A stretch of 62,986 bases of DNA from assembly GCA_031261485.1 (NCBI GenBank), contig JAISJO010000081.1, positions 1-62,986 on the forward strand, in the 5' to 3' direction. The notes under the pieces are model-generated. The model did not search any database. It had not been told where the DNA came from and saw only the letters and a program-made list of their open reading frames with translations. This DNA comes from Propionibacteriaceae bacterium. GTDB taxonomy: Bacteria; Actinomycetota; Actinomycetes; Propionibacteriales; Propionibacteriaceae. Below are positions 1 to 62,986 of the stretch, piece after piece. The translations under genes were made by a program, and so were the position numbers. Position 1 is the first letter of the stretch; each line of letters begins with the position of its first letter.

Positions 1-3000
1 GACTACACCGTGACTGTGGTGAATAACGGTTCGGCGACTGCGACGAATGTTGTGGTGACTGATCATCGTGCGGGTGTGGTGTTGTCGTGTTCGGGGTTGT
101 TGGCGGGTTCGTTGGCTCCTGGTGGAACCGTCACATGCACTGGTTCCTACACGGTCACACAGGCGGATGTTGATTCGGGTGCGACTATCGCTAATTGGGC
201 GAGTGTTTCCGCTGATGGGTTTACTCCGTCGGTGACTCTGTTTCCGTCTGATGTGGTGTGTGCTGCGGAGAGTGATCCGTTGTCGGCGTGTGTGGACTTG
301 ACTGTCGGTGCGGTGCCGGATCTTGTACTGACGAAGTCGGAGTCTCCGACGTCGGGGGCTGGTTTGGTTGCCGGGGATACGGTGGATTACACCGTGACTG
401 TGGTGAACAGCGGCTCGGCGACTGCGACGAATGTCCTGGTCACGGATCATCGTGCGGACGTGGCTCTGGGTTGCGTATGGTCTGGTGGTGTGGGCACTGA
501 GAATACGCTGGCTCCGGCTGGGACCGTGTCGTGCACGGGTTCCTATACGGTCACACAGGCTGATGTTGATTCGGGTGCGACTATCGCCAATTGGGCGAGT
601 GTGACCGCTGATGGGTTTACTCCGTCGGTGGCCGCGTTCCCGTCTGATGTTGTGTGTGCTGCGGAGAGTGATCCGTTGTCTGCGTGTGTGGATTTGACGG
701 TTTCAGGGTCGCCGGATTTGGTGTTGTCGAAGTCGCAGTCTCCGACATCAGGTGCTGGTTTGGTTGCTGGGGAGACGGTGGATTACACGGTGTCTGTGAC
801 CAATTCTGGTTCTGCGACTGCGACGAATGTCGTGGTGACGGATCATCGTGCGGGTGTGGTGTTGTCGTGTTCTGGGTTGTTGGCGGGTTCGTTGGCTCCT
901 GGTGGGACGGTGTCGTGCACGGGTTCGTATACGGTGACGCAAGCGGATGTTGATTCGGGTGCGACTATTGCTAATTGGGCGAGTGTCGAGGCTGATGGGT
1001 TTACTCCGTCGGTGACTGTGTTTCCGTCTGATGTGGTGTGCGCCCCGGAGTCTGATCCGTTGTCGGCGTGTGTGGATTTGACGGTTGGTGGGGTGCCGGA
1101 TTTGGTGTTGTCGAAGTCGCAGGACCCGACGTCGGGGGTTGGTTTGGTTGCTGGGAGCACGGTGGATTACACGGTGTCGGTTGTGAATAACGGTTCTGCG
1201 ACTGCGACGAATGTTGTGGTGACTGATCATCGTGCGGGTGTGGTGTTGTCGTGTTCTGGGTTGTTGGCGGGTTCGTTGGCTCCGGGTGGAACCGTCACAT
1301 GCACTGGTTCTTATACGGTGACACAGTCGGATATTGATTCTGGTGCGACTATTGCTAATTGGGCGAGTGTGACTGCTGATGGGTTTGTTCCGTCGGTGGG
1401 CGCGTTCCCGTCTGATGTTGTGTGTGCTGCGGAGAGTGATCCGTTGTCGGCGTGTGTGGATTTGACGGTTTCTGGGATGCCGGATTTGGAGATCACGAAG
1501 TCGCAGAGCGTTTCGGGTTCTCCTGTTGTCGCGGGGGACCGGATCACGTATGACATCACGGTGGTGAATCATGGTTCTGCGACTGCGACCAGTGTGGTGA
1601 TTGTGGATGAGAATTCTGCTGTGTCGGATTTGTTGTGTGATTGGGCTGGTTCTTCGGATTCTGGGACTGGTGTGGGTGTGTTGTCTCCTGGTGAGGTGTT
1701 GTCGTGTTCTGCGTCGTATGTGGTGACGCAGGGTGATGTTGATTCTGGTGTGACGGTGACGAATTGGGCGACGGTGTCGTGTTCGGCTGCCGGGTGTGGG
1801 CCGACTGCGCTTCGCCCTCCTGATGAAGTCTGTAATACGGCTGAGGATGCTGCCGATGATCTTGCGTCGTGTGTGGATTTGACGGTGGGTGGGTCGCCGG
1901 ATTTGGTGTTGTCGAAGACGCAGGTTCCGACGTCGGGGGCTGGTTTGGTTGCTGGGGATGTCGTGGATTACACGGTGTCTGTGACCAATTCTGGTTCGGC
2001 GACCGCGACGAATGTCGTGGTGACTGATCATCGTGCGGGTGTGGTGTTGTCGTGTTCGGGGTTGGTGACGGGTTCGTTGGCCCCAGGTGGCACGGTTGAC
2101 TGCACGGGTTCGTATACAGTGACACAGGCGGATATTGATTCTGGTGCGACTATTGCTAATTGGGCGAGTGTCGTGGCTGATGGGTTTACTCCGTCGGTGA
2201 CGGTGTTTCCGTCTGATGTGGTGTGCGCCCCGGAGTCTGATCCGTTGTCTGCGTGTGTGGATTTGACGGTGGGCGGGTCGCCGGATTTGGTGTTGTCGAA
2301 GTCGCAGTCTCCGACGTCGGGGGCTGGTTTGGTTGCTGGGGCCACGGTGAATTACACGGTGTCTGTGACCAATTCTGGTTCGGCGACTGCGACGAACGTG
2401 CAGGTGACTGATCATCGTGCGGGTGTGGTGTTGTCGTGTTCGGGGTTGTTGGCGGGTTCGTTGGCTCCTGGTGGAACCGTCGCATGCACGGGTTCGTATG
2501 CGGTGACACAGTCGGATGTTGATTCTGGTGCGACTATTGCTAATTGGGCGAGTGTGTCTGCTGATGGTTTTGTTCCGTCGGTGACTGTGTTTCCGTCTGA
2601 TGTTGTGTGTGCTGCGGAGAGTGATCCGTTGTCTGCGTGTGTGGATTTGACGGTCGGTGCGGTGCCGGATCTTGTACTGACGAAGTCGCAGTCTCCGACA
2701 TCGGGTGTTGGTTTGGTCGCTGGCGATGTCGTGGATTACACGGTGTCTGTGGTGAATAGCGGTTCTGCGACTGCGACCAATGTGGTCGTTACTGACCATC
2801 GTGCGGGTGTCGTGTTGGGTTGTGTCTGGTCTGGTGGTGTGGGCACTGAGAACACTCTGGCTCCGGGTGGCACGGTTGAGTGCACTGGTTCGTATACGGT
2901 GACGCAAGCGGATGTTGATTCGGGTGCGACTATCGCTAATTGGGCGAGTGTCGAGGCTGATGGGTTTACTCCGTCGGTTACTGTGTTCGATTCGGATGTT

Positions 3001-5440
3001 GTGTGTGCGGCGGAGAGTGATCCGTTGTCTGCGTGTGTGGATTTGACTGTCGGTGGGGCACCGGACTTGGAGATCACCAAGACGGTTGATGTGGCGGGGC
3101 TGTCCTCACCGGTCACTGCTGGTGGTGTGATTGTGTATGGGGTGACTGTGGAGAACAAGGGCACGGCGACTGCGACTGATGTGGTGATTGTGGACGAGAA
3201 TCCTGCCGTGTCGGCTTTGTCGTGTGTGTGGCCTGGTTCTTCTGACACGGGTCCTGGTCCTGGGGTGTTGGCTCCTGGTGAGTCTGCGGTGTGTTCCGCC
3301 ACATATGTGGTGACACAGGGTGATATCGATTCTGGTGTGACGGTGACGAATTGGGCGACGGTGTCGTGTTCGGCTGCCGGGTGTGGGCCGTCGGTTCCTG
3401 TGTTCCCGCCGGATGTGGCGTGTGACGTGTCGGCCGATGCGGCGGACTTGTTGTCGTCGTGTGTATCGACGGTTTTGGACGGGGAGCCGCATCTTGACTT
3501 GACGAAGTCGCAGTCTCCGACGTCGGGGGCTGGTTTGGTTGCCGGGGATGTCGTGGATTACACCGTGACTGTGGTGAATAACGGTTCGGCGACGGCGACG
3601 AATGTTCTGGTCACGGATCATCGTGCGGACGTGGTTTTGGCTTGTGTGTGGTCTGGTGGTGTGGGCACTGAGAATACTCTGGCTCCGGCTGGGACCGTGT
3701 CGTGCACGGGTTCCTACACGGTCACACAGGCGGACATTGGTTCTGGTGCGACTATTGCTAATTGGGCGAGTGTTACCGCTGATGGGTTTGTCCCGTCGGT
3801 GACTGTGTTCCCGTCTGATGTTGTTTGTGCTGCGGAGAGTGATCCGTTGTCGGCTTGCGTGGATTTGGCGGTTGGTGCGGTGCCGGATCTTGTACTGACG
3901 AAGTCGGAGTCTCCGACGTCGGGGGCTGGTTTGGTTGCTGGCGATGTCGTGGATTACACGGTGACTGTAGTGAATTCGGGTTCGGCGACTGCGACGAATG
4001 TCCTAGTCACGGATCATCGCGCGGACGTGCCTCTGGATTGCGTCTGGTCTGGTGGTGTGGGCACTGAGTACACGGTGGCTCCGGGTGGGACGGTCACGTG
4101 CACAGGGTCGTACACGGTGACACAGTCGGATATTGATGCGGGAGTGACCATCAGCAATTGGGCGAGTGTGGCTGCTGATGGGTTCGTCCCGTCGGTGAAG
4201 ACTTTCTTCGCTTGTGTCCCGGAGAGTGATCCGTTGTCGGCGTGTGTGGACTTGACTGTCGGTGGGGCACCGGACTTGGAGATCACGAAGTCGCAGACTC
4301 TTCCGGGTTCGCCGGTTGTGGCGGGTGACCGGATTGTGTATGAGATCACGGTGGTCAACCATGGTTCGGCGACTGCATCGGATGTGGTGGTTGTGGATGA
4401 GAATCCGGGTGTGACTGACTTGTCGTGTGACTGGTCAACTGCAACGAGCAATGGCGTTTTGGCTCCAGGGGAGTCTGTTGTCTGCGAGGCATCGTACACA
4501 ATTACTCAGGCCGATATCGACGCGGGCGCAGTCATTACCAACTGGGCGACGGTGTCCTGTAACGCCGCTGGGTGCTCGCCAACTGCGCCTCGCCCGCCCG
4601 ATGAAGAGTGCAACACGGTTGAGGACGCTGCCGACGATCTCGCGGCCTGTGTGTCGCACAAGGTGGCAGGTCAGCCTGTTCTGGCGATCACAAAGACTCA
4701 GCAGTTGCCATCGGGGACCCCGTTGGCGCCCGGAAATCTGGTGGGCTATGAGATCACCGTGACGAACAGTGGGACAGCGACGGCCACAGATGTGGTTGTT
4801 GAGGACTTGGGGCTCGCAACTCTCGGCGCGTGCGTGTGGGACGGCGTGCCCGACAGGCTAGCTCCTGGCGAGTCAGTCGTGTGCGAGGCATCGTATGCGA
4901 TCACTCAGGCCGATATTGACAACAACGCGATTATTGCCAATTGGGCCACTGTTTCATGCAGTGCCCCAGGATGCCAGCCGATTGTGACCAACCCGCCGCC
5001 CGACAAGGAATGCGACACGAATATCGATAACCTGGACTCACTGTCCTCCTGCGTGTACGCCGTGTTGAGCAGCGAGCCCAACTTGGTATTGACCAAGGTT
5101 GCCGACCAGACAATAATCAACCCTGCTGAGCCAGGTGATGTCATCGGATACACCATCGAAGTGACCAACCACGGTGTCGTCACCGCTTCCCTCGTGGACG
5201 TCGCAGACATCATCAACCTGGAGAACGCGGTGTGCGTGTGGCCAACCATGGTCGAGCACCTTGGGCCGGGCGAGACGGTCACCTGCACAGGCACGTACAC
5301 CATCACGGCGGCCGACATCAGCCTCGGCGAGGTCGTCAACTGGGCAACTGTGTGTTCAGGGTTGGGTTGCGGACAACCGCCAATTCCCGATCCTTTGGTC
5401 TGTGCTGGCGAGACTTCGGTAACAGGGTGCACGGTCACGG
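1..5440 (+). repeat. Tandem DUF11-type coding repeats (about 14 units)
   Basis: Unit starts, judged from the P-[DNHV]-L motif, fall at 316, 712, 1096, 1480, 1897, 2281, 2665, 3061, 3487, 3883, 4270, 4675 and 5077, and the first unit is cut by the window edge. Two main kinds alternate. Type A units carry SPTSGAGLVAG and ADGFTPSV. Type B units carry PDLEITK and SCSAAGCGP, and start at 1480, 3061, 4270 and 4675. The order is A A A A B A A A B A A B B, then a divergent last unit. Long stretches are identical at the DNA level among the A units, which points to recent expansion or gene conversion. Confidence 0.9.
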
Positions 5441-5613
5441 AACTGGTGCCCACAGTTCCTGTCATACCGCCCCCACCAACTCCCAATGTGAGTACAGGTC
5501 CTGACGCACCCACAGGGGGCCAGGTTCTCTCGCCGCATTCTGGTTCGTGGGCGACTCCCATCGCCCTGGGACTGTTGGGGATCGGGGTGCTGCTGTGGAG
5601 GCGTCGCACCTGA
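1..5613 (+). CDS. Giant DUF11-repeat surface protein, C-terminal part (5' end outside window)
   Basis: The frame is open from the first base, so the true start lies upstream. The visible 1870 residues are about 14 tandem DUF11-like beta-sandwich repeats of 128-142 residues, which open with P-D-L-x-L-x-K-S and contain N-x-G-S-A-T-A-T-N-V. Most repeats carry two cysteine pairs that probably form disulfides outside the cell. The C-terminus has a Pro/Thr-rich spacer, a hydrophobic segment (IALGLLGIGVLLW) and the basic tail RRRT, which together look like a cell-wall sorting or membrane-anchor signal. There is no LPxTG; the nearest match is DAPTG about 30 residues from the end. A structural role in a surface fibre or adhesin is inferred from the repeat family. 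Codon use is T/G-rich up to about 4430 and then becomes C-ending like the neighbouring genes. Confidence 0.9.
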   Translation, partial: DYTVTVVNNGSATATNVVVTDHRAGVVLSCSGLLAGSLAPGGTVTCTGSYTVTQADVDSGATIANWASVSADGFTPSVTLFPSDVVCAAESDPLSACVDLTVGAVPDLVLTKSESPTSGAGLVAGDTVDYTVTVVNSGSATATNVLVTDHRADVALGCVWSGGVGTENTLAPAGTVSCTGSYTVTQADVDSGATIANWASVTADGFTPSVAAFPSDVVCAAESDPLSACVDLTVSGSPDLVLSKSQSPTSGAGLVAGETVDYTVSVTNSGSATATNVVVTDHRAGVVLSCSGLLAGSLAPGGTVSCTGSYTVTQADVDSGATIANWASVEADGFTPSVTVFPSDVVCAPESDPLSACVDLTVGGVPDLVLSKSQDPTSGVGLVAGSTVDYTVSVVNNGSATATNVVVTDHRAGVVLSCSGLLAGSLAPGGTVTCTGSYTVTQSDIDSGATIANWASVTADGFVPSVGAFPSDVVCAAESDPLSACVDLTVSGMPDLEITKSQSVSGSPVVAGDRITYDITVVNHGSATATSVVIVDENSAVSDLLCDWAGSSDSGTGVGVLSPGEVLSCSASYVVTQGDVDSGVTVTNWATVSCSAAGCGPTALRPPDEVCNTAEDAADDLASCVDLTVGGSPDLVLSKTQVPTSGAGLVAGDVVDYTVSVTNSGSATATNVVVTDHRAGVVLSCSGLVTGSLAPGGTVDCTGSYTVTQADIDSGATIANWASVVADGFTPSVTVFPSDVVCAPESDPLSACVDLTVGGSPDLVLSKSQSPTSGAGLVAGATVNYTVSVTNSGSATATNVQVTDHRAGVVLSCSGLLAGSLAPGGTVACTGSYAVTQSDVDSGATIANWASVSADGFVPSVTVFPSDVVCAAESDPLSACVDLTVGAVPDLVLTKSQSPTSGVGLVAGDVVDYTVSVVNSGSATATNVVVTDHRAGVVLGCVWSGGVGTENTLAPGGTVECTGSYTVTQADVDSGATIANWASVEADGFTPSVTVFDSDVVCAAESDPLSACVDLTVGGAPDLEITKTVDVAGLSSPVTAGGVIVYGVTVENKGTATATDVVIVDENPAVSALSCVWPGSSDTGPGPGVLAPGESAVCSATYVVTQGDIDSGVTVTNWATVSCSAAGCGPSVPVFPPDVACDVSADAADLLSSCVSTVLDGEPHLDLTKSQSPTSGAGLVAGDVVDYTVTVVNNGSATATNVLVTDHRADVVLACVWSGGVGTENTLAPAGTVSCTGSYTVTQADIGSGATIANWASVTADGFVPSVTVFPSDVVCAAESDPLSACVDLAVGAVPDLVLTKSESPTSGAGLVAGDVVDYTVTVVNSGSATATNVLVTDHRADVPLDCVWSGGVGTEYTVAPGGTVTCTGSYTVTQSDIDAGVTISNWASVAADGFVPSVKTFFACVPESDPLSACVDLTVGGAPDLEITKSQTLPGSPVVAGDRIVYEITVVNHGSATASDVVVVDENPGVTDLSCDWSTATSNGVLAPGESVVCEASYTITQADIDAGAVITNWATVSCNAAGCSPTAPRPPDEECNTVEDAADDLAACVSHKVAGQPVLAITKTQQLPSGTPLAPGNLVGYEITVTNSGTATATDVVVEDLGLATLGACVWDGVPDRLAPGESVVCEASYAITQADIDNNAIIANWATVSCSAPGCQPIVTNPPPDKECDTNIDNLDSLSSCVYAVLSSEPNLVLTKVADQTIINPAEPGDVIGYTIEVTNHGVVTASLVDVADIINLENAVCVWPTMVEHLGPGETVTCTGTYTITAADISLGEVVNWATVCSGLGCGQPPIPDPLVCAGETSVTGCTVTELVPTVPVIPPPPTPNVSTGPDAPTGGQVLSPHSGSWATPIALGLLGIGVLLWRRRT

Positions 5614-5635
5614 CATCAAGAAAGTAAAGACTGTC

Positions 5636-5671
5636 GTGGCTAGGCACTTCCTCAGAGAATGGCCTAGCCAC
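5636..5671 (+). terminator. Hairpin after the DUF11 protein gene
   Basis: Perfect 10-bp inverted repeat GTGGCTAGGC (5636-5645) and GCCTAGCCAC (5662-5671) with a 16-nt loop, 22 bases after the stop codon. Only a short T run follows (GCGGTATTT), so termination is likely but not typical in form. Confidence 0.6.
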
Positions 5672-5710
5672 GCGGTATTTCTGGGAAAATCTCACCATGC
5701 GGACGAGGAT

Positions 5711-5739
5711 TTTCCGAATCGCAGACCGCACAGTACCCT
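5711..5739 (+). promoter_or_regulatory. Putative promoter of the metY-cysK-cysE operon
   Basis: The sequence TTTCCG (5711-5716), a 17-nt spacer and TACCCT (5734-5739) resemble a sigma-70-type promoter. The -10 box ends 6 nt before the ATG at 5746, so the transcript would start at or next to that ATG and be leaderless. The match to consensus is modest. Confidence 0.4.
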
Positions 5740-5745
5740 GAACGT

Positions 5746-5814
5746 ATGTTCACTCACGGTTCCTCTTCCGCCACAGTTGTTGGCGCGACCGTGATGTGTT
5801 GTCGAATGCTCTGA
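5746..5814 (+). CDS. Candidate cysteine leader peptide (22 residues)
   Basis: A short frame from ATG 5746 to TGA 5812-5814 ends in VMCCRML, with adjacent Cys codons TGT TGT at 5797-5802. It has no Shine-Dalgarno site. Its ATG lies 6 nt after a -10-like box, as expected for leaderless translation. The stop codon abuts the 8-bp stem 5814-5821/5874-5881 upstream of metY. Leaderless Cys-rich short frames upstream of cysteine genes are known as cysteine-responsive attenuators in mycobacteria. By analogy, ribosome stalling at the Cys codons would change leader folding when charged tRNA-Cys is scarce. A shorter frame starting at 5794 (MCCRML) would keep the same key codons. No expression evidence can be seen here. 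Confidence 0.5.
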   Translation: MFTHGSSSATVVGATVMCCRML

Positions 5815-5881
5815 GGGCAGTGGGAGCAAAGCCTGACGAAAGGCGCATGTCCCGCACACGCCGTGACAATCTGACTGCCCT
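5814..5881 (+). promoter_or_regulatory. Candidate attenuator hairpin in the metY leader
   Basis: AGGGCAGT (5814-5821) pairs perfectly with ACTGCCCT (5874-5881), and the left arm overlaps the stop codon of the Cys leader peptide. Smaller stems lie inside: GCCT/AGGC (5831-5834 with 5841-5844) and GGCG/CGCC (5842-5845 with 5859-5862). The two inner stems share bases, so they are mutually exclusive, as expected of a switch. There is no clear U tract, so the mechanism (terminator or blocked ribosome entry) is open. The remaining sequence to 5984 shows no other gene or known riboswitch that I recognise. Confidence 0.4.
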
Positions 5882-5984
5882 GTCGCCCCAGCCACAACGC
5901 CACAAGACCGCGTCCCCACGTCGTCCATAAGTACGCACAAGACAACACTCCTTCCTACAACGATCCTCAACCCACGGAGAACCA

Positions 5985-7271
5985 ATGACCTACCAACCCG
6001 ATACCCTCGCAGTACATGCGGGGCAGGAAACCCCCGATTCCGCGACCAACGCACGAGCGGTCCCGATTTACCAAACAGCGTCGTACGTGTTCAACGACAC
6101 CCAACATGCGGCGGACCTGTTCGCCCTGCGCGTGCCGGGGAACATTTACTCCCGCATCATGAACCCGACCGAGGACGTGTTCGAGCAGAGGGTCAACGCC
6201 CTCGAAGGCGGGATCGGGGCATTGGCGACTTCCTCTGGCGCCGCCGCGATCACGTACTCCGTCCTCAACCTGACATATGCGGGCGATAACATTGTCGCGT
6301 TGTCTACTTTGTACGGCGGGACGTACGCCTTGTTCGCCCACACCCTCGCGCAGTACGGCATCGAAACCCGTTTCGTGGACCCGACAAAGCCCGATGACTT
6401 GGGTAAATACGTGGACGCGAAGACACGCCTGGTCTTTGGTGAGTCCATCGGCAACCCGGCCATCAATGTCATCGACCTGCCCGCATGGTCCGAAGCCGCG
6501 CACAGTTTCGGCCTGCCTCTCATCATCGACAACACGGTCCCCACGCCCATCCTCGCCCACGTCTTCGACCATGGGGTGGACATTTCGGTCCACTCGGCGA
6601 CCAAGTACATCGGCGGCCATGGAACAACTATTGGTGGCATCCTCGTGGACTCCGGGAAGTTCGACTGGGCGGCCAATTCTGACCGCTTCCCTGGGCTGAC
6701 CAAGCCGGACCCCGCCTATCACGGAGCCGTATGGACTGAAGCCGCCGGAGCTGCGGCATACATTCTCAGAGCGCGCACAGTATTGTTGCGCAATACTGGT
6801 TCAACCATCGCGCCGTGGAGCGCATGGCTGCTCACGCAAGGCTTGGAGACTCTGCCCCTGCGCATCGAGCGGCACTCGTCCAACGCGCTGACGGTGGCTC
6901 AGCACTTGGAGGCGCATCCAGACGTGGCCTGGGTCAAGTACCCCGGCCTGGATTCCTCGCCTGACAAGGCAATTGCAGATCGCATCCTGACAGGTCGCGG
7001 GTACGGCGGCATCCTCGCCTTCGGACTCAAGGCTGGCCGTGAAGCCGGTTCGACCTTCATCGAGTCTTTGGAGTTGTTCTCTCATTTGGCCAATATCGGT
7101 GACGCCAAGTCGCTGGCCATCCACCCCGCCACGACGACCCATTCCCAGTTGAATGAGTCGGAACTGGAAGAAGCTGGCGTGCAGCCTGAAGCTGTGCGTC
7201 TGTCGATCGGCATCGAAGATGTTTCTGACTTGATCGCCGACCTCGACAACGCCTTAGAAAAAACAAAGTAG
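5985..7271 (+). CDS. metY: O-acetyl-L-homoserine sulfhydrylase (PLP enzyme)
   Basis: This 428-residue cytoplasmic enzyme of the Cys/Met-metabolism PLP family makes homocysteine from O-acetylhomoserine and sulfide (direct sulfhydrylation). The N-terminus ([20 protein letters not shown]) and the internal [18 protein letters not shown], which holds the PLP-binding lysine, are characteristic. The length matches MetY (about 430) rather than the shorter cystathionine enzymes (about 380). The start is supported by GGAG shortly upstream of the ATG. It is followed 13 bases later by cysK in the same operon, so one transcript supplies both homocysteine and cysteine synthesis. Expression is probably set by the Cys-codon leader upstream. 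Confidence 0.93.
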
Positions 7272-7284
7272 GAAGGACAAGGCG

Positions 7285-8220
7285 ATGAGTTATTACGAAG
7301 ACGCCACCAAGCTAGTCGGACGGACTCCGCTGGTGAAAATCAACAGGCTCTACGGTGAGTCCAGCGCGTTGGTGCTGGCCAAGTTGGAGTTTTACAATCC
7401 CGCGAACTCGGTCAAAGACCGCATCGGCGTGTCCATCATCGACGCGGCTGAGGCTTCCGGGGCACTCCAGCCCGGCGGCACCATCGTCGAAGGCACATCC
7501 GGCAACACGGGTATCGCGCTCGCGTGGGTCGGCGCTGCTCGTGGATACAAGGTCATCCTGACCATGCCGGAGACCATGTCCAAGGAGCGTCGTGCGGTTC
7601 TGCGCGCGCTGGGCGCCGAGTTGGTCCTTACCCCTGGTTCTGAAGGTATGAGGGGCGCTGTCGCCAAGGCCGACGAAATCGCCGCCGCGACGCCGAACTC
7701 CATTGTGGCTCGTCAGTTCGACAATCCCGCCAATCCTGACATCCACCGCAAGACCACTGCTGAGGAAGTCTGGGCAGACACCGAGGGCAAGGTTGATTAC
7801 TTCATCTCCGCATTCGGCACTGGCGGCACTGTGACGGGCGTGGGCCAGGTTCTCAAGGAGCGCAAGCCCGAGGTCAAGATCATCGCTGTGGAGCCGACTG
7901 AGTCTCCGCTTCTCACCGAAGGCAAGGCCGGCCCGCACAAGATTCAGGGTATCGGCGCGAACTTCGTGCCCTCCATCCTGGACCAGTCAGTCGTCGATGA
8001 GGTGCTCACCGTACCTTCGGCCACGGCCGTTGAATGGGCACGGAACGCCGCCGCCCAAGAGGGCTTGTTCGTCGGCATTTCCGCAGGTGCGGCGCTCGCT
8101 GCCGCTGCGCAGATTGTCGCAAGGGAAGAGGCGGCTGGCAAGACCATCGTCGTCATCATCCCCGACGCCGGAGACCGCTACTTGTCAAGTGTGCTGTATT
8201 CCGATTTGCTAGATGCATGA
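7285..8220 (+). CDS. cysK: Cysteine synthase A (O-acetylserine sulfhydrylase)
   Basis: This 311-residue fold-type II PLP enzyme converts O-acetylserine and sulfide to cysteine. The PLP lysine lies in [11 protein letters not shown] near residue 42. The phosphate-binding loop is [13 protein letters not shown], and the substrate-side GTGGTVTG is present. The ribosome-binding site is GGAAGGAC ahead of ATG 7285. The stop codon overlaps the cysE start in ATGA, which indicates translational coupling and fits the CysK-CysE cysteine synthase complex. Confidence 0.95.
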
Positions 8221-8813
8221 CCTTGAATAATGGCAAACCGACGGCCCGGAGACCCTCCGGGCTGTTCGGCTTCATCTGGCGAGTATGGCGACGGATAGGG
8301 GAGGACATCGACGCGGCACTACGCGAAGACCCCGCCGCCACATCTCGCTGGATCGTTGCCATTTCGTATCCTGGCGTCCATGCCATCTGGGCCTATCGCA
8401 TCGCCCATGCGATGTGGCTGAAAGCCAAGTGGTTGCGCCCTTGGGCGCGCCTACTGTCGCAGGTAACCCGCTTCTGGACTGGCATCGAGATCCATCCAGG
8501 GGCGACCATCGGAAGGCGTTTCTTCATCGACCACGGCATGGGCGTGGTCATCGGAGAGACGGCCGAGATCGGGGACGACGTTCTCATGTACCATCAGGTG
8601 ACGCTGGGCGGGCGTTCCCGTGGGCGGTTCAAGCGCCATCCGACGATTGGTTCAAGGGTACTCATCGGGGCAGGCGCGAAAGTCATCGGAGCCATCACTG
8701 TGGGCGACGATGTCAAGATTGGGGCGAATGCCCTAGTCGTCGAGGATGTGGCGCCGGGTTCCATCGTGGTGGGTATTCCGGGCAAGAAGCACATTGGTGA
8801 CGTCATCGCCTGA
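8217..8813 (+). CDS. cysE: Serine O-acetyltransferase
   Basis: This 198-residue acyltransferase makes O-acetylserine from serine and acetyl-CoA, the substrate of CysK. The N-terminal helical part ([17 protein letters not shown]) is followed by a left-handed beta-helix of hexapeptide repeats ([50 protein letters not shown]-like). The [15 protein letters not shown] segment holds the catalytic histidine region. The start at 8217 is chosen because it overlaps the cysK stop (ATGA) and removes an unrelated upstream extension of the frame. The length matches the short actinobacterial and Bacillus CysE type. A tRNA-Cys gene begins 32 bases downstream. Confidence 0.93.
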
Positions 8814-8845
8814 GCAGGGGAAGTGCCGCCACTTTCTTTGGCAGT

Positions 8846-8919
8846 GAGCATGTGGCCGAGAGGCGAGGCAACGGCCTGCAAAGCCGTGTACAGGGGTTCG
8901 AATCCCCTCATGCTCTCCA
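8846..8919 (+). tRNA. tRNA-Cys (GCA)
   Basis: This 74-nt gene has a perfect 7-bp acceptor stem (GAGCATG with CATGCTC). The anticodon loop CTGCAAA gives anticodon GCA, and the T arm is GGGG-TTCGAAT-CCCC. The discriminator is U and CCA is encoded at 8917-8919. It lies 32 bases after cysE on the same strand and may be co-transcribed with the cysteine operon. Its last 23 bases recur at 9091-9113. Confidence 0.96.
8897..8919 (+). repeat. Direct repeat, copy 1 (tRNA-Cys 3' end; possible att core)
   Basis: These 23 bases (T loop to CCA of tRNA-Cys) are repeated exactly at 9091-9113 in the same orientation. A tRNA 3' end flanking a segment as a direct repeat is the usual footprint of tyrosine-recombinase integration. 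Confidence 0.65.
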
Positions 8920-8960
8920 CATAGTTATGGGCAACCCGTAGTGGTTGCCCATAACTATGT
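8919..8960 (+). terminator. Strong 18-bp hairpin after tRNA-Cys
   Basis: A perfect 18-bp inverted repeat (8919-8936 with 8943-8960) has the 6-nt loop CGTAGT. It begins at the final A of the tRNA CCA end. No U tract follows, but stem-only terminators are common in high-GC Gram-positives. It probably ends the metY-cysK-cysE-tRNA transcript or marks the tRNA 3' end for processing. Confidence 0.7.
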
Positions 8961-9090
8961 GATTAGGTGCAGCGGATTCGAGCCCGTGAGGGTCGGACCG
9001 TTAGGAAGAAGCCCGGTGGGCTTCTGAGTAGGTCTGCCGCGAGGATTCCCGAAAGGGAACCGCAGCGGTAACGGATTGCGGAGCAAGACG
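8961..9090. other. Non-coding segment between tRNA-Cys repeats, with hairpins
   Basis: I see no coding frame here. It holds the perfect hairpin AGAAGCCC/GGGCTTCT (9007-9014 with 9018-9025) and the hairpin TTCCC-GAAA-GGGAA (9046-9059) with a GNRA tetraloop. It could be a remnant of a mobile element or a small structured RNA. I recognise no known RNA family. Confidence 0.35.
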
Positions 9091-9113
9091 TTCGAATCCC
9101 CTCATGCTCTCCA
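9091..9113 (+). repeat. Direct repeat, copy 2 (tRNA-Cys 3' end; possible att core)
   Basis: Exact second copy of the last 23 bases of tRNA-Cys, without the rest of the tRNA. The bases just upstream (GAGCAAGACG) do not match the tRNA, so this is a 3'-end fragment and not a decayed whole gene. Only 171 bases separate the two copies and they hold no integrase gene, so any element has been lost or never came with genes. Confidence 0.65.
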
Positions 9114-9130
9114 GTCGCGTCCTGGCGAGT

Positions 9131-9149
9131 GTCCGTACAATGTACGGAC
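9131..9149. promoter_or_regulatory. Palindrome GTCCGTAC-AAT-GTACGGAC
   Basis: A perfect 8-bp dyad with a 3-nt centre lies downstream of the second tRNA-Cys fragment. The left half plus one base (GTCCGTACA) recurs at 10180-10188, upstream of ppiA, next to a second CCGTAC. It could be a regulator site or a short stem; the function is unknown. Confidence 0.3.
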
Positions 9150-9184
9150 GGTCTGAGAGTGAATACGCGCGGGCGGGCATACGA

Positions 9185-9210
9185 AAAGGGGCACCCGAAG
9201 GTGCCCCTTT
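9185..9210 (-). terminator. Terminator of the sunset-domain gene
   Basis: AAAGGGGCACC (9185-9195), loop CGAA, and GGTGCCCCTTT (9200-9210) form an 11-bp perfect stem. It lies 15 bases past the stop codon of the minus-strand gene, and read in that direction it ends in a run of T. The A/T-flanked stem could also work on the plus strand. Confidence 0.85.
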
Positions 9211-9225
9211 CTTGCGTAGTCTTGC

Positions 9226-10071
9226 TTACCGCTGCGAGCGGACGAAGCCCGCCGCCACAGCAGCATCTTCGGTGGCGAACCATACGTCACCGTTGGTGCG
9301 AGCATAGCCCGCTGCGCCCGGGACGTGGAACTTCATGGAGCGCTGGTTGCCTTTGATGACATAGCCCTCAGGCGGGTTGGGACCTTGGTATGACCCTTCG
9401 CCGTAAGGCTCTGACTCTTCGACCTCCTCGGCGGGGGAGCTTTCCACAACCTCGGCTTCGACGATGACGGAGTCAATCTCGGGATCGTCATCGGGGTAGA
9501 CGTAGGGCTCGTCGGGCTCGTAGCTCGCCCAGTCGTCCTTGGAACCGAGGAAGGTCTTGACGGCGACGACAAGCGCTCCCACGACTGCGCCAACGGCGGC
9601 GATGGTGATGACGGTCTTGGTCTTGGAAGACTGCTTCTTCGTCTTGGCCAATTCGCCCTTGAGAGCGACAACCGAGGCGTCTGTGCGCTCATCGAGACGC
9701 TGGAGAAGCTCGCGGGCTTCCTGACCAGTGGGAGTGTCGGCGACGTTGCGGAGGACCTCAAGCAAGCGGGGGACCAGATCGTCCTGGACTGCGCGCTGCG
9801 CTTTGTCAATGGCAGGGGAGACCTTGTCCAAAGCAGAATTGAGGCCGGGCTGAATACGCTCAACCTGGTCGGCAGCAAATCCGGCTGCACGCTTGCCGTA
9901 GGTCACGGCGTTCTTCTTGGCCTGGTCGGCGTAGGGGCCAGCTTTCGCGGCCGCCTGCTCAATCAAGGGGGTGATGCGCTCGACTGCTTCTTCCCACGCG
10001 GCGGATCCTTTTTCGGCCGCGAGGTGTGCCTTGTCGGTGGCAATGTCAACGATTTCTTGTTTGCTGATCAT
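9226..10071 (-). CDS. Membrane-anchored protein with C-terminal sunset domain
   Basis: This 281-residue protein has three parts. Residues 1 to about 140 are charged amphipathic helix, rich in Ala/Lys/Glu and resembling YtxH or apolipoprotein-like coiled segments. One transmembrane helix lies near 150-170 (VITIAAVGAVVGALVVAVKTFL). An acidic linker leads to a C-terminal motif (YVIKGNQRSMKFHVPG, then GDVWFATEDAAVAAGF) typical of the actinobacterial sunset domain seen in ArfC-like proteins and some L17 tails. The function is unknown; envelope attachment is inferred from the transmembrane helix. The ribosome site GAAAGGA precedes the ATG. It is transcribed divergently from ppiA. Confidence 0.8.
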   Translation of the reverse strand: MISKQEIVDIATDKAHLAAEKGSAAWEEAVERITPLIEQAAAKAGPYADQAKKNAVTYGKRAAGFAADQVERIQPGLNSALDKVSPAIDKAQRAVQDDLVPRLLEVLRNVADTPTGQEARELLQRLDERTDASVVALKGELAKTKKQSSKTKTVITIAAVGAVVGALVVAVKTFLGSKDDWASYEPDEPYVYPDDDPEIDSVIVEAEVVESSPAEEVEESEPYGEGSYQGPNPPEGYVIKGNQRSMKFHVPGAAGYARTNGDVWFATEDAAVAAGFVRSQR

Positions 10072-10342
10072 GTGCAGGTATCCTTTCGATCTCCTACATG
10101 GAACTCGTTCTCGTATGGGGAACGAATCTAGTCTAGCGGGAACACCCCTCAGGAGTACCCTGATAATCCCCTGAAGTGTGTCCGTACATTTTCCGTACGC
10201 CCCTATTGGCGAGACAGTATGAACCCATTACTGACAAGGCGTTTCACACGTACAGGCGGTATTCGTGGCACAATGGATGCCGCCGAGCGCGTGTGTGGTG
10301 AATCAGATACGCACGCGACGACACTGATACGAAAGCAGGACC

Positions 10343-10879
10343 ATGACTCAGGCAATCCTTCACACCAACCACGGCGATATCCGTATCGACCTTTTCGACG
10401 ACCAAGCGCCCGTGACTGTGGCGAACTTCGTCGGACTTGCATCCGGCACCAAGCCTTACAAGAAGGTCTCGACGTCGCCCTTCTCTGGCAGACCAACTTA
10501 CGGGGAAGAGACAACCGGGAACTACTTCGATGGGCTCATCTTCCATCGCGTCATCGACGGTTTCATGATCCAAGGCGGCGACCCCACTGGGACCGGCATG
10601 GGCGGACCCGGTTACTCCTTCGCCGACGAGTTCCACCCCGAGCTGGCGTTCGACAAGCCGTACCTGCTGGCCATGGCCAACTCTGGTCCTGGGACGAACG
10701 GCTCACAGTTCTTCATCACCGTGGCGAAGACCCCGCATCTCAACCGCAAGCACACCATCTTTGGTGAGATCACCGACCCTGACAGCCAGAAGGTCGTGGA
10801 CAAGATCGCCGCTGTGCGTGTCGACCGCAACGACCGTCCGGCCGACCCGGTGGTCATCGAATCAGTCGAAATCGTCTAG
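10343..10879 (+). CDS. ppiA: Cyclophilin-type peptidyl-prolyl cis-trans isomerase
   Basis: This 178-residue single-domain cyclophilin catalyses proline isomerisation during protein folding. The active-site pattern is clear: [19 protein letters not shown] (catalytic Arg in FHR) and NGSQFFIT. It has no signal peptide or membrane segment, so it is cytoplasmic. AGGA lies 4 nt before the ATG. The insertion between ASGTKPYKK and TTGNYFDG is common in actinobacterial cyclophilins. It is a single gene, convergent with the exonuclease gene downstream. Confidence 0.94.
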
Positions 10880-10914
10880 AGAACTGCTGGTTGTCGACCA
10901 CATTCTCCGTCGCG

Positions 10915-10955
10915 CTGCGCACTGCGACACGGCGTGGCAAAGCCTCAGTGCGCAG
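10915..10955 (+). terminator. Hairpin downstream of ppiA
   Basis: Perfect 10-bp stem CTGCGCACTG (10915-10924) with CAGTGCGCAG (10946-10955) and a 21-nt loop. It lies in the space between convergent genes. It has no U tract. Confidence 0.55.
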
Positions 10956-10988
10956 AATGACGACATAGGGCAATCAACGTTTGCCCGA

Positions 10989-11022
10989 GTCCTGACTCAC
11001 CCGAGATCGCGTGGGTCAGGAC
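10989..11022 (-). terminator. Hairpin between convergent genes
   Basis: A 12-bp stem with one G-T pair (10989-11000 with 11011-11022) and a 10-nt loop, placed 12 bases beyond the stop codon of the minus-strand exonuclease gene. It can serve both converging transcripts. Confidence 0.55.
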
Positions 11023-11034
11023 CGCCTGCGAGAT

Positions 11035-12750
11035 TCACCCCACATTCACTGGCCACCCCCAGGTCCCTTCGATGTCCAGCAACCGCACTCCCGGGAGCTC
11101 CATCCAAGAGGCGATGAGTTCGGCTTCTTCGATGAGTCCGGCTGGCATGGAGTCGACCTGAGGGACGACCGTTCCCGCCGACTCGACCAGAAGCTGAGCC
11201 ACCCGCGCGGGGTCGTCACCGGGTCTGGCTATTCCAGCGCAGGCCAGCGTCCCGTATCTGACAACGTGAATCTCCCAGTACGCGCCGACGGCGCGAGCAG
11301 CGACAATGTTTGCGCATGAGCTGAGCGAACGCAGTCTTGCCCCTCTCTTCAGTGCGGTCTCGAAGACCTGTAGTCGTTCCAAGGTTTCGGCGGCTTCTTC
11401 GTACCGCAATTGTTCCGAAAGCTCCCCAATACGAGCGCGATTTGCCTGTCGCACGCCGCGTACATCCTGCGTCAGGCTCGCCCGAGCCCGCTCGACGATG
11501 TCCGAGTAGGCGCCCAATTCGCTCAGGGTGCATGGCGCTGGACACGAGCCCATCTCAGCCAAGGCACAAGGCTCCCGCGGGGTCCTGGTGGAGAGGCGGT
11601 GTGTACATGGGCGCAGGGCAAAGGCCCCAGTCAGAGCATCAATAGCGACCTCGGCCGGTTCGGACCCTGAGAACGGCCCCAGGTAAGAGGCCTGGTCAGC
11701 GGACATTTTGCGCACGACAGACAGCCGAGGAATAGGCTCTGTCGTGAGCTTCACCCAGGTGTGGCGGGGCCTCTTGCTGCGCTTGTTGTAGGGCGGTTGG
11801 TGGGCCTTGATGCAACGCAATTCGACAATGGCAGCTTCCAGCGCAGTGTGGCACTCGACCGCCTCGACCCCGGTTGCGAGCGCGATCATCTCCTCCATGC
11901 GGGAGCGATTCTCGGCGGCGGTGAAGTACGTCCGCACTCGCTTGCGAATGTTCTTGCTCGTCCCCACATAGAGGACCTCGCGTCCCCTTTCGGCGTTGCG
12001 CACGAAGAGGTACACCCCTGGCTTCTCAGGCAGATCATCAGCCCAGCAACGTTTCTCGCGTCTGGCACGGGACAGCACACGGGAAAAGGCCAGCAGGTCG
12101 GCCAGGGTCTCAACGCCCTGGTTGCCCACCAACTCCAGGAGGGCGTGGAGGATGGAGACGGTGGCCAGGACATCGTCGAGGGCGCGGTGGGTCGGGGAGT
12201 GGGGGACGTCGAAATACTGAGAGAGGGCGTCGAGGGTGTACTTGGGAATGTCGCTGCGTGGGATGACTCGGCGGGACAGGGAGAGGGTGTCAATGACCGT
12301 GCGGGAGGGCCAGTCGTATCCCAGGCGTTCCGCTTCTCGCAGAAGGAAGCCCATGTCGAACGAGGCATTATGGGCGACCATGACGCATCCCCTGGTGAAC
12401 TCCACCAGGGACGAAAAGACGAGGTCTATTGTTGGGGCACGGCGAACCATGGCATTGGTAATTCCCGTCAAGGCGGTGATGAAGCCAGGGACAGGGATTT
12501 CCGGATTGACTAGGGTATGGAACTCGCCGACGTGCTCCCCACCTCGAGTCTTCACCGCGCCAATCTCAGTGATTCTCGCTGCCGGTCCCATTCCTGTGGT
12601 CTCCAAGTCGATGACGCAGAAGGTGACCTGAGACAAGGCAATGTCATCATTGTTTCCAGACGGCGAATCTGGGGCGAACCAGTCGTCGCCGAAGGGGAGC
12701 GTGGGGCTGTCCCACACACCTTGCTCGTCGCGTTCCAGGTTCGGTTCCAT
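11035..12750 (-). CDS. DEDDh 3'-5' exonuclease fused to UvrC-like GIY-YIG nuclease
   Basis: This 571-residue fusion is typical of Actinomycetota. The N-terminal DnaQ-type exonuclease holds Exo I (VIDLETTGMGP), Exo II (VAHNASFDMGFL) and Exo III (HRALDDVLAT). The middle carries a UvrC-like GIY-YIG domain (KPGVYLFVRNAERGREVLYVGTSK), and the C-terminal region also resembles the first half of UvrC. It is probably a DNA repair nuclease; the substrate is not evident from sequence. I chose the ATG at 12750 (MEPNLERDEQGVW). The frame stays open for 59 more codons upstream, but that part has an unusual composition and overlaps a divergent promoter region. Confidence 0.88.
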   Translation of the reverse strand: MEPNLERDEQGVWDSPTLPFGDDWFAPDSPSGNNDDIALSQVTFCVIDLETTGMGPAARITEIGAVKTRGGEHVGEFHTLVNPEIPVPGFITALTGITNAMVRRAPTIDLVFSSLVEFTRGCVMVAHNASFDMGFLLREAERLGYDWPSRTVIDTLSLSRRVIPRSDIPKYTLDALSQYFDVPHSPTHRALDDVLATVSILHALLELVGNQGVETLADLLAFSRVLSRARREKRCWADDLPEKPGVYLFVRNAERGREVLYVGTSKNIRKRVRTYFTAAENRSRMEEMIALATGVEAVECHTALEAAIVELRCIKAHQPPYNKRSKRPRHTWVKLTTEPIPRLSVVRKMSADQASYLGPFSGSEPAEVAIDALTGAFALRPCTHRLSTRTPREPCALAEMGSCPAPCTLSELGAYSDIVERARASLTQDVRGVRQANRARIGELSEQLRYEEAAETLERLQVFETALKRGARLRSLSSCANIVAARAVGAYWEIHVVRYGTLACAGIARPGDDPARVAQLLVESAGTVVPQVDSMPAGLIEEAELIASWMELPGVRLLDIEGTWGWPVNVG

Positions 12751-12917
12751 GAATCCAAGACTAGGACCAAGGTCGGACAAAACTCGTAAGCTCCAGATTC
12801 GTGGTTGTCGCCGACTTCGGTGCCGAAGAGGTGTCTGACAAGCCAGAATGGGTCGCTGAGGTGAAGTTCGACAAGGTCCGACGGAAAAATGTCCGGGGTC
12901 TGGTTCACACTGATTCC

Positions 12918-13112
12918 ATGAAGTCATACGTGATTAATTGCGCCACATGCCAAGCCTCCGCGGCGGACTGTGGCGATTGCCTCATGTCGTTCATCGCTGA
13001 GCCGGATTTCGGCGCGCCGGTGCGATTCTCTCAGGAGGAAGCTGATGCCCTACAGGTCATGGCTGAAGTCGGTCTGGTCCCGACTTTGCACCTTGTGGCA
13101 GCCAATGGGTGA
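12918..13112 (+). CDS. Small conserved protein with CxxC...CxxC motif
   Basis: This 64-residue protein (MKSYVINCATCQAS start) has two Cys pairs, CATC and CGDC, near the N-terminus, spaced like a zinc or iron-sulfur site. The C-terminal EEADALQVMAEVGLVPTLHL is a conserved-looking helix plus strand. Similar short Cys proteins occur in many actinobacteria with no known function. The start is the ATG just before the motif; the open frame upstream lies in the divergent promoter region of the exonuclease gene. It ends 23 bases before the stop of the minus-strand nuclease gene. Confidence 0.65.
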   Translation: MKSYVINCATCQASAADCGDCLMSFIAEPDFGAPVRFSQEEADALQVMAEVGLVPTLHLVAANG

Positions 13113-13135
13113 GGCGGTCTCGGCCTCGCCGCAGT

Positions 13136-15103
13136 TCAGGTCAGGGAGCGCAACCAGTGGCGCAGCGCCCGAGTGGCGCGGACATCGTCCTCGTTGTACT
13201 CCAGAATGCGCTCTTTGGCCCGGGCCCGCTCCTCCTCGGTCTTGGCCTGGAGCGCGTCGGCGAACCAGAGCTGGGAGTTCAGTCCGCTGGGGTCCGGGTC
13301 CCTCCAGGAGAATCCGGCGCCGCTGGTGGCCACCTTCTTGAGCCCAAGACCCTCCACGCCAAAGAAGTTCGCCTTGACCAGGGGATAGAGATCCACAAAG
13401 AGGGGTCGGGCGACTGTATGGAGCCACGCGAGTCCAGATGCGTCTCTGTCCTGGGAAGAGGCCAGGCGGGAGATGGCTGACAACTCGTAGGAGGAGTAGT
13501 GCCAGATGAGGACACTGGGGATTTGGTCTGGCGAGGTGGCCGTGGTGGTCATGTCGGGGAGATGTGTGCGGTCACTGCCGAGGGCTTGGTCTGGAGAAGT
13601 GGGCTTGGCGGTCGCATCTGGGACGCCGGTTGCACGAGCGCTATTCAGGATCGCCTTTCCGGTCCCGCCTCGGCTCTGTGTGCGGACTCTCCGGTTTGAT
13701 TCCTTGGGGGACCATCCAAGACCGGTGAGGAGGTCCCGCAAGAAGGTGCCAGCGGAGTTGGCGAGCGCGATTTCGCCCTGGTGGGTGAGGCGGTCGAAGC
13801 GCGACACGGGGTGGTACATGGGCTGGCCGCCTCCAGGTCGGCGGTCGTGGACGAGGAACCCCCACAGGTACACGCGGTCCTGCGCGGAGCTCTCAATGTC
13901 CAAGTCGATCTCGATGTCGGCGCTCGGCAGGTCGATGGGGCCGGTGGTGAGCCGTTCCAGATGTACGCCTTCGGCGAGCAGGCGACTTCGATGTGCGGCG
14001 AGTCGCAGTCTGGCCTCGGCGCCTTCTCGGTGGGTGACGCGGGGGAGGTAATCGGGCAGGAGGGCTTCCAGGTCGGTTGCGGCGAGGTCGGCCACAGTAC
14101 GTACACCCAGTGAGCGCAGGACGGTGATCTCCCTGGCATCAAGGGGCGCGCGCTCAATCTTGACGGAGAGGTCGTCGGTGAGTTGAGGCTCACAGCGCGA
14201 CCACCAGTGGCATGTCTTGCACTCCGGGATACGAACGGGCGCGACAGCCAAGGGCGGTGTTTCCTCGGCCACAGTGGCGAGAGCATGGGCACGAGCGGTC
14301 GCCGCCACACGGACACGAAACTTGGCTTCGTGGGCGAACCTGTTGAGAGGGGAACGGCGTCTCCACGACGCCATCAGCGACGAGGTGAAGGTGCGAATCT
14401 GGTGGTCGTTCAGGTCGACCCACACCAGCAGAGGATGAGGGTATTCCTCCAGGTCATCGTTGCCGATGATGATTCCCAGGGATGGGCTGGCCGCTTCAGA
14501 AGACTCAGCGATTCCCAACTCGTCGGCACCAGCCTCGTGTCCGCACCCTTCGAGTAGCGTCCACAGATGTGCCAGTTGCATGGTGTCCGGTGCACATCGG
14601 TCCCACCGGAACTGATAGTCCGCGAGACTGACCGTGTGAGCAAAATCACCGGGGAAAGAGACTCGCAGATCCCCCTTGTGGTGGGGAGCATGGGCAAGGA
14701 CCGGGTGGTCTCGAATGAGGACGGGATGGTATCCAGTGGCCCCTGTCGCATTGTCGCCTCCACGGACGAGCAGGTCGGCTGTCCCTTTCAGGAGTTCGGT
14801 CGGCGGCAACTCCGCCTTGATGATGAGTGCTGCTCCGGCCGCCATCGCAGCCGTGGTCGCTTCAATGCGCTCTTCGCTCGTCGGAAAAAGCGATATATCG
14901 ACACACTTTCCCACGCCACTCTTTTGACCCGTCGCGTCCGACAGAGCCTGAATCACCTGCCGAGGCCACTGCCCTTGGCTGAACTCCGATACGCCATGGT
15001 GGTCCACAACCACCTCGTCCCCTTCGCCGTACAGCACCGCGTTCTGCACCTTGACTGGACAAGATATGAGCGCGAGTGGGTCCAGGAGGAAGTCAGAGGT
15101 CAT
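13136..15103 (-). CDS. TM0106-family RecB-like nuclease (Cas4-like plus RNase H-like)
   Basis: This 655-residue protein resembles the TM0106 family. The N-terminal RecB/Cas4-like part has an early Cys (LISCPVKVQNA) and a later ECKTCHWWSRCEP cluster, together the four cysteines expected for an iron-sulfur site. A helix-hairpin-helix-like segment (LRSLGVRTVADLAATDLEALLP) follows. The C-terminal RNase H-like exonuclease has IDLDIES and NEDDVRATRALRHWL, which fit DEDD motifs I and III. A role in nucleic acid processing is inferred. The start at 15103 overlaps the menG stop in ATGA, so the two genes are translationally coupled. Confidence 0.82.
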   Translation of the reverse strand: MTSDFLLDPLALISCPVKVQNAVLYGEGDEVVVDHHGVSEFSQGQWPRQVIQALSDATGQKSGVGKCVDISLFPTSEERIEATTAAMAAGAALIIKAELPPTELLKGTADLLVRGGDNATGATGYHPVLIRDHPVLAHAPHHKGDLRVSFPGDFAHTVSLADYQFRWDRCAPDTMQLAHLWTLLEGCGHEAGADELGIAESSEAASPSLGIIIGNDDLEEYPHPLLVWVDLNDHQIRTFTSSLMASWRRRSPLNRFAHEAKFRVRVAATARAHALATVAEETPPLAVAPVRIPECKTCHWWSRCEPQLTDDLSVKIERAPLDAREITVLRSLGVRTVADLAATDLEALLPDYLPRVTHREGAEARLRLAAHRSRLLAEGVHLERLTTGPIDLPSADIEIDLDIESSAQDRVYLWGFLVHDRRPGGGQPMYHPVSRFDRLTHQGEIALANSAGTFLRDLLTGLGWSPKESNRRVRTQSRGGTGKAILNSARATGVPDATAKPTSPDQALGSDRTHLPDMTTTATSPDQIPSVLIWHYSSYELSAISRLASSQDRDASGLAWLHTVARPLFVDLYPLVKANFFGVEGLGLKKVATSGAGFSWRDPDPSGLNSQLWFADALQAKTEEERARAKERILEYNEDDVRATRALRHWLRSLT

Positions 15104-15807
15104 GGGCGACTTGCTCGATGCAGGGCCACGATGCCCCCCGTGAGGTTGCGCCACTCAATGTCTGTCCAGCCCACGTCAGCCATCATGGACGCCAGACGAT
15201 GCTGACTTGGCCATGCCAGAATCGACTCCGACAGATAGGTGTACGCGGGGGAGTTGCTGGACGCCACCCTGGAGATGAGCGGCACGATCCGGTCCAACCA
15301 CAGTCCGTACAATGGCCGTACAAGATCCGACACGGGCGAGGAGAACTCACAAATCACAATCGTCCCCCCAGGCCGAACCACGCGGTACATCTCCCGCAGA
15401 GCCTTGCGGGGGTCGGCGACGTTACGCAGTCCGAAACTCATAGTCACGGCGTCAAAAGCGCAGTCTGAGAAGGGTAAACGCAAGGCGTCCGCAGCAACGT
15501 AGACATGGGACGGATACCTCTCGTGGCCGACACCGACCATCTTGAGGGAAAAATCCGCCGAAACCACCACGGCGCCATCTGCTTTGAGAGGTTCGGACGA
15601 GGCGCCTGTGCCCGCTGCCAAGTCCAAGATGACTTCGCCGCGTTGGGGAGCCAGGGCCTGCGTCACTTCGACTCGCCACCTGCTGTCCTGCCCCATACTG
15701 GCCAAGGCGTTGACAAGGTCGTATCGCGCTGCAACCTGGTTGAACATATCCGCCACATCCGTGGGATTCTTGGCCAGATCTGCTCTCTTTGCTTTACGCG
15801 CGCTCAC
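15100..15807 (-). CDS. menG: Demethylmenaquinone methyltransferase
   Basis: This 235-residue SAM-dependent methyltransferase of the UbiE/MenG family carries out the last step of menaquinone synthesis. Motif I is VILDLAAGTGASS; the family motifs KNPTDVADMFNQVAARYDLVN near the start and FGLRNVADPRKALREMYRVVRPGG are clear. The GTG at 15807 is chosen because it begins just before SARKAKRADLAKN and lies 7 nt after a -10-like TAGGCT, with TTGCGC 17 nt further up. This suggests a leaderless transcript. A GTG 6 nt earlier (15813) is possible. It is divergent from infA and coupled to the downstream nuclease. Confidence 0.92.
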   Translation of the reverse strand: MSARKAKRADLAKNPTDVADMFNQVAARYDLVNALASMGQDSRWRVEVTQALAPQRGEVILDLAAGTGASSEPLKADGAVVVSADFSLKMVGVGHERYPSHVYVAADALRLPFSDCAFDAVTMSFGLRNVADPRKALREMYRVVRPGGTIVICEFSSPVSDLVRPLYGLWLDRIVPLISRVASSNSPAYTYLSESILAWPSQHRLASMMADVGWTDIEWRNLTGGIVALHRASRP

Positions 15808-15814
15808 TTGCACT

Positions 15815-15843
15815 AGCCTATGCAGTGACCAAAAATCGCGCAA
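15815..15843 (-). promoter_or_regulatory. menG promoter (leaderless)
   Basis: On the minus strand, TTGCGC (15843-15838), a 17-nt spacer and TAGGCT (15820-15815) are followed 7 nt later by the GTG start at 15807. No Shine-Dalgarno sequence is present, consistent with leaderless translation. Confidence 0.45.
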
Positions 15844-15924
15844 AACACGCCCACGAAATTGCGAGTAAAATGGTCCAAGAGGTTGCACCGGGTTCGCACT
15901 CGCAACGAAGAGCACCTCCCCGAT

Positions 15925-15954
15925 TTGGGATGGCTTGCCGAACAGATGTAAACT
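15925..15954 (+). promoter_or_regulatory. Putative promoter of the infA-rplQ operon
   Basis: TTGGGA (15925-15930), an 18-nt spacer and TAAACT (15949-15954) lie 55 bases before infA. TAAACT is also the best -10 candidate before rpsJ (23841-23846). Confidence 0.5.
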
Positions 15955-16009
15955 GTCCCCTCGGTTGTCTGTGCCCGCGCATGGACAACCACCGAACACG
16001 AAAGAGAGT

Positions 16010-16231
16010 ATGGCGAAGAAAGAAGGCGCCCTCGAACTTGAGGGGACTGTCGTGGAGGCGCTTCCCAACGCGATGTTTCGCGTTGAGTTGACCAATGGCC
16101 ACAAGGTCCTTGCGACGATCTCCGGGAAGATGCGGCAGCATTACATTAGGATTCTGCCCTCGGATCGAGTCGTCGTGGAGCTTTCCCCGTACGACTTGAC
16201 CCGTGGCCGGATCGTTTACCGTCACAAGTAG
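16010..16231 (+). CDS. infA: Translation initiation factor IF-1
   Basis: 73 residues, exactly the usual IF-1 length, with an S1-type OB fold ([20 protein letters not shown] start, [35 protein letters not shown] end). It binds the 30S A site during initiation. The start is the ATG after GAAAGAGAG; the longer upstream frame is not conserved. It is the first gene of the alpha-type ribosomal operon here, divergent from menG. In many actinobacteria infA instead follows adk/map downstream of secY. Confidence 0.96.
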
Positions 16232-16283
16232 ACAAAACCAACCCAGCGGGGGCAACTCCGCGCAATAACAAGGAAGCAGCTCG

Positions 16284-16397
16284 ATGAAGGTTCAGCCGAG
16301 CGTCAAGAAGATCTGTGACAAGTGCAAGGTGATCCGTCGCCATGGCCGCGTCATGGTGATCTGCGAGAACCCTCGCCACAAGCAGCGCCAGGGCTAA
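16284..16397 (+). CDS. rpmJ: 50S ribosomal protein L36 (zinc-binding form)
   Basis: A 37-codon frame from ATG 16284 ([20 protein letters not shown]) to TAA 16395-16397. Cys 11, Cys 14, Cys 27 and His 32 form the zinc site of the C+ type of L36. AAGGAAG precedes the start. Its place between infA and rpsM is the standard order. Confidence 0.97.
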
Positions 16398-16526
16398 GCA
16401 ATATCTTTCTTGACAAGTGAATATCTCAACAGCGTGCGCGCACCCTAGGGGCTAGTCCCACTAGGTCACCCCCGGTCGAAGGCTGGGGCCTCTGAGATGA
16501 GGAACGCGCCACGTCCGACACCTTCG

Positions 16527-16546
16527 CAACTGGGTGGAACCAGTTG
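16527..16546 (+). promoter_or_regulatory. Hairpin in the rpmJ-rpsM spacer
   Basis: The 171-base gap between rpmJ and rpsM is long for this operon. It holds a perfect 7-bp stem CAACTGG/CCAGTTG with loop GTGGAA, ending 22 bases before the rpsM ATG, plus the imperfect dyad CCTAGGGGCTAGTCCCACTAGG around 16443-16464. It may be a site for translational feedback by an r-protein (S4 is the classical alpha-operon repressor), but I cannot match a known motif. Confidence 0.3.
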
Positions 16547-16568
16547 ACAACCCGAAAGGAACTGCCAC

Positions 16569-16943
16569 ATGGCACGCCTTATCGGTGTGGATCTCCCGCG
16601 CGAGAAGCGGCTGGAGATCGCACTCACCTCTATTTTCGGTATTGGGCGCACCCGCGCTGCCGAAATCCTCAAAGCCACTGGCATCAGTGGCGACCTGCGA
16701 GTCCATCAGGTGACCGACGAGCAATTCGTTGTTCTCCGTGACTTCATCGAAGCCAATTATGAGACCGAGGGCGACCTGCGTCGTACCATCGCCTCAGACA
16801 TCCGTCGCAAGATCGAGATTGGCAACTACCAAGGTCGTCGTCATCGCGCCGGGCTGCCCGTGAGGGGCCAGCGCACGCGGACGAACGCTCGTACCCGTAA
16901 GGGCAAGAAGAAGGCCGTCGCAGGAAAGAAGAAGGCCCGCTAA
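16569..16943 (+). CDS. rpsM: 30S ribosomal protein S13
   Basis: 124 residues. [20 protein letters not shown] and [11 protein letters not shown] form the helix-turn-helix N-terminus. The basic tail ([17 protein letters not shown]) reaches the head of the 30S near the tRNA sites. Its length and the order rpsM-rpsK-rpsD-rpoA-rplQ are standard. GAAAGGAA lies ahead of the ATG. Confidence 0.97.
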
Positions 16944-16970
16944 CCGGCGGCCTTAAGGAAGAAGGATTTC

Positions 16971-17390
16971 ATGGCAACAGCTTCGCGCAAGCCGTCCCAG
17001 AAAGGCGCAGCCAAGACCAAGGTTCGCCGCAAGGAAAAGAAGAACATTCTCGTTGGACAGGCGCATATCAAGTCGACGTTCAACAACACCATCATCTCTA
17101 TCACCGATCCTTCGGGCGCGGTGATCGCGTGGGCATCAGCCGGCACAGTCGGCTTCAAAGGCTCTCGCAAATCCACACCTTATGCAGCGCAGATGGCCGC
17201 CGAGGCCGCCGGGCGCCGCGCCATGGACCATGGCATGAAGCGTGTGGACGTGCTTGTCAAGGGTCCGGGCTCGGGGCGTGAAACCGCCATCCGTTCGCTC
17301 GGGGCCATCGGCTTGGAGGTCGGCGCGATTTCCGACGTGACCCCCATGCCCCACAACGGTTGCCGCCCTCCGAAGCGCCGTCGCGTCTAG
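16971..17390 (+). CDS. rpsK: 30S ribosomal protein S11
   Basis: 139 residues. It has a basic N-terminus and the conserved core [20 protein letters not shown] and [13 protein letters not shown], ending in [15 protein letters not shown]11 sits in the 30S platform. AAGGAAGAAGGA precedes the ATG. It lies 27 bases after rpsM. Confidence 0.97.
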
Positions 17391-17414
17391 AGAAGAACGA
17401 AAGGACTACTAACA

Positions 17415-18020
17415 ATGGCCAGATACACAGGCCCAATGACACGCAAGTCCCGCCGTCTCGGGACAGACCTCGTCGGACACTCGAAGGCATTCGAGAAGCG
17501 CCCCTTCCCTCCCGGCATGCACGGGCGTGGGCGCACCAAGGACTCTGAGTACTCTCAGCAGCTCAAAGAGAAGCAGAAGGCACGTTTCGGCTACGGCGTG
17601 ATGGAGAAGCAATTCCGTCGCTACTACGCAGAGGCCACTCGCTCCTCCGGCAAGACTGGTGACATCTTGCTGCAGATTCTCGAAACCCGTCTTGACAACG
17701 TGGTATACCGCGCTGGCTTCGCCTCGACTCGTCGTCAGGCCCGCCAGATGGTCTCCCACGGCCACTTCCAGGTCAACGGGAAGCGCGTGAACATCCCCAG
17801 CTTCCGCGTGACTGCTATGGACATCGTGGACGTGACCGCCAAGTCGACCAACCTCCACCCGCTCGTGGTGGCGCGTGAGGTCTTCGACTCCAAGACAGTG
17901 CCCGCATGGATGAGCTCTCGCCCCACCCAGGGCCGCATCATCATCCACTCCCTGCCGACCCGCGACCAGATCGTCGTGGACCTGCAGGAGCAATTGATCG
18001 TCGAACTTTATTCGAGGTAA
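17415..18020 (+). CDS. rpsD: 30S ribosomal protein S4
   Basis: 201 residues. This is a primary 16S rRNA binder. The S4 RNA-binding module is LDNVVYRAGFASTRRQARQM followed by VSHGHFQVNGKRVNIPS. The N-terminus (MARYTGPMTRKSRRLGTDL) lacks the Cys4 zinc knuckle, so it is a C-minus form. It is 24 bases after rpsK. S4 often represses the alpha operon, including rpoA. Confidence 0.97.
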   Translation: MARYTGPMTRKSRRLGTDLVGHSKAFEKRPFPPGMHGRGRTKDSEYSQQLKEKQKARFGYGVMEKQFRRYYAEATRSSGKTGDILLQILETRLDNVVYRAGFASTRRQARQMVSHGHFQVNGKRVNIPSFRVTAMDIVDVTAKSTNLHPLVVAREVFDSKTVPAWMSSRPTQGRIIIHSLPTRDQIVVDLQEQLIVELYSR

Positions 18021-18076
18021 GCACACCGCTTGCCTGCACAATCTCCGTCAAATAGTGGGCGGAGGGAAGGAATATC

Positions 18077-19081
18077 ATGCTCATTGCACAACGCCCTGAA
18101 CTGAAAGAAGAACCCCAGGACGAGTTTCGCTCCCGGTTCGTCATCGAACCCTTGGAGCCCGGTTTCGGGTACACCCTGGGTAACTCCCTGCGTCGCACTC
18201 TCCTGAGCGCGATCCCGGGTGCGGCCGTGACGTCCATTCATATCCAAGGAGTCTCGCACGAGTTCTCCACGGTTCCTGGAGTCGTCGAAGATGTCACCGA
18301 ACTCATCCTCAACATCAAGTCCCTCGTGGTTTCTTCCGATGAGGACGAGCCGGTTGAGATCCACCTGCGCAAGAAAGGCGCAGGCGATGTCACCGCCGCC
18401 GATATCGAGACGCCTTCGTCGGTCACGATTTTCAACCCGGACCTGCACATTGCCACTCTGAACGAGTCCGCCAACCTCGAAATGGATCTCATTGTCGAGC
18501 GCGGGCGCGGTTACGTGTCGGCTATCCAGAACAAGTCCGACGAGACCGAGATTGGTCGTATCCCCGTCGACTCCATCTACTCGCCTGTGCTCAAAGTGTC
18601 GTACAAGGTGGAGGCCACCCGCGTGTCCACCCGTACCGACTTCGACCGCCTCATCATCGATGTGGAGACGAAGTCCGCCATCCTGCCCCGCGACGCCATG
18701 GCCTCGGCCGGGCACACACTCGTTGCTCTGTTCTCCCTTGCTGGCGAACTGAACCGCGAAGCCGAAGGCATCGAATTGGGTTCCGGCCCTGTCGATGACC
18801 AGTTGGTTGCCGATTTGGCATTGTCCATTGAAGACCTGTCCTTGACGGTAAGGTCCTACAACTGCCTCAAGCGCGAGGGCATCCACACGGTGTCCGAGCT
18901 TGTCAGCCGCTCTGAGCAGGACCTGATGGACATCCGCAACTTCGGTTCCAAATCCATTGACGAGGTCAAGGCAAAGCTTGCCGAACTCGGCCTCACCCTG
19001 AAGGATTCGCCTTTGTCGAGCGACCCCTTCTCTCCCGCTCGTTACGATGCCGGCGACGACTACGCTGACGACCTCATCTAG
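18077..19081 (+). CDS. rpoA: DNA-directed RNA polymerase subunit alpha
   Basis: 334 residues. The N-terminal dimerisation domain (about 1-230; [20 protein letters not shown]) nucleates assembly of the core enzyme. The C-terminal domain (about 245-310; [20 protein letters not shown], then [18 protein letters not shown]) binds UP elements and activators. AAGGAA is located 8 nt before the ATG. Its length is slightly under the usual 340-350 for actinobacteria, because of the short acidic tail. Confidence 0.97.
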
Positions 19082-19093
19082 GAAGGACTCATC

Positions 19094-19657
19094 ATGCCCA
19101 AACCAACAAAGGGACCTCGAATCGGCGGTACTCCCGCCCATCAGCGAATCATCCTGGGTAATCTCGCCAGCCAACTCTTCGAGCACGGTCGCATCAAGAC
19201 CACGGAGACTCGGGCCAAGAGGGTTCAGCCACTGGCCGAACACCTCATCACGAAGGCCAAGAGGGGTGACCTGCACGCTCGCCGCATCGTCATGAAGACC
19301 ATCACTGACCCGACGGTCGTTCATGTCCTGTTCACCGAAATCGCTCCGGCTGTGGCCAAGCGCGACGGTGGGTACACGCGCATCACCAAGGTCGGACCTC
19401 GCCAAGGCGACAATGCTCCTATGGCCATCATTGAGATCGTGACCGAGGAAGTAAAGCCCAAGGCCAAGACCAAGAAGGCCGAGACCTCCAAGCCGACGAA
19501 GAAGGCCGAGGCAGTAGCCGAAAAGGTCGAAGAGCCCACGACTGAGGAACTCGTCGAGACTGGCGAAATCGAGCCTGAGGGCGAGGTTGCCGAAGAGGCA
19601 ACCCAAGCCGATGAGGTTGCGGAAGACGCAGTCGAAGAAGCGACCGAAGAGAAGTAA
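19094..19657 (+). CDS. rplQ: 50S ribosomal protein L17 with long acidic tail
   Basis: 187 residues. The core L17 fold covers about 1-120 ([20 protein letters not shown], then [20 protein letters not shown]). The last 65 residues are a low-complexity Glu/Ala/Lys tail ([20 protein letters not shown] and further). Actinobacterial L17 often has an extension, but the acidic end is notable because L4 and L22 in this window also have such tails. It is the last gene of the operon and a strong terminator follows. Confidence 0.95.
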
Positions 19658-19682
19658 TACTCTTCGTTTAGGCACGACGTAT

Positions 19683-19712
19683 GAGCGGCACTTGGGTTTT
19701 CAGGTGCCGCTC
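19683..19712 (+). terminator. Rho-independent terminator after rplQ
   Basis: A 12-bp stem with one G-T pair (19683-19694 with 19701-19712) and loop GGTTTT, followed by TTGTCTTGTG. This closes the infA-rplQ operon. Confidence 0.88.
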
Positions 19713-19761
19713 TTGTCTTGTGTGCTTTGTCAGTGCGCATCGCAACGTGGAATCGCTACGA

Positions 19762-20979
19762 CTAGGTACGGCGCAAGGCGGCGGCGTAGTCGTCCAGAAT
19801 GCTGATGATGCCCAGATGTTGGTAGATGCGGCCTCGTCTCTTGCCGGTGCGTTCGGTCAGAACGCCCGATGTGACGAGTTGGCTCAGGGCACGTTGTGAG
19901 GTCACTTCGCTCAGACCGAGGCGGCTGACCAGAGTCGCAGCATCAATCACAGGCAAGGCGATGAGGTGCGGCAATACCATCCATGCGGAGGCTTGTGATC
20001 GCAGGCCAGCCAACTTGGCGCGGTCTCTTGCAAGCTCGGCCGCTAGGTCATCAACTAGCGTTTTGCCTGATGACGCCGCGAAACGGGCGGCGTCGGCGAA
20101 GCGCTCGACGATGGGTCGCGCGTCGCCGCGACGATAGGCGGTCAGGGCTTCGACGTAGGCGGATGTCTGACGCAGCAACCCGGCTGAGACCGGGGCTGTG
20201 GTGCGCGTCACAATCCCTTTGTTCTTGAGAATGGCATGGACGAGCGCGCGTCCAGTGCGGCCGTTGCCGTCGACAAAGGGATGAATGCTCTCGAACTGGG
20301 CATGGGCCAGCGCTATCTGAATCACAATGGGCAAGTCGTCACGAGCAATGAATGCCACCAGATCGCGCATCGCCGCAGGCACTCGCTCGGGTTGGGGGGC
20401 AACGTAACTCGCTTCCCGAGGGCCCACATCGCTTGTGCCCACCCACACGAGACGCTGCCTGTATTGCCCGAGGGCGTCGGCTATCTCGGACTGGGACCTC
20501 AGCAATTCTGCCTGAACCGCCCCGATGGTGGATTCGTCAATGTGTTGGGCCAAGGCCAAGGCTGCTTCCATGGCGCGCACATTGTCCTCGACTATGGTCG
20601 CATTGTGACTTGTCGCCTGGTTGATCTGTGCTAGTGCCAGTTGTCGTGCGCTCACAGTCAGGTTCTCGATCTGTGACGACGACGCTGATTCTGTTCGCAG
20701 CAATATGGAACTCATTGGCCCTAACAGGGGACTGCCCAAACCCAGTGTCGACGCCGCATAGTCATCAAACCCCACCAGCGCAGCCGTGGCCTCTTCAGTA
20801 TCGGCTGCCAGATCAGTCGGAAGTGCTGGCATGTACTCAGCGATAGGGGGCACAATGGCCGACTGATAAGGCCCCGTCGCCCGCGCCAAACGCCGTCTCC
20901 CAACCATGCCATTGTCCTGCGCCACCCAGTTATGTTCCTCGTACCCAAGCGGCGAAATAGTCAGCGAAAGTGTCTCCAT
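19762..20979 (-). CDS. Fic-domain protein (probable AMP transferase) with winged helix
   Basis: This 405-residue class II Fic protein has the active-site loop HPFVDGNGRTGR at 233-244, the intact HPFx[DE]GNGRxxR motif for AMP transfer to protein hydroxyls. An N-terminal inhibitory motif S-x-x-x-E-N (SSQIEN, Glu 105) can block ATP binding and explains self-control without a separate antitoxin. The C-terminal part (ATLVSRLGLSEVTSQRALSQ) is a winged helix-turn-helix, so it may bind DNA. It interrupts the ribosomal gene region on the opposite strand. The ATG lies 6 nt after a -10-like box, so a leaderless start is likely. The target protein is unknown. Confidence 0.9.
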   Translation of the reverse strand: METLSLTISPLGYEEHNWVAQDNGMVGRRRLARATGPYQSAIVPPIAEYMPALPTDLAADTEEATAALVGFDDYAASTLGLGSPLLGPMSSILLRTESASSSQIENLTVSARQLALAQINQATSHNATIVEDNVRAMEAALALAQHIDESTIGAVQAELLRSQSEIADALGQYRQRLVWVGTSDVGPREASYVAPQPERVPAAMRDLVAFIARDDLPIVIQIALAHAQFESIHPFVDGNGRTGRALVHAILKNKGIVTRTTAPVSAGLLRQTSAYVEALTAYRRGDARPIVERFADAARFAASSGKTLVDDLAAELARDRAKLAGLRSQASAWMVLPHLIALPVIDAATLVSRLGLSEVTSQRALSQLVTSGVLTERTGKRRGRIYQHLGIISILDDYAAALRRT

Positions 20980-20985
20980 AGAGTC

Positions 20986-21041
20986 ATCTTACTAACAGTT
21001 TCTGAGAAAGTGTAAGTACAGAGGTTCTTTATTTACACTTT
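20986..21041 (-). promoter_or_regulatory. fic promoter with operator-like dyad
   Basis: On the minus strand, TAAGAT (20991-20986) lies 6 nt before the ATG. Upstream, a perfect 9-bp inverted repeat AAAGTGTAA (21007-21015) and TTACACTTT (21033-21041), with a 17-nt spacer, reaches into the -35 area. The size fits a dimeric repressor site; autoregulation by the Fic C-terminal winged helix is an inference. Confidence 0.5.
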
Positions 21042-21144
21042 TGAGTTTCGAGGGAAATCACAACACGACGTCAGGAACCCCTGTGCCAGGTCGGACTTTG
21101 GGCCTTTTGGGCATTCTTACCCTTGATGGGGGACAATTGACCCC

Positions 21145-21789
21145 ATGGCTAAAGCGCGTACACCGATTCTGAAGGTCTCTCATCTCAAGAAGGCCTATGG
21201 GGACCATGTTATTGTCTCCGATTTCAATCTTGACTTGTGGGCGGGGGAAGCCGTCGCGCTGACTGGGCGTAACGGTGCTGGCAAATCGACCATTTTGCGT
21301 TGCCTCATTGGTGCGGAGTCCGCTGACGATGGGACCATCGAAATCGATGGGGAGCCGATGCGCGAATCCAACCCCAAGGTGAGGGCGGCCATGGCCACGG
21401 TCATCGACGACCTCGACTTCTTCCCCGACCTGTCGGTTGTCGAGCATCTGGACCTCTTGGCACGCGCGTACGGACTGCCTGATCCCAACACAGCGGTGGA
21501 CGCCATCCTCAACGAGGTGCTCCTCGTCCCCCAATCGGGCCAATTGCCCGGCACGCTATCCTCCGGACAGCGCCGTCGCCTGGCTTTGGCGACTGCCTTT
21601 GTACGTCCGCGCAAGGTCCTCGTCCTCGATGAGCCCGAGCAGCGACTGGACGTCGAGGGCGTCGAATGGCTGGCGGGTCGGCTCAAAGAGGAACGTGAGC
21701 AGGGCCTGGCCATCATCATGGCGAGCCATGAGCCCAAGTTGGTGGAGACCGTGGCCACAAAGACGATGCACATCGGAGCAGCCCGATGA
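21145..21789 (+). CDS. ABC transporter ATP-binding protein
   Basis: This 214-residue ATPase has Walker A GRNGAGKST (41-49), the signature LSSGQRRRLALA, Walker B VLVLDEPEQRLD and the H-loop SHE. The signature varies from LSGGQ to LSSGQ. Its stop overlaps the start of the DUF6297 membrane gene (ATGA), so the two form one transporter. The substrate is unknown. It lies between the two halves of the ribosomal region and starts a short operon of its own. Confidence 0.9.
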   Translation: MAKARTPILKVSHLKKAYGDHVIVSDFNLDLWAGEAVALTGRNGAGKSTILRCLIGAESADDGTIEIDGEPMRESNPKVRAAMATVIDDLDFFPDLSVVEHLDLLARAYGLPDPNTAVDAILNEVLLVPQSGQLPGTLSSGQRRRLALATAFVRPRKVLVLDEPEQRLDVEGVEWLAGRLKEEREQGLAIIMASHEPKLVETVATKTMHIGAAR

Positions 21790-23732
21790 GCAAGAAACGC
21801 CCCCCTCAGGGGTACAAAGCCAAGAAACCCACGCCGGTGCCAGACTCGACTCCGAGCGCCGATGGGGCCCTGGCTGAGTCCCCAACTGTGCCGACACCAA
21901 GTCTGAAAGCCGAGACAGTCGCAGCCGTGGACACCATTGTTGCGGACCAGAGGGCGGATTCGTCTTCGCCCGATTCCTTCGACTTGGACGACTCCACTGA
22001 CTCCTTCGACAGAATCGACGAAACCGACAATGCCGACTTTGATGATTCTGTTGACGCGGACATCGTCTATCCCGTCTGGGAGCATTCCCTCGTCGACGTG
22101 GAACCCGACCCGGTGGATGAGCGCGATCTGAAGCTGCTCATACGTGACTGGCGTCATGGACGTGCGACGAAGACCATCGGGCAAGTCCTCTCAGACGGGT
22201 ACGTAGCCATCTTCGCCGCCATCGTCATCATCGCCATGGTCGGTGGGGCCGTGTTCCAGGCCCAGGGGACTGCGTCGGTGTGCGACTCCGAATCCTGCAC
22301 AGTGGGGCGCACCCTCCTGCCTTGGGTCGCCCTTGGCGCAGTCTTCTGCCTCACCGCACTGGCGGCGCGCGTCTTCGGACCCATTGTGGCCTCGGCCGCT
22401 GAAGGTTTCTGGCTCATGGACGCCCCGATCCGTCGCGGTCGGCTTCTCAGGGGCCGTTTCATCGGCGTGGTCATCGGCGCCGGCGCCATCGCCGCCATCC
22501 TGGGCGGATTGCTCGCTGCATTGACCGGGTATGACTTGATGGCCATTCTGCAATGGGCACTCGCCATGGGCGTGGGCGCGGCAGGCCTGACCGCTTTGGC
22601 GGCTTTCGAGCAGACCTATGGGCGCACATGGATCATGTCGATTGTGCAGTGGCTCGCGGGCATGGTCGCCGTCGGGGTCCTCGCCATCATCGTGTCGGTG
22701 TCGTCCGGCTGGTTCGGCGTGTCGATGCCGAGTGTGCCCAGTGGCAGGTCCGTCGTCTGGGTCGCCGTGGCTGGCGGTGTGCTTCTGCTTGTCATGGGCG
22801 GTTTGGCGCTGGCGAGATTGGGCATGATCCACCGTGCCCGCCTGGTTTCGGGCGGTTCCCTCGTCTCTGGTATGCAGGGCGCGGCCTTCGCCATGGACAT
22901 TGGGTTGATGCGCGACATCCTCGTCGAACGCGATTCCCTGCGCCGTGGCCATGTACACCCCGCGCGCGGAGCCTGGACGGGCAACAAGGCGCTGGTATGG
23001 CGCGAAATCCAAAGAGTGTGGCGTTATCCGAAGCGTATCCTGCTCATCATGGTCTCCATCGTCGTCCCCTACGCAGTGGCCGCCCTGGGATTCCACAATT
23101 TCTCACCCTTCATTTCCGCCCTCATCCTCTTGGTGGGGTTCGTCCCCATGCTGGGCTCGATGCGTGTCCTGACCCGCACCAAGGGCCTGGCTCGTACCTT
23201 CCCGCTGTCCAATCCGCAGATACGCGCCTCGCTCATCGTCGTGCCCGCCTTCTTCGCCGTCTTCTGGGCGGCAGCCACGACCCCTGCCTTCTACGGCATC
23301 GGGACGCACTACGAGGGCATGTCGCTGTCCCGAGCTGGGGTGTACGCCCTTCTCACCGCCGCCGCCGGTCTACTCGCGGCTATCCGCTGGGTGAGCGCCA
23401 AGTCGGCCGATTACTCCTCGCCCATGATGCAAACCGGCTTCGGCGCCATGCCTCCGGGACTGATGTTCAACCTGGTGCGCGGCTTCGATGTGGCCATTCT
23501 CATCACCGGCCCGCTCCTGCTCGGATGGAGTCCGTGGATTTCCGTGGCCATCGCCTTCGTCGTCGGTATCGCCTTGTCCGGCTTCTACAACATGGAAGAG
23601 ATGCAGGCGATGCAAAAGGAAGTACAAAAGGAAAAGGACCGCGCCAAGAACGGCGGAGGCACTTCCGGCACAGTGACCAAGCAGAAGATCGCGCCACCGA
23701 GAGGGTATGGCGGCCCCACTACTCGGTCCTAG
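21786..23732 (+). CDS. DUF6297-like membrane protein, ABC transporter permease partner
   Basis: 648 residues. The first 110 are hydrophilic and Asp/Ser-rich. About a dozen hydrophobic segments follow, beginning at VAIFAAIVIIAMVGGAVF and ending with ISVAIAFVVGIALSGFYN, then a charged tail. The pairing with the ATPase through an ATGA overlap and the general layout resemble actinobacterial DUF6297 proteins, which act as permeases of unknown substrate. The family assignment is from memory of such pairs. It has no signal peptide. Confidence 0.75.
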   Translation: MSKKRPPQGYKAKKPTPVPDSTPSADGALAESPTVPTPSLKAETVAAVDTIVADQRADSSSPDSFDLDDSTDSFDRIDETDNADFDDSVDADIVYPVWEHSLVDVEPDPVDERDLKLLIRDWRHGRATKTIGQVLSDGYVAIFAAIVIIAMVGGAVFQAQGTASVCDSESCTVGRTLLPWVALGAVFCLTALAARVFGPIVASAAEGFWLMDAPIRRGRLLRGRFIGVVIGAGAIAAILGGLLAALTGYDLMAILQWALAMGVGAAGLTALAAFEQTYGRTWIMSIVQWLAGMVAVGVLAIIVSVSSGWFGVSMPSVPSGRSVVWVAVAGGVLLLVMGGLALARLGMIHRARLVSGGSLVSGMQGAAFAMDIGLMRDILVERDSLRRGHVHPARGAWTGNKALVWREIQRVWRYPKRILLIMVSIVVPYAVAALGFHNFSPFISALILLVGFVPMLGSMRVLTRTKGLARTFPLSNPQIRASLIVVPAFFAVFWAAATTPAFYGIGTHYEGMSLSRAGVYALLTAAAGLLAAIRWVSAKSADYSSPMMQTGFGAMPPGLMFNLVRGFDVAILITGPLLLGWSPWISVAIAFVVGIALSGFYNMEEMQAMQKEVQKEKDRAKNGGGTSGTVTKQKIAPPRGYGGPTTRS

Positions 23733-23840
23733 GCCGACGTCACGCGAGGATTTGCCCCAGCCCGAGTCGCTGTGACAGGATGTACAGGTTCGTCCGAACG
23801 AGGGTTCCCCGCGCGGCTGTGATACTTTGCGGCTTCGTGG

Positions 23841-24000
23841 TAAACTCATCTGGCTGATTCGATGAGTCGGCCACCACCCACAACGCAACAGCGGTCGAGT
23901 GCGGAGAAAGTCCGCGACACGCGCGAGCGCGGGGGTCGGAGGAATGGCGTAGTTCGCCGTGAACTATGTCGAGCGGGACTAGGAAAACCTAGTCAAGCAG
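23841..24000 (+). promoter_or_regulatory. rpsJ operon promoter and structured leader
   Basis: TAAACT (23841-23846) is a likely -10 box; a -35 box is weak. The leader of about 165 bases before rpsJ holds three perfect stems: GCGGA/TCCGC (23901-23905 with 23911-23915), TAGTTC/GAACTA (23950-23955 with 23961-23966) and GACTAGG/CCTAGTC with an AAAA loop (23977-23983 with 23988-23994). In many bacteria, L4 or another product of this operon controls such a leader. I do not recognise a named motif here. Confidence 0.45.
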
Positions 24001-24018
24001 GAGAGGTAAGGAACTGCC

Positions 24019-24333
24019 GTGGCGGGATCAAACAAAATCCGCATCAGGCTTCGGGCCTATGACCACGAGGTCATCGATTCGTCGGCGCGCAAAATCGTCG
24101 ATACGGTGACACGTACTGGCGCAAAGGTTGCCGGCCCCGTGCCGCTGCCGACTGAGAAGAACGTGTTCTGTGTGATCCGTTCTCCTCACAAGTACAAGGA
24201 CTCTCGGGAACACTTCGAGATGCGGACCCACAAGCGTTTGATCGACATTCTCGATCCCACGCCCAAGACGGTGGACTCCCTTATGCGTCTCGACCTTCCC
24301 GCTGGTGTCGACATCGAGATCAAGCTCCCCTGA
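24019..24333 (+). CDS. rpsJ: 30S ribosomal protein S10
   Basis: 104 residues with GTG start ([20 protein letters not shown]). The core [20 protein letters not shown] and [20 protein letters not shown] are standard. S10 is part of the 30S head and, as NusE, of the antitermination complex. AAGGA lies 6 nt before the GTG. It is the first gene of a 20-gene block to secY. Confidence 0.97.
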
Positions 24334-24341
24334 GGTCAGTG

Positions 24342-24998
24342 ATGAATGCAAATCGTAAAGTAAAGGGCATCCTGGGCCGCAAGCTCGGGATGACACAGTT
24401 GTGGGATGACAATAATCGTGTCATTCCCGTGACCGTCATCGAGGCTGGGCCTTGTGTGGTCACGCAGGTGCGCACACCCGAGCGCGATGGCTACGCAGCC
24501 GTGCAACTCGGTTTCGGCGCCATCAAGGCCAAGGCGGTGACCAAGCCCGCCCAAGGTCATTTTGAGAAGGCTGAGGTCACCCCGCGCCGCCACCTCATGG
24601 AGCTTCGGACGTCCGACGCCGCCGAATACGAACTGGGCAAAGAAATCGATGCCTCCACGTTCGAGACTGGCGAAGTCGTCGATGTCATCGGAATCACCAA
24701 GGGCAAGGGCACTGCGGGCGTCATGAAGCGTCACGGCTTCAAGGGCCTCGGCGCTGGCCATGGTGTACACCGCAAGCATCGCTCCCCAGGTTCTATCGGC
24801 GAATGCTCGACCCCTAGCCGTATCTTCAAAGGTATGCGCATGGCTGGTCATATGGGTGTGGAACGCCAAACCACTCAGAACCTGACCGTGGCTCGTGTGG
24901 ACGTCGAACACAATCTCATTCTGGTCAAGGGCGCTATCCCTGGTCCCAAGGAGGGCTTGGTGGTCGTCCGTAGTGCAGTGAAGAAGGTTGTAGCATGA
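24342..24998 (+). CDS. rplC: 50S ribosomal protein L3
   Basis: 218 residues. [20 protein letters not shown] start, [14 protein letters not shown] core and a C-terminal barrel. It is one of the first proteins to bind 23S rRNA. GAGG lies 6 nt before ATG 24342; a GTG one codon upstream (24339) is possible. Its stop overlaps the rplD start (ATGAG). Confidence 0.96.
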
Positions 24999-25987
24999 GC
25001 CTCAATCTCGACGTCATTTCGACATCTGGCAAGAAAGCAGGGAAGGTTGGTCTTCCCGAAGCGCTCTTCGGTGCGGATGTCAACATCGCTCTTATCCACC
25101 AAGTTGTCGTGGCTCAATTGGCCGCTGCTCGTCAGGGCACGGCTTCAACGAAGACGCGCGGCGAAGTCTCCGGCGGCGGCATCAAGCCGTGGCGCCAGAA
25201 GGGCACAGGCCGCGCCCGTCAGGGTTCGCGTCGCGCCCCTCAGTGGGCCGGTGGCGGCACAGTCTTCGGCCCTCAGCCGAGGTCGTACGCCCAGCGCACC
25301 AACAAGAAGATGATTGCTGCGGCCCTGCGTTCTGCTTTGTCGGACAGGTTCGCTGACGGCAAAGTGTTCGTCCTTGATTCCCTCGTGGACTCGGAGGTTC
25401 CCTCGACCAAGAAGGCTTTGGAAGCTCTTTCCACAGTCGGCGATTACCGCACAGCCCTGGTCGTCCTTCACCGTGACGACGATGTGGCCTGGCTCTCCTT
25501 GCGCAACGTGGTCAATGTCCACGCTCTCGCAGTTGACCAGCTCAACGTGTACGACGTTGTCAATAACGAGGTCGTCGTCTTCACCAAGCCCGCTCTGGAG
25601 GAGTACATCGCTCGCTCCGCCGCCAAGGTCGAAGGCATCGTCCTGGAGTACGAAGCTCCTGAAGCCGACGATGCTCCTGCTGAAGTGACCGAAGTCGAGG
25701 AAGCTCCCGCTGAGAAACCCGCCAAGGCCAAGAAGGCCGCCAAGGCTGACAAGGCTGAGGTTGAAGACGAATCCGCCGCCGAAGTGGCGGAGGTTGACGA
25801 AGCTCCAGCCGAGAAACCCGCGAAGGCCAAGAAGGCTGCCAAAGCCGAGGTCGTCGAAGAACCCGCCGCTGAAGAGTCGGTGCCCGAAACCGCCGTCGCA
25901 GATGAGGCTGACGCTGAAGAAGCTCCCGCCAAACCTGCCAAGGCTCCGCGTGCCGCCAAAGCCGCTAAGAAAGAGGGTGAGAAGTGA
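24995..25987 (+). CDS. rplD: 50S ribosomal protein L4 with 115-residue charged tail
   Basis: 330 residues against the usual 205-225. The L4 core ends near 215; [20 protein letters not shown] is the loop lining the exit tunnel. The remaining 115 residues are Ala/Glu/Lys/Pro repeats in which [12 protein letters not shown] occurs twice. The tail is probably disordered and surface-exposed. L4 is the classical autoregulator of the S10 operon. Frame and codon use continue without a break, so the tail is real. It overlaps rplC and rplW. Confidence 0.95.
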
Positions 25988-26298
25988 CCGACCTCAAGAT
26001 CAAGGATCCGCGCGATATTCTGCTCGGGCCCGTCGTCTCCGAAAAGTCTTACGCCCGCATGGACGAGAACAAGTACACTTTCCTGGTTGACCCAAGGGCC
26101 AACAAGACCGAAATCAAGATCGCGGTGGAGAAGGTTTTCAACGTCACCGTCCTTCAGGTCAATACCGCTAATCGTTCGGGCAAGATCCGCCGTACACGTT
26201 ACGGAACTGGGCGTCGTCCCGACACCAAGAGAGCCATCGTGACTCTGGCTGATGGTCAGAGCATCGACTTGTTCGGCTCTGGAATGGAAACGAGGTAG
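25984..26298 (+). CDS. rplW: 50S ribosomal protein L23
   Basis: 104 residues. [20 protein letters not shown] and [20 protein letters not shown] are typical. It sits at the tunnel exit, where trigger factor and SRP dock. The start is ATG-like (GTG) at 25984, overlapping the rplD stop (GTGA). Confidence 0.96.
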
Positions 26299-26300
26299 GA

Positions 26301-27137
26301 ATGGGCATCCGCAAGTTCAAGCCCACCACTCCCGGTCGTCGCGGCTCCTCAGTCGCCGACTTCTCGGAGGTGACGAGGTCGACCCCGGAGAAATCCCTGG
26401 TCAGGCCGAAGCCGAAGACCGGTGGGCGTAACAATCAGGGGCGCATCACCACTCGCCACATCGGCGGCGGTCACAAGCAGGCCTATCGTCTGATTGACTT
26501 CAAACGTTATGACAAGGACGGCGTGACTGCCAAGGTTGCCGAGATCGAATACGATCCGAACCGCACAGCCCGCATCGCCCTGCTCCACTACCTGGATGGC
26601 GAGAAGCGCTACATCGTGGCGCCGAAAGACCTCAACAAGGGCGACCTCATTGAGTCCGGCCCTGAGGCCGACATTCGCCCCGGAAACAACCTCCCCTTGC
26701 GCAACATCCCCGTTGGCACGCTGGTCCACGCTGTGGAAATGCGTCCTGGTGGCGGCGCCAAGCTGGGTCGCTCCGCTGGTGCGTCCATTCAGCTCATCGC
26801 CCGCGAAGGCAAGTACGCCACGCTGCGTATGCCTTCCGGTGAAATGCGCCTGGTGGACATCCGCTGCCGCGCGACGGTGGGCGAGGTCGGCAACGCCGAG
26901 CAGTCCAACATCAACTGGGGCAAGGCCGGCCGTACCCGCTGGAAGGGTGTACGCCCGACAGTGCGCGGTGTGGTCATGAACCCTGTGGACCATCCTCATG
27001 GTGGTGGTGAAGGCAAGACTTCTGGTGGTCGTCATCCGGTGAGCCCGTGGGGCAAGCCCGAGGGTCGTACCCGCAACAAGAACAAGGCATCTAGCCGTTT
27101 GATCATCCGTCGCCGCAAGTCCGGCAAGAAGCGCTGA
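26301..27137 (+). CDS. rplB: 50S ribosomal protein L2
   Basis: 278 residues. [20 protein letters not shown] start; the C-terminal [20 protein letters not shown] contains the conserved His needed near the peptidyl-transferase centre. Its length is normal. It lies two bases after rplW, with the ribosome site inside that gene. Confidence 0.97.
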
Positions 27138-27158
27138 GCAGGAGGGGTGTAAGTAAAT

Positions 27159-27440
27159 ATGCCACGCAGTCTGAAGAAGGGCCCCTTCGTTGACGACCAT
27201 CTCGCTAAGAAGGTGGAAGCGCTCAACGTCAAGGGAGCCAAGACAGTAATCAAGACCTGGTCACGGAGGTCGATGATCGTTCCCGACATGCTCGGGCACA
27301 CCATTGCCGTCCATGACGGTCGCAAGCACGTTCCGGTGTTCATCACTGAGTCCATGATTGGTCACAAGTTGGGCGAGTTCGCCCCCACTCGTACCTTCCG
27401 TGGCCATGTGAAGGACGACAAAAAAGCTCGGAAGCGCTGA
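27159..27440 (+). CDS. rpsS: 30S ribosomal protein S19
   Basis: 93 residues. [20 protein letters not shown] start and [20 protein letters not shown] end. It forms part of the 30S head with S13. AGGAGGGG lies ahead of the ATG. Confidence 0.97.
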
Positions 27441-27455
27441 GAAGGGTAAGTGAGT

Positions 27456-28148
27456 ATGAGCAAGATTTGGCAGCGCCCGACTCGTCGGGACGCACTTCTC
27501 CAGGATCGTGAAGGGGCGTACGCAATCGCCCGTCACATCCGCATGACCCCTCAGAAGGTTCGCCGTGTGGTCGATATCGTGCGCGGGATGCCCGTGAACG
27601 ATGCCCTCGACACTTTGCGCTTCGCTCCGCAGGCAGCCTCCGAGCCGGTGTACAAAGTCATCGCCTCGGCGGTCGCCAACGCGGAAGCCACCGAGAACTT
27701 GAGAGCCGCTGACCTGTACGTGTCGCAGATCTTTGTGGACGAAGGAACGACCATGCGTCGCATCCGCGCCCGCGCCAAGGGATCTGCCTCCCGCATCCTC
27801 AAGCGTGCTTCCCATATCACTGCTGTGGTCGAGCCCTTGTCGGGTAGAGGCCTGGGTATTCCGGTGAGCAAGCAGGCCGTCACCAAGCGGTTCTCCGATC
27901 TGGAAGCAGCCGCAGCCCCAATAAAGCCGGTCAAGGAAGCGAAGCCTGCAGCCAAGGCTGCTGACAAGCCCGCTAAGGCTGCTGCTGAGAAGCCCGCGAA
28001 GGTTGAAAAGCCTGCCAAGGTGGCCAAGACCGTCAAGGATTCCGCTGAGAAAGTTGTCAAGGCGACCGAGAAGGCTGACGATGTGGTGGCTGAGGCCACC
28101 GTCACGATTGACGACGCGGTTGAGTCCACGACCGAGAAGGAGGCCTGA
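27456..28148 (+). CDS. rplV: 50S ribosomal protein L22 with long C-terminal tail
   Basis: 230 residues; typical L22 is about 115-150. The core ends near residue 130 ([20 protein letters not shown], the loop that lines the exit tunnel). The tail is Lys/Ala/Pro-rich ([16 protein letters not shown]) and ends acidic. AAGGG lies 9 nt before ATG 27456. A GTG two codons earlier (27450) is less well placed. Confidence 0.94.
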
Positions 28149-28150
28149 GC

Positions 28151-28963
28151 ATGGGCCAAAAGATCAACCCGATGGGTTTCCGTCTGGGCATCACCACGGA
28201 TCACATCTCCCGGTGGTACTCCGACAAGGAATACTCCAAGTATCTGGGCGAGGACATCAAGATTCGGGAGTTCCTCACCAAGCGCCTGGAGCGCGCAGGA
28301 ATCTCGTCCATCGAGATTGAGCGTCGTTCAGAGCGCGTGACGATTTTCCTCCACGCTGCCCGCCCCGGCATCATCATCGGTCGCAATGGCACCGAGGCTG
28401 AGAAGGTGCGCGCTGACTTGGAAAAGCTCACCGACAAGCAGATTCAACTCAATATCCTGGAAGTCAAGAATCCTGAGATCGACGCACAGTTGGTCGCCCA
28501 AGGTGTGGCCGAGCAGTTGGGAGCCCGTGTGGCTTTCCGCCGCGCGATGCGCAAGGCTCAGCAATCCGCCATGCGTGGAGGAGCCCTGGGTATCAGGATT
28601 CAATGCTCCGGTCGTTTGGGCGGCGCTGAAATGAGCCGCGCTGAGTTCTATCGTGAAGGCCGCGTGCCTCTGCACACTCTGCGTGCCGACATTGACTATG
28701 GCTTCTATGAGGCCCGCACCACCTTCGGACGCATCGGCGTCAAGGTATGGATTTACAAGGGCGACGTGACAGGCACCCGCGCCGAGCGCATCGCTCAGAG
28801 GGCAGCACGTCAAGCCAATCTCACCCGCCAGCGTCCCGCTCGCGGTCCTCGTCGTGGGGACCGTCCCGAGCGTGGAGAGCGTACAGATCGCGCGCCGAGG
28901 CGTCGTGACGAGGAAGCTCAAGCTCCGGTGGTGGAGCCAGCGACAGAAAGTGCAGGTGAATAA
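28151..28963 (+). CDS. rpsC: 30S ribosomal protein S3
   Basis: 270 residues. KH domain ([20 protein letters not shown]) near 75-95, then the C-terminal S3 domain ([20 protein letters not shown]). The last 45 residues are Arg-rich then acidic. It forms the mRNA entry site with S4 and S5. It follows rplV by two bases and overlaps rplP by one. Confidence 0.97.
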
Positions 28964-29382
28964 TGCTCATCCCACGTCGTGTGAGGTTCCGCAAGCAGCA
29001 CCATCCCCATCGTGATGGCATGGCTAAGGGCGGAACGTCTCTCGCTTTCGGCGAGTTCGGCATCCAGGCTCTGGAGTCTTCTTACCTGACGAACCGTCAG
29101 ATTGAAGCAGCCCGTATCGCCATGACTCGTCACATCCGCCGTGGTGGCAAGGTGTGGATCAACGTCTTCCCTGACCGCCCGATGACCAAGCATCCTGCCG
29201 AGTCCCGCATGGGTTCCGGCAAGGGCACCCCCGAGTGGTGGATCGTCAATGTCAAGCCTGGACGGGTTCTGTTCGAACTGTCCGGAGTCACCGAGGAAGT
29301 GGCGCGTGAAGCCATGCGCCTCGCCATCCACAAGCTGCCTTTCAAGGCGCGTTTCATCAAGAGGGAAGGCGGTGACATCTGA
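28963..29382 (+). CDS. rplP: 50S ribosomal protein L16
   Basis: 139 residues. [20 protein letters not shown] start and [20 protein letters not shown] core. It helps place the A-site tRNA. Start and stop overlap rpsC and rpmC by one base each, so translation is coupled. Confidence 0.97.
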
Positions 29383-29609
29383 TGGCTACCGCATCCGCCA
29401 ATGAACTGCGCGCGCTCAGCCGCACAGAACTGAACGCCCGCGTCGTCGAGTTGAAGGAAGAACTGTTCGGACTGCGTTTCGCGCAGGCCACGGGCCAGTT
29501 GGAGTCTCATGGCAGGCTCCGCGAGGCTCGCAAGGACATCGCTCGCATCTATACCGTGATTCAGGAACGCAACCTGGGTATCGTGCCGGACCCCGATGAG
29601 GAGAACTAA
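29382..29609 (+). CDS. rpmC: 50S ribosomal protein L29
   Basis: 75 residues. A helical hairpin ([20 protein letters not shown], then [20 protein letters not shown]). It is located at the tunnel exit next to L23. It overlaps its neighbours by one base on each side. Confidence 0.96.
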
Positions 29610-29866
29610 TGAGTGACAGGGCAGGCCGCAAGGTCCGCGAAGGGGTGGTTGTGTCCGACAAAATGGACAAGACCATCGTCGTCGCTATCGAAGACCGCGT
29701 GAAGCATCCCTTGTACGGCAAGGTCATGACACGCACGCAGCGCGTGAAGGCGCATGACGAGTCGAACACGGCAGGCGCGGGCGACCGCGTGCGCGTGATG
29801 GAGACTCGTCCGCTGTCGGCAACCAAGAGGTGGCGACTCGTCGAAGTCGTCGAGAAGGCTCGCTAG
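29609..29866 (+). CDS. rpsQ: 30S ribosomal protein S17
   Basis: 85 residues. OB fold ([20 protein letters not shown], then [20 protein letters not shown]). It binds the 5' domain of 16S rRNA early in assembly. It overlaps rpmC by one base. Confidence 0.97.
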
Positions 29867-29886
29867 TAGGGCCAGAGGAGTAAGAC

Positions 29887-30255
29887 ATGATTCAGCAGGA
29901 GTCGCGGCTCAAGGTCGCCGACAACACGGGTGCCAAGGAACTCTTGTGCATCCGCGTGCTCGGTGGCTCCAAGCGCCGCTATGCCTACCTGGGCGACACC
30001 ATCGTCGCCACCGTCAAGGATGCTATTCCTGGCGGCGGCGTCAAGAAGGGCGAAGTCGTCAAGGCTGTCGTCGTGCGGACGGTCAAGGAGCACCGCCGCG
30101 TCGACGGCTCGTACATCAAGTTCGACGAGAACGCAGCAGTGATTCTGCGCGCCGATGGCGAGCCGAGAGGGACCCGTATCTTCGGTCCTGTGGCCCGCGA
30201 ACTGCGCGAGAAGAAGTTCATGCGTATCGTCTCTTTGGCCCCCGAGGTGATCTGA
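29887..30255 (+). CDS. rplN: 50S ribosomal protein L14
   Basis: 122 residues, the standard length. [20 protein letters not shown] start and [20 protein letters not shown] end. It contacts L19 and the 30S subunit. AGAGGAG lies ahead of the ATG. It is the first gene of the spc-type part of the cluster. Confidence 0.97.
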
Positions 30256-30256
30256 T

Positions 30257-30628
30257 ATGGCTATGAGCATCAAGAAGGGCGACCGCGTCAAGGTGATCGC
30301 AGGCAAGGATAAGGGCACGATTGGCGAGGTCATCGCCGTCAATCCCCAAACCGAGCGTGTGACCGTGTCCGGCGTCAATATCATCAAGCGCAACAAGAAG
30401 GACCGTCCCGATGGGACTGGTCGTCAGGTGGTCAAGGGTGGCATCATGAGCTATGAAGCCCCCATCCATGTCTCCAATGTCGCGCTGGTCACCAGAGTGG
30501 GCACCAAAGACGTCCCGACTCGCGTCGGGTTCAAGCGTGTCGAGTCTGAGCGCAAGCGCGCGGATGGCTCGAAGGTCACCGTGACCAAGTCTGTGCGCAT
30601 CGCCAGGAAGAACGGGAAGGAGATCTGA
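30257..30628 (+). CDS. rplX: 50S ribosomal protein L24
   Basis: 123 residues. KOW motif ([20 protein letters not shown]) and [20 protein letters not shown]. It is an assembly initiator. Two ATGs lie close together (30257 and 30263) and the first is chosen. Its stop overlaps the rplE ATG. Confidence 0.96.
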
Positions 30629-31317
30629 TGGCTGACAAGGCTGAAACAACCGTTGAAACCGAAGTTGCTGGAGCAGCTCCGGCAGAGAAGACCGTCAAGG
30701 AACTTCCTCGTCTCAAGAAGAAGTACCGCGAGGAGATCGCTCCGGCTCTCCACGAAGAGTTCAAGTATGGCAACGTCATGCAGATTCCCGGCTTGGTCAA
30801 GATTGTGGTCAACATGGGCGTCGGCGACGCAGCTCGTGACTCCAAGGTCATCGACATGGCTGTGCGGGACTTGACGCAGATCACGGGCCAGAAGCCCCAA
30901 GTCACCAAGGCCCGCAAGTCCATCGCTCAGTTCAAACTGCGCGAGGGAATGCCGATTGGCTGCCATGTCACCCTGCGCGGTGACCGGATGTGGGAGTTCG
31001 CTGACCGCCTTCTCTCCCTGGCTCTGCCTCGTATCCGTGACTTCCGTGGCGTTTCCCCGCTCCAGTTCGACGGCAAGGGTAATTACACCTTCGGTCTGAC
31101 CGAGCAGGTCATGTTCCACGAGATCGACCAGGACAAGATCGACCGCCCCCGTGGCATGGACATCACCATCGTGACGACCGCCGCCAATGACAATGAGGGC
31201 CGCGCCCTTCTGACTCACCTGGGCTTCCCCTTCATGACCATCGAAGCTGCTGAGGCGGCCAAGGCTGGGGTCAAGAAGAAGCGTCCCGCATACACCGGCA
31301 AGAAGAAGAGGAAATAG
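30628..31317 (+). CDS. rplE: 50S ribosomal protein L5
   Basis: 229 residues; typical L5 is about 180-190. The first 28 residues ([20 protein letters not shown]) are an extra acidic, Ala-rich N-terminus. The L5 core follows ([16 protein letters not shown], then [19 protein letters not shown]). It binds 5S rRNA. The tail of Lys at the C-terminus is modest. Confidence 0.96.
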
Positions 31318-31320
31318 CAC

Positions 31321-31506
31321 ATGGCTACTACTGCCATCAAGGTCAAGCAGTCCCGCACGCCGAAGTTCAAGGTGCGCGCATACACCCGCTGCCAGAAGTG
31401 CGGGCGTCCGAAGTCCGTGTATCGCAAGTTCGGCCTGTGCCGCATCTGCCTGAGGACCATGGCCCACGCGGGCGAGCTGCCCGGTGTGACGAAGTCCTCC
31501 TGGTGA
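31321..31506 (+). CDS. rpsZ: 30S ribosomal protein S14, zinc-binding (type Z)
   Basis: 61 residues with a CxxC...CxxC zinc site ([20 protein letters not shown]). This is the short zinc form usual in the spc operon of actinobacteria. It lies 3 bases after rplE. A 70-base gap follows before rpsH. Confidence 0.97.
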
Positions 31507-31576
31507 TTCCTATTCCTACTCCCATCAACGCACAGCAGGTCGCAAGAAACCACTGTGAGAAAGAGGCCAAGAGCCG

Positions 31577-31984
31577 ATGACAATGACAGACCCGATCGCA
31601 GACATGCTAACGCGGCTGCGTAACGCCAACCAGGCGCATCATGAGACAACCTCGATGCCCCACTCCAAAATCAAGGTCGGCATCGCCAAGATTCTCAAGC
31701 AGGAGGGGTACATCCTCGACTACAAGGTGACCGACCCTGAAGAGGGCCAGGTGGGCAAGACGCTCACTCTCTCCTTGAAGTACGGCGCTGACCGTGCCCG
31801 CGCGATTTCTGGCATCAAGAGGATTTCCAAGCCGGGCTTGCGTGTGTACGCGAAGTCGACTGGGCTACCCAAGGTGCTCGGCGGACTCGGTATCGCCATC
31901 ATTTCCACATCCCAAGGTTTGCTCACTGACAAGGAAGCAAACCACAAGTCGGTGGGCGGGGAAGTCCTCGCCTACGTGTGGTGA
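31577..31984 (+). CDS. rpsH: 30S ribosomal protein S8
   Basis: 135 residues. [20 protein letters not shown] start and [20 protein letters not shown] end. It binds the central domain of 16S rRNA and is the classical spc operon repressor. An alternative start (MTDPIADM) lies 6 bases on; no clear purine-rich site decides between them. Confidence 0.96.
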
Positions 31985-31994
31985 GGAGCTAGCT

Positions 31995-32534
31995 ATGTCG
32001 CGTATTGGAAAAATGCCTATTGCAATCCCTGCGGGGGTTGATGTCAAGATTGATGGCGCTGATGTGAGCGTGAAGGGCCCCAAGGGAACCCTGAGCCACA
32101 CCGTCGTTGCCCCCATCACCGCCGAGGTCAAGGATGGCTTCATCGAGGTCGCCCGCCCCGACGACGAGAGGGTGTCCAAGTCCTTGCATGGACTGAGCCG
32201 CACACTCATCGCCAACATGGTCATCGGTGTGACCGAAGGTTTCGAGAAGAAACTGGAGATTGTGGGCGTCGGTTACCGCGTCATCCTCAAGAGCCCCACG
32301 GAGTTGGAGTTCGCGCTCGGCTTCTCGCACCCGGTCAAGGTCGTCGCCCCTGAGGGCATCACCTTCGCCGTCGATAACCCGACCCACTTCTCGGTGTCTG
32401 GGATCAACAAACAGGCCGTGGGCGAAGTCGCGGCCAACATTCGCAAGATTCGCAAGCCTGAGCCGTACAAGGGCAAGGGTGTGCGCTACGCGGGCGAGCA
32501 GGTCCGCCGCAAGGTTGGAAAGGCTGGTAAGTAA
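31995..32534 (+). CDS. rplF: 50S ribosomal protein L6
   Basis: 179 residues. [20 protein letters not shown] start and a conserved C-terminal [20 protein letters not shown]. It sits near the GTPase centre. GAGGAG lies 8 nt before ATG 31995. The open frame reaches further upstream into rpsH, but only this start fits the family. Confidence 0.97.
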
Positions 32535-32917
32535 TGGCCATCTCACTGAAACAAACCAAGGGTCTAGACAAGAAGGCCGCTTCCCTTGCGCGTCGCCAGA
32601 ATCGTGGCCGCAAGAACATCTTCGGCACACCCGAACGCCCCCGCTTGGTCGTGACTCGTTCCTCGCGTCACATCCTCGCCCAGGTCGTCGACGACACAGT
32701 CGGTCATACCTTGGCGTCGGCCTCCACTTTGGAAGCCGACCTGCGCCAGGCTTCGGGCGACAAGTCCGAGAAGGCCAAAAAGGTTGGGGAGCTCGTTGCG
32801 AAACGGGCCAAAGATGCTGGCGTTGACAAGGTCGTATTCGACCGCGCCGGTCACCAGTATCACGGTCGAGTAGCCGCCCTAGCGCAGGGCGCACGCGATG
32901 CCGGACTCGGATTCTGA
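32534..32917 (+). CDS. rplR: 50S ribosomal protein L18
   Basis: 127 residues. [20 protein letters not shown] and [20 protein letters not shown] are typical. It binds 5S rRNA together with L5. It overlaps rplF by one base. Confidence 0.97.
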
Positions 32918-32930
32918 CGGAAGGATTGAC

Positions 32931-33536
32931 ATGCCAGCGAATAACCGCCGCAATGAGGGCGAGCCGAGCGAAGGCCGTCGTCGGGACGACCGTCGCGCCC
33001 GCGAGACGGAAGAGGCTCCCAAGAGCAATTATCTAGAGAGGGTCGTCGCAATCAACCGCGTGGCCAAGGTCGTCAAGGGTGGACGTCGGTTCTCCTTCAC
33101 GGCGTTGGTGGTCGTCGGTGACGGTGACGGCACTGTCGGTGTGGGCTACGGCAAGGCCAAGGAAGTGCCAGCAGCCATCGCCAAGGGCGTGGAAGAGGCC
33201 AAGAAGCATTTCTTCCGTGTGCCGCGCATCCAGAACACCATTCCGCACCCCGTCCAGGGCGAGAAGGCCGCAGGTGTTGTCATGCTGCGCCCGGCGTCTC
33301 CTGGTACTGGCGTCATCGCCGGTGGCGCTGTTCGCGCAGTGCTGGAGTGCGCAGGCATCCACGATGTGCTGGCGAAGTCGCTCGGCTCATCCAATGCCAT
33401 CAATGTCGTCCATGCGACGGTGAAGGCCCTGCAGGATCTCGAAGAGCCCGAGCAGGTCGCCAAGCGTCGTGGAATGTCGGTCGAGGATGTCACCCCGGCG
33501 GCGCTCCTCAAGGCACGTCAGGAAGGTGAGCACTAA
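32931..33536 (+). CDS. rpsE: 30S ribosomal protein S5
   Basis: 201 residues. A charged N-terminus is followed by [20 protein letters not shown] and [20 protein letters not shown]. It is involved in decoding accuracy and the mRNA entry helicase. The start is ATG 32931 after GGAAGGA. An in-frame ATG 33 bases upstream lies inside rplR. Confidence 0.97.
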
Positions 33537-33724
33537 TGGCAAACAAGAAAGTCATCATCACGCGCACGCGGTCCTCGATTGCAGCCATCCATTCGCACAG
33601 GGAAACCTTGCGCTCTTTGGGGCTGAGGAAGATCGGCGACTCGGTGACGCGCGAGTTGGACGACGTAACCCAGGGTATGATTCGTACAGTCGCCCACATG
33701 GTCACAGTTGAGGAGGCTAAGTAA
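33536..33724 (+). CDS. rpmD: 50S ribosomal protein L30
   Basis: 62 residues. [20 protein letters not shown], then [17 protein letters not shown]. Its length is standard. It overlaps rpsE and rplO by one base each. Confidence 0.97.
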
Positions 33725-34167
33725 TGGCTCTGCAAGTACACCATTTGCGTCCCGCTCCCGGGGCGCACACGCCGAAGACCCGTGTGGGTCGCGGTGAAGG
33801 CGGGCACGGCGGCAAGACCGCTGGCCGTGGCACGAAGGGCACGGGCGCACGCAAGAACGTCCCCGAGAACTTCGAGGGCGGCCAGATGCCGCTGCACATG
33901 CGCCTGCCGAAGATGAAGGGCTTCAAAAACCCCTTCAAGGTCGACTATCAGGTCGTCAACGTGGCACGCATTGCCGAATTGTTCCCCGCTGGCGGTAAAG
34001 TCGGTGTGGATGATCTCGTTCAGGCTGGCGCGGTGCGCGACGGCGTTCTGGTCAAGGTCCTCGGCAACGGCGAGTTGTCAGTGGCCCTCGACGTGAGCGC
34101 ACATGCGTTCTCCGCCTCCGCCAAGGAGAAAATCGAAAAGGCCGGTGGCAGCGCCATCGTTCTGTGA
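33724..34167 (+). CDS. rplO: 50S ribosomal protein L15
   Basis: 147 residues. [20 protein letters not shown], the Gly-rich RNA-binding extension, and the C-terminal domain. It is a late assembly protein. The 28-base gap to secY contains GGATAGGGGA. Confidence 0.97.
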
Positions 34168-34195
34168 TGGTACCTGCTGTGGATAGGGGATTGTT

Positions 34196-35515
34196 ATGCT
34201 GACCGGAATTAAGGACATCTTCAGATCACGCGATGTTCTCAAGAAACTCGGGTTCACGCTGTTCGTCCTTGTCATCTTCCGACTCGGCTCGGTCATCCCG
34301 GTGCCGAACGTCAACGTGACGAATATCAACGAATGCATCGCCATCGGCGAGGCAGGCGAGCAGGCCGGGTTGTTCTCAATGATCAACCTGTTCTCGGGCG
34401 GCGCGATGTTGCAGATGGCGATTTTCGCCTTGGGCATCATGCCGTACATCACCGCGTCCATCATCTTGCAGTTGATGACCGTTGTGGTGCCGCGCTTGGA
34501 GACGCTGAAGAAGGAAGGGGCATCAGGGACTGCGAAGATCACGCAGTACACCCGTTACCTCACCCTCATCTTGGCAGTCCTGAACGCGACGGCCTACGTG
34601 TCGATGGCGGTCAACGGGAAGCTCTTCCAAGGTTGCAACCTGGACATCGTGTACAATGACGGGCTCTTCCCGATCATCGTCATGATTCTGACCATGACAG
34701 CCGGCACTGGAATCGTCATGTGGCTCGGCGAACTCATCACGGACAACGGCGTCGGCCGTGGCATGTCGGTGCTGATGTTCACCCAGATCGCAGCGCGTTT
34801 CCCCACGTCTTTGTGGTCCATCAAGATCGCTCATGACACTGGCTCTGGGGACCATGGTTGGTTCCTCTTCCTCTTGGTCATCGCCATCGGTTTGGTCGTC
34901 ATGCTGGCCATCATCTTCATGGAGCAAGGCCAGCGCCGCATCCCGGTCCAATACGCCAAGCGCATGGTGGGCCGTAAGATGTACGGCGGGACCAAGACGT
35001 ACATCCCGCTCAAGGTCAATCAGTCCGGCGTCATCCCGGTCATCTTTGCCTCGTCCCTGCTGTATCTGCCTGCCTTGTATGCACAGTTGTGGCCGAACAC
35101 GGCTGCCGCTGCGTGGATCGCGCAGTACTTCGTCAAGGGCGACCATCCGGTGTACAACGTCATCTTCTTCGCCCTGGTCATCGGCTTCTGTTACTTTTAT
35201 GTCTCCATCACCTTCAACCCGGAAGAGATTTCGGACAATATGAAGAAGTATGGCGGGTTCATCCCTGGCATCCGTGCGGGCGCACCGACAGCCAATTACT
35301 TGAAGTACGTCCTGTCGCGTCTGACTGCTCCGGGTTCGCTGTACTTGGGTCTGATCGCGCTCATCCCAACCATCGCCATGGTGGCTGTGGGGGCGTCGCA
35401 GAACTTCCCCTTTGGCGGCACCTCGATCCTCATCGTGGTCGGCGTCGGTTTGGACACCGTCAAACAGATTCAGTCCCAACTGGAGCAGAGGTCGTACGAG
35501 GGCTTCCTCAAGTAA
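34196..35515 (+). CDS. secY: Protein translocase subunit SecY
   Basis: 439 residues with ten transmembrane helices; it forms the SecYEG channel for protein export and membrane insertion. Family motifs include GIMPYITASIILQL (TM2), ELITDNGVGRGMS and the cytoplasmic loop VQYAKRMVG. It is last in the ribosomal block and is followed by a terminator. In most actinobacteria adk, map and infA follow secY, but here the next gene is leuA. Confidence 0.97.
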   Translation: MLTGIKDIFRSRDVLKKLGFTLFVLVIFRLGSVIPVPNVNVTNINECIAIGEAGEQAGLFSMINLFSGGAMLQMAIFALGIMPYITASIILQLMTVVVPRLETLKKEGASGTAKITQYTRYLTLILAVLNATAYVSMAVNGKLFQGCNLDIVYNDGLFPIIVMILTMTAGTGIVMWLGELITDNGVGRGMSVLMFTQIAARFPTSLWSIKIAHDTGSGDHGWFLFLLVIAIGLVVMLAIIFMEQGQRRIPVQYAKRMVGRKMYGGTKTYIPLKVNQSGVIPVIFASSLLYLPALYAQLWPNTAAAAWIAQYFVKGDHPVYNVIFFALVIGFCYFYVSITFNPEEISDNMKKYGGFIPGIRAGAPTANYLKYVLSRLTAPGSLYLGLIALIPTIAMVAVGASQNFPFGGTSILIVVGVGLDTVKQIQSQLEQRSYEGFLK

Positions 35516-35527
35516 AGCCATACGTAA

Positions 35528-37504
<1,977 letters not shown>

Positions 37505-37656
37505 GGCACCAAGGCCGGGCCGCCCGTGGATGTGTGGGGGTTCTAGCGGAGGCAGGACGGGGAGTTGGCGATGCGCTTGTCAGATAGATTCCGCCGCGCA
37601 CTACCTCAGAATCCACAGGAAACACATCTCTAGGCATGTTCTGCGCTCAGATGGAA

Positions 37657-37675
37657 CCGTTTACGGCGCTACACT
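37657..37675 (+). promoter_or_regulatory. Candidate operator and -10 box before the LacI-type gene
   Basis: CCGTTTACGG (37657-37666) is a 4+4 dyad just ahead of a -10-like TACACT (37670-37675), 40 bases before the regulator gene. It could be the regulator's own site. LacI-family operators are usually longer palindromes, so this is weak. The rest of 37505-37714 shows no gene. Confidence 0.3.
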
Positions 37676-37714
37676 CATGTATGTCTGCAGGACCCAGGAG
37701 TGAGAGGGAAGCAT

Positions 37715-38698
37715 ATGCCCGCGACAAGCAGAGACGTTGCACGAGCGGCTGGCGTGTCCGTTGCAACCGTATCCCGCGCCTTCTCTTCCAATGGAGCTGT
37801 TTCCGAGGCGACGAAGCGACGTGTCATGGCCGAGGCAACGCGCTTGGGGTATTACCCTGACCCGGCGGCTCGCCGACTCATCACAGGGCGCTCGGGCAAT
37901 ATCGGGCTCATCGTTCCAGACCTGGCCAATCCTTTCTTCGCCGACGCCGCCAAGGGGGTCGAAAGGGCCGCTCGACAACGCCATATGGGGTTGTTCATCT
38001 CCGACACCGACGAGCAGGACCGGCTCGAACCTGAGGCTGTGCGTCGCATTTGCCGCCAAGTGGACGGGCTCATCTGGGCCAGCCCACGCAGTGCGGGCGA
38101 CGTGCTCAAGGAAGTGACCGATGGTGTGCCGACCGTCCTTTTGCACAGGCGAATCCCTGGGTGGTGGTCAGTGTCGGCGGACATCGGGGACGGCATGGCC
38201 CAAGCGCTGCGCAACTTGTATTCCCTGGGGCATCGTCGCATCGCGTATGCGGGCGGGCCAGAACGGTCGTACTCTGGCCAACTGCGACTGGAGGGCCTGC
38301 TGGGGGCGAGTGCCGAATTGGACCTCGACATCATCCGGCTCGGTTCCTTCGCGCCCACGGCAGACGGGGGCATCTTGGTGGCCGACCTCGTCCTCGCCAC
38401 TGGTGCAACCGCACTTGTTGCGTACAACGACACGATGGCGTTGGGTGCGATTTCGCGGGCCGTGGAGCGAGGCAGGAGAGTGCCCGAGGATTTGTCCGTC
38501 ATCGCGTGCGACGACATTGCTTACGCGCGCATGACCATACCTCCACTGACGACGATTCAGGTCCCCAGGCACGAGGCTGGCTCGGAGGCGGTCGCGCTCT
38601 TGGACGAGTTGATGGCTGACCCGCAGGCGACGCCGAAGGAGAAGATTCTGCCTACTCAACTGGTGATTCGCCGCACAACCGACGTTCCGAGAGTCTAG
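37715..38698 (+). CDS. LacI-family transcriptional regulator
   Basis: 327 residues. The N-terminal helix-turn-helix (TSRDVARAAGVSVATVSRAF) and hinge (LGYYPDPAARRLITGRSGNI) are followed by a sugar-binding-protein-like ligand domain (GLIVPDLANPFFADAAKGVE to the C-terminus). The ATG at 37715 follows GAGGGAA; a GTG 15 bases upstream is less well placed. The ligand is unknown and no sugar operon is adjacent, so the targets probably lie elsewhere. It is convergent with the permease gene downstream. Confidence 0.92.
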   Translation: MPATSRDVARAAGVSVATVSRAFSSNGAVSEATKRRVMAEATRLGYYPDPAARRLITGRSGNIGLIVPDLANPFFADAAKGVERAARQRHMGLFISDTDEQDRLEPEAVRRICRQVDGLIWASPRSAGDVLKEVTDGVPTVLLHRRIPGWWSVSADIGDGMAQALRNLYSLGHRRIAYAGGPERSYSGQLRLEGLLGASAELDLDIIRLGSFAPTADGGILVADLVLATGATALVAYNDTMALGAISRAVERGRRVPEDLSVIACDDIAYARMTIPPLTTIQVPRHEAGSEAVALLDELMADPQATPKEKILPTQLVIRRTTDVPRV

Positions 38699-38738
38699 CG
38701 ATTCACTTGCTGGTCCTAAGACATGACGCGAAGGTCCT

Positions 38739-39806
38739 CTATCGGATGCGGAATAGTCGGAAGAGGTGCTTTTCTCTGACCAAGCTGGCGGAGGTAATGG
38801 CCCCAAGGATAGTGGCGACGAGCGACCAGCACACAACACGGGCACAGGTCAGCCAAGCGGGGGCCATCTGCCCCAGATGAAGCCATCGAATCGCGGCCGC
38901 GTCCACAACAAGTGTCACCGCTGCTCCTGTGAGGGCCCACACTACGGTCTCAGTTGTCGCTCCCAGAAGAAGGGCTCCTCTCGGTTGACCAGCATGTAGC
39001 GAAGAGGCATACTCCAAACGTCGTATCCTTATGGTCACGAACCCCAGAGCGAAGCATATGAAAGGCGCAAGCAGGGCCACATGCCGCGTCAGGCGCTCAT
39101 GAAACAACGCATTCGCGTCAAGAGTCGTGCCATAGTTCCTGTTTAGTTGAGCGACAATACCGAAAGCGGAGTTCTGCGAAGCCACCACGGTTGAACGGAG
39201 GAATCCGTCATTCTCTTCGGCAATAGGCCAAGCCCTAATCCAGCACTCATCAAAGTACGCATCAGCGGACGCGACAGGAATGAGGATGGCGAAACCCAGG
39301 CGTGCGTCACGACCATCCTGGGGCCAGGCGAAAGTGGCGGCCACGGTCACAGGAGTGGCTCCACTCGCCAAGTCGTCTCCTGGCACCACCTGGAGGGCAT
39401 CTGCCAATCCCTGCTCCATCCAAACGCCCACGGGCTCCGGGGCTTGCACACCGATTACTTGGGCAAAGCCCACGCTGACTTCGTAGGCTGTCATCGGCAC
39501 ACCTGGCGCTTGGTCGATAGCCAGTGGAGGAATCTCTCGCATGGCCCCCGCCGCCTCGATGGTGACGACAGTGTCAAGCCTTTCGCAGGTCTGCCCGTCA
39601 ATTTGTCCTGGAGCAGGCAACGTTCGCACGTTTGCCGCTGCTGCCTGGAATTGTTGTGCGGACTGCTCTATTCCTCGAATTGTTGCCACGTCAGCGACGG
39701 TGAGGACTGTCAGCGCGGCTGCAACAACTACACTCCATGTCACCGCGCGTGTCGTTCCGGTCGCCACATTGCGCCATGCTTCTGAAAAGACTCCACGTAT
39801 TCTCAC
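38739..39806 (-). CDS. FtsX/MacB-like ABC transporter permease
   Basis: 355 residues. One N-terminal transmembrane helix (WSVVVAAALTVLTVADV), a large extracytoplasmic domain of about 200 residues, then three more helices. This is the MacB/FtsX pattern for exporters that act on substrates outside the membrane. The GTG start overlaps the stop of the ATPase gene (GTGA). The extracytoplasmic domain is shorter and less conserved than in MacB. It forms an operon with the ATPase and the adaptor upstream. Confidence 0.8.
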   Translation of the reverse strand: MRIRGVFSEAWRNVATGTTRAVTWSVVVAAALTVLTVADVATIRGIEQSAQQFQAAAANVRTLPAPGQIDGQTCERLDTVVTIEAAGAMREIPPLAIDQAPGVPMTAYEVSVGFAQVIGVQAPEPVGVWMEQGLADALQVVPGDDLASGATPVTVAATFAWPQDGRDARLGFAILIPVASADAYFDECWIRAWPIAEENDGFLRSTVVASQNSAFGIVAQLNRNYGTTLDANALFHERLTRHVALLAPFICFALGFVTIRIRRLEYASSLHAGQPRGALLLGATTETVVWALTGAAVTLVVDAAAIRWLHLGQMAPAWLTCARVVCWSLVATILGAITSASLVREKHLFRLFRIR

Positions 39807-40483
39807 GGCTTCGACCCATTATCGGCAGGGGACAACGTGTTCACCTGGCTTTGTGAAGGAACGATGAGGTCAATGACTTGGTTGCAAACGACCCGCGTGT
39901 CGGGGTCATGTGTGGCCACGACAACAACGCCGTTGTGTGACGCAACCTGGGTTAGGCATTGGTTTACCGTCGCCGCCGATTCTCGATCAAGCTGCGCTGT
40001 CGGCTCATCCACGAGCAGCACATCAGGGTCCCTGGAAAGCGCCCGTGCCAACAGTAGTCGCTGACATTCGCCACCGGACAAGGAGGAATAGGGTCTGTCG
40101 GCAACTGATTCCAGGTTGAATTGTCTCATCAAGTCCAGGGCTTCTCGTGAAGCCTGGCGGCGACTGTGTCCCTTTACGAGAAGAGGGAAAGCGACGTGAT
40201 CGAGGGCCGTGCGTCGAGCGACTCCATGGGGATTCTGGAAGACCCACGCTATCGATTCAATTCCAACTCGCCTTATGCTCCCGGCGCGAGGCTGCTCCCA
40301 CCCGGCAAGAAGGGTGAGAAGCGTTGTCTTTCCGCATCCCGATGGACCACACACCCCAGTGACAGTGCCTGCGGCCAGAGTTGCGCTCACGGATTCGAAG
40401 AGAACACTCGTTCCAACGAACCAGTGACCAACACTATCTAGCGTGATGGAGCGAAGGGGGAGTTCTTCATGTGACTGGTTCAT
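39803..40483 (-). CDS. ABC transporter ATP-binding protein (MacB/LolD type)
   Basis: 226 residues. Walker A GPSGCGKTTL, signature LSGGECQRLLLARAL, Walker B VLLVDEPTAQLD and H-loop ATHD are all intact. The ATG at 40483 follows GGAG and overlaps the stop of the adaptor gene (ATGA); a GTG two codons upstream is less likely. With the permease and adaptor it forms a tripartite exporter. Confidence 0.9.
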   Translation of the reverse strand: MNQSHEELPLRSITLDSVGHWFVGTSVLFESVSATLAAGTVTGVCGPSGCGKTTLLTLLAGWEQPRAGSIRRVGIESIAWVFQNPHGVARRTALDHVAFPLLVKGHSRRQASREALDLMRQFNLESVADRPYSSLSGGECQRLLLARALSRDPDVLLVDEPTAQLDRESAATVNQCLTQVASHNGVVVVATHDPDTRVVCNQVIDLIVPSQSQVNTLSPADNGSKP

Positions 40484-41556
40484 CAACACTCCGTGAGAGT
40501 GACGCCTGGGCCAATGGACACCTCGTCAATTGTCGTGGGCACATCTGGTATGACGAGAGTTGCTCCGAGTCCGGCCCCAACGAGCTTGACCGGAATGCCG
40601 TGATCTCCGGATTGAACGCAGCCGTCTCGACCAGCGATGGCAAACACAGCGCTTGGTGGCACCCGGAAGACAGTAGTCGGTGTCGTGAGCGCCCACGTTC
40701 CCGTCGTTGAGTGTGGCCCCGACTCCGATACTGTCCAGGCGAACTTCGGAGCCGCCTCTACGCTCTGCAGGAAGTCATCAGGCAGTTGGGCGCTAAGGTC
40801 ATCCAAAGGAACACTTACTCCGAGCACTGTCAGTGTCCGATTTCCATCAATCATCTCTTGAGGGGTGACAACACTGATGTCCATGCCAACAAGCCCAGGC
40901 TGCACTTGGCCCACCATCATCCCCGCACTCACCGATGTGCCTGGTAGGGCCGACCACGACGCCACTGCCACTTCGATGTCCGGCAACCACAGCACGTCTG
41001 CAACACTCAAGCCCCAGGACCAATCAGAGATCCCGAAGTCCCAAAGCAGCCCTGCCCATGCTTGCCTTGTCTGGTCACTGAACACATCGGACGATAGGCT
41101 GCCACGTCCGAGGCGCGACAGTTCGTCGTTGAGGGCCTTCACATCTTGACCACAGTCGCCGACAACGAGGTCACGGAACAAGGGGATGGCTGTGTGCAAA
41201 GCGACGACCGGGCGAGCATCGACCTGGAAGGCGACGTTGCCTGATGACAGAGTGAGAGGAGAGTTGATCGGAGATGTCACGGTTCCCGTTGCTTGTGTAA
41301 TGAGTGGCCTCTCCTGGCCCATCTGAAAAGTAACGTTGACCGCAACAGAGTCATCGAATCTCTGGGTCCCCACAGGTACAGTTGTCGCATCGAGGGCTGA
41401 TGCTGCATCGCTTGGTTCAGGCGGTGGGACGAGATACATACCGACCGCGATACCTGCGAATACTGCAATGATGAGGGCCAAAACGACCCACGAGGTCACG
41501 GCCCATCGGTGAGCACCACGTCGCCGAGGTCGCGTTGCTATCGAAGAATCACTCAT
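40483..41556 (-). CDS. Membrane-anchored adaptor with peptidoglycan-binding-like domain
   Basis: 357 residues. One transmembrane helix near residues 20-42 (VTSWVVLALIIAVFAGIAVG) is followed by an extracytoplasmic part. A PG_binding_1-like helical segment (RDLVVGDCGQDVKALNDELS) lies in the middle, and the flanks resemble MacA/HlyD beta domains. Such adaptors accompany MacB-like ABC pairs in Gram-positives. GGGAG precedes ATG 41556. It is the first gene of the three-gene minus-strand operon and divergent from three lipoprotein genes. Confidence 0.75.
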   Translation of the reverse strand: MSDSSIATRPRRRGAHRWAVTSWVVLALIIAVFAGIAVGMYLVPPPEPSDAASALDATTVPVGTQRFDDSVAVNVTFQMGQERPLITQATGTVTSPINSPLTLSSGNVAFQVDARPVVALHTAIPLFRDLVVGDCGQDVKALNDELSRLGRGSLSSDVFSDQTRQAWAGLLWDFGISDWSWGLSVADVLWLPDIEVAVASWSALPGTSVSAGMMVGQVQPGLVGMDISVVTPQEMIDGNRTLTVLGVSVPLDDLSAQLPDDFLQSVEAAPKFAWTVSESGPHSTTGTWALTTPTTVFRVPPSAVFAIAGRDGCVQSGDHGIPVKLVGAGLGATLVIPDVPTTIDEVSIGPGVTLTEC

Positions 41557-41591
41557 ACTGCTCCCGCCGTCGTTTCTGCATGGAACTCTCA

Positions 41592-41749
41592 CTCACAGGT
41601 TGTTCAGTCCGAAATGCAAGTAGACTTTGCACTAACAATATCCCATGAGAGCATCGGTTATCGAAGCCGGGCTGAATCGCCATGGTGCCTCGGACAGTCT
41701 TTGTTCGAATCATGATGAGATTCATCAACCTGGAAAAGGAGGAGTCCAG
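41592..41749 (+). repeat. Duplicated leader, copy 1 (before the first lipoprotein gene)
   Basis: These 158 bases are near-identical to 43318-43475, including the ribosome site AAAGGAGGAG. They hold the dyad TGCAA-7-TTGCA (41615-41619 with 41627-41631), also kept in copy 2. The second lipoprotein gene has only a decayed version. Confidence 0.8.
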
Positions 41750-42385
41750 ATGAGAAGGACCAGTCGGATCGGGGTTGCACTTGCTTCTTTGTTGTTGTGT
41801 TTATCCGGATGTGTGGCTAGCGAGCCCGAGGGGCCGGTGACGGACGCGAGGATAGCGGGCAGCCTGCAGGAGTTGTTCCAGATGGCCCTTGACACAATGA
41901 ACCCGTCAGAGGTGGAGCGCGTGGCCATTGAGAATGCCATTGTGTCTGGTCGGATTGATTCGGCCGATTATGAGGCTGCTCATGTTCGTTTCGTCCAGTG
42001 CATGGTTCAACAGGGCTATGAGCCTCCGTTCCGTAAGACTGCGGAAGGGGTGTACATCATGTTGCCTTTCTTCGTTGGGGAAACGCAAGAGGCTCAAGAG
42101 GCTTTTGACACAGTACTCATTGACTGTTCACAGGACAATATGGTCATTGACGTTTTATATCGCATGCAACAATCGAACCCTGATCTTCTTTCTGATCAGC
42201 GACTGGTGGCAATCCAGTGTCTGAAGAAGGGTGGGTTCGTGGATGTTGGCTACACAGTTGACGACTTTGATCGTGACAGGGGGAATGGTGGGGAGCCGAC
42301 ATTCCCATTTGACGTGTATGAGGATGGCCCGAATGACTGCCTATACGGGGCAGGGTATGCGTATTTCAAGATAACAGAAGATTAG
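41750..42385 (+). CDS. Cysteine-containing lipoprotein, paralogue 1
   Basis: 211 residues. A type II signal peptide (MRRTSRIGVALASLLL) ends in lipobox LSGC, so the mature protein is anchored to the membrane outside. The mature part (SLQELFQMALDTMNPSEVER helix, QCMVQQGYEP, IDCSQDN, VAIQCLKKGG, NDCLYGAGYAYF) has four further Cys, probably two disulfides. I do not recognise the family. A strong AAAGGAGGAG site sets the start; the frame is open upstream through the duplicated leader. It is divergent from the ABC exporter operon, which suggests a shared role. Confidence 0.8.
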   Translation: MRRTSRIGVALASLLLCLSGCVASEPEGPVTDARIAGSLQELFQMALDTMNPSEVERVAIENAIVSGRIDSADYEAAHVRFVQCMVQQGYEPPFRKTAEGVYIMLPFFVGETQEAQEAFDTVLIDCSQDNMVIDVLYRMQQSNPDLLSDQRLVAIQCLKKGGFVDVGYTVDDFDRDRGNGGEPTFPFDVYEDGPNDCLYGAGYAYFKITED

Positions 42386-42643
42386 GAAATCTTGCGACTT
42401 GGCGCAGAATGGTGAGATGCAGTAATCGGGGATTCCATCGCTGCACGGCTGTTTTCGGAGGAAGATAGTTGTTGGCTCCTTTCAGGCACCTGGGATGGTG
42501 TGGTGTCTGTTTCGAGTCTTGGAGTGCAAGACAATGGTGGGTGGTCCTGCTAGAAGATCTATTAGGCTGAATCTCCATTGCCCGTCGGGCAGGTACATTT
42601 GCTTCATGACGGAGGTCATTGGTATCGAAGTGGAGGAACTCAG

Positions 42644-43270
42644 ATGAGAAAGATCGCACAGTTTGCGGTTGCTCTTGTTGTGCCGCTGTTGGGTTTGACT
42701 GGATGCGTGGCTAGCGAGCCTGAGGCACCAGTGACGGATGCGAGGATAGCGGGTAGCCTGCAAGAACTATTCCAGATGGCCCTTGACACGCTGAACCCAT
42801 CGGAAGTGGAGCGTGTGGCCCTTGAGAATGCCATTGTGTCTGGTCGGATTGATCCGGCCGATTATGAGGCCGCTCATGTGCGCTACGTTCAGTGTATGGT
42901 TCAGCAGGGTTATCAGCCGTCGTTCCGCAAGACTGGTGAAGGCGTGTACATCATGCTGCCCTTCTTCCTAGTAGAGGACCAAGATGCTCTTGACACGGCG
43001 GACATTGGCTGTTCTCGTGACAACATGGCGATCACGAGTCTCTACCACATTCAGCAGTCCAACCCCGACCTCCTGTCTGACCAGAGACTGGTGGCAATCC
43101 AGTGCCTGAAGAAGGGTGGGTATGTGGATGTTGGTTACACGGTTGACAACTTTGATCGCGACAGGGGGGAAGGTGGGGACACGACATTCCCCTTTGACGT
43201 GTATGCGGACGGTCCGAATGACTGCCTCTACGGGGCAGGATATGCATATTTCAGGATGGGAGAGGAATGA
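42644..43270 (+). CDS. Cysteine-containing lipoprotein, paralogue 2
   Basis: 208 residues. Signal peptide MRKIAQFAVALVVPLLG with lipobox LTGC. The mature sequence is close to paralogues 1 and 3 from SEPEAPVTDARIAGSLQELF onward, with the same four cysteines. The middle is shorter by a few residues (MLPFFLVEDQDALDTADIGC). The upstream sequence is largely different from the other two, with only short traces such as GGTATCGAAG. GGAGGAA lies 6 nt before the ATG. The function is unknown. Confidence 0.8.
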   Translation: MRKIAQFAVALVVPLLGLTGCVASEPEAPVTDARIAGSLQELFQMALDTLNPSEVERVALENAIVSGRIDPADYEAAHVRYVQCMVQQGYQPSFRKTGEGVYIMLPFFLVEDQDALDTADIGCSRDNMAITSLYHIQQSNPDLLSDQRLVAIQCLKKGGYVDVGYTVDNFDRDRGEGGDTTFPFDVYADGPNDCLYGAGYAYFRMGEE

Positions 43271-43317
43271 AATACGAAGGCAGTTACCATAGTTCTTTGC
43301 TCTGCAGGTAGTTCCCA

Positions 43318-43475
43318 CTCACAGAGTGTTCACTCCGAAATGCAAGTAGACTTTGCACCAACAATAGCCCATGAGAACATTGGTTATCGAAGCCGGGCTG
43401 AATCGCCATGGTGTCTCGGACAGTCTGTGTTCGGACCATGATGAGATTCATCAACCTGGAAAAGGAGGAGTCCAG
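43318..43475 (+). repeat. Duplicated leader, copy 2 (before the third lipoprotein gene)
   Basis: Same length as 41592-41749 and nearly the same sequence, 1726 bases downstream. The dyad TGCAA/TTGCA (43341-43345 with 43353-43357) and the ribosome site are kept. It indicates duplication of gene and leader together. Confidence 0.8.
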
Positions 43476-44111
43476 ATGAGAAGGACCAGTCGGATCGGGG
43501 TTGCACTTGCTTCTTTGTTGTTGGGTTTGACTGGATGTGCGGCTAGCGAGCCCGAGGCACCAGTGACGGACGCGAGGATAGCGGGTAGCCTGCAGGAACT
43601 ATTCCAGATGGCCCTTGACACAACGAACCCGTCAGAGGTGGAGCGTGTGGCCATTGAGAATGCCATCGTGTCTGGTCGGATTGATCCGGTCGATTATGAG
43701 GCTGCTCATGTTCGTTATGTGCAGTGCATGGTTGAGCGGGGCTATGAGCCTTCGTTCCGCAAGACTGGTGAAGGGGTGTACATCGAGTTGCCTATCCGCG
43801 TTGGGGAAACTGAAGAGGCTCAAGAGGCTTATGATACAGCAGACATTGACTGTGCACAGGGCACTATGGTCATCAGCTCTCTATATCGCATTCAGCAATC
43901 GAACCCTGACCTCTTGTCTGATCAGCGACTGGTGGCAATCCGGTGCCTAAGAAAGGGAGGGTATGTGGATGTTGGCTACACAGTTGACGACTTTGATCGC
44001 GACAGGGGAGAACGTGGGGAGCCGACATTCCCATTTGACGTGTATGAGGACGGCCCGAATGACTGCCTCTACGGGGCAGGGTACGCTTATTTCACGATTG
44101 ACGAACCCTGA
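43476..44111 (+). CDS. Cysteine-containing lipoprotein, paralogue 3
   Basis: 211 residues. The signal peptide starts with the same 16 residues as paralogue 1, but the lipobox part (LGLTGC) matches paralogue 2. The mature part is like paralogue 2 in places (GYTVD, VRYVQCMV) and paralogue 1 in others, so it looks mosaic. The four mature cysteines are present. The function is unknown. It is followed by an oxidoreductase gene with its own ribosome site, probably unrelated. Confidence 0.8.
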   Translation: MRRTSRIGVALASLLLGLTGCAASEPEAPVTDARIAGSLQELFQMALDTTNPSEVERVAIENAIVSGRIDPVDYEAAHVRYVQCMVERGYEPSFRKTGEGVYIELPIRVGETEEAQEAYDTADIDCAQGTMVISSLYRIQQSNPDLLSDQRLVAIRCLRKGGYVDVGYTVDDFDRDRGERGEPTFPFDVYEDGPNDCLYGAGYAYFTIDEP

Positions 44112-44191
44112 CGCCAAGCTTCAAGAAATTCGTCACACGGGACACTAGACTGGCCTGACAGTCGCGCGAGCTTGCGACGGGAAGGAGCCCC

Positions 44192-45322
44192 ATGCTCACA
44201 ATTGCTCAGGTCGGATTGCGTGGATTCGGGAAGATACATCTGGAGCGAGCCGCGCGCTTGGCGGGATTAGGTCGTGTCGAGGTGGTGGCGGGCTGCCGAT
44301 CCAACGGCCAGGACTACGGGTTCCCGTGCTACGAGAACCTGGGCGAAGTGCTCTCCCATCGCGACAATATCGACATTGTTTCCATTGCGAGTCCTATCGA
44401 CACCCATTTCGCATTTGCCGCGCAGGCCCTCGACTATGGCGCTCACATCTTTCTCGAAAAGCCTCCTGTGGCCTCCCTCGACCAGTTCCGCGAGCTGGAG
44501 GGGCTTGCCGACAAGGCGGGCAAAGCGATCCAGGTCGGGTTCCAATCTTTGGGGTCGGCGGGCATCAACCGGATGAAAGAGCTTGCCGCGACCGAATTGG
44601 GTGAGATTCGTTCCGTTCAGGTCTGGGGGATGTGGCTGCGCACGACAGGGTACTTCCAGCGGGCGCGTTGGGCGGGCAAGCGGGTGCTCGATGGGGTGCG
44701 TGTGGCTGACGGGGTGTGTACAAATGCCCTTGCTCATTCCATCGCGACCGCCTGTCGAATTGTGGACTTGGTGAGTTTGGACCAGATCGAGTCCGTGGAA
44801 ACGGAACTGTATCATTGCTTCAATACTGAATCCGACGACACGAGTTGGGTGAAAATCCGTCGCAACGATGGTGTGCCTATCGATGTCTCGCTGACCCTGT
44901 GCGGGCCGACTCAGGAGAATCCGACGGTGACACTGGTCGGGTCCAGGGGTCGCGCACAGTTCCAGTACACCGAGGACGTCATCATCTGGTACAACGGAGG
45001 CGCCCCCCACGTCGAGCACGTCGCGCGAACGGATCTCCTGGAGAACCTCGTGGACCACATCGAGAAGCATGTGCCCCTGCTTGTGCCTCTGGCGCAAAAC
45101 GCTGGTTTCATGTCCGTCTTGGAAGCCACCCAATCTGCCCCTGAACCCATGCAAATCCAGCCAGAACACATGGTCTGGCACGGAGAAGGCGCTGACTCCC
45201 ACCCTGTTCCCGATGGTATAGAGACATTCCAACGGACCTGTCTGGGGGAGGGGATTGGCTACGCCGACGCCCAGGCCCCCTGGGGAGATTCCGCAGCCAA
45301 GGCAGTCTGGAAGCCACGGTAG
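44192..45322 (+). CDS. Gfo/Idh/MocA-family NAD(P)-dependent oxidoreductase
   Basis: 376 residues. The N-terminal Rossmann fold (TIAQVGLRGFGKIHLERAAR, a G-x-x-G-x-G variant) and the catalytic EKP motif (IFLEKPPVASLDQF) are followed by the GFO_IDH_MocA C-terminal domain (LGEIRSVQVWGMW). Members oxidise sugars or inositols; this substrate cannot be told. GGAAGGAG precedes the ATG. It lies 9 bases before folD. Confidence 0.85.
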   Translation: MLTIAQVGLRGFGKIHLERAARLAGLGRVEVVAGCRSNGQDYGFPCYENLGEVLSHRDNIDIVSIASPIDTHFAFAAQALDYGAHIFLEKPPVASLDQFRELEGLADKAGKAIQVGFQSLGSAGINRMKELAATELGEIRSVQVWGMWLRTTGYFQRARWAGKRVLDGVRVADGVCTNALAHSIATACRIVDLVSLDQIESVETELYHCFNTESDDTSWVKIRRNDGVPIDVSLTLCGPTQENPTVTLVGSRGRAQFQYTEDVIIWYNGGAPHVEHVARTDLLENLVDHIEKHVPLLVPLAQNAGFMSVLEATQSAPEPMQIQPEHMVWHGEGADSHPVPDGIETFQRTCLGEGIGYADAQAPWGDSAAKAVWKPR

Positions 45323-45331
45323 ACTTCCCCC

Positions 45332-46174
45332 ATGACTGCTGAGAAGATGGACGGCAAGGCCGTCGCCGCCACCATCAAAGCTGACCTAGCCACCCGAGTC
45401 GAGGCTCTTCAGGCACGAGGCGTCACACCTGGACTGGGAACTATCCTTGTGGGCGACGATCCGGGCAGCAAGCTCTACGTCGCTGGCAAGCACCGCGATT
45501 GCGCTGAAGTGGGTTTGGCCTCCATCCGTGTGGACCTGCCCGACACCGCCACCCAGGCACAGGTCGAGGAGGCCATCCATGTACTCAATGTCGACCCCGC
45601 ATGCACGGGATTCATTGTGCAACTGCCCTTGCCTCGCGGACTCGACGAGAACAAGGCGCTGGCCCTCATCGACCCCAACAAGGACGCTGACGGCCTGCAC
45701 CCCACCAACTTGGGCAAACTCGTCTTGGGCATGCCCGCGCCTCTGCCGTGCACCCCACGCGGAATCGTGGAATTGCTGCGCCGCTACAAGGTCACCTTGG
45801 ATGGCGCGCATGTCGTTGTCATCGGCCGGGGGGTGACGGTGGGGAGGCCCCTAGGATTGCTTCTCACCCGCCGCACGGAGAATGCGACGGTCACCCTCAC
45901 TCATACCGGCACCCGCGACCTGGCCGCACTCACTCGCCAAGCCGATATCGTCGTTGCCGCTGCCGGACGGGCGTCCATGCTGACTGCCGATATGGTCAAG
46001 CCGGGCGCAGTTGTTGTTGATGTGGGTGTGACAAGGGTAAACGACAAGCCTGCGGGCGATGTGGCCCCCGATGTGTGGGAGGTCGCCTCTCTTGTGACGC
46101 CCAATCCCGGAGGTGTCGGGCCGATGACAAGGGCCATGTTGCTGGCCAATGTGGTGGACCGGGCCGAGGCATGA
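45332..46174 (+). CDS. folD: Methylenetetrahydrofolate dehydrogenase / cyclohydrolase
   Basis: 280 residues. A bifunctional enzyme of one-carbon metabolism that interconverts 5,10-methylene-, methenyl- and 10-formyl-THF. Motifs: [20 protein letters not shown] (active-site Lys region), [20 protein letters not shown] and [15 protein letters not shown] (NADP side). The ATG at 45332 is used; a second one lies 15 bases on (MDGKAVA). Its stop overlaps the DUF3017 gene, an arrangement known in actinobacteria. Confidence 0.95.
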
Positions 46175-46488
46175 AGAAGATACGCGCGTGGTGGGACGGA
46201 CTCGTGGAGGAGCCGGGGCTGCTCGGGCGCGTGCGTCGGCAGTGGCCGTGGGTCTCCATGATGGTGGTCATGGCTGTGGGCCTTGCTCTCATCGGCTTCT
46301 GGTATTGGCGTCGAGGGGCAGCAATCATCGGTGTCGCGTTCGTCATGGGAGGGATTTTCAGGGCAGCCCTCAAGAACCCCGGAATCCTGATCATCCGCCG
46401 CAAGTGGATCGACTTGCTCCTGTATTTCGGCATCGGCGTCTCCATTCTCGTCATGGCCGCCATTGTCGCCCCGCCTCCGCCTGCGTGA
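46171..46488 (+). CDS. DUF3017-like small membrane protein
   Basis: 105 residues with about three transmembrane helices ([53 protein letters not shown]). DUF3017 proteins follow folD in many actinobacteria; the function is unknown. ATG 46171 overlaps the folD stop in ATGA. The longer open frame reaching into folD is not conserved. Confidence 0.85.
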
Positions 46489-46620
46489 GTAGGGGGAATC
46501 CCGGAATCGAGTCCCAAACCCTCGCCCTCCCAGCCCGCCCCGCCTGCGCGAGCGCCAATCCGCTGTGCCGCTGTGCCGCATCTGGGCGGGCGCCCAACCT
46601 CGCATAGTAAGATGGCATCC

Positions 46621-48063
46621 ATGGAATATCGCGTAGCAGACCTGTCCCTTGCCGATTTTGGTCGTAAAGAAGTCGCCCTTGCCGAACATGAGATGCCTGG
46701 ATTGATGGCCATGAGGCGCAGGTACAAGGACTCGAAACCCTTGGCGGGCGCACGCATTGCCGGTTCACTGCACATGACCATCCAAACGTCTGTCCTTATC
46801 GACACTCTTGTTGCCCTCGGCGCTGATGTGCGCTGGGCTTCGTGCAATATCTTCTCCACCCAGGACCACGCCGCCGCCACATCTGTTGTGGGCGCAGGCA
46901 CTCCTCAGGACCCCCAGGGCGTCCCCGTCTTCGCATGGAAAGGGGAAACGCTGGAGGAGTATTGGTGGTGTACTTCGCGCCTCTTCGACTTCTCCGCCAC
47001 GTCCCCTGACGCTCCCTATCCCACGATGATCCTGGACGATGGTGGCGACGCGACATTGTTTGTGCATAAGGGTCTGGAATACCAGAAGGCAGGGGCCGTG
47101 CCGCCCACCACTGCGGAGGATTCCGAAGAGTGGGGGGTCATCCTGGACCTGCTGCGCAAGGTCGCCGTGGGCGGACCGCAAGACCGCATCGACTTCGCGG
47201 CACTGGCGAAATCCATCCGGGGTGTGTCCGAGGAAACCACCACAGGCGTGCATCGACTTTACGAAATGGCCCGTGACAAGACCCTTCTCTTCCCCGCCAT
47301 CAATGTCAACGACTCGGTGACGAAGTCCAAGTTCGACAATAAGTATGGCTGCCGCCATTCGCTCATCGACGGAATCAACCGTGCGACGGACATCCTCATC
47401 GGAGGCAAGGTCGCGGTGGTGTGCGGCTATGGCGACGTGGGCAAGGGCTGTGCGGAATCCTTCCGTGGGCAGGGCGCGCGTGTCATCGTGACGGAGATCG
47501 ACCCGATTTGCGCTCTCCAGGCCGTCATGGACGGGTACGAGGTGCGTACCCTCGAAGAAGCGCTAGGCGTTGCTGATTTCATTATCACGGCAACGGGTGA
47601 CACTCGTGTCGTCACTGCTGACCAGATGTCACGCACGAAGGACCAGGCCGTCATCGGCAATATCGGCCACTTCGATGACGAAATCGACATGGCTGGTTTG
47701 TCTCGCTTGCCCGGAGTGACCAAGCAGAACATCAAGCCCCAAGTGGACCAATGGTTCTTCCCTGATGGTCACAGTATCATTGTCCTATCCGAAGGTCGTT
47801 TGCTGAACCTTGGCAACGCCACAGGCCATCCGTCTTTCGTGATGAGCAACTCCTTCACCAACCAGGTGTTCGCGCAGATCGAGTTGTACACCCACGACGT
47901 CCCCATCGGCGTCCATGTCCTGCCGAAGGCTCTGGATGAGGATGTCGCCCGCCTCCACCTGGAAGCCCTCGGAGTCAGCCTCACCAAGCTGACCGACGAG
48001 CAGGCGGCGTACCTCGGCATCAGCGTGGACGGGCCGTACAAACCGGACACATACCGTTACTGA
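46621..48063 (+). CDS. ahcY: Adenosylhomocysteinase
   Basis: 480 residues. Splits S-adenosylhomocysteine to homocysteine and adenosine; uses bound NAD. Motifs: [38 protein letters not shown] (active-site Lys and Asp) and [20 protein letters not shown] (NAD fold). C-terminal PDTYRY is the family end with the Lys/Tyr tail. No Shine-Dalgarno is present. The ATG at 46621 ([18 protein letters not shown]) lies 7 nt after a -10-like TAAGAT and fits a leaderless start; ATG 46612 is the alternative. It works with metY and folD in the methyl cycle. Confidence 0.95.
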
Positions 48064-48270
48064 CCCACTGTCTCAACTGGAGGCGTGGGTCGACGCACTG
48101 GGCCTGGAGCATCTAGTATGAGGCAAAGTGGAGCATGACAAGCGAGGCTGGACAAGGGCGGATATTCCGCAACACAGGTTCGTCTTCGTCATATGTTCGT
48201 AACATAGCCGTTTTCCACTGAAACGCAGAATAGCAAGAATGCGAGTGCGAATAACCGAGAGAGGGTGGTC

Positions 48271-49071
48271 ATGAGTGGCATCGAAACGTCCGACAAGGGC
48301 GCGTCTGACATCGAACCGTCCAACGAAGAACTGTCTGATGTCGTCGCAGAACTGCGTCACGTGGAGAAGTACTTTGGCTCGTTGCACGTCCTGAAGGACA
48401 TCAACTTGACCGTCGGTCGAGGTGAAGTGCTGGTGGTCATCGGCCCGTCCGGTTCGGGCAAGTCCACCTTGTGCCGCACCATCAACCGACTGGAGCCCAT
48501 CGATTCCGGGGAGATTCTGGTCGAAGGCAAGCTTCTTCCCCAAGAGGGCAAAGAGCTGGCCAGACTTCGCGCGGATGTCGGCATGGTTTTCCAGTCCTTC
48601 AATCTCTTCGCGCACAAGACCATCCTGGACAACGTGGCGCTCGGCCCGCGCAAGGCCAGGAAGATACCGAGGGCTGAGGCTGAGGCGGAAGCGCTGGAGT
48701 TGCTTGATCGCGTGGGCATCAAGGACCAGGCCAACAAGCTTCCGGCCCAACTCTCCGGTGGGCAGCAGCAGCGCGCCGCCATCGCCCGCGCCTTGGCTAT
48801 GCACCCCGCACTCATGCTTTTTGACGAGCCGACGTCGGCTCTCGACCCCGAAATGATTACCGAGGTCCTCGACGTCATGGTTTCCCTGGCTACCCAGGGA
48901 ATGACGATGGTGGTGGTGACCCATGAGATGGGGTTCGCTCGAAAGGCAGCCGACAGGGTCATCTTCATGTCCGACGGGGAGATATTGGAGGAGGCCACCC
49001 CGGAGGTCTTCTTCACGGCTCCCACCACGGATCGGGCCAAGGACTTCCTGGCCAAGATTCTGCAGCACTAA
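48271..49071 (+). CDS. gluA: Glutamate/glutamine-type ABC transporter ATP-binding protein
   Basis: 266 residues. Walker [11 protein letters not shown], signature [15 protein letters not shown], Walker [13 protein letters not shown] and H-loop VTHE. This is the polar amino acid (GlnQ/GluA) type. A 30-residue hydrophilic N-terminus is extra. GAGAGGG lies before ATG 48271; a GTG two codons upstream is possible. It starts the operon gluA-gluB-gluC-gluD. The spacer 48064-48270 holds one small stem (GCGGA-TAT-TCCGC) and no gene. Confidence 0.92.
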
Positions 49072-49090
49072 TCACCGATAGAAAGAAAAG

Positions 49091-49945
49091 ATGATGAAGA
49101 AGATTGCAATCGGCCTCATGGCCGCCCTCGCCTTGCCCATGATGCTCAGCGGCTGTGGCGATTCCAATTCTGGCGGCTCCGCAGCCCTCGAAGTGGTGGG
49201 GAAGCCGTTCACAACCGAGCTTTACGGAGTCGGTCTGCCCTTGGACACCCCCTTCTGCGAGCAAGTCAACCAGGCCATCAAAGACATGGTTGCCGACGGC
49301 ACATGGAAGGCCAAGCTGGATTCCGAGATGACTGGCGTGAAGTACACCCCGAATCCCGAGACCAACCCGCCGAAGGAATACGAAGACTGCTCTCCTGCAG
49401 GGACTGCCAAGCTGGTCACTGAGGGCAAGATCACCATTGGTATCAAGTTCGATCAGCCGCACCTCGGGTTCAAGGACGGCAACACGTACACCGGCTTCGA
49501 CGTCGACGTCGCCACCTATGTCGCTGGCAAGCTCGGCTTCACCCCCGACAAGATTGTATGGACTGAATCAGTGTCCGCTCAGCGCGAGACCCTGCTCCAG
49601 AACCATCAAGTGGACATGATTTTCGCCACCTACTCCATCACTGACTCCCGCAAGGAGAAGGTGGAGTTCGCTGGACCGTACTTCGTGGCTGGCCAAGACC
49701 TGCTCATCCGCGCTGGCGAGACGGACATCACTGGCCCCGAATCTCTCAACGGTGGCAAGAAGCTTTGCTCGGTTTCCGGTTCGACTCCTGCCCAGAAGAT
49801 CAAGGACTCGTACGCTGCCGATGTGCAGTTGGTCGAGGTCAAGACCTACTCCGAATGTGTGCAGGCTCTCATCGCCAAGCAGGTGGACGCTGTGACCACA
49901 GACGACATCATCCTGGCTGGTCTGGCGGCGGCTTCAGTCAAGTAA
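49091..49945 (+). CDS. gluB: Glutamate-type ABC substrate-binding lipoprotein, apparently circularly permuted
   Basis: 284 residues with lipobox LSGC (Cys 22). Residues 33-82 (EVVGKPFTTELYGVGLPLDT and the following helix to DGTWKAKLDSEMTG) match the C-terminal end of normal GluB/GlnH proteins. Residues 83-106 are a Pro/Asn-rich linker. Residues 107-284 (KLVTEGKITIGIKFDQPHLG, FDVDVATYV, SVSAQRETLLQNHQVDMIFA, CSVSGSTPAQK, AVTTDDIILAGLAAASVK) match the normal N-terminal start and stop where the C-terminal segment would begin. Joining end to start restores the usual order. No second C-terminal segment lies downstream. The importer context (ATPase before, two permeases after) supports a working protein. 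Confidence 0.85.
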   Translation: MMKKIAIGLMAALALPMMLSGCGDSNSGGSAALEVVGKPFTTELYGVGLPLDTPFCEQVNQAIKDMVADGTWKAKLDSEMTGVKYTPNPETNPPKEYEDCSPAGTAKLVTEGKITIGIKFDQPHLGFKDGNTYTGFDVDVATYVAGKLGFTPDKIVWTESVSAQRETLLQNHQVDMIFATYSITDSRKEKVEFAGPYFVAGQDLLIRAGETDITGPESLNGGKKLCSVSGSTPAQKIKDSYAADVQLVEVKTYSECVQALIAKQVDAVTTDDIILAGLAAASVK

Positions 49946-49972
49946 GACAGTAAGCCATATCGTTATTCGCGC

Positions 49973-50002
49973 GGTCTGGCCGGGGTATGTCCCGGCCAGA
50001 CC
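49973..50002 (+). terminator. Intercistronic hairpin between gluB and gluC
   Basis: A perfect 12-bp stem (49973-49984 with 49991-50002), loop GTATGT, no U tract. Such hairpins after binding-protein genes protect upstream mRNA and reduce downstream transcription, which gives an excess of binding protein over permease. Confidence 0.7.
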
Positions 50003-50033
50003 CACGACCTAGAAGAAGAGAGGAGGAGAGGTT

Positions 50034-50720
50034 GTGAACCTGTTTTCGCGATACATAGAGTTCATTGCGGACTACAACATTTTTCATGCTTTCTGGGTCA
50101 ATATCACCCTGACTCTCTTCTCCGGCGCTCTGGCTCTCGTCCTCGGCACTATCGCAGTAGTCATGCGCATCTCGCCCATTGCTAGTTTGCGAGGCGCCTC
50201 CACGTTCTACGTCAATGTTTTCCGCGACATCCCACTGACGGTCGTCATGGTGGTCATGTTCTCCGTGGTGTGGGTCCAATTGCAGGTGTCCTTCTCGTCC
50301 GACATGAGCAGGGACTTTTACATTCTGGCCATCATCGGCCTGGGGATGTACCACTCGTCCTTTATCGCGGAATCGCTGCGCTCGGGCATCAACACGGTGC
50401 CCTTGGGGCAAGCAGAAGCCGCTCGCTCCATCGGGCTGACCTTCATGCAGTCAGCGCGCATCGTCATCTTGCCTCAGGCCTTCCGTGGCTCTATCGCCCC
50501 CATCGGGAACACCATCATCGCCCTCATCAAGAACACGACAGTTGCTTCGGTGGCTGCTGTGGCCAATGAAACCTCGGGCGTCATGGCAGCGGCCCTTGAG
50601 TTTGGCCCGCAGTTCAATTTCCTCATCTTCTTCACCTTCGCTCTCGGGTATGTCATCATCGTCATCCCCGTCGGACTGCTCACGACATGGTTGTCGCGCA
50701 CATTGGCGGTGATGAGATGA
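50034..50720 (+). CDS. gluC: Glutamate-type ABC transporter permease 1
   Basis: 228 residues. About five transmembrane helices with the BPD permease motif (EAARSIGLTFMQSARIVILP). The first helix is FWVNITLTLFSGALALVLG. The GTG start follows AGGAGGAGAGG. Its stop overlaps the gluD start (ATGA), so the two permeases are translated together. It forms the heterodimeric channel with GluD. Confidence 0.92.
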   Translation: MNLFSRYIEFIADYNIFHAFWVNITLTLFSGALALVLGTIAVVMRISPIASLRGASTFYVNVFRDIPLTVVMVVMFSVVWVQLQVSFSSDMSRDFYILAIIGLGMYHSSFIAESLRSGINTVPLGQAEAARSIGLTFMQSARIVILPQAFRGSIAPIGNTIIALIKNTTVASVAAVANETSGVMAAALEFGPQFNFLIFFTFALGYVIIVIPVGLLTTWLSRTLAVMR

Positions 50721-51688
50721 GTCGGCGCACCAAAGTGGTGGAACACTCCGTTTTCTTCGACGCTCCAGGTCCTAAGACCAAGCGTCTCATCTTCTTCGCC
50801 AATATCGTGGGCTCGGGCATCATCGCGGCCATCCTCTTGGTCGTTGTCCTGAAACTTCAGGAGATGGGCCAATTGACGTGGTCCATGTGGTCGGTCACGG
50901 TGCAGCCGAGGTCGTGGTTGTACTACTTCCTTCCCGGTTTGGGCGCCACTCTCCTGGCCGCTCTGGTGTCCATCGTGGGCGCATTCATTTTCGGATTGAT
51001 ATTCGGCGTGGCCCGTTTGGCCAATAACCGCCCCATTCGGTGGCTCGCCTCCATCGTCGTGGAGTTCTGTCGCGCGGTGCCCGTGCTGCTCATGATGATT
51101 TTCATGTGGACCTTGTTCGGCGGCGCGGGTTGGTCGAACCCGTCCTTCTGGGCCGTGGTCGTCGCGCTCATTCTTTACAACGGCTCGGTGTGCGCCGAAT
51201 TGGTGCGCTCGGGTGTGCTCAACCTGCCCACCGGCCAACATGAGGCCGCCGCTGCCATTGGGCTGACGCGCGGCCAGGCATTGGCCAACATACTCGTGCC
51301 TCAAGCTCTGCTGTCCATGTTGCCCGCTCTCATCGCCCAATTGGTCGTTGCCCTCAAGGACTCGGCTCTGGGCTCGGCCATCGCATACTCAGAGCTCTTG
51401 CGCCAGGCGACCTTGCTCGGGACCCCCTATCGGACCTTGCAGACTATTTTCGTTGCGTCCTTGATTTTCATCGCCATCAACTATGGCTTGGGTAAAATGG
51501 GCGAGTGGCTGGCCTCGAAGATGAAGGGTCGCGGTCTGCAACTGGACGAGACCATGTCCGAGGAAATCCCCATGAACGTCTCCGCACTAGGCAAGCGCGA
51601 GATGCTGGAGGACCCCGACGCCGAAGGCCCGTACGACGAATCCGAGCGTCTGCGCCAGGAAATGACAGGCGTGCGTCGCCACCTGTAG
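50717..51688 (+). CDS. gluD: Glutamate-type ABC transporter permease 2
   Basis: 323 residues. Permease motif EAAAAIGLTRGQALANILVP. The longer N-terminus (about 70 residues) and the charged C-terminal tail (DPDAEGPYDESERLRQEMTG) match actinobacterial GluD. ATG 50717 overlaps the gluC stop. It ends the operon; 71 bases lie between it and eno. Confidence 0.92.
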   Translation: MSRRTKVVEHSVFFDAPGPKTKRLIFFANIVGSGIIAAILLVVVLKLQEMGQLTWSMWSVTVQPRSWLYYFLPGLGATLLAALVSIVGAFIFGLIFGVARLANNRPIRWLASIVVEFCRAVPVLLMMIFMWTLFGGAGWSNPSFWAVVVALILYNGSVCAELVRSGVLNLPTGQHEAAAAIGLTRGQALANILVPQALLSMLPALIAQLVVALKDSALGSAIAYSELLRQATLLGTPYRTLQTIFVASLIFIAINYGLGKMGEWLASKMKGRGLQLDETMSEEIPMNVSALGKREMLEDPDAEGPYDESERLRQEMTGVRRHL

Positions 51689-51723
51689 GTCCTCACGGCC
51701 ACCTCGCAGACACGATAAGCTAG

Positions 51724-53042
<1,319 letters not shown>

Positions 53043-53043
<1 letters not shown>

Positions 53044-53672
53044 TGCCCGTACAGCCTCCGCGTGCCACACCGGGTCGGGGTCATTCCCGTCCCGGTGGCG
53101 GACGCGAGCCGAGACCAGTCAATAGGCTGACTGCGGCGGGGGAGGACCCGGAGGCTGACAAGGGAGATCGGGCCAAGGCCCATGCGGACGCCCGGAGTCG
53201 AGCGGTGTCTGCGCTGGCCTTGGGCTTCACCCAGCGCCTCATCGTCATTGGCGCGGTGGTGGCGGTCTTGGCTGTGTCTTTCGTTTCTTCCCTGAGCGTG
53301 TACCTGCGTCAGCAGCATGACATCGCCGAGACTAAGCACGAAATCGCCATGAGCCAGGACGCCGTGAGCGATCTTCAGGACCGCATCGCGCGCTGGCAAG
53401 ACCCCGCCTATGTCGAGGCTCAGGCCCGCGACCGTCTGGGATGGGTCATGCCCGGGGAGATTGGGTATCGTGTCGTCGATGGGCAGGGCAATGTCATCGG
53501 GGGAGTGGTGTCGGCCATCAACCCCAAGGACGACGCGGCTACACGTGTGTGGTACGAGGCATTGTGGGGGTCCCTCCAAGCGGCTGATCGCCCCGAGCCC
53601 ATCCCTGCCGAAACCGCCAGTCCTTCCGGGCCGACCACGGTTGGGCCCGACTCCACCGAACCTCCCCGATGA
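53043..53672 (+). CDS. ftsB: FtsB/DivIC-type septum formation initiator
   Basis: 209 residues. An N-terminal cytoplasmic basic region is followed by one transmembrane helix (LIVIGAVVAVLAVSFVSSL), a coiled coil (ETKHEIAMSQDAVSDLQDRI) and the family motif WQDPAYVEAQARDRLGWVMP. The C-terminal tail is Pro/Ser-rich. It joins FtsL and FtsQ in the divisome. GTG start overlaps the eno stop. It overlaps the DUF501 gene by 4 bases. Confidence 0.9.
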
Positions 53673-54295
53673 GCGCGGATGCGCCTGAGATTCGGCTCAA
53701 TGAAGAGCTTGACGCCCTCACTCCACTAGACCATGCCATTGTTCGTGCTCAACTGCATCGCAACCCCCAGGGAGCGCAGAGTATCGCGTGGCGTTGTCCG
53801 TGCGGCAAGCCAGGGGTAGTGCAAACAGCCCCACGCCTGCCCGACGGGACGCCCTTCCCCACGACGTATTACTTGACATGCCCGAACGCCACCAAAGCCG
53901 TTTCCACCCTCGAAGGCTCGGGGATGATGTCCGATATGCAGGACAGATTGGGCCATGATGCGGACCTGGCGAGGCGGTACGAAACGGCCCATGAGGCGTA
54001 CCTGCGGGATCGGGACGAACTGGGCGAGCGCTTGGGTGTGGACGTTCCCGAAATAGCTGGCCGTTCTGCTGGGGGGATGCCGACGAGGGTCAAGTGCCTT
54101 CACGCGCTTCTCGCACACGCCCTCGCTGCCGGTCCTGGGGTCAATACTTTGGGGGATGAGGTTTTGGCCGCGCTGGGTGAGTTTTGGGTCCGGCCATGTC
54201 TGGAGGGCTTTGCGTTCGATTCTGGCGAGGGGCAGGGTGTCTCGGGGCCCGAGTCGGCAAACGAGTCAGGCGGGCGCGTCGGGGAGTCGGTATGA
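53669..54295 (+). CDS. DUF501-family protein
   Basis: 208 residues. Conserved parts: CPCGKPGVVQTAPRLPDGTP, FPTTYYLTCPNATKAVSTLE and VKCLHALLAHALA-x-GPGVN. Several Cys and His (CPCG, TCPN, KCLHALLAH) could bind a metal. The function is unknown; it always lies between ftsB and ppx in actinobacteria. The last 20 residues are low complexity. It overlaps ftsB and ppx by ATGA. Confidence 0.88.
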   Translation: MSADAPEIRLNEELDALTPLDHAIVRAQLHRNPQGAQSIAWRCPCGKPGVVQTAPRLPDGTPFPTTYYLTCPNATKAVSTLEGSGMMSDMQDRLGHDADLARRYETAHEAYLRDRDELGERLGVDVPEIAGRSAGGMPTRVKCLHALLAHALAAGPGVNTLGDEVLAALGEFWVRPCLEGFAFDSGEGQGVSGPESANESGGRVGESV

Positions 54296-55290
54296 GAGTC
54301 GGGGTCATCGACTGCGGGACGAACACGATTCGGTTGTACATCGCTGAGGCAAGTGGCAATGGTAAGTATTTGTCATGCACTCCTGGGGAGAATGACCCGA
54401 TTCCGGTCGAAGACCCCACGGCCACAAGGGAAATCATCCGCACACTTCGGTATGTACGTCTGGGCGAGGGCGTCGACGCGACCGGTCGCTTCGCCGAGGC
54501 GGCCTTGGAGCGAGTGTTCGCAGCGTGCGATGAGTTCGCACACATCATCGCTGAGTCTGGTGTTGACAGGTTGCGGTTCATTGCGACATCGGCGGCGCGG
54601 GACGTGTCCAATCGGGATGTCTTCTTCGCAGGGGTGCGCGAACGCCTGGGTGTAGACCCCGACGTGATCTCCGGCGATGAGGAGGCTCGGCTGAGTTTCC
54701 TCGGGGCTCTGTCGGGTGGGCCAGTGCCTGGTGGCGGGGCCGACTTGAGCGGTGGAATCCTCGTGACCGACATCGGTGGCGGTTCGACCGAGTACATCCT
54801 GGGCACTGCGACCGGCACAATCATTGCCGAAGAGTCCACGAATATGGGTTCGGTGCGTGTGCGCGAACGCTTCCTCCACCATGACCCACCACTGCCCGAG
54901 GAGGTCGGCGCGGCGCGGGAGTTCATCGATGGACTGCTCGACACAACTGCCTTGTCAGGTGAGTGCCCCTTGCCATCGGCATGGATCGGCGTGGCGGGGA
55001 CGTGTACATCCCTATCGGCCATGCACAGGCGCCTGACCACCTACGACAGGGCGACAATACACAATTCGCAAGTGGAAGTGGCAGACCTGATAGCCCTGTC
55101 AGAGTCATTGCTGGGGCTCACGATAGACCAGACCTTGGCCACCTATCCGGTCCTCAAACTCATGAGAGCTCAGGTCATCTGCGCCGGAGCGCTCATCGCT
55201 GCCCAAACAGCCCGAAGGGTCCGGTTACCCATGATTGTGCGGGAGACCGATATCCTTGATGGCGCGGCGATGGACCTCCTTTCGGTCTGA
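54292..55290 (+). CDS. ppx: Ppx/GppA-family exopolyphosphatase
   Basis: 332 residues. ASKHA fold with phosphate loops VIDCGTNTIRLYIAE (start) and TDIGGGSTEYILG. Releases phosphate from polyphosphate or acts on pppGpp; the exact substrate cannot be read from sequence. It lacks the C-terminal HD domain of long Ppx proteins, as in other actinobacterial Ppx1/Ppx2. ATG 54292 overlaps the DUF501 stop (ATGA). The tRNA gene begins right after its stop codon. Confidence 0.9.
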   Translation: MRVGVIDCGTNTIRLYIAEASGNGKYLSCTPGENDPIPVEDPTATREIIRTLRYVRLGEGVDATGRFAEAALERVFAACDEFAHIIAESGVDRLRFIATSAARDVSNRDVFFAGVRERLGVDPDVISGDEEARLSFLGALSGGPVPGGGADLSGGILVTDIGGGSTEYILGTATGTIIAEESTNMGSVRVRERFLHHDPPLPEEVGAAREFIDGLLDTTALSGECPLPSAWIGVAGTCTSLSAMHRRLTTYDRATIHNSQVEVADLIALSESLLGLTIDQTLATYPVLKLMRAQVICAGALIAAQTARRVRLPMIVRETDILDGAAMDLLSV

Positions 55291-55363
55291 CCCCCCATAG
55301 CCCAATGGCAGAGGCAGTCGACTTAAAATCGATGCAGTGTCGGTTCGAATCCGACTGGGGGGA
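55291..55363 (+). tRNA. Class I tRNA with UAA anticodon (tRNA-Leu by anticodon)
   Basis: 73 nt. Acceptor stem CCCCCCA with TGGGGGG, anticodon loop CTTAAAA (anticodon TAA), T arm GTCGG-TTCGAAT-CCGAC, discriminator A. The variable loop has only 5 nt (GCAGT), whereas bacterial tRNA-Leu normally has a long variable arm. CCA is not encoded. It starts one base after the ppx stop codon, so it is probably cut out of the ppx transcript. It would read the TTA codon, rare in this high-GC sequence. Confidence 0.85.
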
Positions 55364-55423
55364 CCTGGGGAGCCTCGGGACAATAGGCGAGTGCTGGTGC
55401 TGCTCGACCGCCTGTGCTCAATC

Positions 55424-55462
55424 TGTTGATAAGTATTTGTCCGGCAAGGAGCCTGTGGATAA
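55424..55462 (+). promoter_or_regulatory. Two DnaA-box-like sites
   Basis: TGTTGATAA (55424-55432, one mismatch) and TGTGGATAA (55454-55462, perfect complement of TTATCCACA) lie in the same direction 30 bases apart. They are in a 251-base gene-free stretch between the tRNA and vapB. No dnaA or dnaN is nearby. They may be regulatory or titration sites. Confidence 0.4.
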
Positions 55463-55551
55463 CTCTCGTTCTTGTCTGAGGTATGAGCGATGCTGGCGTC
55501 ATGGATAATTCAAGTCAAAGAAGTGTCGGTCCGCAGCATCACAGCGTATGC

Positions 55552-55589
55552 TTGACATATGGTGAGCCCACTCGGGATCATGTCCGAGT
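55552..55589 (+). promoter_or_regulatory. vapBC promoter with operator dyad
   Basis: TTGACA (55552-55557), 18-nt spacer, GATCAT (55576-55581). The inverted repeat ACTCGG (55570-55575) and CCGAGT (55584-55589), 8-nt spacer, covers the -10 box. This is the usual place for VapBC autorepression. Confidence 0.55.
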
Positions 55590-55614
55590 CAACGCCAGGA
55601 TGGAGGATGCAAAG

Positions 55615-55869
55615 ATGATGACGGCAACCGTTTCGGTGTTCATGAACCGGACGAATCAAGCAATCCGCATTCCTAAGGAGATGAGCTTTCCAGGAGTCAC
55701 GCGCTTGGAAGCCACGCGGGAGGGCGACGTTCTGACACTGAAACCACTTCGGCCCACGTGGGATTCTTTCGTGTCGCAGTGGGCAGGCGAGGTCGATGAG
55801 GACTTCCTTGCCACTCGCCCCGACGTTGTCGAAGCCCGCCCCCTTGACTTGGGTGATGACCAGTCATGA
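55615..55869 (+). CDS. vapB: VapB-type antitoxin
   Basis: 84 residues. The AbrB/SpoVT-like N-terminus (TVSVFMNRTNQAIRIPKEMS) is the DNA-binding fold; the C-terminus (WAGEVDEDFLATRP) should wrap around the toxin. GGAGG lies 8 nt before ATG 55615; the next codon is also ATG. The frame is open further upstream, but it crosses the promoter. It overlaps vapC by ATGA. Confidence 0.88.
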   Translation: MMTATVSVFMNRTNQAIRIPKEMSFPGVTRLEATREGDVLTLKPLRPTWDSFVSQWAGEVDEDFLATRPDVVEARPLDLGDDQS

Positions 55870-56309
55870 CCGTTCGCTTGATGCTCGACACCAATACCTG
55901 CTCCTTCATCATGCGAGGTGTGCCCCAAGTTCTTGCTCGTCTCAAGGCTGCCGACGCCGAAGGAGCGGTGTTCCTGATTTCTGCCATCACCTATTCGGAA
56001 CTGCGCGACGGGGCGCTCGGCGTCAAGGCGACTGGCAAACATGTCGCCATGGTTGAGGCATTCGTGGAGAGAGTGGACGAAGTCGCGCCATGGGACCGAG
56101 CGGCGGTGGACCACACAGCATTGATCCGTGCGACGCTGAGGCGACAAGGAACCCCCATCAGCCCCAACGATTCCGCCATAGCTGGTCATGCATTGTCTCT
56201 CGGCATCACTCTGGTAGCGAACAATACGCGCGAGTTTTCCCGAGTGGCGGGCCTTGTCTTGGAGGATTGGGCGACACCCGCAGATATCCCAGCACCGTTC
56301 CCGACCTAG
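55866..56309 (+). CDS. vapC: VapC-type PIN-domain toxin ribonuclease
   Basis: 147 residues. PIN domain acidic residues are in MLDTNTCSFIM (Asp 8), TYSELRDGAL (Glu near 43) and PISPNDSAIAGHALSLG (Asp), with NNTREFSRV at the end. It is a Mg-dependent RNase; VapC toxins often cut tRNA or rRNA. Together with VapB it makes a type II toxin-antitoxin pair placed next to a tRNA gene. All catalytic residues appear present. Confidence 0.9.
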   Translation: MTVRLMLDTNTCSFIMRGVPQVLARLKAADAEGAVFLISAITYSELRDGALGVKATGKHVAMVEAFVERVDEVAPWDRAAVDHTALIRATLRRQGTPISPNDSAIAGHALSLGITLVANNTREFSRVAGLVLEDWATPADIPAPFPT

Positions 56310-56464
56310 AAATCCGCGATACTGCCTGTGCCCCAACTTTTCGAAACTCTGCTCATTTCGGATGTCTTGGGGGGGTGTGTCAGGCGGGGGAAATTGGGGA
56401 GAGAACTCATCCACGTGGGCGGCTCGATTGCCCTGGAAACAAGCGGCAACTGAGTACAGGTCCA

Positions 56465-56494
56465 TTTCCGCTTTTCCCCCGTATGCCGTAGACT
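56465..56494 (+). promoter_or_regulatory. Putative promoter of the Ig-repeat surface protein
   Basis: TTTCCG (56465-56470), 18-nt spacer, TAGACT (56489-56494), 91 bases before the gene. The rest of the 275-base space 56310-56584 shows no gene. Confidence 0.35.
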
Positions 56495-56584
56495 GCCGAT
56501 GGGCGTGGAGCAAGCTGTTGCCTTCATGCTCTTGCAGCGTTGCTACGGGGCGACGCGGTGTTGGAAGCGGCAAAGGAGTTCGTC

Positions 56585-59500
56585 GTGAAACCGCAGGACA
56601 AGAGGACAACATCGAAAACATCATCATGGAAACGGGCCTTGGCCGGCATCGCTTCGGGTGCGCTTGTTGTTGGGGGGCTGAGTCTGACGCCACTGATTTC
56701 AGAGGTTGCGCAAGCCGCGGCCACCACGGGGACAATTTACGACACGGGCGGATGGCATTCGGGTGTTCCTTTGGATGTGTATCTGGCCGCCGGATCGTCT
56801 GGAGCTGCTGCGACGACCAAGGCACCATTCACACCTCTTGACGACAAGACCTTGTATGGTTCGTCCTACAACAACGGTGGCACGGTCTACACGTTCGCGC
56901 GAAACGATGAGACGCCTAATCCTGCTGGGCAGGTGCTCATTGGCTACGGTCACAATGTCTCCAGCCTTCAGAGTAACCCGCTGTCCACGATTGCTGTCGA
57001 TGCTGACCCAGACGGGGTGCGTGGTGTGAAGTACGCGTATTTGTGGGGTTGGAACTCCAACAACGGAGTTTCCAACTCAGAGGCCACGAGCCTGGGGATG
57101 ACGAACTGGTCTGGTTTGCCAAATGATTACGCTCCGATTTTCCGTATCAAGGAGAATGAGTCGGATTTCGATGTCCTCATGGTTCCGACGCCCGATTTCT
57201 TCCCGGATTCCAAGTCCGCGTACCAGTATTGGTCTGGAGGCGAAGTCATCCAGGGCACCGGTGAGATTTTCTTTGGTGGTGGCGAGTGCACACGTCTGGA
57301 CGCGGGTTATCGCATGATGATCCTGAATCCCGTCACTGGGGCCTACAACTATTCCAACCAGATTGTTCCTGCTACACCTCAAGATGACATCTTCGCTGGC
57401 ACCGGAACTTCCTGCGGTGGTCAGGGTTACGTGGCCTCTGACTTCGCTCTTGATGCCAACGGAAACGCCTACTTGTCCGTGAACTCTAGTCAGGCTTCTG
57501 CGACTTTCGGCGTCGCAGCAACCAGCCGTGTGTGGTTGGTCAGGGTCGTTCCGTCCACGACGGGCAACTGGACATACAATCTGGTCACTCCGTTGGTTCT
57601 GGGCCCCAACCAGTCCACTCAGGCCAACAACTATGCGACCGGTGGGACGTATAACTACGGCTCCGCGTTCTTTGGAGGCAAGCAGTATGTGACGGTGAAT
57701 CAAGGCGACAACCTCCTTGAGATAAATCCGATGTCTGCTCAGATCTTCAACCTGCCTCATGGTCCGTCCAACCCTCCGTCGATGGGTCCAGTTCAGAGCT
57801 ATGTCCAAGACCTCGCCTCAGGTCAGACGGCCATCGTCATTCAGGGCAGCGTGTACAACGACACGGCCGGTGATGGCTCTGTTGCGGGTGATGCAGCTAT
57901 CCCAGGTCAGGTCGTGGCTGTGTATTCCAAGAACGCTTCGGGGGATTACGTCTATGAAGGCAAGCGCACCACCGGCCCATCCGGCGACTACTCCTTCCTT
58001 GTTTCCTCGTATGGCGATTACTTGGTGCGTCTCGTCACGCCAACTCTCGACTCTCGTAATGCGGTCCAGACATGGGCGTCTGCCGGTGGGGTTCATAACC
58101 CTGTGACCGCGAAGTGCGACTCTGGTGACCTCTCAACTTCGGGCCCGTGCTCTGGTGCGCTGTCCAGTCCCTATCCAGTGGACCCCGCTCTACCGACTGC
58201 CAACACTGCCGCTGGTTCGGACACGTCGACCCAACCGTCAGCAATGGCCGTCTATTCCACGGTCCATATCACCACGTCAACCGAGGTCATCAATGCTGAC
58301 TTCGCCATCACGACCGCTGGTGACTATGGCGACTCGCCCCTGGGCCCGGCCACTGTGGCTGCTGGCGCTCCCTTCCACCTCAACTCGATTGACCCTCAAC
58401 TATGGCTGGGTGGCAGCCTGGGAGTATCAGCCGGTCCGGTGACCGACGATTCTGATGCCTCTGATGACGGCGTGAGCACGTCCACCTTCTTTGGCGATCA
58501 ACTATTGGGTACAACAGTTCTTGCTGCCACTCATGAGTACACTCTGAAAGCCGCTGTGTCTGGCCCCAAAGCGGCCCAAGCCCAGATCACTGGCTGGACA
58601 GCTCCGGCTGGCTCCTGGGTTGCGACTCCGGCGTGGACTCCCACCTTGTCCGGCACGACAGCCTCCGGCCCCTTCAGGTACCAAACCTCTGGGACGGTCG
58701 CTGCGACCGGCCACGTGAGGGTGGACGCCTCGCTCGTCGCCGATGCTGCCCCGAGCAACCCTGCCGGGTCGTACACGGTGTACCCCGGCACGGCCTACTG
58801 GGCAGTCCCCGGCGAAATTGAGGACTACACTGTCAACCTCGCTGAGGCCGTGTACCACCCGGCCGCTGTCACAACCGGCCCGACAGGGACGTTCACAGTG
58901 GACAGCCAAGTCCTGACCGCCGATGACGACCCTGTCGTCGTGGGCACAGCCACCGCGACAACGGCTGGCGCCAAGCCCTTCACCGCCACCGTTCCCGACG
59001 CATCCTGGACAGTGGAGAGGGTCGAAGTGCGTGCCCTGGAAACAGGCGCTGTGCTGAGCACCGAGCCTGTGAGCCAGGCCGGACTCAACTTCACCTTCTC
59101 GCACACCTTCACCGCTGGTGACGATGTGGTGCTCGTCGTCGTCTTCAAGCAGGGCGCGAACCCCAGTCAGTCCAGTCTGACTGTGGACAAGAACACCACT
59201 GAGGTGGGGACCAACATCACGGCGACCGCCACGATCAGGGACTCAAACGGTGGTGCCTTGAATGGCGTCGAGGTGACCTTCTCCACTGCGCACGCTGCCG
59301 TGACCCTCGGTTCCAACACATGCACGACGGGACCCGCCGGTACGTGCACAGTGACCGTGTCCTCACATGTCGCGGGCGTGTATACGAACGAATTGTCCGC
59401 CACCGTGGAGGTTGCCTCCGTGGCGACCGAGATCTCCAACTCGCCTCAGAGCCTGACGTTCACGCCCGGCCCGATCAACCCAGGCACCTCCACGTTGAGC

Positions 59501-62500
59501 GCCAACCCACTGACGCAGACGTCCGGCTCACCCATCACTGCCACTGTCACAGTCAAGGATGAGTGGGACAACGTATGGACCGGCCTGACGGCGACTGACA
59601 TCGTCTTGTCTGCGGTTTCCGGGACAGCGGGCGTGCCTGATTCGTCTCTGGAGATCACCAACTTCACCGAGGTCGGCAACGGGGTTTACACCTATACTGT
59701 GACATCCAAGCTCGTGGGCAGTTTCACTCTCTCCGCGACTGTCCAGACAGTCCCACTCAATCAGCACCCTGTGGTGACCTTCACCGCCGGTGGCGTCTGC
59801 GTGAGCAATTGCACCCCAGTGGACCCCACCCACATCACTCGCGTCGTGATGACGCTCAACGATCAGCTCGCTGACGGCACAGCCACTGACACGGCGAGGG
59901 CGTATGCCTATGACCAGTACGGCAACGCCGTGGAAAGCGCGCGGGTTATCGTGACCGACAAGTCCACTGGGGCATTGGCGGGCAAGATCACTCCGACCAC
60001 ATCGACGGTGACAACCGGTCCAGACGGCACGGTCGATTTGTCATGGACATCCGCAACGGCCGGTTCCTTTACCGCAGAATCCACTATCGACGACCTGAAG
60101 CCTTCCGTGGGTGGCGTTTTGTCCGGCGACTCGGGCATCCGCTTCACCAATGGCTCCGCCGATCCGGCGAAGTCCACCTTGGTTGTCACTCCCGCAGGCC
60201 CGATTGTGGCTGGCGAGTCGTACACGGCAGTGGTCACTATTCTGGACTCGACCGACAATGCAGTCGCTGATGAGGTTGTGTCCTTCACGACCAACTCGCC
60301 TGATGCCGCCGTGTCCGCTCCAACGTGTACAACCAACTCGTCTGGACAGTGCCAGGTGACCTTCACCTCAAAGTTGGCGGGGACCTACGAACTATCCGCC
60401 AAGGTACCTGTGGCCGGGACTCAGACCAACATCTCCGGTTCCCCCGCCTCCAGGGAGTTCATCGCTGGAGAGGTGTGCGTGACCAATTGCACCCCCGTGA
60501 ATCCAGCTAACGTGACTCGCGTGGTCGTGACGAAGAATGGCGCTGAGGCCAATGGCACCGACACTGACGAGGCGACTGTTTATGCGTACGACCGCTTCGG
60601 CAACGCGGTTGCCAACGCCGCCGTGCTCACGACAACCACTGATTCGACGCTCGACATCGTGACCCCAACGGCAACGACACTAGGAAATGGCACTGCCATC
60701 CTGAGTTACACCTCTTCCACGGCAGGGACGAAACCCGCTTCAGTGACAGTCGACACCAAGACCCCGCAAGGCTCTCCTGTCTCGCTGACTTTTGGCGCTG
60801 GCGTGGGCGACCCAGGTCATTCGACTCTGTCCATCTCGCCGACTGTACCCCAGGTTGTGGAGTCCTTCTTCACCCTCACAGCCCATGTGGCTGACGCAAC
60901 GGACAATGCCGTTGAAGGTACCCTGGTGACCTTCTCGACGGATGCCCTAGCTACTCTGAACCCGACAACGTGCACCACCGGACCTAGCGGTGACTGCACG
61001 GTGACGGTGACCTCCCTCAAGGTGGGGACCTACGCGATCCATGCCACGATCCCCGACCTTGGCGGGACCCCGACAGAGATTCTGAACTCGCCCGTGTCGG
61101 CAACCTTCACTGCGGGCGAGGTTTGCACGAAGGCGGACGGCTGTACCCCTGACACCGGGGAGCCAGCCACGCGCGTGGAAATCCTCACCAACGGTGTGGC
61201 CAACGACGGTATAGAACATGACATTGTCAGGGTGTTCGCCTACGACAAGCATGGCAACGCCGTTCCTGGGGCGAGTGTGGTGTCCACCCCTGCGGCTGGC
61301 GTGACTGAGTTGATTGTCCAGACATCGATCACTCCCACCGGCCCTGATGGCACAACAACCATTTGGTACGCCTCCCTCACAGCAGGTGCGTATCCCGCCG
61401 ATGTGCGCGTGGACAACAAGACCCCGCAAGGCTCGCCCGTGACTCTCGCCTTTGGCTCCGGCCTTGGTGAGCCCGCCAACTCGACCTTCGTCGTGTCCCC
61501 CAACGGCCCCATCACAGTGGGTGAAGGCGCAGCCAACACGTACACCGCGACGGCGACCGTCCATGACGTTTTCGACGCACCCGCTGCGGGTGTGGTCGTA
61601 ACCTTCGATATCACGCCCAGCGCAGGTCCTGAATGGGCAGGTGGAGTCGCATCGTGCTCGACCGGCCCGACTGGCACCTGCTCGGCGCTGGTTCACTCGA
61701 CCAAGTCTGGGACGTACACCATCACAGCTTCCCTGACCAATGGCGCAATCCGCACCGGCACCTCCACTGTGCTCAACCCCGTCTACGGGGTTTCGGTCGC
61801 CTGGAAGGCCGACGACGTGTGCTCCGCAGCCGAAGGATGTACCCCCGTCGATCCGACGACTCCGCCGGAGTTGAGGACGCGCATCGAAGTCACCCTCGAC
61901 AACCAGTTGGCTGATGGCAACGCCTATGACGAGGTGACGGTGTACGCCTTCGACCAATGGGGCAATGCGGTTCCTCAGGCCCTCGTGACCTCTTCGCCCA
62001 CTGAATCGACTCTCCATGTTCAGACCGGCATCCCCGGCACCGATGACCATGGCGAATCGATCATCAAGTATTCCTCGACGGTCGCAGGTCCGCACACAGC
62101 AACGGTCCAAGTCGACTCCAAGGCGGTGCCTGGATCGCCCGCGACACTGACATTCGTTCCTGGTTCTCCGAGCTTGACCCAATCCGCGCTGAGCGTCGTT
62201 CCGACCACACTCATTGTGGGTGAGACGGCGACGGTCACAGCGGTCATCAAGGATGCTGGTGGCAATGTGATTCCCGGTGTGCTCGTGACCTTCAGTGTGA
62301 CCGGCGACGCCGAGTTGAGCGCTCTGAGCGACACCACTGATGGCAATGGTTTGGCGCATGTCACTCTGAGTGACAAGACCGCCGAGACGGTGAACGTGAC
62401 AGCAACTATTAAGATTGCCAATACGGATCGGGATATTTCCGGCTCTCCGGCTCCTGTGACCTTCCTTCCCGGCCCGGTCTGCATGGAACCTGGGTGTACG

Positions 62501-62986
62501 CCTGACCCCGGCGTGGACAACGACCATCGCACTCGCGTGGAGGTCACTGTCGACAACCAGACTGCCAACGGCACTTCTGCTGACAAGGCGACTGCTTGGG
62601 CTTTCGACCAGTTTGGCAACGCTGTACCCAATGTGGCCGTCACCACCGACACGACCGCTGCCCAACTGACTGTGGGCACTCCTTCGGCGGTGACCCTGGC
62701 GAATGGTTCTGCGGTCCTGAATTACACATCGAATGTCGCGGGCGGATATCAGGCCCACGTGTACCTCGACGGTGCAGAGATCATCTTCACTCCGCAGCCT
62801 GGCTCAAGTCTTGACACTCCTGAAGGCGCCGCGTCGAAGTCATCGCCTGTGACGCTGACATTCATTCCTGGTGCGATTGATCTTGCCAACTCGACCCTCG
62901 TGGTGTCGCCAACGACTCTGGTTGTGGGTAATAGTGCGTCCGTGACGGTGACTGTGCGTGATGCGGGTGGCAATGCGATTCCTGGT
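56585..62986 (+). CDS. Giant secreted protein with GEVED and alternating Ig-like repeats, N-terminal part (3' end outside window)
   Basis: The frame runs 2134 codons from GTG 56585 to the window end without a stop. A signal peptide (WKRALAGIASGALVVGGLSL, cleavage near VAQAA) leads to about 370 residues of unknown fold. These are followed by an SdrD/B-type module (GSVYNDTAGDG, residues about 420-510), a GEVED-like module (GDYGDSPLGP to GEIEDYTVNL, about 580-750) and then Ig-like repeats to the end. AAGGAG lies 6 nt before the GTG. It is probably an adhesin or a cell-surface stalk. Anchoring cannot be seen because the C-terminus is missing. Its codon use is like the chromosome average, unlike the first giant protein. 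Confidence 0.88.
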   Translation, partial: MKPQDKRTTSKTSSWKRALAGIASGALVVGGLSLTPLISEVAQAAATTGTIYDTGGWHSGVPLDVYLAAGSSGAAATTKAPFTPLDDKTLYGSSYNNGGTVYTFARNDETPNPAGQVLIGYGHNVSSLQSNPLSTIAVDADPDGVRGVKYAYLWGWNSNNGVSNSEATSLGMTNWSGLPNDYAPIFRIKENESDFDVLMVPTPDFFPDSKSAYQYWSGGEVIQGTGEIFFGGGECTRLDAGYRMMILNPVTGAYNYSNQIVPATPQDDIFAGTGTSCGGQGYVASDFALDANGNAYLSVNSSQASATFGVAATSRVWLVRVVPSTTGNWTYNLVTPLVLGPNQSTQANNYATGGTYNYGSAFFGGKQYVTVNQGDNLLEINPMSAQIFNLPHGPSNPPSMGPVQSYVQDLASGQTAIVIQGSVYNDTAGDGSVAGDAAIPGQVVAVYSKNASGDYVYEGKRTTGPSGDYSFLVSSYGDYLVRLVTPTLDSRNAVQTWASAGGVHNPVTAKCDSGDLSTSGPCSGALSSPYPVDPALPTANTAAGSDTSTQPSAMAVYSTVHITTSTEVINADFAITTAGDYGDSPLGPATVAAGAPFHLNSIDPQLWLGGSLGVSAGPVTDDSDASDDGVSTSTFFGDQLLGTTVLAATHEYTLKAAVSGPKAAQAQITGWTAPAGSWVATPAWTPTLSGTTASGPFRYQTSGTVAATGHVRVDASLVADAAPSNPAGSYTVYPGTAYWAVPGEIEDYTVNLAEAVYHPAAVTTGPTGTFTVDSQVLTADDDPVVVGTATATTAGAKPFTATVPDASWTVERVEVRALETGAVLSTEPVSQAGLNFTFSHTFTAGDDVVLVVVFKQGANPSQSSLTVDKNTTEVGTNITATATIRDSNGGALNGVEVTFSTAHAAVTLGSNTCTTGPAGTCTVTVSSHVAGVYTNELSATVEVASVATEISNSPQSLTFTPGPINPGTSTLSANPLTQTSGSPITATVTVKDEWDNVWTGLTATDIVLSAVSGTAGVPDSSLEITNFTEVGNGVYTYTVTSKLVGSFTLSATVQTVPLNQHPVVTFTAGGVCVSNCTPVDPTHITRVVMTLNDQLADGTATDTARAYAYDQYGNAVESARVIVTDKSTGALAGKITPTTSTVTTGPDGTVDLSWTSATAGSFTAESTIDDLKPSVGGVLSGDSGIRFTNGSADPAKSTLVVTPAGPIVAGESYTAVVTILDSTDNAVADEVVSFTTNSPDAAVSAPTCTTNSSGQCQVTFTSKLAGTYELSAKVPVAGTQTNISGSPASREFIAGEVCVTNCTPVNPANVTRVVVTKNGAEANGTDTDEATVYAYDRFGNAVANAAVLTTTTDSTLDIVTPTATTLGNGTAILSYTSSTAGTKPASVTVDTKTPQGSPVSLTFGAGVGDPGHSTLSISPTVPQVVESFFTLTAHVADATDNAVEGTLVTFSTDALATLNPTTCTTGPSGDCTVTVTSLKVGTYAIHATIPDLGGTPTEILNSPVSATFTAGEVCTKADGCTPDTGEPATRVEILTNGVANDGIEHDIVRVFAYDKHGNAVPGASVVSTPAAGVTELIVQTSITPTGPDGTTTIWYASLTAGAYPADVRVDNKTPQGSPVTLAFGSGLGEPANSTFVVSPNGPITVGEGAANTYTATATVHDVFDAPAAGVVVTFDITPSAGPEWAGGVASCSTGPTGTCSALVHSTKSGTYTITASLTNGAIRTGTSTVLNPVYGVSVAWKADDVCSAAEGCTPVDPTTPPELRTRIEVTLDNQLADGNAYDEVTVYAFDQWGNAVPQALVTSSPTESTLHVQTGIPGTDDHGESIIKYSSTVAGPHTATVQVDSKAVPGSPATLTFVPGSPSLTQSALSVVPTTLIVGETATVTAVIKDAGGNVIPGVLVTFSVTGDAELSALSDTTDGNGLAHVTLSDKTAETVNVTATIKIANTDRDISGSPAPVTFLPGPVCMEPGCTPDPGVDNDHRTRVEVTVDNQTANGTSADKATAWAFDQFGNAVPNVAVTTDTTAAQLTVGTPSAVTLANGSAVLNYTSNVAGGYQAHVYLDGAEIIFTPQPGSSLDTPEGAASKSSPVTLTFIPGAIDLANSTLVVSPTTLVVGNSASVTVTVRDAGGNAIPG
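59168..62986 (+). repeat. Alternating Ig-like repeats
   Basis: Two kinds alternate. Kind 1 (STLVVSPT..., T-C-T-T-G-P-x-G-x-C-T-V-T) starts near 59168, 59482, 60168, 60817, 61478, 62176 and 62888. Kind 2 (TR-V-x-V-T, ANGTxxDxAxVYAYDxxGNAV) starts near 59827, 60508, 61165, 61870 and 62526. The double unit is about 650-710 bases. Kind 1 modules hold a Cys pair in many copies and are Big-1/invasin-like. Confidence 0.8.

Follow-up and report, generated by a model that had tools for sequence, protein, structure and literature searches.

The gene at positions 49091-49945 (+) of the window, the whole stretch of 62,986 nucleotides that was analysed, raises the question of whether a binding protein of an amino-acid importer has been naturally circularly permuted or whether its block order has some other cause, such as fusion of unrelated pieces, a changed job or decay. 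The answer favoured here, with a probability of about 0.9, is that its product, a GluB-type lipoprotein (family 3, type II / cluster F) serving a GluABCD-type amino-acid importer, has undergone a natural circular permutation.

Anatomy and block order of the permuted gene

The orf is intact and encodes a permuted GluB-type solute-binding lipoprotein of 284 amino acids within an intact gluA-gluB-gluC-gluD operon. The features of the locus are as follows.

48265..49071, + strand: gluA-type ABC transporter ATPase (Pfam ABC_tran; closest NCBIfam model GlnQ, below cut-off)
49091..49156, + strand: signal peptide of the permuted gluB, ending in its lipobox (LSGC, Cys22) (sequence; lipobox Cys in 12 of 12 permuted homologues)
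49157..49183, + strand: low-complexity tether linking the lipidated Cys with the folded body (clade comparison)
49184..49390, + strand: C-segment, residues 32-100, the C-terminal part of standard GluB moved to the front (segment searches, PDB match, element order)
49391..49426, + strand: join of the old C-terminus to the old N-terminus, residues 101-112, SPAGTAKLVTEG (homologue comparison)
49427..49942, + strand: N-segment, residues 113-284, the N-terminal three quarters of standard mature GluB, now C-terminal (segment searches, PDB and Pfam matches, structure alignment)
49973..50002, + strand: strong GC-rich hairpin lacking a T-run, in the gap from the permuted gluB to gluC (sequence)
50034..50720, + strand: gluC-type permease subunit (Pfam BPD_transp_1; NCBIfam HEQRo_perm_3TM above cut-off)
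50687..51688, + strand: gluD-type permease subunit (Pfam BPD_transp_1; NCBIfam HEQRo_perm_3TM above cut-off)

When the two segments (residues 32-104 as 'C' and 112-284 as 'N') were used as separate queries, standard relatives in which both were found always had N then C in a single orf, whereas in the window protein and a set of its relatives the C-segment precedes the N-segment. The C-segment matched standard actinobacterial GluB with E values of 1e-5 to 1e-19 at 32-52% identity; in every case this match lay beyond that of the N-segment, within one orf. A PDB search gave crossed matches of the window protein to the solved glutamate-binding protein 5eyf (residues 112-280 to 15-183 and 33-73 to 188-229), that of the short segment to this distant structure being weak (i-E 0.038). 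Rotation of the sequence in silico merged them into a single match (rotated 3-215 to chain 17-229) scoring 128.9 bits, versus 98.6 + 16.7 bits unrotated. The Pfam SBP_bac_3 profile (curated cut-off 26.4 bits) scored 82.1 bits unrotated and 84.7 bits rotated, its coverage extending from 1-98 to 1-124 of 132 positions upon rotation. The best NCBIfam profiles are covered by the permuted protein over only their first three quarters but by a standard sister protein (L045) over nearly their full length; profile annotation silently labels such permuted genes as truncated family members. The window protein does not have the standard segment order of the SBP_bac_3 family: its C-segment lies ahead of its N-segment, and therefore it is classed as a permuted derivative rather than as a standard member. 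No spare C-segment was found just downstream of the gene or elsewhere in the genome. Both segments belong to one ancestral gene lineage and lie in rotated order in one frame, as in a natural circular permutation.

The C-segment accounts for the C-terminal quarter of a standard GluB-type protein. It is preceded by a tether of 10 residues in the window protein (10-22 across the permuted clade) and followed by a join whose length, 12 residues, is identical in every one of the 12 permuted homologues; in most of these the join has the pattern xxxGxAxLVTxG. The join resembles a stretch, AGSTMxxLxxAGK, located ahead of the first strand in other GluB; because these proteins carry that stretch at the mature N-terminus, the old N-terminal stretch is probably contained within the join. 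The permuted protein ends with AAASVK (stop codon 49943-49945) in the loop that follows the last helix of lobe 2, at the point where the C-terminal segment of a standard protein would start, and the breakpoints are conserved across the permuted homologues.

The first-pass annotation of this locus had described a rotated block order in an intact frame with a correctly placed lipobox and no spare C-terminal segment downstream, all of which is borne out by the separate alignment of the two segments that it proposed, by the crossed 5eyf matches that merge on rotation, by the invariance of Cys22 and by the search for spare copies. Its linker (about residues 83-106) has to be shortened to residues 101-112, because NPPKEYEDC of the window protein corresponds to the tail NPPKPDAC of standard proteins, so that the moved segment reaches approximately Cys100. 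It had also taken Cys56 and Cys100 for an extra pair that might staple the moved segment. Both cysteines are present in 12 of 12 permuted proteins, but the idea of an extra staple was rejected because standard proteins keep or lose the two together, and the pair is ancestral, inherited from standard GluB.

Among 64 standard sequences (within L012-L092), the equivalents of these cysteines in the C-terminal segment are both present in 41, both absent from 22, and represented by the first only in one. The almost invariable joint presence or absence suggests an ancestral disulfide that would tie down the C-terminal tail of standard actinobacterial GluB.

Distribution, origin and retention of the rotated order

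The permuted gene occurs in 12 of the 198 genomes of the family sample (7 of 19 in the genus of the window and 5 in another genus, g8). The 12 genomes are all distinct, represent two genera of Propionibacteriaceae and come from two collections, and in each the permuted gene is a single intact orf; the same order is thus present in related genomes, where the first-pass annotation had proposed to look for it. Eleven permuted loci have named copies, which are Propionibacteriaceae MAGs, from termite gut where a source is given; the sample codes Lab288, Emb289 and Nc150 denote Labiotermes labralis, Embiratermes neotenicus and Nasutitermes corniger (PMC7024585). The search for the permuted order covered proteins of the GluB subfamily in the family, class and phylum samples; among the matches listed, the order was not seen in the remaining family genomes, in 395 genomes of the class or in 396 of the phylum. 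Two long single matches that looked permuted by query range, in genomes G072 (L022) and G102 (L103), proved to be of standard order when their sequences were read.

In a tree of rotated proteins, the permuted set forms a single clade (SH-aLRT 99). Trees of the separate segments recover the permuted clade (95/90 for the N-segment, 100/99 for the C-segment) within a larger clade (99/98 and 96/96, respectively) that contains the same five standard proteins (L045, L065, L073, L074 and L024). The agreement of the segment trees derives both segments from one parent lineage, and the sequences thus show one origin of the permuted order from the standard gluB of that lineage.

The front segment might instead have been captured from a different SBP gene and fused ahead of a truncated GluB, a comparable origin having been left open for the permuted Treponema pallidum protein TpMglB-2 (PMC4990184). 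The segments do differ in rate, with identities to the window protein within the clade of 60-78% for the C-segment and 73-90% for the N-segment. However, such a chimera is very improbable, given that the same five standard proteins accompany the permuted set in both segment trees and that the C-segment retains the family's C-terminal tail and Cys pair. Recombination between two close GluB paralogues, which would be equivalent to a tandem copy, may nevertheless have taken place.

Because the separate trees agree, tandem duplication and trimming is favoured over capture of a foreign piece. An in-frame tandem duplication of gluB would have been followed by two deletions, one removing the N-segment of the first copy after the signal peptide and one removing the C-segment of the second copy; no duplication intermediate was found among the genomes searched. 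The five nearest standard GluB span several families, and most Propionibacteriaceae carry a GluB of a different clade, which hints that the operon may have been transferred horizontally.

The permuted gene of the window adjoins the genes of an ATPase and two polar-amino-acid-type permeases, as does the SBP gene of a GluABCD-type importer, and the related permuted loci keep the order gluA-gluB-gluC-gluD (in one, the contig ends before gluD). Each permuted genome has one GluB match at E <= 1e-30, and no second close gluB was found in these genomes at that threshold. Members of the genus without the permuted gene have no close gluC either; taken together, these two observations suggest that the operon is gained and lost as a unit. 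No substrate-level NCBIfam model reached its cut-off with the permuted protein; by analogy with its relatives, the ligand is presumably glutamate or something close to it. The permuted GluB would bind this ligand between its lobes and close, the closed form would dock on GluC/GluD, and the substrate would be released to these permeases upon ATP hydrolysis by GluA.

A protein whose lipid anchor is probably on the opposite lobe could conceivably have changed its job to that of a sensor or binder of another substrate, no longer feeding GluC/GluD. This is very improbable in light of the constant position of the permuted gene between gluA and gluC, the lack of any other close gluB in the permuted genomes, the 63-76% identity of the N-segment to standard GluB of the nearest lineage, and the lack of a close gluC in those genomes of the genus that lack the permuted gene.

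The pairwise dN/dS of the mature permuted protein is 0.03-0.16 in nine pairs, and that of either segment is at most 0.25, showing at the sequence level that the permuted gene is under purifying selection as a protein in both segments. Decay or misassembly, in the form of a shortened gluB that happens to follow an unrelated piece or of an error in assembly, might be suspected in draft assemblies of many contigs, but this reading is refuted by independent genomes and has a negligible probability, as the order, breakpoints and operon are common to twelve distinct genomes from several samples and dN/dS is well below 1 for both segments. The first-pass description of a natural, working permutation therefore stands with respect to the order, the twelve genomes and the selection, while 'working' is a probable reading, drawn from conservation and selection.

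Two further observations concern the operon. A hairpin of differing sequence is found at the gluB-gluC gap in most of the related loci L005-L011 and L040-L043; a possible function of the hairpin is to adjust how much binding protein is made relative to permease. No Rfam family was detected within 44000-54000 of the window. In locus L006 of a permuted genome (G012, contig C231 28264-29010), the gluC match is broken into two parts that are separated by 27 bases but share a single open frame, and this gluC may carry a small insertion.

Predicted fold and anchor position

AlphaFold2, given an alignment of the 12 permuted proteins together with unaltered segments of standard proteins (standard-order fragments being kept on separate rows), returned a confident model (pLDDT 91.5, pTM 0.84); a structure prediction had been among the checks proposed in the first-pass annotation. 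All blocks from residue 31 onward are at 85 or above, and the C-segment blocks at 92-98. The predicted elements E33-36, E42-49, H56-68 and H71-79 correspond to the last four of a standard sister protein (E214-216, E222-230, H235-250 and H253-262). In order-bound structural alignment with 5eyf, only residues 104-284 of the permuted model fit (Z 17.4, 178 aa, 2.0 A), versus nearly the whole body of the standard sister L045 (Z 29.8, 230 aa, 1.9 A), as expected if permutation has left the fold unchanged; from the confidence values and the element order, the C-segment is predicted to take its standard place in three dimensions. Among the top 50 Foldseek matches, none of the solved structures fits the permuted model well over its whole length (best query TM 0.56).

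Residues 113-284 of the model align to chain residues 4-171 of Escherichia coli GlnH (1wdn). Relative to the known hinge positions of GlnH, which were used to place the cut with respect to the crossover strands, the cut appears to be in a loop of lobe 2, shortly ahead of the second crossover strand, and not at the hinge strand itself as had first been proposed. Since the old termini are near each other on lobe 1 and the new ones are in a loop at the surface of lobe 2, the permuted chain is predicted to fold as the usual two-lobed 'Venus flytrap'. The position of the cut in lobe 2 before the second crossover strand implies that the lobe crossovers would stay at two, that lobe 1 would become one continuous stretch while lobe 2 would be built from the two chain ends (opposite to the arrangement in the standard protein), and that the N-terminal lipid anchor would shift from lobe 1 to lobe 2.

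Significance and comparison with known systems

The permuted GluB is likely to be the first case of natural circular permutation among type II amino-acid-binding proteins, arisen by a single event in one gut lineage of Propionibacteriaceae, with the anchor moved from lobe 1 to lobe 2, lobe 1 made continuous, folding and the holding of the protein at the importer changed, and transport kept. A search of open-access literature found no description of natural permutation among type II amino-acid-binding proteins; the only naturally permuted binding protein of such an importer to surface there was TpMglB-2.

Natural circular permutations are often too old for the moved part to align well. In the permuted GluB, both segments align to the nearest standard relatives with 44-76% identity, the breakpoints can be placed exactly and the parent lineage has been identified, and for these reasons it can serve as a test case for the rise and retention of a permutation, for the role of the anchored lobe in ABC importers and for the folding order of two-lobed binding proteins. 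The type II binding-protein fold is in wide use for glutamate sensors, and the new termini mark a naturally tolerated opening in the two-lobed fold.

Compared with standard GluB/GlnH proteins of family 3 (SBP_bac_3; 5eyf, Mycobacterium tuberculosis GlnH 6h1u), both segments of the permuted protein are homologous over their full length, and it shares with them the lipobox, the operon with an ATPase and two permeases, and the Cys pair of the C-terminal segment that is common to many actinobacterial GluB; it differs in its rotated order, its joined old termini and its new termini in a loop of lobe 2. The standard sisters L045 (Promicromonosporaceae MAG Nt197P3bin111) and L065 (genome G580) have the same operon order and an N-segment that is 73-76% identical, and both segment trees place them with the permuted clade, but they have the N-segment followed by the C-segment.

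The closest precedent is TpMglB-2 (Tp0684) of T. pallidum, a naturally permuted, membrane-tethered binding protein of an ABC importer ('Type Ic / Cluster Bc') that keeps the two-lobed fold, binds glucose and changes conformation (PMC4990184). The permuted GluB does not belong to that class, since both of its segments are homologous to family 3 (type II). TpMglB-2 has a type I sugar-binding fold in which N-terminal strands have moved to the C-terminus and a fourth lobe crossover has been added (PMC4990184), whereas the permuted GluB is predicted to have a type II amino-acid-binding fold in which the C-terminal segment has moved to the front and is expected to have added no crossover. The moved part of TpMglB-2 is poorly alignable, at 13% (PMC4990184), in contrast to that of the permuted GluB, which retains 44-52% identity with the five standard GluB nearest to it.
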